DNA of 47,549 bases, from positions 1 through 47,549 of the forward strand of contig WJKP01000031.1 in the NCBI GenBank assembly GCA_014729025.1, given 5' to 3'. The notes under the pieces are model-generated. The model had not been told where the DNA came from. It saw nothing but the letters and a program-made list of their open reading frames with translations, and did not search any database. The stretch is from Candidatus Buchananbacteria bacterium (GTDB lineage: Bacteria > Patescibacteriota > Patescibacteriia > CAIXNZ01). Made by a program: the position numbers and the translations under genes. Below are positions 1 through 47,549 of the stretch, in pieces; the first letter of the stretch is position 1; each line of letters begins with the position of its first letter.

Positions 1-2152
1 CTAAAATTATTACTTCGGCTGTCTCATAATAATTAAAAGTTATATAATTCTTAAATACAGATATATCCCCTGAACTTATTATTCCATCAAAATCCAAATC
101 ACCACAATTATCAGGTGGAGCACTCCCCGTAACCATTTGTTTTAAAATTTCCAAATCCTGTCCATTAACTTGAAAATTATACACCAAATCACCCATTAAC
201 CCGACACAAAAAGGATTATGATTTAAAAAATTATTATCCAAAACATTAACCTCTATATCAGAGACTAACATACCGTTATAATTTGGATCAGTACTATTAA
301 CGGCATGACTAATTGTTCTTTGTTCCAAACCTTCCACATATTCATCATCTATAGCTGTTACGGTAATTGTTTGCGGGGTGTCCCAATTTAAAGGCGTAAA
401 TGTTACAGTATCACTTGAAGCTGTCATCTGATCACTGGCATAACTTAAATTCACAGTCACATCTGATGAAGGTGCTGAATTTAAAACCAAACTATACTGA
501 TCTGTTATGCCTCCTTCAATTATCCTGGTAATATCAGCTGATTCATAAATAGTTATCCCGGCCTGATCATTATCAGCTATTTGCACATTAACATTGGGTA
601 TTTTAAGAGCATTAAAATCAAGGTCTAAACTGGCTGCGCTATGGGTTATCAGGCTATAATGTTCGCCTTCTGCCACTGCGTCATCTACTGCTTTAATTTT
701 AATGGTTTGAGCTGAAGGCGCTACTCCGCCGGTAAAAGTAATTGTACCTCCATTAGGGATTAAAACATCAGACCCATCATACAACTCAATTTGGCTGTTA
801 GTATAATTAAAAGTAATTACCACATCATTTGTCGGTGTTGATGATAAATTTATACCATAACTATCTTCAATCCCCTGTTCACTGACAAAACTATTATTTT
901 CATTCTCAATGACATTAACTCCTTTGTTGCGTAAAAATGAAAAACTATTATTCATTGGTTTAAGCGGGCTATAACTATGAACATTTTCACCTTTATTCAA
1001 ACTGATAATATCCGCTTTGCCGTCACTGTCAAAATCAGCTGATAAAATATAATACGGGCCGGCTCCAACATTAAAACCGGTCAAAGCCCCAAAGGTTAAA
1101 TCACCGTTACCCGGTAAAACTGAAACAGTATTGGCAAAAAAATCAGTTACTGCCACATCTTGATTGCCATCATTATTATAATCCCTTGCTATTAAACCAA
1201 CTGAACGCTGGCTTAAATTATAATAATTAGTGTTCAATAAGGTAAAACTACCGGTTCCGTCATTATCTAAAAGATATAATCTTGATTGTTGTGCAAATAG
1301 ATCAATAGCCGTAACTGCCAAATCCAAATCAGCATCATTATCAAAATCAGCGGCTGTTACTGATTTAACTCTCCATATAGGCGTTGGCTGAGAAACCGGA
1401 GCATTAAAAGTACTGTCACCATTACCAAAATTAATTGATAAAGAATTACCAGTATTTGTAAGCCCACTATTAACAATAATTAAATCTAAATTAGTGTCAT
1501 TATCCAAATCAGCGCTAACAATTTGCATTGGCGATACTCCGCAATTATAATTAGTGGGCGCGCTAAAACCGCCTGTTCCATCATTTAATAATATGGAAAA
1601 ATTATCATCTAATTCATTAGTGACGGCTAAGTCATAATTGCCGTCTTTATCAAAATCTTCTGAGATAATATAACTTGGCCTTGTTCCGGCAGTATAAATT
1701 GTTGGATCCAAACTAAAAACACCACTGCCGTTATTTAATAAAATCCTAACATTATCATCAATATAATTTACTACGGCCAAGTCCAAATCAGTATCATTGT
1801 CAAAATCACCAGTTGCTACTGATAACGGTCCAATTCCCCCGCTCTGATAATGGACAGCCTCTTTAAAAGTAGCGTCTCCGTTATTTAATGAAACTGAAAC
1901 ATAAGACGCCCGGAAATTAACCACTGCCAAATCAAGATTACCATCATTATCAAAATCACCTTCAATTGCATGCCTCGGATCATCCAAAACATAATATTCA
2001 TCTGCTTCGGTAAAAGGATAAGCCCCGGTATTATTAACAAAATATGGCTGGCTTAAACTTAGACCAAAAATAAAAAAAGCCAATACAAAAATCAGCTTAA
2101 TTTTATTATTAAAAAATTTCCAAAAAAGTAATTTTCTTAATTTTTTATTCAT
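1..2152 (-). CDS. Secreted FG-GAP/VCBS-repeat protein with Calx-beta-like segments and a dockerin-like motif (partial, runs off left edge)
   Basis: Minus-strand reading from ATG at 2152 gives MNKKLRKLLFWKFFNNKIKLIFVLAFFIFGLSLSQPYF (signal/TM) then repeated GDFDNDGNLDLAVVN-type motifs; near the left edge GDLDFDGIISSGDISVFKNYI resembles a dockerin/EF-hand repeat. No stop inside the window. Confidence 0.8.
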   Translation of the reverse strand, partial: MNKKLRKLLFWKFFNNKIKLIFVLAFFIFGLSLSQPYFVNNTGAYPFTEADEYYVLDDPRHAIEGDFDNDGNLDLAVVNFRASYVSVSLNNGDATFKEAVHYQSGGIGPLSVATGDFDNDTDLDLAVVNYIDDNVRILLNNGSGVFSLDPTIYTAGTRPSYIISEDFDKDGNYDLAVTNELDDNFSILLNDGTGGFSAPTNYNCGVSPMQIVSADLDNDTNLDLIIVNSGLTNTGNSLSINFGNGDSTFNAPVSQPTPIWRVKSVTAADFDNDADLDLAVTAIDLFAQQSRLYLLDNDGTGSFTLLNTNYYNLSQRSVGLIARDYNNDGNQDVAVTDFFANTVSVLPGNGDLTFGALTGFNVGAGPYYILSADFDSDGKADIISLNKGENVHSYSPLKPMNNSFSFLRNKGVNVIENENNSFVSEQGIEDSYGINLSSTPTNDVVITFNYTNSQIELYDGSDVLIPNGGTITFTGGVAPSAQTIKIKAVDDAVAEGEHYSLITHSAASLDLDFNALKIPNVNVQIADNDQAGITIYESADITRIIEGGITDQYSLVLNSAPSSDVTVNLSYASDQMTASSDTVTFTPLNWDTPQTITVTAIDDEYVEGLEQRTISHAVNSTDPNYNGMLVSDIEVNVLDNNFLNHNPFCVGLMGDLVYNFQVNGQDLEILKQMVTGSAPPDNCGDLDFDGIISSGDISVFKNYITFNYYETAEVIIL

Positions 2153-2228
2153 TTATCTTGAAATATATCTTATTATTATAATTTTACAATATTTTATAAT
2201 ATTTAACAAATAAAAACTGTCGAAAGAC

Positions 2229-2257
2229 TTGCTTATTTTTATTATTTATGCTATACT
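2229..2257 (+). promoter_or_regulatory. Putative sigma70-type promoter for rpmE (TTGCTT-N17-TATACT)
   Basis: TTGCTT at 2229-2234, TATACT at 2252-2257, 17-bp spacer. Confidence 0.55.
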
Positions 2258-2372
2258 CTTTTTATAATCTTAAAAAAGAATAATACTGAAACACGATTAA
2301 TGCCTAATGCTCCCTTTGGGAATACCAAATATAAAAGCGATAAAAATCAGTGGTTCAGATAAAAAATAAACT

Positions 2373-2660
2373 ATGAAAAAAGAGATCCATCCCAAATATA
2401 ATAAAAAAGCCAAAGTAATTTGCGCTTGTGGCAATGAATTTACAGTCGGTTCAACAGTTCCGGAAATCCATGTTGAGCTTTGTTCAGAGTGTCATCCTTT
2501 TTATACTGGTAAGCAAAAACTTGTTGACACCGCCGGTCGTGTTGATCGTTTTAAAGAAAGGACTGCCAAACAAGCTGCTGCTGCCAAAGACAGAAAAGGT
2601 AAAAAAGTTAAAAAAGCTGCTCAAGCGAAAAAAAAGGCTAAAAAAGAAGACAAAAAATAA
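2373..2660 (+). CDS. rpmE: 50S ribosomal protein L31 with Lys-rich C-terminal tail
   Basis: [28 protein letters not shown]...[24 protein letters not shown] is diagnostic for L31. Confidence 0.95.
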
Positions 2661-2683
2661 CTTTTTACATTTTAAAATATATA

Positions 2684-2710
2684 AAAACCCCGCTATTTTG
2701 GGGTTTTTAT
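2684..2710 (+). terminator. Intrinsic terminator after rpmE
   Basis: AAAAACCCCgctattttGGGGTTTTTA. Confidence 0.75.
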
Positions 2711-2753
2711 AGTATAATAAATATAACTAAAGTTAATAGCTATTTATCAAAAC

Positions 2754-3791
2754 ATGAATCAAAAATATAAAAAAATAAAAGAACAATATCAAAAATTAGA
2801 AAAGCAGATTCAAGATCCCGCTATTGTTTCTGATACTCAAAAATATAAAAAAATCAGCCAAGAATTTGCTGAATATAAAGATATTCATGAAAAAATTCAA
2901 CGTTTAGAAAAAATTGATAAGGCGATTAACGAAGCCCAAGAATCATTACAAATTGATGAACTTAAAGAGTTTGCCCTGGAAGAATTAGATAAATTAGAAG
3001 CTGAAAAAGAAAAGTTGGGAAATGAAATAAAACAATTTTTAAAACCCAAAGACCCTAATAACAAAAAAGATGTTATTATGGAAATCAGGGCCGGTGCCGG
3101 CGGTGACGAATCAGCCTTATTTGCTGCTGACTTATTTCGTATGTATTCAAAATATGCTGAGAATAAAAACTGGCAAGTTAAAATGCTATCAGCTAATAAA
3201 ATAGGCATTGGTGGATTTAAAGAAGTTATTTTTGAAATAACCGGCCACAATGTTTATGCGACCATGAAATATGAAAGCGGTGTTCATCGTGTACAACGGG
3301 TACCAGAAACAGAAAAAAGCGGTCGGGTTCATACTTCAACAGCCACAGTCGCGGTTTTACCAATGGCTGAAGAAATTGAATTTAAAATAGATCCAAAAGA
3401 TTTAAGAATTGATACTTTTTGTGCTGGCGGACATGGCGGTCAAAGCGTTAACACTACTTATTCTGCTGTTAGAATTACTCATTTACCGACTAATACTGTT
3501 GTCTCCTGCCAAGATGAAAGATCACAATTACAAAACAAAGAAAAAGCCATGCAAATCCTGCGTTCGCGTTTATTAGCCTTGGAAGAAGAAAAAAAACAAC
3601 AAGAAATCGGAGCTGATCGCAAATCACAAGTTGGCATGGGCATGCGGGCTGAAAAAATCAGAACTTATAATTTTCCTCAAGATAGAATAACTGATCACCG
3701 CATTAAAAATAGCTGGAATAATATTCAAACTATTTTAGACGGTGATTTAGATCAAATCATTGATATACTCAAAGAATCAAATCTAGAATAA
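2754..3791 (+). CDS. prfA: Peptide chain release factor 1
   Basis: [18 protein letters not shown] and [22 protein letters not shown] (GGQ motif). Confidence 0.96.
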
Positions 3792-4649
3792 ATGACAATT
3801 AAAAAAATGATCTCAACTTATTCCCAAAAACTAAACTCTTTTAGTCCTGTTTTAGATATTGAAATTTTACTGGCCAAAACTTTAAATAAAAACAAGGAAT
3901 ATTTATACACTTATCCTGACAAAAAATTAACAGACAAACAATTGGCAAAATTTGAAAAATTATTCAAACGCCGAAGCAAGGGTGAGCCAATTGCCTATAT
4001 CCTTGGGTATCAGGAATTTTTTAATTTAAAATTTAACGTTAATCAACATGTTTTAATTCCCCGCCCTGAAACAGAAATTTTAGTTGAAGCAGTCATTAAA
4101 TATATCTCGAATCTCAAATCTTCAACCTCAATCCTAGATATTGGCGTAGGTTCAGGCGCTGTAATTATTTCCTTAGCTAAAAACATTAAAAATGCCCAGC
4201 TTTACGGCACTGATGTTTCAGCTAAAGCTTTAAACATTGCCAAACAAAACGCAAAAACTCATCAGGCAAAAATTAAATTTTACCAAGGCAATTTACTGGA
4301 ACAAATCCCACCTAAACTCAAATCTCAATACTCAAACTTAATCATAACCGCCAATCTACCTTATCTGGACAAACAAGAAAAAAACTTACTACCTTTTTCT
4401 TCAACTACCAGCCTTAAATTTGAACCTAAAATCGCCTGGGATGGCGGAACTGACGGTTTAAACTATTTTCGAAAATTTTTCACACAAATAGACGATTTAA
4501 AACTAAAACCTAAAGCGATTTTTCTGGAAATCGGTCATCAGCAAGCTACTGCAATTAAAAAGTTAATTCCTCTTTCCCTTGCTAAATACTCTTTACTGAT
4601 CAAAAAAGATTTATGTGGATTTGAGCGAGTTTTAATTATTAAGCAATAA
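3792..4649 (+). CDS. prmC: Release factor glutamine methyltransferase
   Basis: Follows prfA directly; LIPRPETEILVE, DIGVGSGAV and NLPY motifs. Confidence 0.93.
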   Translation: MTIKKMISTYSQKLNSFSPVLDIEILLAKTLNKNKEYLYTYPDKKLTDKQLAKFEKLFKRRSKGEPIAYILGYQEFFNLKFNVNQHVLIPRPETEILVEAVIKYISNLKSSTSILDIGVGSGAVIISLAKNIKNAQLYGTDVSAKALNIAKQNAKTHQAKIKFYQGNLLEQIPPKLKSQYSNLIITANLPYLDKQEKNLLPFSSTTSLKFEPKIAWDGGTDGLNYFRKFFTQIDDLKLKPKAIFLEIGHQQATAIKKLIPLSLAKYSLLIKKDLCGFERVLIIKQ

Positions 4650-4685
4650 AAAAATCTCCTCGTTTTATCTGCGAAGAGATTTAAA
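4649..4685. terminator. Bidirectional terminator between prmC and the convergent gene
   Basis: AAATCTCcTCG...CGAaGAGATTT stem. Confidence 0.6.
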
Positions 4686-5133
4686 AATGTTCAGGTTTAA
4701 CATCATCCGCTTCAAAGGGTATCACCCTGAGATGAAGCAAAGATTTAAACTTTTTGCCAGTCTCAACCATGGCCTTGGCTTCCATATACTTAATTAAACG
4801 ATGCAAATCCATTTTTTGAACCTTTTCACTGGCTTGAGTAAATTCTACTTTTTTATACCTTTGCTCTCTTTCCCCAATATTAATATCATCGTTTAAAAGA
4901 GCATTAATTGTCAACTTAACTTTATCGCCAACCGGCATTATTTTTAAACTGACAATACTTAATTTAGAAGTCTTTAATTGCCTGGTGCAAACAAATAAAG
5001 CTTCGATAAACAAATCGCTTAAATTTATGGCAAACTCCCCTTCGACTATTGCCGGGATTTCACAAATATTGATTGCTTTATCCTCTAAAGGAACGAGATT
5101 GACAACAATATTAACATGAAATTGTTTATGCAC
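4681..5133 (-). CDS. Hypothetical protein (150 aa), GTG start
   Basis: Open frame; GTG start preceded by AAGGAGGTGAT, a full SD consensus. Confidence 0.7.
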   Translation of the reverse strand: MHKQFHVNIVVNLVPLEDKAINICEIPAIVEGEFAINLSDLFIEALFVCTRQLKTSKLSIVSLKIMPVGDKVKLTINALLNDDINIGEREQRYKKVEFTQASEKVQKMDLHRLIKYMEAKAMVETGKKFKSLLHLRVIPFEADDVKPEHF

Positions 5134-5139
5134 GAATCA

Positions 5140-5478
5140 TCACCTCCTTTTTATTTTTTTCTTACTTTTTTTGCACTTACTATTCCAATTGGCCTGAATT
5201 AACTGTTTAACTTTCAAAATATTATCAGTATAAATATAAAACTCTTGAATTGTACCAGCACCACTGACCACCAGTTTTAAACCAGAACCGTTTTCCTGCA
5301 GTTTATATCTAGCAAGACTACTACCTCCCCTGCCAGCTTTATTTTTAATAAAACCAAGTGATATTTTATAAACCAAATCACTATTATTCAAAACTTTTAT
5401 TAATGTTTCAGCAGGCTCTATTACTGTAGTATGCGAACCAGTAAACTTACCTCCGGCAAAAGTTGGCATAAAGCTCAC
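5140..5478 (-). CDS. Hypothetical protein (112 aa) with basic C-terminus
   Basis: Open frame; AAAGGAGGTGAGCTTTATG start context; upstream promoter-like TTGACA-N17-TAATTT on the minus strand. Confidence 0.7.
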   Translation of the reverse strand: MSFMPTFAGGKFTGSHTTVIEPAETLIKVLNNSDLVYKISLGFIKNKAGRGGSSLARYKLQENGSGLKLVVSGAGTIQEFYIYTDNILKVKQLIQANWNSKCKKSKKKIKRR

Positions 5479-5529
5479 CTCCTTTAAATTTAATATTTAA
5501 AATTAGCATAAAATATTATTTTTGTCAAT

Positions 5530-5558
5530 TTTTAAAAAGGATAATCTCAAAGATTATC
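5530..5558 (-). terminator. Terminator after the 5554..5802 gene
   Basis: AAAGGATAATC...GATTATCCTTTTT. Confidence 0.65.
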
Positions 5559-5802
5559 CTTTTTTGATAGTAATAAGCTCAACTTCGCAATTGTCGCCAA
5601 AACATCCTATCAAAGTTTGATAATTTACAGGCTTACCATTAAGCAATAATTGTTTTTCTTGTCTGGCAATTGCCTGCATTTCATTAAAAGAAAACAAATG
5701 CCCGACTTCTTCATCCGCATAAACAATTTTCCTATAGATTTCTTCCCCATCTTCTTTAACAATAACGTTTACCATTGGATCATCAGGCCGACAATCAGAC
5801 AC
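5554..5802 (-). CDS. Hypothetical protein (82 aa), GTG start
   Basis: Open frame; AGGAGGTGTATT GTG start context. Confidence 0.65.
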   Translation of the reverse strand: MSDCRPDDPMVNVIVKEDGEEIYRKIVYADEEVGHLFSFNEMQAIARQEKQLLLNGKPVNYQTLIGCFGDNCEVELITIKKG

Positions 5803-5837
5803 AATACACCTCCTGATTAAATTCTCTTTTTGATTAT

Positions 5838-6869
5838 TTAATATCTTAAATAATCCTCATCAGGAATAACCTGTATCCAAGTTATTCCCCCATTAAAAAT
5901 AATTTCATTGTTATTATTATCATAATAAATTGTTCTTTTATCTTCTGCTTCTTTTACCCACCTACTTTCAATTGTTTCACCATCTCTAAATACCCAAGCT
6001 TGCCCCTCGCCAATAGTTGTAATTCTTTTACGTCCAACATTGTCCAAAATAACCATATCATTAACTTGAACTATAATATTTTTAGCTTTTATCCATTCAC
6101 CGTCAGTCATTTGCTGTATATCATTATATTGATAACGGATATAATTATTTTCTTCACGATTATATTTCCAATCTACCCGATAATAATCATTAGTATATAA
6201 AAGTGTAATATCCTTGACTTGTTCGGGCCGATCATCTAAATCTTTATCTTTTTTATACTGCCACATCTGATAATCAGCCGGCTCTTTTAAATCTTTATCA
6301 GTTAAAGCCTTCTGAATTAATTCAGAAGAAGTATAAACATTATGAGGCGCATAGCGCCATTTATTGTCACGCCAATAATATTGGTAATTGAAAAATTGAT
6401 CTAAATTAATTAAATCGTACTGGCCACTAGCTAAAAGTCTTAAAGCCTCAGGTGCTCCCCCGACATGCATATAAACCGGTTCAAATGGTTCGATCCAATC
6501 TAAATAATACGGGCGAGCCGAACGAACAGGACCTATTTTTTCTATATCTTTATCATTGGCATAAATAGCCACAAAACGAGTTATTGACGCCTCGGTAATT
6601 GCTTCTATTACCAAATCCGCCCTATCTAACCCTGAAAGAGGCCAAGCATCAGCAGCATTTTCAATCATAATTGCCACTGGATATAAATTTTCATTTTCTG
6701 CCAGCTTTATTTCTGCTCCGTTAATTTTACGTCTGAGCAAGTCTTCTGTTTTTGGACGAAAAATATTTTCCGGATCAGTCACTTCATAATTTAAAATTCT
6801 GGCCAATGAACAGCCACTAAGTAAAAAAATTATAAGAATAAAAATGCTTAAATAAATTATTTTTTTCAT
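5838..6869 (-). CDS. DUF3048 (YerB-like) family lipoprotein
   Basis: Start at 6869 gives MKKIIYLSIFILIIFLLSGC lipobox; PVAIMIENAADAWPLSGLDRADLVIEAITEASITRFVAIY and GPVRSARPYYLDW are DUF3048-like. The longer ORF to 6905 overlaps the rplY terminator. Confidence 0.82.
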   Translation of the reverse strand: MKKIIYLSIFILIIFLLSGCSLARILNYEVTDPENIFRPKTEDLLRRKINGAEIKLAENENLYPVAIMIENAADAWPLSGLDRADLVIEAITEASITRFVAIYANDKDIEKIGPVRSARPYYLDWIEPFEPVYMHVGGAPEALRLLASGQYDLINLDQFFNYQYYWRDNKWRYAPHNVYTSSELIQKALTDKDLKEPADYQMWQYKKDKDLDDRPEQVKDITLLYTNDYYRVDWKYNREENNYIRYQYNDIQQMTDGEWIKAKNIIVQVNDMVILDNVGRKRITTIGEGQAWVFRDGETIESRWVKEAEDKRTIYYDNNNNEIIFNGGITWIQVIPDEDYLRY

Positions 6870-6895
6870 TTGTTTTTTTATTAAATAAATACGCC

Positions 6896-6925
6896 CCATA
6901 ATCATTATAACTCATGGGGCATATT
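6896..6925 (-). terminator. Terminator after rplY
   Basis: GCCCCAT...ATGGGGC followed by T-rich sequence on the minus strand. Confidence 0.5.
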
Positions 6926-6938
6926 TTATAAAATTATA

Positions 6939-7637
6939 TTATTTTCCTGTTTGCTCGTTTGACTCGGCTTCTTTGACTTCTTCAGATTTTTCCGGTGCTT
7001 TTTCAGCTTCCTCTGCTGTCTCGGCTGCAGCTTCTTCTCCTTCAACTGGTGCTGGCTTTTCTTCTTCCTCTTCTTCTTTTGGCTGAGAAACCAAAACAAC
7101 AAGCTCATCCTCGTCAGCAGTAAACTTAATTCCTTCCGGCACATTTAAATCTTTAATATGAATGGCATCTGAATATGTTTTTAAACTTGATAAATCTACT
7201 TGAATTTTCTCAACCTTTTCTAAGTCTTTAGGCAGACATCTAATTTCTACTTCATCAAAACTTTTAACCAAAATACCGCCTAATTCTTTAACTGCTGGCG
7301 CTTCACCAGTAAATTCCAATTCAACCTCTGTTGTAATTTTCTTACCTTCTTTAATTTCATAAAAATCAATATGAATAATATCCCCGGTCAAAGGGTCTGT
7401 TTGATAATCTTGAATTAAAATTTTAACCGGAGCCTCATCATTAATTTGTAAATCAATCAAGCTACTCGAACCGGCTTGATTATAAATTTTCCAAAATTCG
7501 TTTTTATTAACCGCCAAATTTTTATTTTCAATATCCGGACCATATAAAACAGCGGGGATTAACTCTTTTTCACGTAATTGATTAACCTCTTTACCGGTTA
7601 TTTCTCTTGATTGTGCTTTAAGTAAATAAGTTGCCAT
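6939..7637 (-). CDS. rplY: 50S ribosomal protein L25/Ctc with acidic C-terminal tail
   Basis: From ATG 7637: MATYLLKAQSREITGKEVNQLREKELIPAVLYGPDIENKNLAVNKNEFWKIYNQAGSSSLIDL; EIRCLPKDLEKVEKIQVDLSSL. Confidence 0.92.
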   Translation of the reverse strand: MATYLLKAQSREITGKEVNQLREKELIPAVLYGPDIENKNLAVNKNEFWKIYNQAGSSSLIDLQINDEAPVKILIQDYQTDPLTGDIIHIDFYEIKEGKKITTEVELEFTGEAPAVKELGGILVKSFDEVEIRCLPKDLEKVEKIQVDLSSLKTYSDAIHIKDLNVPEGIKFTADEDELVVLVSQPKEEEEEEKPAPVEGEEAAAETAEEAEKAPEKSEEVKEAESNEQTGK

Positions 7638-7706
7638 AATTTTAATCTTTATATAAAATGCAAAATCCAAAATTTCGCATATTTGTTTATTAAATTTTAA
7701 TAATTT

Positions 7707-8057
7707 CTATTTAATTAACTGTTTTACAATATTTTTTTTTGTTTTACTTGCCAAAGCTTGATGTATCTCAATAATATCATCGGCTCTTAATTTAAGCTTA
7801 TTTTTAAATTGAAAAACATCATCAAAAGTCAAATCAGTAATCAAACCAACCGAGCTTAAACCATTAGCAGTTTTTGTCAATAAAGCCAAAATAAACCCCT
7901 GACAATTATTACATTGAATATGAATCAACTGACTATCATCACGATCATCAATAATTTTAGCCTTAACCGGATTTAAATCTGATTCACAAAACGGACAATA
8001 AGCAATCATACTGACATCTTCATCTGAAAAATAAGGGTATTTATCAAAATTTTCCAT
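7707..8057 (-). CDS. Hypothetical protein with zinc-ribbon-like cysteine pairs
   Basis: CPFCESDL...CNNCQG. Confidence 0.6.
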   Translation of the reverse strand: MENFDKYPYFSDEDVSMIAYCPFCESDLNPVKAKIIDDRDDSQLIHIQCNNCQGFILALLTKTANGLSSVGLITDLTFDDVFQFKNKLKLRADDIIEIHQALASKTKKNIVKQLIK

Positions 8058-8115
8058 AATTTGTAATAATTTATAAAAGTATCTTAAATAATTTTTATAA
8101 ATTTGTCAACTTTAA

Positions 8116-9219
8116 TTAGTTTCTAACAGCGATTGATTCTATTAAACCGATTAAAATCATATTGGCAATCAAGGAACTACCGCCATAACTAATAAACGGC
8201 AAAGTAATGCCAGTAATTGGTAAAAGCCCCAAATTTCCGCTAATATTAACTACTAATTGACTAAAAAATAAAATACATACCGAAACAATTAAATATAAAG
8301 CAAAATTATTATGTGTTTTTTTAGCCAATTTAATCAAACGATAAAATAAAAAACCAAATAAAGCTAAAAGTAAAATTATACCTGCCAAGCCTAATTCTTC
8401 AGCTAAAACAGCAAATATAAAATCGGTCTGACTCTCCGGTAGAAATTTTAACTGGCTTTGGGAACCCAAAGCCAAGCCTTTACCAAAAATCTTACCAGAA
8501 CCAATCGCAATCATTGCCTGCGTAATATTATAACCACTCCCCAATGGATCAGAAGATGGCTCAAGAAAAACCAAAACTCTTTCTTTTTGATAATCTTGAA
8601 AAATAAAAAACCATAAAATCAAACTACTAATAACCAATAATACTACGATAAATAATAAGTGACTCTTTTTTATACCGGTTAATAATATCAAGCCTACCCA
8701 AATTGTAAATAATATTAAAGCTGAACCAAAATCAGGCTGTAAAACAATTAAAGCCATTAATAAAATAACGCCCAGGCTGCTTAAAATCAAATATTTTAAT
8801 TGACTTATATATTTAGCCTTATCAGAAAAAAACTTACTTAAAAAAATAATCAAAAATATTTTCACAAATTCAACTGGCTGAAAAGAAAAAAAACCAAAAT
8901 CAAACCAGCCAGTGGTACCCCTGATGGTTTTACCAAAAAACAAAACCGCAATCAATAAACCAGCGCCAATAATATATAAGGGCCAATTGAATTTTATTAA
9001 AATACGATAATCAAAAAATACAGCTAAAGTAAAAATGATAAAAATGCCTAAAATAAAAAAAACTATTTGTTTATTGAAATTTAATAAATTTTGCGCACTT
9101 TGACTACCGATAGCCACACTATAAAGCAAAGTCAAGCCTAAAATTATTAAAAAACAAATAGTAATAAATAAAAGCCAATCAAATTTTTTAAAAAATAAAT
9201 TTATTTTTTTAAATTTCAT
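8116..9219 (-). CDS. rodA: SEDS family rod-shape protein RodA/FtsW
   Basis: GTTGWFDFGFFSFQPVEFVKI, VLQPDFGSALIL, LPESQTDFIFAVLAEELG, LPFISYGGSSLIANMILIGL. Confidence 0.9.
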   Translation of the reverse strand: MKFKKINLFFKKFDWLLFITICFLIILGLTLLYSVAIGSQSAQNLLNFNKQIVFFILGIFIIFTLAVFFDYRILIKFNWPLYIIGAGLLIAVLFFGKTIRGTTGWFDFGFFSFQPVEFVKIFLIIFLSKFFSDKAKYISQLKYLILSSLGVILLMALIVLQPDFGSALILFTIWVGLILLTGIKKSHLLFIVVLLVISSLILWFFIFQDYQKERVLVFLEPSSDPLGSGYNITQAMIAIGSGKIFGKGLALGSQSQLKFLPESQTDFIFAVLAEELGLAGIILLLALFGFLFYRLIKLAKKTHNNFALYLIVSVCILFFSQLVVNISGNLGLLPITGITLPFISYGGSSLIANMILIGLIESIAVRN

Positions 9220-9239
9220 AAAAAAAACTCTAGCCCCAA

Positions 9240-10082
9240 CTAAAAATCCAAATAAACATCGTCATCCAAAATATTAACCTCTGGAACCACTTCGACACTG
9301 GTAATTCTCGGCAACGACTGAAAAAAAGTTGATTCTAATTTTTTTGACTGATTATTTTTTAAAGCACCTGAAGAAATCTGATTAATAGCGACTATATTAT
9401 CAGCTGATTTTAAAAGTATCAAAAGTTTGATATTTTTATAATTATAAGCCGTATTATTATAAACAGTAAAAAGCACTCGACTAACTGGCAATTCCTGACC
9501 AACACCTAATTCTGAAGCTGGGACATATTCAACATTTTGAATATCAAATCTTAATCTTAACCTTTGCAAACTAACATAATCAATTTCTTTTTGCCAGACA
9601 ACATTTGATAAATCCAAACGAGAAGCCAAATCACCATCGGGCACAGATAAATCCACCAATCTTTTTGTTTCACCAGGTAAAATAAAACTGCTTCTTGTCT
9701 CAGTTAATTCATCGTTAACTTGAAATTTATAATTAAAACTAGCCCACCATTGAACATTTGGATTGGCTATTTCCACCATTAAATCATAATTTTCATTATT
9801 TGGTAAAACTTTAATCTGACCGACCTGAATATCTTGCGGTAAATTAGCTACTCTCAAATTAGGATAATCCTGATTAATTGTCTCTATATTATTAAGCATT
9901 ACCTGATATTCGCTCCGATAAATGTACAAATTAAAAACTAATAAATAAATTAAATAGATTGCCAATAAAGCATTAACAATAATTAAAACTATTATTAAAA
10001 TCCTTTTTAATAATAGTTTATTGGTTACATACCAATAAGCTAATTTAAGGCTTTTCTCAGACATTGGTTTTCCATCAACCAT
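9240..10082 (-). CDS. Hypothetical single-TM membrane protein
   Basis: Open frame with one N-terminal TM segment and a soluble domain. Confidence 0.6.
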   Translation of the reverse strand: MVDGKPMSEKSLKLAYWYVTNKLLLKRILIIVLIIVNALLAIYLIYLLVFNLYIYRSEYQVMLNNIETINQDYPNLRVANLPQDIQVGQIKVLPNNENYDLMVEIANPNVQWWASFNYKFQVNDELTETRSSFILPGETKRLVDLSVPDGDLASRLDLSNVVWQKEIDYVSLQRLRLRFDIQNVEYVPASELGVGQELPVSRVLFTVYNNTAYNYKNIKLLILLKSADNIVAINQISSGALKNNQSKKLESTFFQSLPRITSVEVVPEVNILDDDVYLDF

Positions 10083-10150
10083 AATTGTTATATAAATAAT
10101 TTTATAAATAAATTATAGCATTTTTAAATTTTTAAGTAAAAATATTTTGC

Positions 10151-10179
10151 TTGAATTAATCTGCAAGGAATGCTATAAT
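10151..10179 (+). promoter_or_regulatory. Putative gyrB promoter (TTGAAT-N17-TATAAT, extended -10)
   Basis: TTGAAT 10151-10156; TGC-TATAAT with TATAAT at 10174-10179. Confidence 0.65.
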
Positions 10180-10236
10180 AATCACAACAAAGCGATTATA
10201 CACAGTCGCTTATTATCTTTATTAATCAAAAAAATA

Positions 10237-12336
10237 ATGGCTAAAAAAAACACAAAACCAGCTAAAAAAGCTGCAAAAAAAATATCAAAGCCCAAAACTA
10301 AAACAAGCCAAAAGACTAAAAAAACAGATGAATATGGGGCTAAACAAATTACTGTTTTAGAAGGTTTAGAACCTGTACGCAAAAGACCGGGCATGTATAT
10401 TGGTAATACTGCCGAAGCTGGACTACATCATTTAATCTGGGAAGTTGTTGATAATGGTATTGATGAAGCCATGGCTGGTTTTTGTGATCAAATTATTGTA
10501 ACATTAACCGCAGATGGCATGGTTTCTGTTGCTGATAACGGTCGTGGTATTCCTGTTGAAAAACATAAAGCAACAAAAAAATCAGCCTTGGAAACAGTTT
10601 TAACCAAACTTCATGCTGGAGGTAAATTTGGTGAAGGAGGTTATAAAGTTTCAGGTGGCTTACATGGTGTCGGTGTTTCTGTGGTTAATGCTTTATCAGA
10701 ATATCTTAAAGCCGAAGTCAAAAGAAACAACAAATTATGGGAACAAGAATATAAAAGAGGTAAACCATTAAAAAACGTAAAGGCAATAAGAAACGTACAC
10801 GGTAGCGGTACTAGAATAACTTTTAAACCCGACCCTCAAATTTTCACAACCACAGAATTCAATCTAAAAACTATTATTAAACATCTAAGGCAGCAAGCTT
10901 ACCTGACCAAAGGTATAAAAATAATTATCAGAGATGAAAGAAATCCTAAAGATAAACAAGAATATACTTTTTATTTTGAAGGCGGTATTGCTTCTTATGT
11001 CAGATACTTAAACCATAAAAAAGATCCTAAACACGATAATATTTTCTATATTCAGAAAGCAGCTGAAGATATTCAAGTGGAAATCTCTTTGCAGTATGTT
11101 GATGAGTTCAATGAAACAACCTTTACTTTTGCCAATAATATTTATACTGTTGAAGGCGGTATGCACTTAATTGGTTTTAAAACAGCCCTAACCAGAACTT
11201 TGAATAATTTTGCCAGGTCCAAAAACATTTTAAAAGAAAAAGATGAGAATTTAACTGGTGACGATACTCGTGAAGGTTTAACTGCGATTGTCAGTGTGAA
11301 ATTAAAAGACCCGCAATTTGAAGGTCAAACAAAAGCCAAACTAGGCAATGCTGAAGTTAAATCAATTGTTGATAATATTATGGCTGAATATTTTGGTATT
11401 TTCTTGGAAGAACATCCACGTGATGCCGAAGCAATTATTGGCCGTTGTCTTCTAGCAGCTAAAGCCCGCTTAGCAGCCAAAAGCGCCCGGGAAACTATCT
11501 TGCGTAAAGGCGCTTTGGACGGATTTGCTTTACCTGGAAAATTAGCTGATTGTTCTTCTAAAAATGCCGATAATACCGAGTTATACATAGTAGAGGGTGA
11601 TTCAGCTGGCGGTTCTGCCAAACAAGGCCGTGACCGAGGATTTCAAGCAATCCTGCCTTTACGCGGTAAAATTTTAAATGTGGAAAGAGCGAGAATTGAT
11701 AAAATGTTAGCTAATAATGAATTAAAATCATTGATTATTGCTTTAGGCACTAATATTGGTGAACAATTTAATATCGAAGATTTACGTTATAATAAAATTA
11801 TTATCATGACCGATGCTGATGTTGACGGTGCCCATATTAAAACTTTATTATTAACTTTATTTTACAGATATTTTCCTGAACTGATTAAAAAAGGGCGTGT
11901 TTTTGTAGCCAAACCACCGCTTTACAGTGTTGGTAAAGGTAAAGAATCCCGTTACGCCTACTCGGACGATGAAAAAAATCAAATAATCGCTGAGATCGAA
12001 AAAGAAAAAGAAAAAAAAGCCAAACAAAAAGGTAAAATAATTGAGGAAACTGAAGAAAAAGAAGAAAAACTCGAATCAACTAAAGATGTTGAAGAAATAG
12101 AAACAAAATCAGGATTTAAAATAAATATTCAACGATATAAAGGTTTGGGTGAAATGAATCCCGATCAGCTTTGGCAAACTACCATGGATCCACAACACAG
12201 GGTGATGAAAAAAATTAACATTGAAGACGCTGCCAAAGCCGATGAAATTTTTGAAATCTTAATGGGTAATGAAGTGGAAAACAGAAAAAGATTTATTCAA
12301 GCCCGAGCTCAATCAGTCAAAAATCTAGACGTTTAA
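10237..12336 (+). CDS. gyrB: DNA gyrase/topoisomerase subunit B
   Basis: EGLEPVRKRPGMYIG, VVDNGIDEAMAG, VEGDSAGGSAKQGRDRGFQAILPLRGKILNVE, MTDADVDGAHI, QRYKGLGEMNPDQLW. Start set at 10237 because the promoter lies inside the longer ORF. Confidence 0.96.
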   Translation: MAKKNTKPAKKAAKKISKPKTKTSQKTKKTDEYGAKQITVLEGLEPVRKRPGMYIGNTAEAGLHHLIWEVVDNGIDEAMAGFCDQIIVTLTADGMVSVADNGRGIPVEKHKATKKSALETVLTKLHAGGKFGEGGYKVSGGLHGVGVSVVNALSEYLKAEVKRNNKLWEQEYKRGKPLKNVKAIRNVHGSGTRITFKPDPQIFTTTEFNLKTIIKHLRQQAYLTKGIKIIIRDERNPKDKQEYTFYFEGGIASYVRYLNHKKDPKHDNIFYIQKAAEDIQVEISLQYVDEFNETTFTFANNIYTVEGGMHLIGFKTALTRTLNNFARSKNILKEKDENLTGDDTREGLTAIVSVKLKDPQFEGQTKAKLGNAEVKSIVDNIMAEYFGIFLEEHPRDAEAIIGRCLLAAKARLAAKSARETILRKGALDGFALPGKLADCSSKNADNTELYIVEGDSAGGSAKQGRDRGFQAILPLRGKILNVERARIDKMLANNELKSLIIALGTNIGEQFNIEDLRYNKIIIMTDADVDGAHIKTLLLTLFYRYFPELIKKGRVFVAKPPLYSVGKGKESRYAYSDDEKNQIIAEIEKEKEKKAKQKGKIIEETEEKEEKLESTKDVEEIETKSGFKINIQRYKGLGEMNPDQLWQTTMDPQHRVMKKINIEDAAKADEIFEILMGNEVENRKRFIQARAQSVKNLDV

Positions 12337-12348
12337 TCCTAATAAAAT

Positions 12349-12391
12349 AAAAAAAAGAGCCTTCTTATAAAAAGAGGGCTCTTTTGTTTTT
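12349..12391 (+). terminator. gyrB terminator
   Basis: AAAGAGCCttcttataaaaagaGGGCTCTTTTGTTTTTTT. Confidence 0.7.
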
Positions 12392-12413
12392 TTACTTTGC
12401 CTGACTTTAAAAA

Positions 12414-12557
12414 TCAATCAAGCAAAGCCAAACCTTCATCAGCTAAAATCAGTTCCCAGCAAGAAATCAAATATTGATTAATTTCTTGAATATCCCGAGC
12501 TATCTCTTGACTCAAACTATCGGCTTTTTCAAGTAGCGTATTTACTTCTCTTCTCAT
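12414..12557 (-). CDS. Small protein (47 aa), MRREVNTLLEKADSLSQEIARDIQEINQYLISCWELILADEGLALLD
   Basis: ATG at 12557 preceded by AGGAGGAGAAGA; not in the supplied ORF track because of size. Confidence 0.55.
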   Translation of the reverse strand: MRREVNTLLEKADSLSQEIARDIQEINQYLISCWELILADEGLALLD

Positions 12558-12569
12558 TCTTCTCCTCCT

Positions 12570-12848
12570 TTAGTCTTGTTTTGCACCTTCCAGCTCCAAA
12601 ATAGTCAACAGCTCTTCACTGCCATCAGCATAAACCAATTTTAAACGCCCGCCTTGTTTGTGGTGTTTAAAGAGCATAAAAAATAATTTTAGAGCTGTTC
12701 TGACTAAAAAAGATAGAGAAAGTCCCAGCTCTGTAATCATTTCTTCATAACAACCTATTTCACCTCGCCCTAAACGCACTGTCACTGTTCGCCTATCCAA
12801 TTCCCGATTTGATTTACTTTTCCCGCTTTTCGCCTCAGCTTTTTGCAT
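12570..12848 (-). CDS. Small protein with ribbon-helix-helix-like N-terminal half
   Basis: AAGGAGGCGAATTATG start context; RRTVTVRLGRGEIGCYEEMITELGLSLSFLVRTALKLF fits a beta-helix-helix pattern. Confidence 0.6.
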   Translation of the reverse strand: MQKAEAKSGKSKSNRELDRRTVTVRLGRGEIGCYEEMITELGLSLSFLVRTALKLFFMLFKHHKQGGRLKLVYADGSEELLTILELEGAKQD

Positions 12849-12937
12849 AATTCGCCTCCTTGGTTATTAAAACAATACAAAACATAAATCAACTACTATT
12901 AGTAAAACATTTTAAATTACAAATGTAAATAAGAATG

Positions 12938-12975
12938 AAAAGCGGGCGGATTTCAAAGAAATCCGCCCGCCAAGT
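12938..12975 (-). terminator. Strong hairpin/terminator after the C1 peptidase gene
   Basis: GCGGGCGGATTTcaaagAAATCCGCCCGC, 12-bp perfect stem, followed by T-rich sequence on the minus strand. Confidence 0.7.
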
Positions 12976-12979
12976 ATTT

Positions 12980-13942
12980 TTAAAAAGGTGAGCCAAACAT
13001 ATCCTTGAGCCATTCGGGCCAATTTTCGTACCATTGTTCCACACAAGTCTTTTTGTAAAGATCTTTGGTGCCTTTCGCGTCAACAGCTGACCAGCAGGAA
13101 AAGCATTTCCTGCGGAAAAACTCGTAAGGCAGCCAGCCGTAACCGCGTACACCCCAGTCCCTACCCCAGCTGTTACGAATCAAAAAAGCTTGCAATTCGT
13201 CGTGCCAGCCAACAATCAAGGTCGCATGGGCACCGATCGGTCTTTCGCCTGGCTGGGGCATTTCAATCTTGCCATCACGACCGACCCAACGCCAGTTTTC
13301 GTAAACATAAGTGGCAATTGGCAAGGGCCCGTAGGTTAAAATGGCCTGTTTGACATTATCAATGGAACGAGGATGCACTGCGGCATAAGCGGAAATCTTA
13401 TAATTTACCAAAATTTCTTGCAATTTTTTATCGTCTTTTTTAGGCTCATGAGTAAGCTGGCTAAACTCTCGTTCTGGCAAGCAACCTCTTTTTTGGAGCA
13501 ATTTTAAACCGGCATGGACATGAAGTCCGTCACGACCAGAATCAGCCAAACCAGCCAATTCCCTGGCTTCTTCATAAAGCCATTCTTCGCTAAAATCAAG
13601 ATGCTTGACTAATTCCATATAAACAAAATAATCAATCAAAGCGCTCAGGCTATAAGCAGTGCACCAAGGCATTTGGCCTTGATGTTCAATACGTGGCATT
13701 TTCTTGCGCAGATCAAAACGAACCTGTCTTTTTTGCTCATTAAGATCTGGTACCGCTGTTGGCATAAGCTTGAACAAGCCAGCTCTGTCGCCATAATCGA
13801 TTTCAATTAATGGTACATTGCTTTTAAACCTCAGCTTAAAATCACGCGGATCAACTGGATCTTTTAAGACCGAGGGGTCAAGCAACATGCGCTTAAATGA
13901 ATTAAGCGACAAATCTTTTACAGGAACAGCCGAATTGCCCAT
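12980..13942 (-). CDS. Papain-like (C1) cysteine peptidase, no obvious signal peptide
   Basis: Catalytic motifs HQGQMPWCTAYSLSALIDY (Gln/Cys), GAHATLIVGWHDE (His), FLIRNSWGRDWGVRGYGWLPYEF (Asn); SD AAAAGGAGGGAATAATAATG. Confidence 0.85.
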   Translation of the reverse strand: MGNSAVPVKDLSLNSFKRMLLDPSVLKDPVDPRDFKLRFKSNVPLIEIDYGDRAGLFKLMPTAVPDLNEQKRQVRFDLRKKMPRIEHQGQMPWCTAYSLSALIDYFVYMELVKHLDFSEEWLYEEARELAGLADSGRDGLHVHAGLKLLQKRGCLPEREFSQLTHEPKKDDKKLQEILVNYKISAYAAVHPRSIDNVKQAILTYGPLPIATYVYENWRWVGRDGKIEMPQPGERPIGAHATLIVGWHDELQAFLIRNSWGRDWGVRGYGWLPYEFFRRKCFSCWSAVDAKGTKDLYKKTCVEQWYENWPEWLKDMFGSPF

Positions 13943-14026
13943 TATTATTCCCTCCTTTTGGTTTGTTGGTTCTTTTTAATTGCCAATGTACTTTAATTTT
14001 GCAAATTAACATAATTCAATCTAAAA

Positions 14027-14044
14027 GTCAAGTTTAAACTTGAC
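14027..14044. promoter_or_regulatory. 18-bp perfect palindrome joining divergent -35 elements (C1 peptidase / secE operon)
   Basis: GTCAAGTTTAAACTTGAC; TTGACA on + at 14040-14045 and TTGACT on - at 14031-14026. Confidence 0.6.
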
Positions 14045-14202
14045 AAATCTTGGATATAGTATAAAATATAATTATAAACAAGACCTGGCAAGGGTCTTTT
14101 TAAAATAGATTTTCACGAAAACAAGAATATTTTACCAACATACTAAATTCTTAATATTCGTACATTCGTATTTATTAGTAATTTAGTAAATTATAAAAAT
14201 TT

Positions 14203-14397
14203 ATGAAAAATCCTATTAAAAAATTGATTCAGTATATTAAAGACTCTATTACTGAATTAAAAAAAGTTACCTGGCCCACTAAAAAAGAAACCACTAATTA
14301 TACTTTATTAGTAATCGGCATTAGCTTAGCAGTAGCAGCTTTCATTGGTATTATTGATTATATTTTGGCTTTGGGTGTTGAACAAATAATTAAATAA
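14203..14397 (+). CDS. secE: Preprotein translocase subunit SecE
   Basis: IQYIKDSITELKKVTWPTKKETTNYTLLVIG; precedes nusG. Confidence 0.93.
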   Translation: MKNPIKKLIQYIKDSITELKKVTWPTKKETTNYTLLVIGISLAVAAFIGIIDYILALGVEQIIK

Positions 14398-14420
14398 AAA
14401 CAAATTTAACCATAAAACCT

Positions 14421-14963
14421 ATGGCAAAACAAATATCAAGAGGTAAAAGATGGTATGTGATTCACACTTATTCTGGTTATGAAGAAAGTGTAGCTGATAA
14501 TTTAAAACAAAGAATTGAAACAATGGATATGGAAGATAAAATTTTTGATGTTGTTATTCCTACAGAAAAAAAGATTAAAATAAAAAACGGTAAAAGAAAA
14601 ACAGTAATAGAAAAAGTTTATCCCGGTTATTTAATGGTTCAAATGATTGTAACTGATGATTCCTGGTATGTTGTTCGTAATACACCAAATGTAACTGGTT
14701 TTGTCGGTTCAGGTACCACCCCGACCCCGGTTTCTGAAGCAGAAGTTAAAGAATTATTCAAAAGAATGGGGCAAGAAGAGCCTAAGTTTAAAATTGATGT
14801 TTCCGAAGGTTCCCCAGTTAAAATTGTTGACGGCCCCTTCAAAGGTTTTGAGGGCAAAGTTACTGATATTGATGAAGCTCGCGGAAAAGTTAAAATTTTG
14901 GTTTCTATGTTTGGCCGTGAAACCCCAGTCGAGCTTGACTTCTTACAAATAAAAAAGATATAA
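14421..14963 (+). CDS. nusG: Transcription termination/antitermination factor NusG
   Basis: KRWYVIHTYSGYEESVADNLKQRIE, PGYLMVQM, GPFKGFEGKV. Confidence 0.96.
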   Translation: MAKQISRGKRWYVIHTYSGYEESVADNLKQRIETMDMEDKIFDVVIPTEKKIKIKNGKRKTVIEKVYPGYLMVQMIVTDDSWYVVRNTPNVTGFVGSGTTPTPVSEAEVKELFKRMGQEEPKFKIDVSEGSPVKIVDGPFKGFEGKVTDIDEARGKVKILVSMFGRETPVELDFLQIKKI

Positions 14964-15037
14964 TTGGTCCAGGCTTGGTTAATAAAACTGCTAAGGCTTG
15001 ATTGACCACCCAATCAAACTATCAATAATTAAAATTT

Positions 15038-15463
15038 ATGCCAAAAGAAATACTAACAACATTAAAATTACAAATCCCTGCCGGACAAGCCAATCCGGCA
15101 CCGCCTGTTGGCCCTGCGCTAGGTCAGCATGGTTTAAATATTCAGGATTTTTGCAGTCAATTTAATGAAGCAACAAAAGATAAAAGCGGTGATATTATTC
15201 CGGTTGAAATCACAGTATATGAAGACCGTTCATTTGACTTTAAATTAAAAACACCACCTGCTTCAGCTTTATTAAAAAAAGCTGCCGGCATAAAAAGCGG
15301 TTCAGGGAAACCTTTACAAGAAAAAGTCGGTAAAGTAAGCAAAGCCCAAATTCGTGAAATAGCAGAAATCAAACTACCTGATTTAAATACAGATGATCTT
15401 GAAGCTGCTACAAAAATTATTGAAGGTACTGCCCGGCAAATGGGTTTAACTGTTGAAGGTTAA
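15038..15463 (+). CDS. rplK: 50S ribosomal protein L11
   Basis: [35 protein letters not shown]. Confidence 0.97.
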
Positions 15464-15516
15464 AATTATTAAAAAATAAATATTAAAAGTGTGGAAGCTT
15501 AATTAAGCGTTTGCAC

Positions 15517-15577
15517 CACGCAATACACTACTACCCCTTATTAAATTAACTGATGTATTGCGTGCATCAGTTTTTTT
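15517..15577 (+). promoter_or_regulatory. Candidate attenuator/antiterminator switch between rplK and rplA
   Basis: CACGCAATACA (15517-15527) pairs with TGTATTGCGTG (15554-15564); AACTGATG (15548-15555) pairs with CATCAGTT (15565-15572) followed by a T tract. Confidence 0.55.
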
Positions 15578-15615
15578 AATTTAAAAAATTAATTAATAAT
15601 AAAATTTTTAAAATT

Positions 15616-16305
15616 ATGTCTAATAAAGCGCATTCACAAAGATTTATGGAATTAAAAGATAAAATTGATAAAAATACTGCTTATCCACTTGAAGAAGCCA
15701 TCAAACTTGCTAAAGAAACATCAACTACCAAATTCGATGCTTCTATTGAAGTTGCGATAAAAACCGGCATTGATCCTAAAAAAAGCGATCAACAAATCAG
15801 ATCAACTGTTTTAATGCCTCATGGGACTGGTAAAAAAATAAAAATAGCAGTCATTGCACCACCGGCCAAACAAAAAGAAGCCAAAGAAGCAGGGGCTGAT
15901 ATTATCGGTGGCGAAGAATTAATTGATAAAATAGCTAAAACTAAAAAAATAGATTTTGATGTTTTAATTACTGTACCGGAAATGATGAAAGATTTGGCAA
16001 AAATCGCTAAAATTCTAGGCCCCAAAGGCTTAATGCCTAATCCTAAAACAGAGACCGTGACACCTAATATCAAAAAGACGGTTAAAGATTTAGCCAAAGG
16101 TAAAGTCAGTTTTAAAAATGATGATACAGGTAATATTCATATAGCAATCGGGAAAGCCTCTTTTGACGATAAAAAACTAATTGAAAATTTTCAAGCTTTT
16201 ATGGACGCCTTACAAAAATCTAAGCCAGACTCGATCAAAGGTACTTTTATTAAAAAAATAGTTATTTCTTCTTCAATGGGACCTGGCATTCAAGTCCAAA
16301 TTTAG
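15616..16305 (+). CDS. rplA: 50S ribosomal protein L1
   Basis: HSQRFMELKDKIDKNTAYPLEEAIKLAKETSTTKFDASIEVAIKTGIDPKKSDQQIRSTVLMPHGTGK; GPKGLMPNPKTETVT. Confidence 0.96.
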   Translation: MSNKAHSQRFMELKDKIDKNTAYPLEEAIKLAKETSTTKFDASIEVAIKTGIDPKKSDQQIRSTVLMPHGTGKKIKIAVIAPPAKQKEAKEAGADIIGGEELIDKIAKTKKIDFDVLITVPEMMKDLAKIAKILGPKGLMPNPKTETVTPNIKKTVKDLAKGKVSFKNDDTGNIHIAIGKASFDDKKLIENFQAFMDALQKSKPDSIKGTFIKKIVISSSMGPGIQVQI

Positions 16306-16346
16306 TTATAATGTAAATATATAATTTTATTATTAAATTAAATTTT

Positions 16347-16634
16347 ATGGATTTTGAAAAGCCTAGAGCACAAGAACAAAAACAAGCAGTTTATACGACT
16401 GAAAAATCAAGTGTTTCTTGGGCCGAAGGTACTCAAGTTTGGGTAGTCGTAGAAAAACAGCCAGATAATGCCTATGTTGTTAGAGCTGAATTTGATGATC
16501 CACAAAAAAGTATTGAAGATTGGCTTGATATTTTACCGACTTCCCAAGCAAATGTTGAGTCTAAAGAAGAAGCAAAAAGAATAGCCGATCAAATGATGGT
16601 TGACAGAGAAAAATGGCCAACTGATATGAGCTAA
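16347..16634 (+). CDS. Hypothetical protein (95 aa)
   Basis: Open frame followed by a terminator (AAATACTGAAttaaATTCAGTATTTTTT). Confidence 0.6.
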   Translation: MDFEKPRAQEQKQAVYTTEKSSVSWAEGTQVWVVVEKQPDNAYVVRAEFDDPQKSIEDWLDILPTSQANVESKEEAKRIADQMMVDREKWPTDMS

Positions 16635-16644
16635 TAAAATAACA

Positions 16645-16678
16645 AAAATACTGAAATTAAATTCAGTATTTTTTGTTT
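16645..16678 (+). terminator. Intrinsic terminator
   Basis: AAAATACTGAA...TTCAGTATTTTTTG. Confidence 0.7.
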
Positions 16679-16751
16679 GCAGTTTTATGAAGCTTTTGTT
16701 AAAATAGAATAGCAAAAGCCCTATAAACTAATTGTAATAAGCTAAATTTAT

Positions 16752-17282
16752 ATGAAAGCCAAAATTCTTCTAGACTATGATGAGCTTAAAAAATTTGTAG
16801 AAGCTCATAAAACCTTACAACAAAAAGTGGTTTGCACGATTGGCTCTTGGGATATGCTACATATCGGCCATCTACGCTACTTAATTAATGCTAAAAATAA
16901 GGGAGATATATTAATTGTCGGCACTGATTCCGATGCAGCTATTAAACGCTATAAAAATGAATATCGCCCAATTATACCGCAAGATGAACGCATGGAAATG
17001 CTGTCATATCAGGACTGTGTTGATTATATTACTTTAATTGATGATGTTGACGAAAAAGGTGCCTGGAATTATGAATTATTAAAAATAATTCAACCTGATA
17101 TTTATGTTTGTATTGACGAAAGTTACCCCGAAGAACAAAAACAAAATATCAGAAAATATGTTAATGAATTAATTGAATTACCCCGTCAAGCTGAAAAAAC
17201 TTCCACGACTGATATTATTGAAAAAACTTTTAAAAGTCATTTGGCTCAAATTAATAACATTATTAAAGAAAAAAAACAATGA
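16752..17282 (+). CDS. Cytidylyltransferase-like (adenylyl/glycerol-3-phosphate cytidylyltransferase family) protein
   Basis: VVCTIGSWDMLHIGHLRYLINAKNKGDILIVGTDSD: HxGH nucleotidyltransferase motif. Confidence 0.8.
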   Translation: MKAKILLDYDELKKFVEAHKTLQQKVVCTIGSWDMLHIGHLRYLINAKNKGDILIVGTDSDAAIKRYKNEYRPIIPQDERMEMLSYQDCVDYITLIDDVDEKGAWNYELLKIIQPDIYVCIDESYPEEQKQNIRKYVNELIELPRQAEKTSTTDIIEKTFKSHLAQINNIIKEKKQ

Positions 17283-18100
17283 AAATAATCGGTACATTTA
17301 CTATTTTACATAAAGGCTATTTGGATATCCTTGAAAAATATCCCGATGCTGATATTTATATTTTAAATAATGAATTAGTTAAAGAATTAACCGACTTGGA
17401 AAAAGATATACGCAAAATTAACAATGATCAAATTATCACTTTAATCTCTGCGCTTAAAAAAAATGTGGAGATTCTAGACAAAGAGTTATTAAAAAAACTA
17501 AAAAAATCAGATGACCATATTATTGTTATTTCTGATCCAATTACTGATAATTTAATCAGAGAATACTTAAATGATTATCCCAAATTAATCATTGAATCAG
17601 GCTTTTTATATCATAAATCAGCAGATGTTAAAACCGAAGAAAAAGAAACTGCCGATCCCAGCCAATATACGAAAGCTGATATTAATTACATGAAAGAAGC
17701 TTATAAAGTTGCCAATGAATCAGGCTGCTGGTGGCGCCAAATCGCTTCTATCCTGGTTAAAGACGGCAAAATATTATACAAAGGCTGCAATGAAATGCTT
17801 CCCAATAAAGACGAGTGTTATCGCATCGGTTGTATCAGGGATCATATTAAACCAGGTGAAAAAATGGATTTTTGCTCAGCTATTCATTCAGAAGTAAATG
17901 TTATTACCCGGGCAGCCAAAGACGGTGTCTCAACCAAAGACGCTGATCTTTATGTAACCGCCTTCCCTTGCCCCCGTTGCGCTAAAGTAATCGCTCAGTC
18001 AGGCATTAGAAGGGTCTTTTTCAATCAAGGCTGGTCAAATTTTGACGGCGAACGAGTGCTTAAAGGTGCTGGTGTGAAATTAATTAAAATTGATTTATAA
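17279..18100 (+). CDS. Degenerate nucleotidyltransferase-like domain fused to a dCMP/cytidine deaminase domain
   Basis: N-term GTFTILHKGYLDIL (degenerate HxGH); C-term SAIHSEVNVITRAAK...FPCPRCAKVIAQSGIRRVFF (HxE, PCxxC zinc motif). Overlaps the previous CDS by 4 bp. Confidence 0.83.
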   Translation: MKIIGTFTILHKGYLDILEKYPDADIYILNNELVKELTDLEKDIRKINNDQIITLISALKKNVEILDKELLKKLKKSDDHIIVISDPITDNLIREYLNDYPKLIIESGFLYHKSADVKTEEKETADPSQYTKADINYMKEAYKVANESGCWWRQIASILVKDGKILYKGCNEMLPNKDECYRIGCIRDHIKPGEKMDFCSAIHSEVNVITRAAKDGVSTKDADLYVTAFPCPRCAKVIAQSGIRRVFFNQGWSNFDGERVLKGAGVKLIKIDL

Positions 18101-18102
18101 TT

Positions 18103-18552
18103 ATGACTAAAAATAAAGCAGGTATTGTCAAACGTTTTGCCAAAAACAAAGATTATAAAAATACTTTGGAAAAAATTAAAAAAACCGACAAATGCCCGTT
18201 TTGTCCTGAAAATTTCAAATACCATAAAAAACCAATCTTAAAAAAATACAATGGTTGGCTGGCAACAGCCAATTCCTGGCCATACAAGGATACGGCATAT
18301 CATTTTATTTTTATTCCAGAAAAACATCTGGAAAATTTCTCAGATTTAACTGATAAAGATTTTCAGGCTGTCAAATATTTAGTTAGCTGGGTAATTAATA
18401 AATACAAAATTAAAGGCGGCGGGCTGACTTTACGTTTTGGCAAACAAGATTATACGGGTGCAACAGTTTCCCATTTGCATTTCCACTTAATTGTCCCACA
18501 ATTAAAACCAAAAACAAAATTAGCCAAAACAGTTAATTTCCCTATTGGTTAA
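18103..18552 (+). CDS. HIT family hydrolase
   Basis: VSHLHFHLIVPQ (HxHxHxxxP histidine triad); N-terminal CPFCPENF. Confidence 0.82.
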   Translation: MTKNKAGIVKRFAKNKDYKNTLEKIKKTDKCPFCPENFKYHKKPILKKYNGWLATANSWPYKDTAYHFIFIPEKHLENFSDLTDKDFQAVKYLVSWVINKYKIKGGGLTLRFGKQDYTGATVSHLHFHLIVPQLKPKTKLAKTVNFPIG

Positions 18553-18558
18553 AAAAAT

Positions 18559-20025
18559 ATGCAAAATTGGCCGATTCATTTTAAAGATAAATTAATTATA
18601 GGCAATGCCGAAGCTGAAATCGGTATTGTTTGTTTATGGACACCTGTTAATCAAATAATTGATTATATTGATAAAAATAGTTTTGCTTTGGCTGGCCAGC
18701 TTTATTCCAAAGAAGGTATTAATTATATTATTCGTAATATTTTGGCTAATCCTAGAATTCGCTTATTAATCATTTGCGGTGAGGAAAGAGTCGGGAGTGG
18801 CCAGGCTTTAATTAATTTAATTGACAAAGGCGTAAATCAGGATAATCAGATTTTAGAAACTGAAAATTGTCAAATTCATAAAGAAATTCCACTGCAAGCT
18901 ATTGAGCTTTTTAGAAAAAATGTAAAATATGAAAATTTAATCAATATTTATGAGCCGACTCAAATAAACAGGACCGTAGAAAATTATCAACCACAAAATA
19001 CTGACTGGGCTACCCCACAAATTTTTCCTGAAGCTAAAATAGAATTTGACGGTGTTATGCCGACTGATCAATCTGTTTTTAAAATACGCAAAAAATATGC
19101 AGGTGAAGCCTGGCTGGAGATTATAAAAAAAATCATGAAATTCGGAACAATCAGAGAATCCTTTCATGGCAATAATTGTAAAGAGCTATTTAATATTGCG
19201 GCTGTTATTACTAATGAAAATCCTGATAATTTTAAAATATTTGATTATTTCCAGATCACAGAAAAAGATATCAAAGATTACATTCCTAAAATCATGACTG
19301 GAGACAAAGGAACTGCTGACTATACTTATGGTGAAAGACTCTGGAATTTTCCTAAAATTGAAGGGCAAAATTATAAATATAATCAGGCTGAAGACGTTAT
19401 TATTGACTATTTATCACGATACCCTACTGACCGGGCAGCCTGCGCAGTTATTTTTGGGATTCAGGATCATACAGCCAAAAGTTCACCGTGTATGTGTTTT
19501 TTGCAAGCCACTAATGTTAACGATAAGCTGGATTTAACTGCTTATTTTCGTTCTCATGATATTTTTAGTGGCTGGTTATTGAATATTTTTGCTTTGCGAA
19601 CTTTACAAAAACATATTGGCGATAAATTAAACTGGCCATTGGGCAATTTAACTGTTTATTCAAATTGCGCACATATTTATGATAATAATTGGCAAATTGC
19701 TCAGGAAATGATAAGTAAATATGGTCAACAGTTGGATTGCACATCAGATCCTAGAGGTTATTTAGTTATTTCCATTGATAATCAAAAAATAATTGCTAAA
19801 CATGTTTCCCCTAATGGCAAAACATTGCAGGAATTCCGTCAAGACGGATTAGCAGAAAAAGCCGCCATGGAGATGTACAATCAATTAATCTTGGCTGATG
19901 TTGTTTCTTTAGTTTCACATGCTTTTGATCTGGGCACAGAATTACAAAAAGCTGAAATTGCCATTAAGCAAAAATTGAATTATATCCAAGATCAACCATT
20001 AAATTTTAATAAAAATGAAAGTTAA
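18559..20025 (+). CDS. MtrA-like (tetrahydromethanopterin S-methyltransferase subunit A-like) domain fused to thymidylate synthase
   Basis: N-term YIIRNILANPRIRLLIICGEERVGSGQALINLIDKGV resembles MtrA; C-term YTYGERLWNF...SSPCMCFLQATNVNDKLDLTAYFRSHDIFSGWLLNIFALRTLQKHI...GNLTVYSNCAHIY resembles ThyA (catalytic Cys, RSHD). Confidence 0.8.
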   Translation: MQNWPIHFKDKLIIGNAEAEIGIVCLWTPVNQIIDYIDKNSFALAGQLYSKEGINYIIRNILANPRIRLLIICGEERVGSGQALINLIDKGVNQDNQILETENCQIHKEIPLQAIELFRKNVKYENLINIYEPTQINRTVENYQPQNTDWATPQIFPEAKIEFDGVMPTDQSVFKIRKKYAGEAWLEIIKKIMKFGTIRESFHGNNCKELFNIAAVITNENPDNFKIFDYFQITEKDIKDYIPKIMTGDKGTADYTYGERLWNFPKIEGQNYKYNQAEDVIIDYLSRYPTDRAACAVIFGIQDHTAKSSPCMCFLQATNVNDKLDLTAYFRSHDIFSGWLLNIFALRTLQKHIGDKLNWPLGNLTVYSNCAHIYDNNWQIAQEMISKYGQQLDCTSDPRGYLVISIDNQKIIAKHVSPNGKTLQEFRQDGLAEKAAMEMYNQLILADVVSLVSHAFDLGTELQKAEIAIKQKLNYIQDQPLNFNKNES

Positions 20026-20443
20026 AATAACCAGAATAGACAAATCTTTACCATTACCAGAATACCAAACCAAAGGTTCAGTAGCTTTTGATTTATATTC
20101 CAGAATTAATTTGGAAATAAAACCTCAAGAAATAGCATTGATCCCAACCAATTTAATCATTCAGACCCCGAGAAATTATATGTTATTAATTGCTTCCCGC
20201 AGTTCTAATCCCCAAAAATTAGGGTTATTAAAACCTCATGGTATTGGCATTATTGATCAAGATTATTGCGGGTCTGAAGATGAAATTAAAGTCCAAGTTA
20301 TGAATTTTATTGATAAATCTGTTAATATAAAAAAAGGACAAAGAATTGGCCAAGCTACTTTTGTTAAAATAAATAAAGCTAATTGGCAAGAGATAGATAA
20401 AATAAATAAAAAATCACGTGGCGGTTTTGGCTCAACTGGCTAA
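20015..20443 (+). CDS. dut: dUTPase (dUTP diphosphatase)
   Basis: ASRSSNPQKLGLLKPHGIGIIDQDYCGSEDEIKVQVMNF, KGQRIGQATF, C-terminal RGGFGSTG (motif V). Overlaps the upstream CDS by 11 bp. Confidence 0.88.
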   Translation: MKVKITRIDKSLPLPEYQTKGSVAFDLYSRINLEIKPQEIALIPTNLIIQTPRNYMLLIASRSSNPQKLGLLKPHGIGIIDQDYCGSEDEIKVQVMNFIDKSVNIKKGQRIGQATFVKINKANWQEIDKINKKSRGGFGSTG

Positions 20444-20493
20444 AATCAGCTAATTTTGTTAAAATATTATTAATTAACAAATAAAATTATCAT

Positions 20494-21108
20494 ATGATTA
20501 ATCAACCCTCAAAAGGTAAATTTATTGTACTTTATGGTGTCAATAATCTTGGCAAAACAACTCAAGCCAAATTATTGGTTGAAAATTTGATTATTCAATT
20601 AAGCAAAAAGGCTGAATATATAAAATATCCTGTTTATAAATTACAACCATCAGGTCCGGAAATTTATAATTATTTAAAACAAGGCAATCCTCATGATCTT
20701 ACCCCTAGAGAGTTTCAGTTCGTACAAATTTTAAACCGAACGCAATATGAACCTACTTTAAAAGAAAAACTTGATCAGGGTATTTGGGTAGTAGCTGAAG
20801 ATTATACCGGCACTGGAATTGCCTGGGGGATGGCCACTGGTGTAAATAAAAATTTACTTTACACAATGAATTCCCATTTACTAAATGAAGATCTGGGTAT
20901 TTTATTTAAAGGAGAACCATTCCCAGAAAATCTGGATAAAAATAATCTTCATGAAACTGATCCCGCTTTATTAAAAAAGACTAAAATGATTTTTGAAAAC
21001 ATTGCTAAAGATTTTGGCTGGGAAACTATTAATGCCAATCAAAGCAAAGAAGATGTCCAAAAAGAAATACTACAAATAGTTAAAAATAAAATCAGTTATT
21101 TAGAATAA
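20494..21108 (+). CDS. Divergent thymidylate kinase-like P-loop kinase
   Basis: KFIVLYGVNNLGKTTQAKLLVENLI; EDYTGTGIAWGMATGVN in the position of the usual DRY...SxxAYQ motif. Confidence 0.78.
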   Translation: MINQPSKGKFIVLYGVNNLGKTTQAKLLVENLIIQLSKKAEYIKYPVYKLQPSGPEIYNYLKQGNPHDLTPREFQFVQILNRTQYEPTLKEKLDQGIWVVAEDYTGTGIAWGMATGVNKNLLYTMNSHLLNEDLGILFKGEPFPENLDKNNLHETDPALLKKTKMIFENIAKDFGWETINANQSKEDVQKEILQIVKNKISYLE

Positions 21109-21129
21109 TTATTAAAATTAATATCTTTT

Positions 21130-21870
21130 ATGAAAAACGAGCTAGTCTCTATTTCAGAAATAATTAAGCAAGGCTGGGAGCTTTATATTGCCAATTTGCA
21201 AAATTTTTTATTGCCGATCGCCCTAATGTTAATTTTGCCGATTATTATTACTATTCTTGAGTATTATAACTATTTTAATTTAATTTTATTTATCTTTATT
21301 TTGACTATCAGTATATTTATCAGTCTTTGGATCTCAGTATTTTTAATAGAATTAATCAATAAAACCCATAATAAAGAAAAATTTGACATTAAAAATCTTT
21401 ATAATATTGCTTTTCAAAAAATACCTTCTTATTTATGGGTTAGCTTTTTAACGGGCTTGGCTACAATACTAGGGCTTTTTCTTTTAATTATTCCTTTTAT
21501 TATTTTTTCTGTCTGGTTTGCTTTTGCTCCATATATTAATGTTCTTGAAAATAAAAACAATAAAGGCTGGCTAGCGCTTAAAAACAGCCGCGAACTTGTC
21601 AGAGGTTATTGGGGAAAAACTTTTTGGCGTTTATTATTACCGCCTTTATTCGTTTATTTAATTGTTATGATTATAATTATTGGCTTAACTTATGCAATGA
21701 CCGGTGGCGAAGTTGATTTAGCCACACCGAATTCCTCAGCCAACCTGATACTTAATGGCTTAACTACTGTTATTTTTTCTTTTTTAAGTCCTTTATTTAT
21801 TGCTTTTGTCATAATCCTATATAACAACTTAAAACAAGTTAAATCAAGACAGAATAAAAAATCAGCCTAA
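21130..21870 (+). CDS. Hypothetical multi-TM membrane protein
   Basis: Several hydrophobic segments; GYWGKTFWRLL motif typical of uncharacterised integral membrane proteins. Confidence 0.6.
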   Translation: MKNELVSISEIIKQGWELYIANLQNFLLPIALMLILPIIITILEYYNYFNLILFIFILTISIFISLWISVFLIELINKTHNKEKFDIKNLYNIAFQKIPSYLWVSFLTGLATILGLFLLIIPFIIFSVWFAFAPYINVLENKNNKGWLALKNSRELVRGYWGKTFWRLLLPPLFVYLIVMIIIIGLTYAMTGGEVDLATPNSSANLILNGLTTVIFSFLSPLFIAFVIILYNNLKQVKSRQNKKSA

Positions 21871-21906
21871 AAATTTATAATCATTAGAAAAAATAAAAAA
21901 TTAAAT

Positions 21907-23451
21907 ATGGAATTACAAACAATTATCGGCCTAGAAATTCATGTTCAATTAAAAACCAAGACAAAAATGTTTTGTGCTTGTGATAACCATGGTGAAAATA
22001 AACCTCCTAATTCTTGTATTTGTCCCGTCTGTTTGGGTCATCCCGGTGTTTTACCTGTTGCCAATAAGCAGGCTATTAGCTGGTCAGCTTTAACTTCTTT
22101 AGCTTTAAATTGTAAAATTGCTCAATATTCCAAATTTGATCGTAAACATTATTATTACCCTGACCTACCCAAGGCTTATCAAATATCACAATTGGATCAG
22201 CCAATTGGCGGTAATGGCCATTTATATATTTTAAATCCCGAAACTAATGAAGAAGAAAAAATACGCATTAATAGGCTACATTTAGAAGAAGACGCCGCTA
22301 AATTACAACATGATAATACTAAAAAATATAGTCTAATAGATTTTAACCGTGGCGGCACGCCTTTAATGGAAATCGTTACCGAGCCTGATATAAAAAATTC
22401 GGCTCAAGCCAAATTATTTTTGCAAGAATTACGCCAAATCATGCGCTATCTGGGAATTTCCAATGCTGATATGGAAAAAGGTCACCTGCGCTGTGATGCC
22501 AATATATCCCTAAAACCACCAAAAGAAAACAAATATTATCCTAAAACTGAAATAAAAAATCTTAATTCTTTTAAAATGGTTGAAAAGGCTTTGGAGTATG
22601 AGATTTCACGTCAGACAAAACTTTGGCTGGAAGGCAACCCGCCTCAAGAGCAAACTACTCGAGGCTGGAAAGATAATAAAGGGATTACCGAAGAACAAAG
22701 ATCAAAAGAAGAAGCCAATGATTATCGTTATTTTCCTGAACCAGATATACCTCCGATTCATTTTCTAATTGCACCGGATAAAAAATGTGATAAGGGCCAA
22801 ATCGCTATCGATATTGACTGCTTAAAATCAGAATTACCAGAACTGCCCGATACCAAAAGAAAAAGATTTATGGCTGAATATGACTTGAACTATGATGATG
22901 TTAAAATTTTAACCGAAGAAAAATATCGTGCTGATTTTACTGAACAGGTTTTTTCCGAACTGGAGAATTGGCTTGATAATATTATAGAAAAAGCAATTAA
23001 TAAAAAAGATTTTTGGGAAAAAAACAAACCCCAATTAGTTAAATTAACCAGTAATTGGTTGATTAATTATCTTTTGCCAATACTTGAAACTGAAGATTTG
23101 AAAATAAAAAATATTAAAATGACACCTGAAAATATGGCCGAACTGATTACTTTATTATTTGTTAAAAAAATAAATACCACCACAGCCAATAAAATGCTCG
23201 TAGAAATGGTTAAAACAGGCGCTGATCCTTCACATTTAATTAAAGACAAAAATCTGGGACAAATTTCCGATACCGGCGAATTGGAAAAAATAATAGAAAA
23301 AGTAATCAAAGATAACGCTCAACCAGTACAAGACTATGAAAACGGCAAAGAAAAAGCTTTACAGGCCTTGGTTGGTAAAGTCATGGCTCAATCAAAAGGC
23401 AAGGCTAACCCGGAAATTGTCTTGGATCTATTAAAAAAGAAATTAAAATAA
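21907..23451 (+). CDS. gatB: Asp/Glu-tRNA amidotransferase subunit B
   Basis: IIGLEIHVQLKTKTKMFC, RGGTPLMEIVTEPDI, LRQIMRYLGISNADMEKGHLRCDANISL. Confidence 0.96.
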   Translation: MELQTIIGLEIHVQLKTKTKMFCACDNHGENKPPNSCICPVCLGHPGVLPVANKQAISWSALTSLALNCKIAQYSKFDRKHYYYPDLPKAYQISQLDQPIGGNGHLYILNPETNEEEKIRINRLHLEEDAAKLQHDNTKKYSLIDFNRGGTPLMEIVTEPDIKNSAQAKLFLQELRQIMRYLGISNADMEKGHLRCDANISLKPPKENKYYPKTEIKNLNSFKMVEKALEYEISRQTKLWLEGNPPQEQTTRGWKDNKGITEEQRSKEEANDYRYFPEPDIPPIHFLIAPDKKCDKGQIAIDIDCLKSELPELPDTKRKRFMAEYDLNYDDVKILTEEKYRADFTEQVFSELENWLDNIIEKAINKKDFWEKNKPQLVKLTSNWLINYLLPILETEDLKIKNIKMTPENMAELITLLFVKKINTTTANKMLVEMVKTGADPSHLIKDKNLGQISDTGELEKIIEKVIKDNAQPVQDYENGKEKALQALVGKVMAQSKGKANPEIVLDLLKKKLK

Positions 23452-23452
23452 C

Positions 23453-23611
23453 ATGTCCGACCAAAATAAACGAAAAAAAATTATTGATATTTTTAATGAA
23501 TTTTATAGGAAAATTAATAAAATTGAAGCTGATAAAAAAAAACTAGAAGCCAACTTACAAACTGAGCAGGATCAACTAAAACTAAGCGAGAAAAAAAGTC
23601 AAAACAAGTAA
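23453..23611 (+). CDS. Small Lys-rich protein (52 aa), possible -1 frameshift extension to 23694
   Basis: MSDQNKRKKIIDIFNEFYRKINKIEADKKKLEANLQTEQDQLKLSEKKSQNK*; starts immediately after gatB. Confidence 0.45.
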   Translation: MSDQNKRKKIIDIFNEFYRKINKIEADKKKLEANLQTEQDQLKLSEKKSQNK

Positions 23612-23704
23612 TCAAAATCCTTAATAATTATTTTAAAAAAATTAATAAAATTGAGAAACAAAAAAATAATATTTTAAAAAAATATAATTATTAATAATAA
23701 AAAT

Positions 23705-24484
23705 ATGCCAGAACCACGCTGGGAACAAAAAACCGCTGAAACAAAAATAACAATGCCGCCTGATCTTTTAAATAAAAGTCCGGAGGAATTTGATGAATGG
23801 ATAGCCGAACAAGCTGGCCAAGCAGTTAATAAAGGGTTTCAAGTTTTAACCGATTTAGAAACATTAAAGAAAAAAATACCGGTTGATAGCTCTAAGCAAA
23901 AAAAGGCCGAAGAATTAACAGCCGAAACAACAAAGGCAACCGAAGAATTACAAAAAGATTTGACCGCAGTCGGAGTTGAGCCTGAGAAAGCTGAGGGCTG
24001 GACAGCTGATCGTATTGCTAAATTAAGAAAAAAAATAGAAACAAGAAAAGATGCTGAAGAAAGACAAGAAAGGTTAAAAAAATTAGGTGAAGTAAGAGCG
24101 CGTCTGGTCTCCAAAGATCAAGAATTCATGTCAAAATTGGGTGAGCTTGATGCTTCAGAAATAACGGGACAGCAAGAAAAACAAATCCAAGAAATGGATA
24201 AAGCCATAGAAGCAGAATTTAAAAAAACCGAGTTAACAGAAGCAGAAAAAATGCAACTTTTATATCAACTGCCTAATTTTTTGGAAGCTAAAAAGAAATT
24301 ACTAGATTTTCAAAAAGATCGACTTTTACAGCAAAAAGAAACTGTTAAAAAAAGGTATAAAAGTGGCGCTTTGCAGCCTGATATTTTACCAGGCGGTAAA
24401 AAACGTTATTCCCGATTAATTATGATAGATAAAAAACTACAAGACGTAGATCAAGAACTAGAAAAATATAATCTAGCAGCATAA
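23705..24484 (+). CDS. Hypothetical coiled-coil protein (259 aa)
   Basis: Long charged heptad-like sequence; no recognised domain. Confidence 0.6.
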   Translation: MPEPRWEQKTAETKITMPPDLLNKSPEEFDEWIAEQAGQAVNKGFQVLTDLETLKKKIPVDSSKQKKAEELTAETTKATEELQKDLTAVGVEPEKAEGWTADRIAKLRKKIETRKDAEERQERLKKLGEVRARLVSKDQEFMSKLGELDASEITGQQEKQIQEMDKAIEAEFKKTELTEAEKMQLLYQLPNFLEAKKKLLDFQKDRLLQQKETVKKRYKSGALQPDILPGGKKRYSRLIMIDKKLQDVDQELEKYNLAA

Positions 24485-24488
24485 CATA

Positions 24489-24522
24489 CTAAAAACAGCC
24501 TATTAAAAGGCTGTTTTTATTT
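24489..24522. terminator. Bidirectional terminator
   Basis: AAAAACAGCCtattaaaaGGCTGTTTTT. Confidence 0.75.
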
Positions 24523-25407
24523 TAACCACTGAATAACTTTCTTTTTTATTTTATTATAATCGTTTTCCCAAATAATTTCATTATCTTTTTTAAACCAGGT
24601 CATTTGTCTCTTGGCATAATGATTAATCTCCAGCTCAAGTCGCTCCAACATTTCGTCTTTAGTTATTAAACCTCTTAAATAGCGGGTAATCCAACGATAT
24701 TCAAGTCCAAAATACTCCAACCTTTGCCAGGCTACACCTTGTTCATGCAACCTCTTAACTTCAGCTATCATCCCCTGTCGTATTCTGGCCAATAAACGAT
24801 CGTGCATTCGTTCTTTTAATTCATCTTTACTCCGTTTAACACCTATTTTCAAAACATCATATTGCTTTTTTTTAATATATTGAGGTACTGGCTGGCCAGT
24901 CTTTATAATAATCTCTAATGCCCGGATTAGACGTCTTTTATTATAAGCATCAATATTAGCTGCTCGTTGCGGATCTAATTTTTTAAGCTTATTAAAAAGT
25001 TGTTTAGTGTTTAATTGATCTAATTTTTTACGTAACTGAGAATCAGGCTTGGTTGTTTCAGGTAAACCATAAAGCAAAGCATCAACCCAAAACATAGTAC
25101 CTCCGCAAATAATCGGCAGTTTATTTTTTTTATTAATTTGTTTGATAGCTTTACTGGCATCTTGGACAAACTTATTGACATTATAATCAGTTTTAGGTGA
25201 AACTACGTCCAAAAGATAATGCTTAATTCCCTGCATTTCTTTTTTAGTTATTTTACCTGTACCAATATCCATACCTTTATAAACTTGACGCGAATCAGCT
25301 GATATGACTTCGCCATTAAAATCTTTGGCCAGTTTAATAGACAAACTGGTTTTACCACTAGAAGTGGGACCAACAACAACTAAGAGTTTTGATAATTTTA
25401 TTGACAT
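24517..25407 (-). CDS. miaA: tRNA dimethylallyltransferase
   Basis: LLVVVGPTSSGKTSLSIKLAKDFNGEVISADSRQVYKGMDIGTGK; HYLLDVVSP. Confidence 0.96.
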   Translation of the reverse strand: MSIKLSKLLVVVGPTSSGKTSLSIKLAKDFNGEVISADSRQVYKGMDIGTGKITKKEMQGIKHYLLDVVSPKTDYNVNKFVQDASKAIKQINKKNKLPIICGGTMFWVDALLYGLPETTKPDSQLRKKLDQLNTKQLFNKLKKLDPQRAANIDAYNKRRLIRALEIIIKTGQPVPQYIKKKQYDVLKIGVKRSKDELKERMHDRLLARIRQGMIAEVKRLHEQGVAWQRLEYFGLEYRWITRYLRGLITKDEMLERLELEINHYAKRQMTWFKKDNEIIWENDYNKIKKKVIQWLK

Positions 25408-25462
25408 AAGGAAATATATATATTAATTTATTTATAATAATCGTATCCAAATAGGAGGGAAG

Positions 25463-25696
25463 ATGAAAATCACTTTTGGGTTATGTTTATTTTATCTGTT
25501 ATTCGGGCATTACCTAGCAATGAGTGGCATCAAATTATTGCAGAAAGACAACCCAATCAAAAGCAGGTTCTGGAGAATTATTTCATATGAAATAATGGCA
25601 ATTCTCTGGCTACCAATCATCGCAGCTTACATTGGCCTCATATGTATAATATATACAACGCTTATCTGTTGCGTAATTATACTAATACCGTATTAG
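25463..25696 (+). CDS. Small hydrophobic membrane protein (77 aa)
   Basis: SD AATAGGAGGGAAGATG; two TM-like segments; followed by a terminator. Confidence 0.6.
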   Translation: MKITFGLCLFYLLFGHYLAMSGIKLLQKDNPIKSRFWRIISYEIMAILWLPIIAAYIGLICIIYTTLICCVIILIPY

Positions 25697-25745
25697 TCAA
25701 TACGAGATAATCTAATCAAAAATCCAGCTTAAACTAATTTCCCCT

Positions 25746-25780
25746 ACCAGTCCGAAGCACAGAGCTCGGACTGGTTTTAT
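25746..25780 (+). terminator. Terminator, copy 1 of a repeated 3' element
   Basis: ACCAGTCCGA-agcacagagc-TCGGACTGGTTTTATT, preceded by GCTTAAACTAATTTCCCC. Confidence 0.7.
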
Positions 25781-25871
25781 TATTTGACATATTGACATAT
25801 ATTAAAATTCGTTTTATTTTATAATTAAGAATCAAAAGGCAAAATACCTTTTAAAAAACAAGGAGGACGAG

Positions 25872-26192
25872 ATGATTTACTTAGGAATTGGTATTTATTT
25901 GGGCATTGGTATTTTTTTCACAATAGTAATGTGGCTTAATTTCGCGACCCACTGCAAAAAGTACTTTCGGTTAGCGATTTTCGCTGTCATTATCACGCTG
26001 ACTTGGGGCTACTTTTTCATCGCCTTTGGTGTGGGCGCCTTGGGGGATTTGATTTCTAATCTAACCACGAAAAAGGAGCCGTTTTTGAGCAAAATTCCAA
26101 TTGCTCTTTATCTACTCTTACTGAACAAGATGTATCAAAGCCTTTATGGCGTTTGGGGAGGACAATTTCTGAATAATGCCGAGACGCCATAG
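25872..26192 (+). CDS. Small membrane protein (106 aa)
   Basis: SD AAGGAGGACGAGATG; hydrophobic segments. Confidence 0.6.
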   Translation: MIYLGIGIYLGIGIFFTIVMWLNFATHCKKYFRLAIFAVIITLTWGYFFIAFGVGALGDLISNLTTKKEPFLSKIPIALYLLLLNKMYQSLYGVWGGQFLNNAETP

Positions 26193-26212
26193 ATAACTCA
26201 AAACAACAACGC

Positions 26213-27493
26213 TTAAACTAAATTTCCCCATAGCCCGAAGCTTTCAGCTCGGGCTATTTTTATTTTAACAAATTTACCTAATAAATCTTTATTTGATTTA
26301 AATTTTACTACTTTAAATGTTCGGGTCTTGCCTAGCCAATATTCGCTCTTTTTAGCATCAACTAAAACTTCTAAGGTCTCTCCTACTAATTTCTGATTAT
26401 TAGCTAAGGCTGTTTTAGATAAAATAACAGTCAAAACTTTATCACGACGTTTTTTTTCAGCCTTACTGACATTATCCTTTAATCTAGCTGCGACTGTTTC
26501 CTGCCGTGGTGAATATTGATTAATATAAGCCATATCAAATTTAATCTCCTCAAATAACTTACACGTATTTTTAAATTGCTCTTTGGTTTCGCCTGGGAAA
26601 CCGACGATAATATCAGTTGAAATAGCTGCATTGGGAATTTGTTGCCTGATTTTTTTAATCAAATTTTTATAATGAGCAACAGTGTATCCCCTGTTCATTT
26701 TTTTTAAAATCTGATCATCACCGGACTGAATCGGTAAATTTATATACTCGGTTATTTTATCGTATTTAGTAATAACTTTTATCAGCTTATCTGAAAGATC
26801 CTTGGGATGACTGGTTAAAAATCTGATCCAAAATTTACCTGTCAATTTGGCTATTTGTTCTAATAAGTCAGGAAAATCTTTAATTGATTCTGAACTTTGA
26901 ATTTTGAGCTTAGGGCTATAGGAATTAACATTTTGGCCTAGTAAAAAAATTTCCTTATAGCCATTTTTTATTAAACCTTTAACTTCAGAAATAATTTCCT
27001 GTGGTGACCTGGACTCTTCCCTGCCACGCACATAAGGCACTACACAATAAGAACAATAATTATTACAGCCTGTCATAATCGGCACATAAGCTGTAAAACT
27101 TGATTCATATTGAGGCTTAATTGAAAAATAAGTTTCAATTTTATCCTGCTCACTTTTTTTATTCAATAGTTTGGGCAACCCTGGCAAATCTTTTATATTC
27201 AAAAAAACATCAATATCTTTTAAGCGTTTAATTGATTCTTTACGCAAAGCCATGCAACCAGTTAATACAATTTTAAGCTGTGGGTTATGAGCTTTGAGTT
27301 TTTTTATCTGGCGCATTAACCCATAAACCCGATCTTCAGCTGACTGACGAACCGAACAAGTAACTAAAATTATTAAATCAGCCTGATCTATTGTTTTTGT
27401 TGCTTTATACCCGATTGACTGCAAAAGTGATGCTACTCGCTCAGCATCACTTTTATTCATCTGACAACCGTATATTTTAATGAAGTATTTCAT
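26213..27493 (-). CDS. miaB: tRNA-2-methylthio-N6-dimethylallyladenosine synthase
   Basis: YGCQMNKSDAERV, VTCSVRQSAEDRV, MTGCNNYCSYCVVPYVRGREESR (radical SAM CxxxCxxC), C-terminal TRAM-like region. Confidence 0.95.
   Translation of the reverse strand: MKYFIKIYGCQMNKSDAERVASLLQSIGYKATKTIDQADLIILVTCSVRQSAEDRVYGLMRQIKKLKAHNPQLKIVLTGCMALRKESIKRLKDIDVFLNIKDLPGLPKLLNKKSEQDKIETYFSIKPQYESSFTAYVPIMTGCNNYCSYCVVPYVRGREESRSPQEIISEVKGLIKNGYKEIFLLGQNVNSYSPKLKIQSSESIKDFPDLLEQIAKLTGKFWIRFLTSHPKDLSDKLIKVITKYDKITEYINLPIQSGDDQILKKMNRGYTVAHYKNLIKKIRQQIPNAAISTDIIVGFPGETKEQFKNTCKLFEEIKFDMAYINQYSPRQETVAARLKDNVSKAEKKRRDKVLTVILSKTALANNQKLVGETLEVLVDAKKSEYWLGKTRTFKVVKFKSNKDLLGKFVKIKIARAESFGLWGNLV
26230..26262 (+). terminator. 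Terminator, copy 2 of the repeated element, lying inside the 3' end of miaB
   Basis: ATAGCCCGA-agctttcagc-TCGGGCTATTTTTATTTT, preceded by GCTTAAACTAAATTTCCCC. Confidence 0.65.
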
Positions 27494-27502
27494 TTACTCA
27501 AA

Positions 27503-29275
27503 TTAATCAATAATTTTATCCTCAATTTCTTGTTTAATTTCATTAATAAAATCATCCACTTGCTTGCCCCCTAAATCTCCCTTGCTTCTTTGCCTAACCG
27601 CGACCTTATTATCTTTAACTTCTTTTTCACCAATTATCAATAAATAAGGTATTTTTTCTTGCTCACCTTTACGAATCTTTTTACCTAAAGTTTCTGAAGA
27701 ATCATCCAATTCTACCCTAATATTTTCTTTGTCTAATTTAGCCTGAACTTCTTTTGTATAATCTAAAAATTTATCTGAAACCGGTAATAATTTAACCTGT
27801 ACAGGACTTAACCATAAAGGGAAAATACCGGCAAAATGTTCTATTAATAAAACCAAAAACCTTTCATAGGAACCCAAAATAGCCCGATGAACCATAACTG
27901 GATTAATATTCTCCCCTTTTTCATTAGTAAAAGCCAGTTCAAATCTTTGGGGAGTAGCAAAATCAACCTGAACCGTTGGAATTTGTATTTCTTTACCAAT
28001 AGCATCTTTAAACATGAAATCCAATTTGGGGCCATATAAAGCTGCTTCACCTTCTATTTTCTTGGCATCCAAACCCATTTCATCAGAAACTTCTTGAAGC
28101 ATTTGTTCACATTTATCCCAATCTTCTTCAATGCCAATATATTTACTAAAATCACTATAATCTCTAACTGATAATGAGACCCAATGACTTCCCCATAAAC
28201 CCAAAACGTCATAAAAATCTTTTATAATATTTATCATGTTTTTAACTTCTTCTTTTACCTGATCTACTCGGCAAAAAGAATGGCCGTCTTCTACTGTAAT
28301 AGCATAAACTCTGCCTAAACCACCTATTTCACCAGCTTTTTCAGCCCTATATTGTTTTTCAGATTCCATATATCTTACAGGTAAATCCCTATAAGAACGG
28401 ATTTTAGAAGCATAAATCTGAGTTTGATGCGGGCATTGAACTGGTTTTAAAACAAAATCATGTCCGCTTTTGGAAGTAACATGAAATAATTCATCCGCAA
28501 ATTTATCAGCATGACCGGAAATTTTATATAAATCCAACTTAGCTAAATGAGGAGTCATTACTTTTTTAAAACCATAAGAATGACAAACCTCTTCAATATA
28601 TTTTTTTAATTCATCAATAATAGCAACGCCCCTTGGAGTAAACAAAGGCAAGCCTGGGCCAACTAAATCTGAAAAAACAAATAAATCCAACTCTTTACCT
28701 ATTTTGCGATGATCTCTTTCAGCTGCGGCTTTAAGCAAATTCAAATATTCCTCAAGTTCTTCTTTTGACTGAAAGGCCGTCCCATAAATTCTCTGTAGCA
28801 TTTTATTGTTTTCATCACCACGCCAGTAAGCGCCTGCCACTTTCATTAATTTAAAAGGTCCGATTTTATTGGTTGATTCAACATGCGGACCAGAACATAA
28901 ATCTTCAAAAATATCACCTAACTTATAAAAAGTTACAGTTTTCTTGTCTTTTTCTGTGCCTAATTCTTTAATTAATTCCAGTTTATATGGCTGGTCTTTC
29001 ATTTTTGTTAAAGCTTCATTAATCGTTACATCTTCTTGAATAAAATTTAAATTTTGCTTTATAATATGTTTCATTTTTTTTTCGATTTTCGGCAAATCAT
29101 CTTCAGAAATAGTTTGTTTACCTAAATCAAAATCATAATAAAACCCGTCTTCTATTGTCGGACCAATCGCAAATTTAACTTGATCGCCATAAAGTTGTTT
29201 AACAGCAGCTGCCATAACATGAGCTGCTGAATGTCTCATAACATCCAATTTTGATTCGTTTTTTTCTTTTTTCAT
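27503..29275 (-). CDS. thrS: Threonyl-tRNA synthetase lacking an N-terminal TGS domain
   Basis: MRHSAAHVMAAAVKQLY, GPTIEDGFYYDFD, CSGPHVESTNKIGPFKLMKVAGAYWRGDENNKMLQRIYGTAF, KPVQCPHQTQIYASKIRSYRDLPVRYMESEKQYRAEKAGE. Confidence 0.95.
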   Translation of the reverse strand: MKKEKNESKLDVMRHSAAHVMAAAVKQLYGDQVKFAIGPTIEDGFYYDFDLGKQTISEDDLPKIEKKMKHIIKQNLNFIQEDVTINEALTKMKDQPYKLELIKELGTEKDKKTVTFYKLGDIFEDLCSGPHVESTNKIGPFKLMKVAGAYWRGDENNKMLQRIYGTAFQSKEELEEYLNLLKAAAERDHRKIGKELDLFVFSDLVGPGLPLFTPRGVAIIDELKKYIEEVCHSYGFKKVMTPHLAKLDLYKISGHADKFADELFHVTSKSGHDFVLKPVQCPHQTQIYASKIRSYRDLPVRYMESEKQYRAEKAGEIGGLGRVYAITVEDGHSFCRVDQVKEEVKNMINIIKDFYDVLGLWGSHWVSLSVRDYSDFSKYIGIEEDWDKCEQMLQEVSDEMGLDAKKIEGEAALYGPKLDFMFKDAIGKEIQIPTVQVDFATPQRFELAFTNEKGENINPVMVHRAILGSYERFLVLLIEHFAGIFPLWLSPVQVKLLPVSDKFLDYTKEVQAKLDKENIRVELDDSSETLGKKIRKGEQEKIPYLLIIGEKEVKDNKVAVRQRSKGDLGGKQVDDFINEIKQEIEDKIID

Positions 29276-29311
29276 ATAATTAAACTTATTAATTATTTAA
29301 ATTAATTATTT

Positions 29312-29520
29312 AAAAATGGGCCCCAATCAGACAAATAAATAAATTTATCGTCTTGGGACCCATTTTTATAGGCGTTTCCACCCAAGTTCCTTTCGAAAAA
29401 AATATCCGAAAGACACCTTAATTATTATCTCGGCAAAACTTAGCAAGCACCTTACGGCTGACTTGAACCATTAAAAATGGTTAAACAGTTGGTAGCTGTT
29501 TCAATCACTTTTAGAGATAA
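29312..29520 (-). promoter_or_regulatory. T-box-like transcription attenuator upstream of thrS
   Basis: Sense strand: basal helix TTATCTC/GAGATAA (29514-29520 / 29425-29431), hairpin CTTTCG/CGAAAG (29407-29412 / 29390-29395), T-box-like TTGGGTGGAAACGCC (29385-29371), 15-bp terminator AAAAATGGGTCCCAA/TTGGGGCCCATTTTT (29367-29353 / 29326-29312). Confidence 0.65.
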
Positions 29521-29556
29521 TTAAATAATAAAATATATTATTATTAATGTCAAATA

Positions 29557-30687
29557 CTATTGAGCGATCTTGATTATTATATGATCCTGAAAATATGGTA
29601 CTTTTTTTATCCAACTCGGGAAAAAACCAATATCAACACTTTCAATACCTTCAAAATTTTCTAAATAGGCTCTGATTTCAGCCGGTTTTAGTTTGATTAA
29701 TTTATCAGATGCCAATATCTCACTGTCTTCACTTATTATAGTAACACCTTTTATTGTACTACTAACTTGCACTAATTGATTTTCCAAATCATATTTTTCA
29801 ATTTCATAAATCAAACTATCTTTATTGGTAACAACCAAATCTTTATCTAACGGCACCAAACTTTCCAACGTTTTTTGAGCAAAATTTTGGACTGGTTGCT
29901 CATCAAACATTACTCCAACAACCCTGAGTGTTAAATTTATTGTATATTCATCAATTTCTTCACCCACTTGATTTGACAATTCTTGCTCAACAATTTCTTT
30001 TGTTAAAATTTTAGTTTTATCAACATTTTCTTCTTTGAAAATTTGGCGGGATAATTCCCCAGTAAAATCCTCTATTGCCTGATCAATTTCTTCTTGTGAA
30101 ATAGCCTTAACTGTAACTCCTTCCGCGACAAAATCATTTTCCGCTTCAGCATAAACAAATTCTTGCAATGTTTGACTTAAACCAGGAATAGCAAATTCAG
30201 TATCCGCTGTAGCCAAGGGCTGGTTAGGATCATCAGGGTAAACTTCTGTTACTATACTGCCACCAGCTGGCACATTAACTCTATTTTGTAATCTAAATAA
30301 TACGTCTTCAGGAGTTAATAAACGAGTAGTAGCCACTAAAACTTGGTCACGCGATAAATCATTATAAATCCTCACTTGCCCCACCACATCCTCAAAAACT
30401 TGCTTAGTTCCAGTAGTTTCAAAAGTTTTTTCTCCTGTTAAAGTTTCATTGACTATTTGACCCAAAAAAATTCCCTCTTTGGCATCAACCAATTCCGGAT
30501 CCTCGACAATCACAAAATTAAAATCAGTTTGAATTTCTTGGGCTTTAGGATAAACAGTAATATACGCGTAACTTAAAGTAAAATAAAAAATCACGGCAAT
30601 TAAAATTAAAGTTAGAATAATAAAACTAATTGCTATTTTTTTATAAATATTAAGCGGTGGATTAATTGAACTTTTGCGTCTAGGCAT
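29557..30687 (-). CDS. Hypothetical single-TM protein, weakly baseplate J-like
   Basis: One N-terminal TM segment; VRIYNDLSRDQVLVATTRLLTPEDVLFRLQNRVNVPAGGSIVTEVYPDDP resembles CPR baseplate J-like proteins; family call is tentative. Confidence 0.55.
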   Translation of the reverse strand: MPRRKSSINPPLNIYKKIAISFIILTLILIAVIFYFTLSYAYITVYPKAQEIQTDFNFVIVEDPELVDAKEGIFLGQIVNETLTGEKTFETTGTKQVFEDVVGQVRIYNDLSRDQVLVATTRLLTPEDVLFRLQNRVNVPAGGSIVTEVYPDDPNQPLATADTEFAIPGLSQTLQEFVYAEAENDFVAEGVTVKAISQEEIDQAIEDFTGELSRQIFKEENVDKTKILTKEIVEQELSNQVGEEIDEYTINLTLRVVGVMFDEQPVQNFAQKTLESLVPLDKDLVVTNKDSLIYEIEKYDLENQLVQVSSTIKGVTIISEDSEILASDKLIKLKPAEIRAYLENFEGIESVDIGFFPSWIKKVPYFQDHIIIKIAQ

Positions 30688-30751
30688 AATTTTATTTTTA
30701 TTTAATTAAGTTAATTTTATTATAACAAATTTTATTTATTTATTGAAGTTT

Positions 30752-33700
30752 TTAAATCAATTTAACAAAACGCACTTCGCTCAAACTATTTAATTCTTTT
30801 TGTAAAACAGGATCTTCAAAATCAGCACAAAAACTGGTTTCGATTTTCTTGAACCGTTCATTATTGATCGGTACAGCTAAATAAACCTTATTTTGCCCCG
30901 ATGTTTTACTTAAAAGATTGTTTAATTTTGAAATTGTTTCAGCTGTAATAACTTTTTTAAAAAATATAAAAAAATTTTTACCTTGATTTTGTATTTGCGT
31001 ATTAACTTTCTTTAATTTACTTTTTAATTCTGATAATATTTCTAAACTCAAAATTTTGACTTCATTACAAATAACCTTACATTCCCCATCTTTTTGGGAA
31101 ACCGTACCACTAACAATAACCACATTATCTTCCGCCCAATTTTCTTTTGTTTGAGTATAAACACTGGGAAAAACAATTATTTCCAAACTGTCATAAGTAT
31201 CTTCAATATTAACAAAAAGCATCATGTCGCCTTTTTGAGTAATTACTTTTTTAATATTATTAATAACACCAGCTATTCTAATATTGCCTATGCCTAAACC
31301 TTTTTTAATACTATGAGTTGTAAAAACATAATCCTTTAATTCTTCCTGATAATCGCTGAAGGGATGATCAGAAATGTAAAGACCTAATAATTCTTTTTCC
31401 CAAGCTAACGCGTCCTTTTTATTAACTGGCTCAAATTTTTCTAATTGTAAATTATATTTAACAGTCTCTTCAGTCAAAGCAAATAGACTATCTTGGCAAC
31501 TATTTTCCTGGGAATTAATAATTTTTATAAAATTTAATAATTTATCCATATTCATTAACATTTCATAACGGTCTCCGAATTGATCCAGTGCACCACTTTT
31601 AATTAAACTTTCCAGTGATTTTTTATTTAAATCTTTATCATTAATTCTTGATAAAAAATCTTCCAAGCTTTCAAACCGGCCGTTGGCCTTTCTTTCATGA
31701 ATAATCGCTTTAGTTAAATTTAAACCGACATTTTTTATGGCTGATAAACCGAATCGAATACGTGGTTTACCCTGCTTTAAACTCTCAGCTACAACAGTAA
31801 AACGAGTGTAACTTTCATTGATATCAGGCGGCAAAACTTCTATGCCCATTGCGCGGCATTCATTTACTTCCAACGCCACCCTTTCAATATTGTCCAGGTC
31901 AGAAGTTAATAAGGCGGCCATAAATTCTACTGGATAATTGGCTTTTAAATAAGCTGTCTGATAAGCAATTAAAGCATAACAAGCGGCATGAGAACGATTA
32001 AAACCATATCCTGCAAAAGGCTCAATAAAAGCAAAAACTTGTTTAGCAGTTTTTTTATCAATATTGTTTTTTAAACAACCATCAATAAATTTATTTTTTT
32101 GTTCAATTAATAATTTCTTAATTTTTTTACCAACCGCTTTTCTCAAAACATCGGCCTCAGCCAAAGTAAACCCAGCCAAAGAACGGGCAATCTCCATTAA
32201 TTGTTCCTGATAAATAGCGATCCCACTGGTTTTGGATAAAATTGGTTCTAATTTTTCATGTAAATAACTGGGGTTAGTTTTGCCATGTTTATTACTAATA
32301 TATTGAGGGATTAATTCCATGGGCCCTGGACGATACAAGGCAACCATAGCAATAATATCTTCAAATTCATTTGGTTTTAATAATTTTAAATATCTTTTCA
32401 TGCCACCTGATTCCAACTGGAAGACACCGGTTGTTTCTCCTTTTTGTAAAAGTTGATAAGTTTTTTTATCTTCTAACTCCAAATAATCAATATTAATTTT
32501 TTTCTCATGAATTTTTTCAATATTTTCTAAAGTATTTTCAATAATAGTTAAATTGCGTAAACCGAGAAAATCCATCTTTAAAATACCTAAATCTTCAACG
32601 GGATGTAAAGAATATTGAGAAACAATAGCATTATCTCCGCTTGAAGAATATTGTAAAGGCACAAAATTTGTTAACGAAGCCGGTGTAATCAAAACGCCAC
32701 AAGCATGAGTTGAAGCGTGACGGCAAACACCTTCTAATTTAATGGCATTATCAATAATTTCTTTGCATTCTTGATTATTTTTATATTCTTCTTTTAATTC
32801 CGCTACTTTTTCTAAAGCATCATCCAATTTCATATTCATGGGAATCATTTTGGCAATTTTATCACAATATCCGTACGCCACATCCAAAGCACGGCCGACA
32901 TCACGAACTGCTGCACGAGCAGCCATAGTCCCAAAAGTAATTATCTGAGAAACATGTCTTTTCCCATATTTTTCCTCAACATAATGAATCACGTCTTCAC
33001 GACGAACATCGGCAAAATCAGTATCAATATCAGGCATGGAAATACGATCGGGGTTCAAAAATCTTTCAAAAATTAAATCATAAGCCAAAGGTCCGATATT
33101 GGTAATTTTTGTTAAATACGCAACCAAAGAACCGGCAGCCGAACCTCTGCCTGGACCGACTACAATCCCGTTTTCCTTAGCCCAAATAATAAAATCTGCC
33201 ACAATTAAAAAATACGAGGCAAAACCAGTTTTGGCGATAACTGATAGCTCGTATTCCAAACGATCCAAGATGTCTTTTTTCTTAAATTCTTGGCTTAATG
33301 ATTTAGTTAATATTTTATTTTCATCAACTTGCCAGTTAAAATCAGATTTTAATTCACCACCATAACGTTCAACCAATCCCTGATAACAAATCTTTTTTAG
33401 ATATTGATCGTCTGTTTGACCTGCTGGCACCTCAAAATCCGGCAAAATATTTTTACCAAACTCCAATTCAACATTACATAATTCAGCTATTTTTTCAGTA
33501 TTACTAATTGCTTCGGGATAATCTTTGAAATCTTTAATCATTTGTTTTGTTGAACGTAATGAAAAATCATCATGCATCATTGTCATGCGGTTGGTCTCTG
33601 CTATTTTTCGATTAGTCTGAATGCATAATAAGATATCCTGAGCCTTGGCATCTTCAGTATTAAGATAATGGGTATCATTCGTTGCGACCAAGCCTAAATT

Positions 33701-34294
33701 ATACTTTTTGGCTAATTTAACTAATTTTTCATTAGCGATAGCCTGTTTGGGTTCATTAGGATGATGTTGTATTTCCAAATAAAAATTATCTTTGCCAAAA
33801 ATATCTAAATATTTTTGCAAAACAGTTTCTGTTTTTTTATCGTCTTTATAAGTTAAAATGGCATTTGGTATTTCTCCTTTTAAACAAGCTGACAAAGCGA
33901 TCAAACCTTCATGATATCTTTCCAATATTTCAAAATCTATCCTAGGCTTATAATAAAAACCATCCAAATAAGCTTTTGAAACAAGTTTTAATAAATTTTG
34001 ATAACCAGTATTATTTTTAGCTAAAAGCACTAAATGATAATTTTCTTCATCAATATTGGCTCGCTTATTTAAAATACCATAAGGCGCCATATAAGTTTCC
34101 ACACCCAAAATAGGCTTTATCCCAGCTTTTTTCGCCTTTTGATAAAACTCAATAATACCATACATTGAACCATGGTCAGTTAAAGCCATAGCCGGCATAC
34201 CATCTGCCTTAGCTTTATCAATCAAATCATCAATTTTAGCCATGCCGTCAAGCAAACTGTAATGGCTATGAATATGTAATGGGACAAACTTCAT
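30752..34294 (-). CDS. dnaE: DNA polymerase III subunit alpha
   Basis: FVPLHIHSHYSLLDGMAKIDDLI, VGPGRGSAAGSLVAYLTKITNI, PDIDTDFADVRREDVI. Confidence 0.97.
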   Translation of the reverse strand: MKFVPLHIHSHYSLLDGMAKIDDLIDKAKADGMPAMALTDHGSMYGIIEFYQKAKKAGIKPILGVETYMAPYGILNKRANIDEENYHLVLLAKNNTGYQNLLKLVSKAYLDGFYYKPRIDFEILERYHEGLIALSACLKGEIPNAILTYKDDKKTETVLQKYLDIFGKDNFYLEIQHHPNEPKQAIANEKLVKLAKKYNLGLVATNDTHYLNTEDAKAQDILLCIQTNRKIAETNRMTMMHDDFSLRSTKQMIKDFKDYPEAISNTEKIAELCNVELEFGKNILPDFEVPAGQTDDQYLKKICYQGLVERYGGELKSDFNWQVDENKILTKSLSQEFKKKDILDRLEYELSVIAKTGFASYFLIVADFIIWAKENGIVVGPGRGSAAGSLVAYLTKITNIGPLAYDLIFERFLNPDRISMPDIDTDFADVRREDVIHYVEEKYGKRHVSQIITFGTMAARAAVRDVGRALDVAYGYCDKIAKMIPMNMKLDDALEKVAELKEEYKNNQECKEIIDNAIKLEGVCRHASTHACGVLITPASLTNFVPLQYSSSGDNAIVSQYSLHPVEDLGILKMDFLGLRNLTIIENTLENIEKIHEKKINIDYLELEDKKTYQLLQKGETTGVFQLESGGMKRYLKLLKPNEFEDIIAMVALYRPGPMELIPQYISNKHGKTNPSYLHEKLEPILSKTSGIAIYQEQLMEIARSLAGFTLAEADVLRKAVGKKIKKLLIEQKNKFIDGCLKNNIDKKTAKQVFAFIEPFAGYGFNRSHAACYALIAYQTAYLKANYPVEFMAALLTSDLDNIERVALEVNECRAMGIEVLPPDINESYTRFTVVAESLKQGKPRIRFGLSAIKNVGLNLTKAIIHERKANGRFESLEDFLSRINDKDLNKKSLESLIKSGALDQFGDRYEMLMNMDKLLNFIKIINSQENSCQDSLFALTEETVKYNLQLEKFEPVNKKDALAWEKELLGLYISDHPFSDYQEELKDYVFTTHSIKKGLGIGNIRIAGVINNIKKVITQKGDMMLFVNIEDTYDSLEIIVFPSVYTQTKENWAEDNVVIVSGTVSQKDGECKVICNEVKILSLEILSELKSKLKKVNTQIQNQGKNFFIFFKKVITAETISKLNNLLSKTSGQNKVYLAVPINNERFKKIETSFCADFEDPVLQKELNSLSEVRFVKLI

Positions 34295-34361
34295 ATATAA
34301 TTACAAATTAAACTTATCCCAATTAAACAAATAGGGGTATATTAAAATTATATCGTAAAAA

Positions 34362-35816
34362 TTAACCTTTAACAACGCCTAAGGGATACATTTGAGCGAC
34401 TTTTTGAGCTAAACCAGCCTGAACCACTATTTCAACTACATTATCAATATCTTTATAAGCCAATGGCGCTTCTTCAGCTATATCTGACAATGACGGGCAA
34501 CGGATCAAAATACCCCGTTTAGCTAATTCTTCTTTAATTTGTTTACCAGAAACTTGTTTTTTGGCTGACGAACGAGACATTCTACGACCAGCTCCATGAC
34601 AAACCGAACCAAAAGTTTCCTCTTCGGCCTGTTTAGTTCCAGCTAAAATAAAAGATGAAGTTCCCATGCTGCCTGGTATAAGAATAGGCTGTCCCACTTT
34701 TTTATAATCTTTTGGTATGTGCGGATTATTTGGACCAAATCCCCGCGTTGCCCCTTTGCGATGCAAACAAATTTCAACTTCTTGATCTTCAATCTTATAT
34801 TTTTCCTTTTTGGCCATATTATGCGCTACATCATAAACTAACTGTAAATCTGATTTATCTTTAAAATCACTACCTAATTCTTCTTCAAAAACTTGCCTGG
34901 TTAAATATGTAAGATATTGACGATTATTCCAAGCAAAATTAGCAGCTGCGTTCATTGCTGTAAAATAATCCTTACCTTCTTGAGAATTTAATGGAGCGTA
35001 AATCAATTCGCGATCAGGTAAATCCAAATCCCATTCTTTTATCTTTTTATTTAATTTTTTAATATAATCAGTACAAACCTGATGGCCAAATCCTCTAGAA
35101 CCAGTATGAATCATGACAACAATTTGATCTTCAAAAAGCCCAAAAACTTCAGCAATTTCTTTATTAAAAATTTTGGCTACATACTGAACTTCTAAAAAAT
35201 GGTTACCAGAACCCAATGTGCCAATTTGATCATGACCTCTTTTTTTAGCTTGCTCAGACACCTTATCAGGATCAGCTGATTTAAGACAACCGTTTTCTTC
35301 ACAATGCTCTTTATCTTTTTCAGAAGCAATACCCTTTTTTATTGCCCAATCAATACCTTCACTTAAAACTTGGTTCAATTCTTTTTGATTGACTGATAAT
35401 TTGCCGCTTTTACCCAAGCCGCTCGGCACTGTTTCGTATAAAGCGTTGATTAATTTTTCAAATTTGGGTTCTAATTCTGATTTGGTAATCTGACTGGTTA
35501 AAAATCTAACACCGCAATTAATATCATAACCGACGCCGCCTGGTGAAATAACTCCCCCATCCCATTTAAGCGCGGCAACTCCGCCAATCGGAAAACCATA
35601 GCCTTGATGAATATCAGGCATAGCTAATGAATACTTTAAAATACCTGGTAAAGTCGCCACATTAACAGCCTGCTCCAATGAACGGTCTTCAGTAATTAAA
35701 TCGAACATTTTTTCATTAGTATAAACGCGCACCGGCACATTCATATCTTTACGATAATCCTTGGGGATTTCATAAAGATAATCTAAAATTTTGTTTAAAT
35801 TATCTTTATTAGCCAT
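34362..35816 (-). CDS. rtcB: RNA-splicing ligase RtcB
   Basis: MPDIHQGYGFPIGGVAAL, SPGGVGYDINCGVR, HTGSRGFGHQ, CHGAGRRMSR. Confidence 0.95.
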   Translation of the reverse strand: MANKDNLNKILDYLYEIPKDYRKDMNVPVRVYTNEKMFDLITEDRSLEQAVNVATLPGILKYSLAMPDIHQGYGFPIGGVAALKWDGGVISPGGVGYDINCGVRFLTSQITKSELEPKFEKLINALYETVPSGLGKSGKLSVNQKELNQVLSEGIDWAIKKGIASEKDKEHCEENGCLKSADPDKVSEQAKKRGHDQIGTLGSGNHFLEVQYVAKIFNKEIAEVFGLFEDQIVVMIHTGSRGFGHQVCTDYIKKLNKKIKEWDLDLPDRELIYAPLNSQEGKDYFTAMNAAANFAWNNRQYLTYLTRQVFEEELGSDFKDKSDLQLVYDVAHNMAKKEKYKIEDQEVEICLHRKGATRGFGPNNPHIPKDYKKVGQPILIPGSMGTSSFILAGTKQAEEETFGSVCHGAGRRMSRSSAKKQVSGKQIKEELAKRGILIRCPSLSDIAEEAPLAYKDIDNVVEIVVQAGLAQKVAQMYPLGVVKG

Positions 35817-35833
35817 AATTTAATTATTAATTT

Positions 35834-36241
35834 TTAAATATCAAAAACAACTTCAGCAATCCATTGGTTATCTTTCTCTTTAATAACTAAATCATTATAA
35901 GTCACGGCTTTAATATCTAATTTAATCTTTTCAACTTTATATCCTGCAATCGTGGCTTTAAGTTCTAGGTCCTTAAAAATTAATTCAAATTTATTATAAA
36001 TTTCATCATTAGTATCACTTAAATAAAGTAATTCGCTTAAAAAATCTACCAAAAGCGACTGCAAATCAACAGAATCAATCCTAATTTCTCTTTTAATAGG
36101 CTGATCTTTTAATAAGCTTTCATTATCAATCATATTATCAAACATACCTTTAGCCATATTAACAAATACTTCTTTTTTATCTTTACCAAAAGCGCGAATT
36201 TTTAAATCAGCCGTATGTTCCAAATTTTCATATTGCTCCAT
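35834..36241 (-). CDS. Archease
   Basis: YENLEHTADLKIRAFGKDKKEVFVNMAKGMF; upstream of rtcB on the same strand. Confidence 0.92.
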   Translation of the reverse strand: MEQYENLEHTADLKIRAFGKDKKEVFVNMAKGMFDNMIDNESLLKDQPIKREIRIDSVDLQSLLVDFLSELLYLSDTNDEIYNKFELIFKDLELKATIAGYKVEKIKLDIKAVTYNDLVIKEKDNQWIAEVVFDI

Positions 36242-36244
36242 AAA

Positions 36245-37081
36245 CTAAACTATTAAAAAATAAGCTAAAAATCCAAGCAAGGTGCCCAAAATTATGGGCG
36301 GTAAACCTGGCATGGGTGCTCTTTTTTTCTGAGTAATAAATAAAATATAAAGAAAAACAAAACCGCAAACTGCGCCTAGCGCAGTCAATAAAGCAGTTAA
36401 TTGGCTAATTTTTAAACTGGAAACAACCAAAATAGCTGGTAAGGCTAAATCTCCAGTACCTAAAAACATAAATTCAATTGAGGGACTAACTGTTTTTGTT
36501 TTCTTAAATAAAGATTTAAAACTTTGCGGGATAATTAAAGAAAAATGGACCTTAGCCTTAGCTATACCACTAAACATTTTGACCATGTGTTTTGTTTTAT
36601 AAACCGCCCAAAAATCATAAATAGCCAAAAATAATAAAATTAAAATTACAGCCGAAGGCATAAAATTTAAGCCAAAAATCACGGCAATCGCACTGACGGC
36701 CAACACAATTATGACATTATGAATAAAAATATTACGATAAAAAGCCCAAGATAGTAAAAGAAATGCCACAACATATAAAAAATTGGGCCAATCAAAAAAA
36801 GCCTGGCTAAAAAATAAAAGTCCTTCAATAATTGCCAAATAAAATAACCCTTGTATCAGCCAAGGTTTTTTAAAATATTTTAAAATTACTAATAAAATAA
36901 CTGTTGCCACAATAAACATGATTATAAACTGCCAGGCTGACAAGCCTTCGGCTGATGCCGAAGTCTGAGTAGGGGCTTTTTGTAACAAACTCAAAGCAAC
37001 GCCAATTGATAAATACATGGTAAAGGCAAATAAAAAAAGCTCAAACAAAAAACTAAAATTGAAAAAATATCTTAATTTCAT
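36245..37081 (-). CDS. Presenilin/signal peptide peptidase-like (A22 family) intramembrane aspartyl protease
   Basis: AIYDFWAVYKT (YD), FMFLGTGDLALPAILV (LGxGD), APMPGLPPIILGTLLG (PALP-like). Confidence 0.78.
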   Translation of the reverse strand: MKLRYFFNFSFLFELFLFAFTMYLSIGVALSLLQKAPTQTSASAEGLSAWQFIIMFIVATVILLVILKYFKKPWLIQGLFYLAIIEGLLFFSQAFFDWPNFLYVVAFLLLSWAFYRNIFIHNVIIVLAVSAIAVIFGLNFMPSAVILILLFLAIYDFWAVYKTKHMVKMFSGIAKAKVHFSLIIPQSFKSLFKKTKTVSPSIEFMFLGTGDLALPAILVVSSLKISQLTALLTALGAVCGFVFLYILFITQKKRAPMPGLPPIILGTLLGFLAYFLIV

Positions 37082-37170
37082 ATTTTTATTATAACATTAA
37101 TCAAAAGAATGGTATAATAAAAAAACCCCCTCTTAATATAAATAAGGGAAATAAGTAAAATTTATAAAAC

Positions 37171-37377
37171 TTGACTATGCTAGTTTTAGGCCTAATGCAT
37201 AATCATGTATTTAGCCATTTAAACCTTCCTTGATGTTAAAACTTGAAGGTAGAGCACTAAATAAATTTAGTAGATTCTGCTCTTTTTCTGCAGATAAAAA
37301 AAATCTCAAATACCAGATTTACATAATTATTTATCTTTGTTTCACCTGGTCTTCGCCCTCAGCCCTAGCATAGTCAA
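37171..37377. ncRNA. Candidate structured RNA closed by a 13-bp perfect terminal helix (orientation uncertain)
   Basis: TTGACTATGCTAG (37171-37183) and CTAGCATAGTCAA (37365-37377); internal hairpins GGC..TAA../TTAGCC, ACCTTC/GAAGGT, AGAGCA-CTAAAT/ATTTAG-TGCTCT, AAATCT/AGATTT. Confidence 0.5.
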
Positions 37378-37425
37378 ACTCTAAATTTATCTTAATCAAT
37401 TTAAATATTCTGAACAATAAATATT

Positions 37426-38193
37426 ATGGAAATAATTGAAGATCACAAAAAATATTATTTTATAATTTTTATTATTGTTTTTTTAATAACAGTTTTTATT
37501 GCTTCTTTTTCCTGGGCTTATAATCCTGATGTTTATCTTGACGATGACAAGGATGGCTTAAGCAATTATCAGGAAAAAGCTATTTATCAAACTTTTTGGT
37601 ATGATGCTGATAGTGATAAAGACGGCTATAATGACGGGCTTGAAGTCGCTAATGGTTATTCACCAAAACAAGCAAAGCTCAAGATGCGTGAAGCCGATAC
37701 TGATAATGACGGCTTAAATGATGCCTGGGAAATAAAATTGGGCACTAATTTAATGCTTCGTGATACTGATAATGATGGCTATTTAGACAGTACTGAAATT
37801 TATAACAATTATTCACCGACTGATTCTCAAGCGACTCAAATAAACAAACGAATTGAGGTTAGTACAACCGATTTAAATTTAAAATTTTTTATTAATGATA
37901 TTTTGGTAGACACCTTTCCTGTTTCTACTGGCAAACCAACAACACCAACGCCGTTGGGTGAATTTAAAATAATTGCCAAATATCCAATCAAACATTACAA
38001 TAATCTACCAAATACCAAATGGAATATGCATTTTGCCACTGTTAATGGCTTACGTTATTACATTCACGGTGCTTACTGGCATGATAAATTTGGCCAGGAA
38101 ACAGTTTCTGGAGGATGTGTTAATGTCCGTTACGAAGATATGGAACCGTTTTATAATCTAACTTCTATTGGTACTCCAGTAATTATTAATTAA
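37426..38193 (+). CDS. L,D-transpeptidase (YkuD) with calcium-binding Asp-rich repeats
   Basis: DDDKDGLSNYQEKA, DSDKDGYNDGLE, DTDNDGLNDAWE, DTDNDGYLDSTE; catalytic HGAYWHDKFGQETVSGGCVNVRYEDM. Confidence 0.88.
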   Translation: MEIIEDHKKYYFIIFIIVFLITVFIASFSWAYNPDVYLDDDKDGLSNYQEKAIYQTFWYDADSDKDGYNDGLEVANGYSPKQAKLKMREADTDNDGLNDAWEIKLGTNLMLRDTDNDGYLDSTEIYNNYSPTDSQATQINKRIEVSTTDLNLKFFINDILVDTFPVSTGKPTTPTPLGEFKIIAKYPIKHYNNLPNTKWNMHFATVNGLRYYIHGAYWHDKFGQETVSGGCVNVRYEDMEPFYNLTSIGTPVIIN

Positions 38194-38205
38194 TAATTAA
38201 AATAT

Positions 38206-38853
38206 ATGACTTTTAAAAATCACCAAGAAGCCGGACAAAAACTGGCTCAAGAATTAAAAGAATTTAAAAATCAAAAAGATACAATTATTATTGCTTTGCC
38301 ACGCGGTGGCGTAGTAAATGCTTTTGAAATTGCCAAAGAATTAAACTTACCCCTTGATTTAGTCGTACCTCGTAAAATTGGTGCGCCTGGCCATGAAGAA
38401 TATGCAATTGGCGCTATCACTGAAAGTGGTGAAGGAATTTTTAATCAATCAGCCATTGATTCTCTTAATATTGGTCAAGAATATTTGAATAAAAAAATTA
38501 CTGAAGAAAAAAAAGAAGCCGAACGTCGTTTAAAAACTTATCGCCCGGATCGCCCAGCCTTGAATTTAAAAAATAAAACAGTAATTATTGTTGATGACGG
38601 CATTGCGACTGGTTTAACAATGCAAGCTGCCATTAAATCAGTTAAAGAAAAACAACCTAAAAAAATAATTGTTGCCGTACCGGTTTCAGCTAAAGATTCA
38701 TTAAAAAAAATAAAAGAATTGGTTGATCAAGTCATTTGTCTGCATACGCCATTCTTTTTTGGTGCTGTTGGTGCTTTTTATGAAACTTTTGAACAAACTC
38801 CTGATGAAAAAGTTATTGAATTAATGGCCAAATCAAAAAATTTTGGTAAATAA
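38206..38853 (+). CDS. Phosphoribosyltransferase
   Basis: IIIALPRGGVVNAFEIAKEL, VIIVDDGIATGLTMQAAI (PRPP-binding motif). Confidence 0.88.
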   Translation: MTFKNHQEAGQKLAQELKEFKNQKDTIIIALPRGGVVNAFEIAKELNLPLDLVVPRKIGAPGHEEYAIGAITESGEGIFNQSAIDSLNIGQEYLNKKITEEKKEAERRLKTYRPDRPALNLKNKTVIIVDDGIATGLTMQAAIKSVKEKQPKKIIVAVPVSAKDSLKKIKELVDQVICLHTPFFFGAVGAFYETFEQTPDEKVIELMAKSKNFGK

Positions 38854-38891
38854 TTTTACGCTAAAATTATCTGAAGTGTAATCTCAAAATT

Positions 38892-39782
38892 ATGTATTTA
38901 TTTTCATTACCTAACACAAAAAATTTAGCCAAGAAAATTTACCCAAAAACTAAATTTAATTTAGGTGAATATGACAAAAAATTATTTAGCAACGGTGAAA
39001 TTTATTTGCAAATAAAAAATAGGGTTCGAGGAAAGACTGTGCATATTTTAGGCTCAACTTATCTGCCCCATGATAATCTTATTGAATTTTTAATTTTAAT
39101 TAATGCGCTTAAAGAAAATGGCGCTAAAAAAATCACGGCCATAATTCCTTATTTTAGCTATGCCCGCCAGGATAAAATTGACCAGCCAGGCTCACCAATT
39201 GCTGCCAAATTAATCGCAGGTTTATTTAAAAAAGCCGGAGTCAATCAATTTGTGACTATTGATATTCACAGTAAAAGAAATCAAAAATTTTTAGGCCCTG
39301 ATTTAACAAATTTAAATCCTTTAAATATGTTTGCTGATCATATTAGAAAAAATATCAGTTTAACAAATACTATTATAGTCGCACCTGATAATGGCGCTAA
39401 ACCACGCGCTAAAAAATTAGCCAAGCTATTAAATAATTTACCGGTTTTAGTACTGCAAAAAACAAGACCGAAACAAAATGTTGCCAAAATTTTGGAATTT
39501 AAAAAAAATATAGCCGGCAAAAATATTATTATGACTGACGATATGATAGATACTGCCGGTACTATAACTGCAGCTTGTCAGCAACTAAAAAGACATAAAG
39601 TGAAAAATATTCATATTTTTGCTACGCATGGCATTTTATCAGATCCGGCTATTAAAAGAATCCAAAAAGCACCAATTAAAAAAGTTATAATTACTGACAC
39701 TTATCCGATACCCAAAGCAAAACAAATTAAAAAAATAAAAATCTTGCCAATTACGCCTTTATTAATTAAACACTTCAAATAA
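38892..39782 (+). CDS. prs: Ribose-phosphate pyrophosphokinase
   Basis: GEIYLQIKNRVRGKTVHILGS, IPYFSYARQDK, DIHSKRNQKF, IIMTDDMIDTAGTI. Confidence 0.9.
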   Translation: MYLFSLPNTKNLAKKIYPKTKFNLGEYDKKLFSNGEIYLQIKNRVRGKTVHILGSTYLPHDNLIEFLILINALKENGAKKITAIIPYFSYARQDKIDQPGSPIAAKLIAGLFKKAGVNQFVTIDIHSKRNQKFLGPDLTNLNPLNMFADHIRKNISLTNTIIVAPDNGAKPRAKKLAKLLNNLPVLVLQKTRPKQNVAKILEFKKNIAGKNIIMTDDMIDTAGTITAACQQLKRHKVKNIHIFATHGILSDPAIKRIQKAPIKKVIITDTYPIPKAKQIKKIKILPITPLLIKHFK

Positions 39783-39796
39783 CTTATAAAAATTAA

Positions 39797-39823
39797 AAAA
39801 GAGAGTATTACTCTCTTTTTTTT
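39797..39823. terminator. Bidirectional terminator between prs and yvcK
   Basis: AAAAAAGAGAGTATTACTCTCTTTTTT. Confidence 0.8.
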
Positions 39824-40791
39824 AACAAATCATAAAGTATAGAAGCAATGGTAAAAGAATTATGCCTGATTAAAGCGCGGGTCAAATTATCACCTTTAAC
39901 TTTATGAGGAATTTTTTGACTAAGTAAATTTTTACCTAAAAATTTTGTCTTACGATCCTGAAAATCTTGTTCTGAAAATTCTACTGGATATTCACCTTCT
40001 TGAGCATAAGACAGCAAAAAATCTTCAGCCGGTTTTTGATTATTGTATATCACATAATCAAAAACTTCGTTTTGCCCCATATACTTTTCCAAAAGACAAA
40101 TAAAATCAATTATTCGAAAACCATGAGTATGATTCTTTTGAGTCATTAGGTTACAAATATAAACCTTAATAGCGCGGGAATCATTAATCGCGTCGCTAAT
40201 ATTTTCTACCAGCAAATTGGGTAAAATACTGGTATAAATATCACCGGGACAGATAACAATTAAATCACTGGCTAAAATCCGCTCGATTGCCCGCTGATTA
40301 GCCGAAGGATAAGGTTCAAAACTAATAGATTCAATCGGCTGATTTTTCAAATCAATTTGATGTTCACCGATAATCACCTGACCGTCAGGTGTTTTTGCTA
40401 CCAAACGAACATCGTCCAAAGTTACTGGGATAACTTCGCCTTTAACCTGCAATAATTCTCCGGCTCTTTGCAAAGCAGTTTCAAAATCATCAGTAATTTG
40501 CTGCAAAGCAGTAATAAATAAATTGCCAAAACTTTGCCCGGCTAAGCTGCCTTCTGTAAAACGATGATTAAAAAGTTGACGCCAAATATCTTCTGAATGA
40601 GATAAAGCAACCAAGCATTGCCGGACATCACCAGGCGGTAAAGCGCCCAATTCATCACGTAAGACTCCGGTTGATCCGCCGTCATCAGCCATGGCCACAA
40701 TTGCAGCCAAATCTAAATCCGGATAATTTCTTAAACCGGTTAAAATTGTATAAGAACCAGTACCACCGCCAATAACAGTTATTTTTTTCAA
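39808..40791 (-). CDS. yvcK: YvcK/CofD-like (gluconeogenesis factor) protein, TTG start
   Basis: KKITVIGGGTGSYTILTGLRNYPDLDLAAIVAMADDGGSTGVLRDELGALPPGDVRQCLVALS; SD AAGGAGGTGAGCGGATTG supports TTG at 40791 rather than the GTG at 40800. Confidence 0.92.
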   Translation of the reverse strand: MKKITVIGGGTGSYTILTGLRNYPDLDLAAIVAMADDGGSTGVLRDELGALPPGDVRQCLVALSHSEDIWRQLFNHRFTEGSLAGQSFGNLFITALQQITDDFETALQRAGELLQVKGEVIPVTLDDVRLVAKTPDGQVIIGEHQIDLKNQPIESISFEPYPSANQRAIERILASDLIVICPGDIYTSILPNLLVENISDAINDSRAIKVYICNLMTQKNHTHGFRIIDFICLLEKYMGQNEVFDYVIYNNQKPAEDFLLSYAQEGEYPVEFSEQDFQDRKTKFLGKNLLSQKIPHKVKGDNLTRALIRHNSFTIASILYDLLKKRE

Positions 40792-40834
40792 TCCGCTCAC
40801 CTCCTTATAAAAATTTTATTATTTTAATTTAATA

Positions 40835-41617
40835 TTAAATTAAATTTTTGTCAACCTGATTAATTATTTGCCCTTCTTTTAGCCAAGACCAATATTTTTT
40901 CGGTATTAATTTCTTAGCCAATTTAGTGTTTTTACGTTCCGGAATAAAATTGGCCTGATAAAAAACTTCCCAAAATTTATCAAAATTATCTTTGGTAATC
41001 TGCAAATCAAATTTATTAGTGGCTAATTGATATAATTGATGCTGATAAAGAAAATAAACTGTTTTAGATGTTTTAATTAATAAATTATAACCAAAATATT
41101 TATTTTTAAAATTATTGATTACCAAATCACCCACCTGGCTATCCTCTTCAAAATAAGCCAATAAAAATTTTTCTTTACCTCTTTCAATTGGAATAAAACG
41201 AATGAACCCTAATGCGCGATGAATGTCGCTTTTTACTTGGCCGGTTAGATTAAGTAAATCCTTAGCTTCATTTGAAGTTTTATTATTAACATAAATTAAT
41301 CCGAATTTTAAAGCCTGACGAATTGTTTCAATGATTAATTTATATTTAAATTGTTTCCAATGCCGTAAAGCCAATTCAATTGTATTTTTAAATTGCCGAA
41401 ATTGTTCATCTTGATTTTTAAACCAATTAATTTTACCAAACTTCTGATTGTGCTGATCTAAAATTTCTTTCCAGTTTAACCTTTCTATCTCAATAAATTC
41501 TTCCGCCTGGAATAAATCATCCGGTTCATTTTGAGAACTTAAATAATAGCCGGTTAAATTACCGTATAAAACCGCATAAAAAATAGATTCAAATTTGTCT
41601 TTAAATTTTATGATCAT
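40835..41617 (-). CDS. Putative DNA metabolism protein, DUF4130/TIGR03915-like
   Basis: Paired with the downstream-family radical SAM gene; GFIRFIPIERGKEKFLLAYFEEDSQVGDLVINNFKNKYFGYNLLI. Confidence 0.75.
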   Translation of the reverse strand: MIIKFKDKFESIFYAVLYGNLTGYYLSSQNEPDDLFQAEEFIEIERLNWKEILDQHNQKFGKINWFKNQDEQFRQFKNTIELALRHWKQFKYKLIIETIRQALKFGLIYVNNKTSNEAKDLLNLTGQVKSDIHRALGFIRFIPIERGKEKFLLAYFEEDSQVGDLVINNFKNKYFGYNLLIKTSKTVYFLYQHQLYQLATNKFDLQITKDNFDKFWEVFYQANFIPERKNTKLAKKLIPKKYWSWLKEGQIINQVDKNLI

Positions 41618-41622
41618 AATAT

Positions 41623-42840
41623 TTATAAAGCAAAAGCTAATTGCTCTTGATTTTGATTGGGTAATAAACTGTTTTCACCCAAAATCGGCAGAATTTTATT
41701 ATTAAAACTGGCCTGACCAAAATATTTTCCCTTTATTAAAATGAAATTTACAGCCCGTTTTAAAACCACGCCGATATTTTTAAGTTCTTCAAGGCTGGTA
41801 ATATGGAAATCTTTTCTGAGTTTGATGATTCGTCTGGCACTAATTTCACCAATACCCGGAATACGTAGTAAAGCCCGATACGACGCTTTATTAATTTCTA
41901 TTGGAAACTTATCTAAATTAAGTATTGCCCAAGCCATTTTGGGATCAAAATCAAGCGGTAAATTACCAGTCTGATCAAAAGGTAATTCCTGAAAAGCAAA
42001 ACCATAACGGCGCATCAACCAATCAGCCTGATAAAGCCGACTCTCTCTTTTCAAAGAAACTGGTTCTTTGACCGGTAAATTGCTGGCCTGATTAACAGGT
42101 ATAAAAGCCGAATAATATATCCGGCACAAATTAACTTTTTGATAAAGCCAGGCTGAAGTAGTAATAATTTCCCGATCATTTTCCCCTGAAGCTCCGATTA
42201 TCATTTGAGTAGTCTGGCCAGCCGGAATTTTTGTTTTATCATTTTTAATAATTTTTTTCATGCTTAACATTGGCGCTATTAAATCATGTTTAAAATCTTT
42301 TTCCGGACAAATTAATTCCAATTTATTGGTTGTGGGACATTCCAAATTAATACTCATACGATTGGCCAAAACAGCCCCCTTATTAATTAAGCCTGGCGAA
42401 ACACCTGGTAAAACTTTTAAATGTATATAACCGCGAAACTGATATTCAAAACGTAAAATTTCTATAACTTTTATCATTCTTTCCATTGTTTCTTCTGAGT
42501 TTTTATAAATACCAGAAGTTAAAAATAAACCCTCAACATAATTTCGTTTATAAAACTGAATAAAAAGGTCGGCCAACTCTCTTTCCCCAAAACAAGTCTT
42601 GAGCCGATCATTACTTTTACGATTAATACAGTATAAACAATCATTAATGCATTGATTGGTTAAAAGTACTTTAAATAAAGATATACAACGACCATCAGGC
42701 GTAAAAGAATGACAAACCCCCATACGAGACATATTACCAAAACCTTTACTCCCCCAATTTGACTGGCTACAAGCAGAAGAAGCACAAACATCGTATTTAG
42801 CAGCGTCGGTTAAAATTTTTAATTTATTTAAAATTTCCAT
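41623..42840 (-). CDS. Putative DNA modification/repair radical SAM protein (TIGR03916-like)
   Basis: YDVCASSACSQ, LLTNQCINDCLYCINRKSND (radical SAM Cys cluster), C-terminal helix-hairpin-helix RALLRIPGIGEISARRII. Confidence 0.86.
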   Translation of the reverse strand: MEILNKLKILTDAAKYDVCASSACSQSNWGSKGFGNMSRMGVCHSFTPDGRCISLFKVLLTNQCINDCLYCINRKSNDRLKTCFGERELADLFIQFYKRNYVEGLFLTSGIYKNSEETMERMIKVIEILRFEYQFRGYIHLKVLPGVSPGLINKGAVLANRMSINLECPTTNKLELICPEKDFKHDLIAPMLSMKKIIKNDKTKIPAGQTTQMIIGASGENDREIITTSAWLYQKVNLCRIYYSAFIPVNQASNLPVKEPVSLKRESRLYQADWLMRRYGFAFQELPFDQTGNLPLDFDPKMAWAILNLDKFPIEINKASYRALLRIPGIGEISARRIIKLRKDFHITSLEELKNIGVVLKRAVNFILIKGKYFGQASFNNKILPILGENSLLPNQNQEQLAFAL

Positions 42841-42865
42841 AAATCAGCAATATTTTAAAATTAAT

Positions 42866-42925
42866 TTCGGCTGGATTGATCAACCGTCAGAGCCCATAAC
42901 TTCTTACAGTTTTAATCCAGCCGAA
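42866..42925. repeat. 12-bp inverted repeat with 36-nt loop (candidate RNA hairpin)
   Basis: TTCGGCTGGATT (42866-42877) / AATCCAGCCGAA (42914-42925). Confidence 0.6.
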
Positions 42926-43094
42926 TTACCAACTTTTAGTTTTGCTTCCTATTTTAAAAAAAATAGGTTATATTTTTTTATTATTTAATTTTTAAACTTG
43001 GGTCACAAGTACTTATCAAGTCAAAAAAACGACAAATTAATTTACGATAAATGGATTTTTGTTTTCTGGACATATTGTTTTTAGTTAATAATTA

Positions 43095-43232
43095 TTGCAA
43101 AATATTTAAAATGATTTATAATAATAAAAGAGGGCTTAAGCTTTTAAGTTCTTCTGTCTCTTGTAACAGCAAGAGACAATAAATACACCAAGAACAGACT
43201 CACTCCATTCTATTGGGGTGAGTTTTGTTTAG
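43095..43232 (+). ncRNA. Candidate small RNA with its own promoter and terminator
   Basis: TTGCAA (43095-43100) N16 TATAAT (43117-43122); nested hairpin GTTCTT[GTCTCTTG taacag CAAGAGAC]AAGAAC; terminator ACTCACTCC attctatt GGGGTGAGT TTTGTTT. Confidence 0.5.
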
Positions 43233-43300
43233 AAGATACTAGCTTACTAAAATCCGACTCACCCCAAACAGATCAGAGTATATTAATAATTAAATTTTAA

Positions 43301-43912
43301 TTAAGCAGGATTAAATTTGCGAATAACTGCCCTAACCACTCCTTGCACCAAAACGTCTTTTGCGTAAATCGGTTTCATACTAGAATTAGCTGGTTGCAAC
43401 TTTATTCGATTAGATTCCTTATAAAACTTTTTTAAGGTAGCAAAACTGTTATCCAATAAAGCAACAACAACCTGTCCATTACGTGGACTGGAATTTTCTT
43501 CAACTATCACATAATCACCGTCATAAATACCTTCATCAATCATTGACTGGCCCTTAACTCGTAAAACATAAGATTTAGCTTCATCTTTGATAAAATCAAT
43601 GGGTACGGCAATTTGCTCACGCTCCTCTACCGCTTCAATTGGCTGACCAGCAGTAATTAAACCAGCCAAAGAAAGAAAAATTGCCTCAGCTTTTTCATCA
43701 TCAATTAATTCAATAGAACGTGCTTCATTGGGATCAATTTTTAAATAACCTTTATTTTGTAAAGCTTGCACATGTTCTGCTACGGTTGCTGTTGAAGATA
43801 AATTAAAATGCTGTCCAATTTCCCGGTAACTAGGCGCATAACCATAGTCATCAATAAAATCATTAATAAAATCTAAAATTTCTTTTTGTCTTTTTGTTAA
43901 ATTTTCACTCAT
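43301..43912 (-). CDS. lexA: LexA repressor
   Basis: LTKRQKEILDFINDFIDDYGYAPSYREIGQHFNLSSTATVAEHVQALQNKGYL; Ser in VKGQSMIDEGIYDGDYVIVEE; Lys in NSFATLKKFY. Confidence 0.95.
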   Translation of the reverse strand: MSENLTKRQKEILDFINDFIDDYGYAPSYREIGQHFNLSSTATVAEHVQALQNKGYLKIDPNEARSIELIDDEKAEAIFLSLAGLITAGQPIEAVEEREQIAVPIDFIKDEAKSYVLRVKGQSMIDEGIYDGDYVIVEENSSPRNGQVVVALLDNSFATLKKFYKESNRIKLQPANSSMKPIYAKDVLVQGVVRAVIRKFNPA

Positions 43913-43933
43913 ATTTTTAATATTAATTAATAA

Positions 43934-43988
43934 ACCGAAAACAAACCGAACAAATCATACTTTAATAATATACCGAACATAAACCGAA
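43934..43988 (-). promoter_or_regulatory. Candidate LexA operator: two direct-repeat pairs of ACCGAA with 11-bp period
   Basis: ACCGAA at 43934, 43945, 43972 and 43983. Confidence 0.6.
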
Positions 43989-44013
43989 TGTCAAGCCTAG
44001 TTATCCACAAATT

Positions 44014-44043
44014 AAAAAACCGACTATTTAGCCGGCTTTTTAA
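44014..44043 (-). terminator. Terminator after the DUF389 gene
   Basis: AAAAAGCCGGCTAAATAGTCGGTTTTTT on the minus strand. Confidence 0.55.
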
Positions 44044-44079
44044 TTTCCCTCTCCTACAAATTTTAATATTATAAAAAAT

Positions 44080-44778
44080 CTATTTATTATTTCCATTTTT
44101 AGCTTCCGCAAGTTCTTTAGCTTCTTCCTTTAATTCTTTTTGAACAGCCTTTTTCTCAGGATAAAAACCCAACAAAGAAAAAACTATCAAGCTGCCCAAT
44201 AAAACCCCCAATAAATTAGCTAAAAATAATTCAAGTGAACCTGATAATACATGTAAATTCCAAAAAGAAATACCAATACCAATTACGACCAAAGGCGGCA
44301 ATAAAGCTATAGCAACCGCTACTCCGACCATTCTTTCAGAAAATTCATCTTTTGAGGTAGTAAAAGCAGCTGCGATACCTGACGCCACAGCTACCCCAAA
44401 ATACATATAATTAGAAAACATTCTGGCAATAATTTCATCATTAAGTTCTTTATTAATTACGAAAAATGAAATAACAACCGAAATAGCAACAACAAATAAA
44501 ATTGATGCGCCCAAAACTTTTAAAGATCTGGCTATTAATTTGGGATTAGCCATACTAATCCCCATACTAATAGCTAAAATTGGTGATAATAAAGGAGTTA
44601 CAATCATACCACCAATTACAATCGCAACATTATTCATTAAAATCCCAAAAGTCGTTATTATGGCTGAAACAATTAAAATTAAAAAAAAGGCGTGAGTTGG
44701 TGAACTTGATTCAATTAATTTTTCTATGGTGTCTCTTTTTTGTTTAGAAGTCAGTTTTAACAATTCAATTTTAGGCAT
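44080..44778 (-). CDS. DUF389 family membrane protein
   Basis: SPTHAFFLILIVSAIITTFGILMNNVAIVIGGMIVTPLLSPILAISMGISM. Confidence 0.87.
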   Translation of the reverse strand: MPKIELLKLTSKQKRDTIEKLIESSSPTHAFFLILIVSAIITTFGILMNNVAIVIGGMIVTPLLSPILAISMGISMANPKLIARSLKVLGASILFVVAISVVISFFVINKELNDEIIARMFSNYMYFGVAVASGIAAAFTTSKDEFSERMVGVAVAIALLPPLVVIGIGISFWNLHVLSGSLELFLANLLGVLLGSLIVFSLLGFYPEKKAVQKELKEEAKELAEAKNGNNK

Positions 44779-44919
44779 AAAGTAATTATTATAAATTAAT
44801 TTATTACTAATCTAATTATAGCAAAATATTTTAAAATATTCAAAGCTTGATTTGGCATTTTTTATTTGTTAAGCTAAGATATAAGTTCCAATGCCTATTT
44901 AAATGTAAAGGAGGGAAAA

Positions 44920-45120
44920 ATGGCTAAAAAGAATAAAAAGCAAAAGACAAAAAGAGCTTGCTTAAGATGCGATCGCGAATTTATGTCAGATGGTATTTAT
45001 AATCGCATCTGCCCTAACTGCCGAGAAGCAAATTCCAATATCGGCATAATGGAACCTCATGAACAATTAAATTATCCTGGCTGGGGGGTAAGCAGAAGAT
45101 CTCTTTCAGACGAATCATAA
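44920..45120 (+). CDS. Small zinc-ribbon protein (66 aa)
   Basis: CLRCDREF...RICPNCREAN; SD AAAGGAGGGAAAAATGG; followed by terminator AAAACTTCCCgttaaGGGAAGTTTT. Confidence 0.7.
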   Translation: MAKKNKKQKTKRACLRCDREFMSDGIYNRICPNCREANSNIGIMEPHEQLNYPGWGVSRRSLSDES

Positions 45121-45146
45121 AACTTCCCGTTAAGGGAAGTTTTTAT
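45119..45146 (+). terminator. Terminator
   Basis: AAAACTTCCCgttaaGGGAAGTTTTTA. Confidence 0.7.
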
Positions 45147-46813
45147 TTATTTAATTTTTTTAATTGACCCTTATTAAATATTAAAATATCCAATCTATCT
45201 TGTTCAAGTAATTGCAAATATTCATTCTGCAAATAAAAACGAATTTGGCTGGACGTATAATTATCATAATCATAACCCCATAATTCAAATACATAATTAT
45301 CCTTATATTTAGTCGGCAGACCAGTCACCCAATTGCCTTGATCAAAAGTTTCTGCCAACCAACCACCGGTCGGATACGAGCCCCAATATAAAATTTTCTG
45401 ATGCATATTTTGCCTTGTTAAATACAAATAAACTTGAAGTGTCTTGCCTTCAAATTGATAATTCGGATAATATAATCTGATAGCCAAATCAACAGCATTG
45501 CGAAACACCTGGGCGCCTTCCAAATTATCAGGCAAACTAATAAATAATAAAGTTTTATTTTGTTCATTTAAATTAATTACCTGGTGAAAATCTTGCTTAA
45601 TAACTTTTTCAGTTAATTGTCCTGCCAAATGCCAGGTGTAATTTTTATTTATTAAAGAAACAGAGAAATAAACCAGCAAACCAATAATCGCAAGATTGCG
45701 TAAAAATTTATCTTTTTTAATTTGCCAAATCAATAAACTCAATAAAATGCAAAAAACCACCGAAGGTAAATAATTATAACGTTCGCCTTCATTGGTAAAA
45801 TGGCCAAAAGCCAGAGGTAAAACAGGTAAAATTAAAATAATATAAAAATCCAGCAAAAAAGCCAGTTTAAATTTATATTTTCTTAAAACCAATAAAATCA
45901 AACTAACAATTAAAATTAATAATAAAATAAAAAATAATTTATTGGCCATAAAATAATCAGTCAATAAAATCCGCAAATCGCCATAAAAAAATAAATTAGT
46001 CAATAAAGCCACCAACATTTTAAAAATTTCAGTCAAATTAATTCTAAAAGTTTCCTCAGCATAATAACCGAAAAATAAACCAATTGCCCAATATCTGGCT
46101 AATAAATAAAATAATAAAATTGCAAAATAACCAATTACTCTGGTAATAATTTCTCGTAAAAAAAAATTGTTTTTACTTATTCCTTCATACAATTCCCAAA
46201 CTAAAATTAATAACGGCAAAGTAATGGCCAGTTCCTTGGTTAAAATTGCAATTATAAAACTTAGAATTGAAATAACAAGAAAATAAAACTTTTCTTTTTT
46301 ACGAAATAAAATATATAAATAAAAAGACAATAAATAAAAAAAAGCGGCTAATGGATCGCCCACTGCGGCTATCCAAATAATTGCCTCGCTATGATTGGGT
46401 AAAATAGCAAAAAACAAAGCTGCCAAAATCGCAACTTTATTTTTTTCTTTATAATTTTCAAATAAGGTCAAAGTCAATAAATAAATTAAAAAACAAACAC
46501 CAATATGAAAAATTAAATTAATTAAATGGTAACCAAGAGGATTTAAGCCAAATAAATTATAAGCTAAACTAAAAATCAAATTAAACATGGGCCGATAGCT
46601 GCCGCCCACGCCCTGCTCGCCAAAATAATTAGCTGAAAAATAATCAAGCAAAGAATACTGGCTGGTTTTGGTTGAATAAATCCAGTCAAAATCATCAGAC
46701 AAGAAGAAATCATTTAAATTAATTGCAAAAAAAGCTAGATTTAGCAAAATTAGACCTAAAAACAACCAAATATGAATTTTATTTATTTTTAACCCCACTC
46801 TTGACAAAATCAT
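45143..46813 (-). CDS. Polytopic membrane glycosyltransferase (GT39/PMT-like)
   Basis: Many TM helices; FFLSDDFDWIYSTK, YRPMFNLIFSLAYNLFGLNPLGYHLINLIFHIG resembles GT-C mannosyltransferases. Confidence 0.75.
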   Translation of the reverse strand: MILSRVGLKINKIHIWLFLGLILLNLAFFAINLNDFFLSDDFDWIYSTKTSQYSLLDYFSANYFGEQGVGGSYRPMFNLIFSLAYNLFGLNPLGYHLINLIFHIGVCFLIYLLTLTLFENYKEKNKVAILAALFFAILPNHSEAIIWIAAVGDPLAAFFYLLSFYLYILFRKKEKFYFLVISILSFIIAILTKELAITLPLLILVWELYEGISKNNFFLREIITRVIGYFAILLFYLLARYWAIGLFFGYYAEETFRINLTEIFKMLVALLTNLFFYGDLRILLTDYFMANKLFFILLLILIVSLILLVLRKYKFKLAFLLDFYIILILPVLPLAFGHFTNEGERYNYLPSVVFCILLSLLIWQIKKDKFLRNLAIIGLLVYFSVSLINKNYTWHLAGQLTEKVIKQDFHQVINLNEQNKTLLFISLPDNLEGAQVFRNAVDLAIRLYYPNYQFEGKTLQVYLYLTRQNMHQKILYWGSYPTGGWLAETFDQGNWVTGLPTKYKDNYVFELWGYDYDNYTSSQIRFYLQNEYLQLLEQDRLDILIFNKGQLKKLNK

Positions 46814-46829
46814 AATAATATGTTATAAT
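46801..46829 (+). promoter_or_regulatory. Consensus promoter TTGACA-N17-TATAAT with extended -10
   Basis: TTGACA 46801-46806, TGT-TATAAT with TATAAT 46824-46829, 17-bp spacer. Confidence 0.8.
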
Positions 46830-46835
46830 TATAAA

Positions 46836-46980
46836 AAGGATAAGTTAAGGCCCAGCCTCGCATTGGGCGAGGTGGCTGGGAGCTACACTGGCTCTTTGGC
46901 AAATGTCGGGGAACCGACAACAAATTACTCCGCTCGGAAGAGTGAGTAACCTTTCCCGGAAGGGAAAAAAGGAGAAGAAA
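46836..46980 (+). ncRNA. Structured 5' leader with four hairpins, three capped by GGAA
   Basis: H1 CCCAGC-CTCG/CGAG-GCTGGG (46851-46880); H2 TGTCGG-GGAA-CCGACA (46904-46919); H3 TTACTC..CTC-GGAA-GAG..GAGTAA (46925-46949); H4 TTTCCC-GGAA-GGGAAA (46952-46967); then AAGGAGAAG SD. Confidence 0.65.
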
Positions 46981-47400
46981 ATGTTGGAAAAAATCAAAAA
47001 ATCGACGATGGCGGTTATTACAGGAGTAATCCAGTTGAACAGCTGCTATGATAAGCAGCGTCATAAAATCAAGACACTGGAGTCATCGTTGAATAAACTC
47101 GGAAACCCGGGCTTTACTTTTGAAGACCCGGAACCGTTTTACCAAGACGCCGAAGATGAATTTTATTTAATCTTCATCTTCGGCACAATCCGATGGACGA
47201 CTCTGGATGCTGACACTGGCTATTCCAGTAGCTTATCGGATATTTCACTCAGCATGGTAGAACCGATTCTAGGTCGTCTTCCAAGCTTCCTAGAAGCCTA
47301 CCAAAAGGATCTGGAAAAAACGGAAGAAGAAAACAAAATGAGCCTGGAACGGCTCAGCGAAGTCGTTGAAGCGCTCAACGCCGTCTTCAGCGACAAATAA
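46981..47400 (+). CDS. Hypothetical protein (139 aa)
   Basis: ATG at 46981 preceded by AAAAGGAGAAGAAA; MLEKIKKSTMAVITGVIQLNSCYDKQ... The ORF-track start at 46903 falls inside the hairpin leader. Confidence 0.7.
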   Translation: MLEKIKKSTMAVITGVIQLNSCYDKQRHKIKTLESSLNKLGNPGFTFEDPEPFYQDAEDEFYLIFIFGTIRWTTLDADTGYSSSLSDISLSMVEPILGRLPSFLEAYQKDLEKTEEENKMSLERLSEVVEALNAVFSDK

Positions 47401-47414
47401 GCTCCACGGGTCCG

Positions 47415-47443
47415 CGAGGAACCTTTAATCCTCGCTTTTTTAT
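47415..47443 (+). terminator. Intrinsic terminator
   Basis: GCGAGGAacctttaaTCCTCGCTTTTTTA. Confidence 0.75.
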
Positions 47444-47549
47444 TTGTTAAAATTCTGAAATTATGTTTATTATTTTGCCAATTTATAATATTATTGACAA
47501 TGTGTTTTAAATTTGTTATAACCTTCTGATCATACATATCCTAATTATA

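Follow-up and report, generated by a model that had tools for sequence, protein, structure and literature searches.

Positions 46840-46896 of the window (the whole stretch of 47,549 nt analysed here, from Candidatus Buchananbacteria) are read, with a probability of about 0.6 on the strength of sequence comparison, as a copy of a so far undescribed RNA motif that acts in cis in the mRNA leaders of Patescibacteria and forms a putative binding pocket for a trans-acting partner. In these ultra-small bacteria it is followed by unrelated genes of unknown function at seven loci or more, probably at nine. The recurrence of its shape and of a nearly fixed core in that position makes it probably an undescribed gene-control RNA.

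A covarying motif with a nearly fixed internal loop

The motif consists of three stacked helices interrupted by a bulge of 3 nt and by an internal loop that is nearly fixed (WGGC ... GAGCUACACUG). Its parts are ordered as P1 (7-8 pairs, variable), the (A/U)GG side of the loop, P2 (4 pairs), a GGY bulge, P3 (7 pairs, variable), AGCUACAC and P1 again. The internal loop between P1 and P2 is large and asymmetric, and its letters are kept while the helices change. The copy in the window is laid out as follows.

46840-46896, plus strand: the conserved structured RNA motif, the GC-rich first domain of the leader, with covariance-model matches in eight other Patescibacteria loci and covariation
46843-46847, plus strand: 5' strand of P1, AGUUA, paired with UGGCU at 46889-46893, weak in the window member; 6 of 7 counted P1 pairs changed on both sides across members
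46848-46850, plus strand: 5' side of the conserved internal loop, (A/U)GG, its GG invariant in eight aligned members
46851-46854, plus strand: 5' strand of P2, CCCA, paired with UGGG at 46877-46880
46855-46873, plus strand: P3 hairpin, GCCUCGC-AUUGG-GCGAGGU, 6 of 7 pairs changed on both sides
46874-46876, plus strand: bulge GGC that separates P3 from P2; six aligned members have GGY here
46881-46888, plus strand: 3' side of the conserved internal loop, AGCUACAC, its ACAC invariant in all eight
46889-46893, plus strand: 3' strand of P1, UGGCU, covarying with the 5' strand

The first link to a relative was a 24-nt identity in a genome of the same family, found by a DNA search of class members. 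That locus has the same promoter type together with AAGGCCCAG-[hairpin]-TGGCTGGGAGCTACACTGGCTCTT, in which the letters of the inner hairpin differ and the pairing is kept, and the motif there stands before an unrelated 65-aa DksA/TraR-type zinc-finger ORF. A Moranbacteria member was added by an exact pattern scan of GTDB contigs, and three covariance models, built stepwise, were used for the later members: L064 from another order of the class (E-value 2.2e-11), L069 (1.4e-15) and L070 (4.8e-13) from another class of the phylum, L075 (7e-8), and, with weaker matches, L065 (9.7e-4) and L076 (4e-4). We count seven members as firm (the window copy, L034, L055, L064, L069, L070 and L075) and two as probable, namely L065, in which two extra hairpins are inserted in P2, and L076, in which P2 is reduced; named carriers include Ca. 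Parcubacteria (Lake Pavin) and Ca. Moranbacteria, which would put the host of the window copy among the Patescibacteria.

The distribution is sparse. Carriers make up 4 of the 381 genomes of the class draw, a count that takes in the probable L065 and leaves out three rejected weak matches, and each positive genome has one copy. Pattern scans of IMG/VR gave no true member, none of the phages searched has the motif, and plasmids gave partial matches with E of 1 or more. Several candidates were set aside: the weak model matches L066, L067, L068, L071 and L072 and the viral match L073 are apparently chance matches inside coding sequence, and the exact-core pattern matches L047-L054, L056-L058, L060 and L061 do not have the 5' half of the motif.

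The case for a maintained structure rests on the eight aligned members. In this alignment, which was fitted to the model but whose fixed anchors leave little freedom, 97.1% of cells are paired, against 77% after shuffling and at most 44% in slid controls. Changes on both sides occur in 14 of the 18 pairs (0 of 500 shuffles), and the covariation score is 0.681, against 0.264 +/- 0.044 for shuffled alignments and no more than 0.179 when partners are slid. One clear compensatory case is in P2, where CCCA/UGGG becomes CACG/CGUG in L064. RNAalifold returned the same helices from a six-member alignment with no structure supplied, although the earlier fitting of this alignment to the model biases it towards that structure. 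Helices maintained by compensatory change are what a structured cis-regulatory leader RNA should have. The loop columns behave differently from the rest, with 90% identity between members against 56% for the remaining columns. An alternative GCCCA/TGGGC pairing proposed for the first hairpin does exist locally, but the comparison backs CCCA/UGGG stacked on GCCUCGC/GCGAGGU.

Searches for a known family were negative. Rfam 15 (4227 families), which the original prediction had named as a check, gave no match to the motif at gathering score, its weak matches lying far under their cut-offs, and at permissive threshold neither the window region nor the L069 motif gave one. Covariance models from homologous leaders, suggested at the same time, matched eight other loci, and the homologous leaders covary. 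The window copy calls for caution: its P1 is weak, and nearest-neighbour energies prefer a competing local hairpin GGGAGCUA-CAC-UGGCUCUU to P1/P2, with a probability of P1 close to zero. It may be a degenerate copy, or one that folds with the help of its partner.

The transcription unit and its private hairpins

The 1.08-Mb genome, 97% complete, includes the window as its contig C19, and the leader feature lies 570-750 bases away from the contig end. Apart from the motif, the unit has the following parts.

46801-46829, plus strand: sigma-70-type promoter TTGACA-N17-TATAAT with extended -10 (TG)
46836-46980, plus strand: predicted leader RNA, its presumed start, judged from the promoter, about 7 nt past the -10 box
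46904-46919, plus strand: GGAA-capped hairpin 1
46925-46949, plus strand: GGAA-capped hairpin 2, with one bulged C
46952-46967, plus strand: GGAA-capped hairpin 3
46970-46974, plus strand: Shine-Dalgarno sequence AGGAG
46981-47400, plus strand: orphan ORF of 139 aa, 44% G+C
47414-47441, plus strand: intrinsic terminator downstream of the 139-aa ORF

The original prediction of a consensus promoter with extended -10 was well founded: 12 of 12 consensus positions match, and none of 200 shuffles gave as good a match. The perfect pattern has 30 exact sites in the genome, two of them at rRNA loci, and the reversed control pattern has none. The intrinsic terminator after the ORF makes the gene a monocistronic unit. 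Searches with the 139-aa protein against 94 other genomes from its own and related families, and against GTDB contigs, IMG/VR, phage records and the PDB, found no relative, nor did Pfam give a match above cut-off; as a way to find homologues the protein was dropped.

Some side observations concern the same unit and promoter type. The N-terminus of the 139-aa protein (window 46996-47006 to 47050) has a run of basic residues, a short hydrophobic run and LNSC, and is vaguely like a lipoprotein signal. TTGACA-N17-TATAAC at 47494-47522, at the contig end, is perhaps the promoter of another unit. Elsewhere in the genome, perfect promoters at L003 +1501, L011 (minus strand), L017 +1501, L026 +1501 and L029 (minus strand), on contigs C3, C15, C22, C47 and C53, lead into apparently non-coding, hairpin-rich transcripts that have no Rfam match even at E 0.05. 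Others (L010, L012, L013, L022, L023, L024, L025, L030 and L031) precede single ORFs with strong SDs, several of seemingly higher G+C than their surroundings; those at L012 and L013 have lipoprotein-like beginnings.

The claim that the 145-nt leader is structured and ends at a strong SD holds: its fold energy is -55.3 kcal/mol, against -40.4 +/- 3.8 kcal/mol for shuffled sequences (z -3.93). The three GGAA-capped hairpins on which the original prediction laid its emphasis are also present, with apical loops at 46910-46913, 46936-46939 and 46958-46961, although hairpin 2 has to be redrawn with its bulged C as TTACT[C]CGCTC-GGAA-GAGTG/AGTAA. They exceed expectation, in that none of 20,000 dinucleotide shuffles of the segment has more than one GGAA-capped hairpin and an 80-nt stretch with three hairpins sharing one tetraloop occurs nowhere else in the window. 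What does not survive the comparison is the repeated GGAA as a functional element. Conserved loops and covariation are shared by the homologous leaders in the first domain, but GGAA-capped hairpins are found in 0 of 8 of them, and the trio is private to the window locus. The refuting outcome named in the original prediction, a lack of conserved loops or covariation, applies to the GGAA trio and not to the first domain.

Do these loops bind CsrA? The leader has several GGA triplets, three of them in apical loops and one in the SD, and in this the window leader, by itself, resembles the leaders bound by CsrA/RsmA. A search for CsrA detected none in the genome, with control genomes positive, and the GGAA loops are missing from all eight related leaders. 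CsrA-type regulation is therefore extremely unlikely here. Given that the trio is private and CsrA was not found, the simplest reading is that these hairpins, which are statistically real, are probably gene-specific and serve, as stable GNRA caps, leader stability or spacing. Such extra hairpins around the motif would differ from gene to gene, and probably shield the leader or hold the SD region open.

Gene context and possible modes of action

All nine copies are oriented like the ORF behind them and stop 13-84 nt short of its start codon, and most of these ORFs have a clear SD. Good promoters are recognised upstream in at least four of the nine, so that the motif sits between promoter and start codon as a cis-regulatory leader RNA should. 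On the minus strand at L034, the motif core GGCTGGGAGC has an exact complement, GCTCCCAGCC, which is found 64 nt before the motif and just upstream of the -35 box; the complementary 10-mer was not seen in the other eight loci and was rejected as a shared feature. BLASTP shows no relationship among the nine downstream proteins, and one only has a domain above a curated cut-off.

Location before unrelated orphan genes might suggest the boundary of a cassette, and hence a DNA element (a recombination or cassette site) of which one strand happens to fold. This would not account for a motif that is always in sense to the gene at 13-84 nt from the start codon and, where a promoter is recognisable, between it and the SD; moreover, the searches found a single copy in each genome, and the fixed letters are confined to one side of the stem. 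We consider a DNA element most improbable. A self-cleaving ribozyme that trims the leader would fit the small conserved loop, the sporadic distribution and the unrelated downstream genes, but no known Rfam ribozyme family was matched and no pseudoknot has been shown, so that this too is very unlikely.

Stable hairpins near the 5' end, such as the 5' stem-loops of the ompA, papA and aprE leaders, are established mRNA stabilisers. The studies of these stabilisers are among the references of PMC3997798. A passive stabiliser, in which stacked hairpins, some of them GNRA-capped, block 5'-end-dependent decay and leave the SD open with no specific partner, would explain a hairpin-rich leader with stable caps, an rRNA-grade promoter and an A-rich open region around a strong SD, as well as the long hairpin that adjoins the motif in several relatives too. 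Stabilisers of the ompA type need structure, not a fixed loop sequence common to unrelated genes, yet WGG...AGCUACAC is kept across orders and into another class. On balance, a purely passive role seems rather doubtful.

The reading that we prefer turns on this same loop. An internal loop that keeps its letters while the helices around it covary looks like a binding site and favours a trans-acting partner; as far as can be judged from sequence, a ligand or protein acting in trans is what the motif most likely binds. The loop would then be a pocket for a small molecule, for a protein or for the ribosome, and its occupation would tune the translation or the lifetime of the mRNA. The controlled gene would be strongly transcribed, monocistronic and accessory. 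Counting against this reading, the downstream genes share no function, which would be unusual for a metabolite riboswitch. The lack of a consistent change in predicted SD accessibility on forcing the motif, the folding of the window copy and the weaker matches of L065 and L076 also count against it.

A stricter version has a metabolite bound in the loop shift P1 against the competing hairpin AGCUA-CAC-UGGCU and so alter translation. As in a metabolite riboswitch, the loop is fixed, pocket-like and closed by a covarying helix, P1; in addition, several members have AGCUA in the loop as well as in P1, so two alternative pairings of UGGCU are possible. The competing hairpin, however, has no compensatory change and is disrupted in some members, and it was rejected as a conserved switch. 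There is no terminator and no conserved SD pairing, and the genes are unrelated. When the motif was forced in folding with energy models, predicted SD accessibility did not change consistently, and simple SD sequestration is not supported. Thus, a strict metabolite riboswitch is possible but on the unlikely side.

Known leader RNAs and significance

Among the closest known systems to the partner-binding motif favoured here are the orphan riboswitch candidates and structured leader motifs found by comparative genomics by Weinberg, Breaker and others (e.g. PMC2864571), which are likewise small mRNA-leader RNAs with covarying helices, a near-invariant loop and no known ligand. The present motif differs from them in having no match in Rfam, in preceding genes that share no function and in having turned up in Patescibacteria alone. 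Its AGCUACAC bears a short resemblance to the preQ1-I riboswitch, from which the motif differs in helix layout and, again, in the Rfam result. No description of a native regulatory leader RNA of Patescibacteria was found in the literature searched, and a 2024 review (PMC11665869) mentions riboswitches only as future tools. Since neither an Rfam match nor a paper was found, we count the motif as a new family of structured leader RNA. The original suggestion that a new regulatory RNA controls the 139-aa protein is accordingly supported in outline, with covarying homologous leaders and no known family behind it; the GGAA loops as the functional element are not supported.

What might such an RNA do for these organisms? 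Tentatively, and we think this rather improbable as it stands, it could be a phylum-specific receptor RNA that places unrelated, rapidly replaced orphan genes of Patescibacteria under a single common signal, which might be a metabolite or a protein linked to life on a host cell. That the letters of the loop are kept across a class boundary, with unrelated genes behind them, hints at some signal or factor that acts on orphan genes in common, and the pocket-like loop offers a direct handle for identifying the partner.
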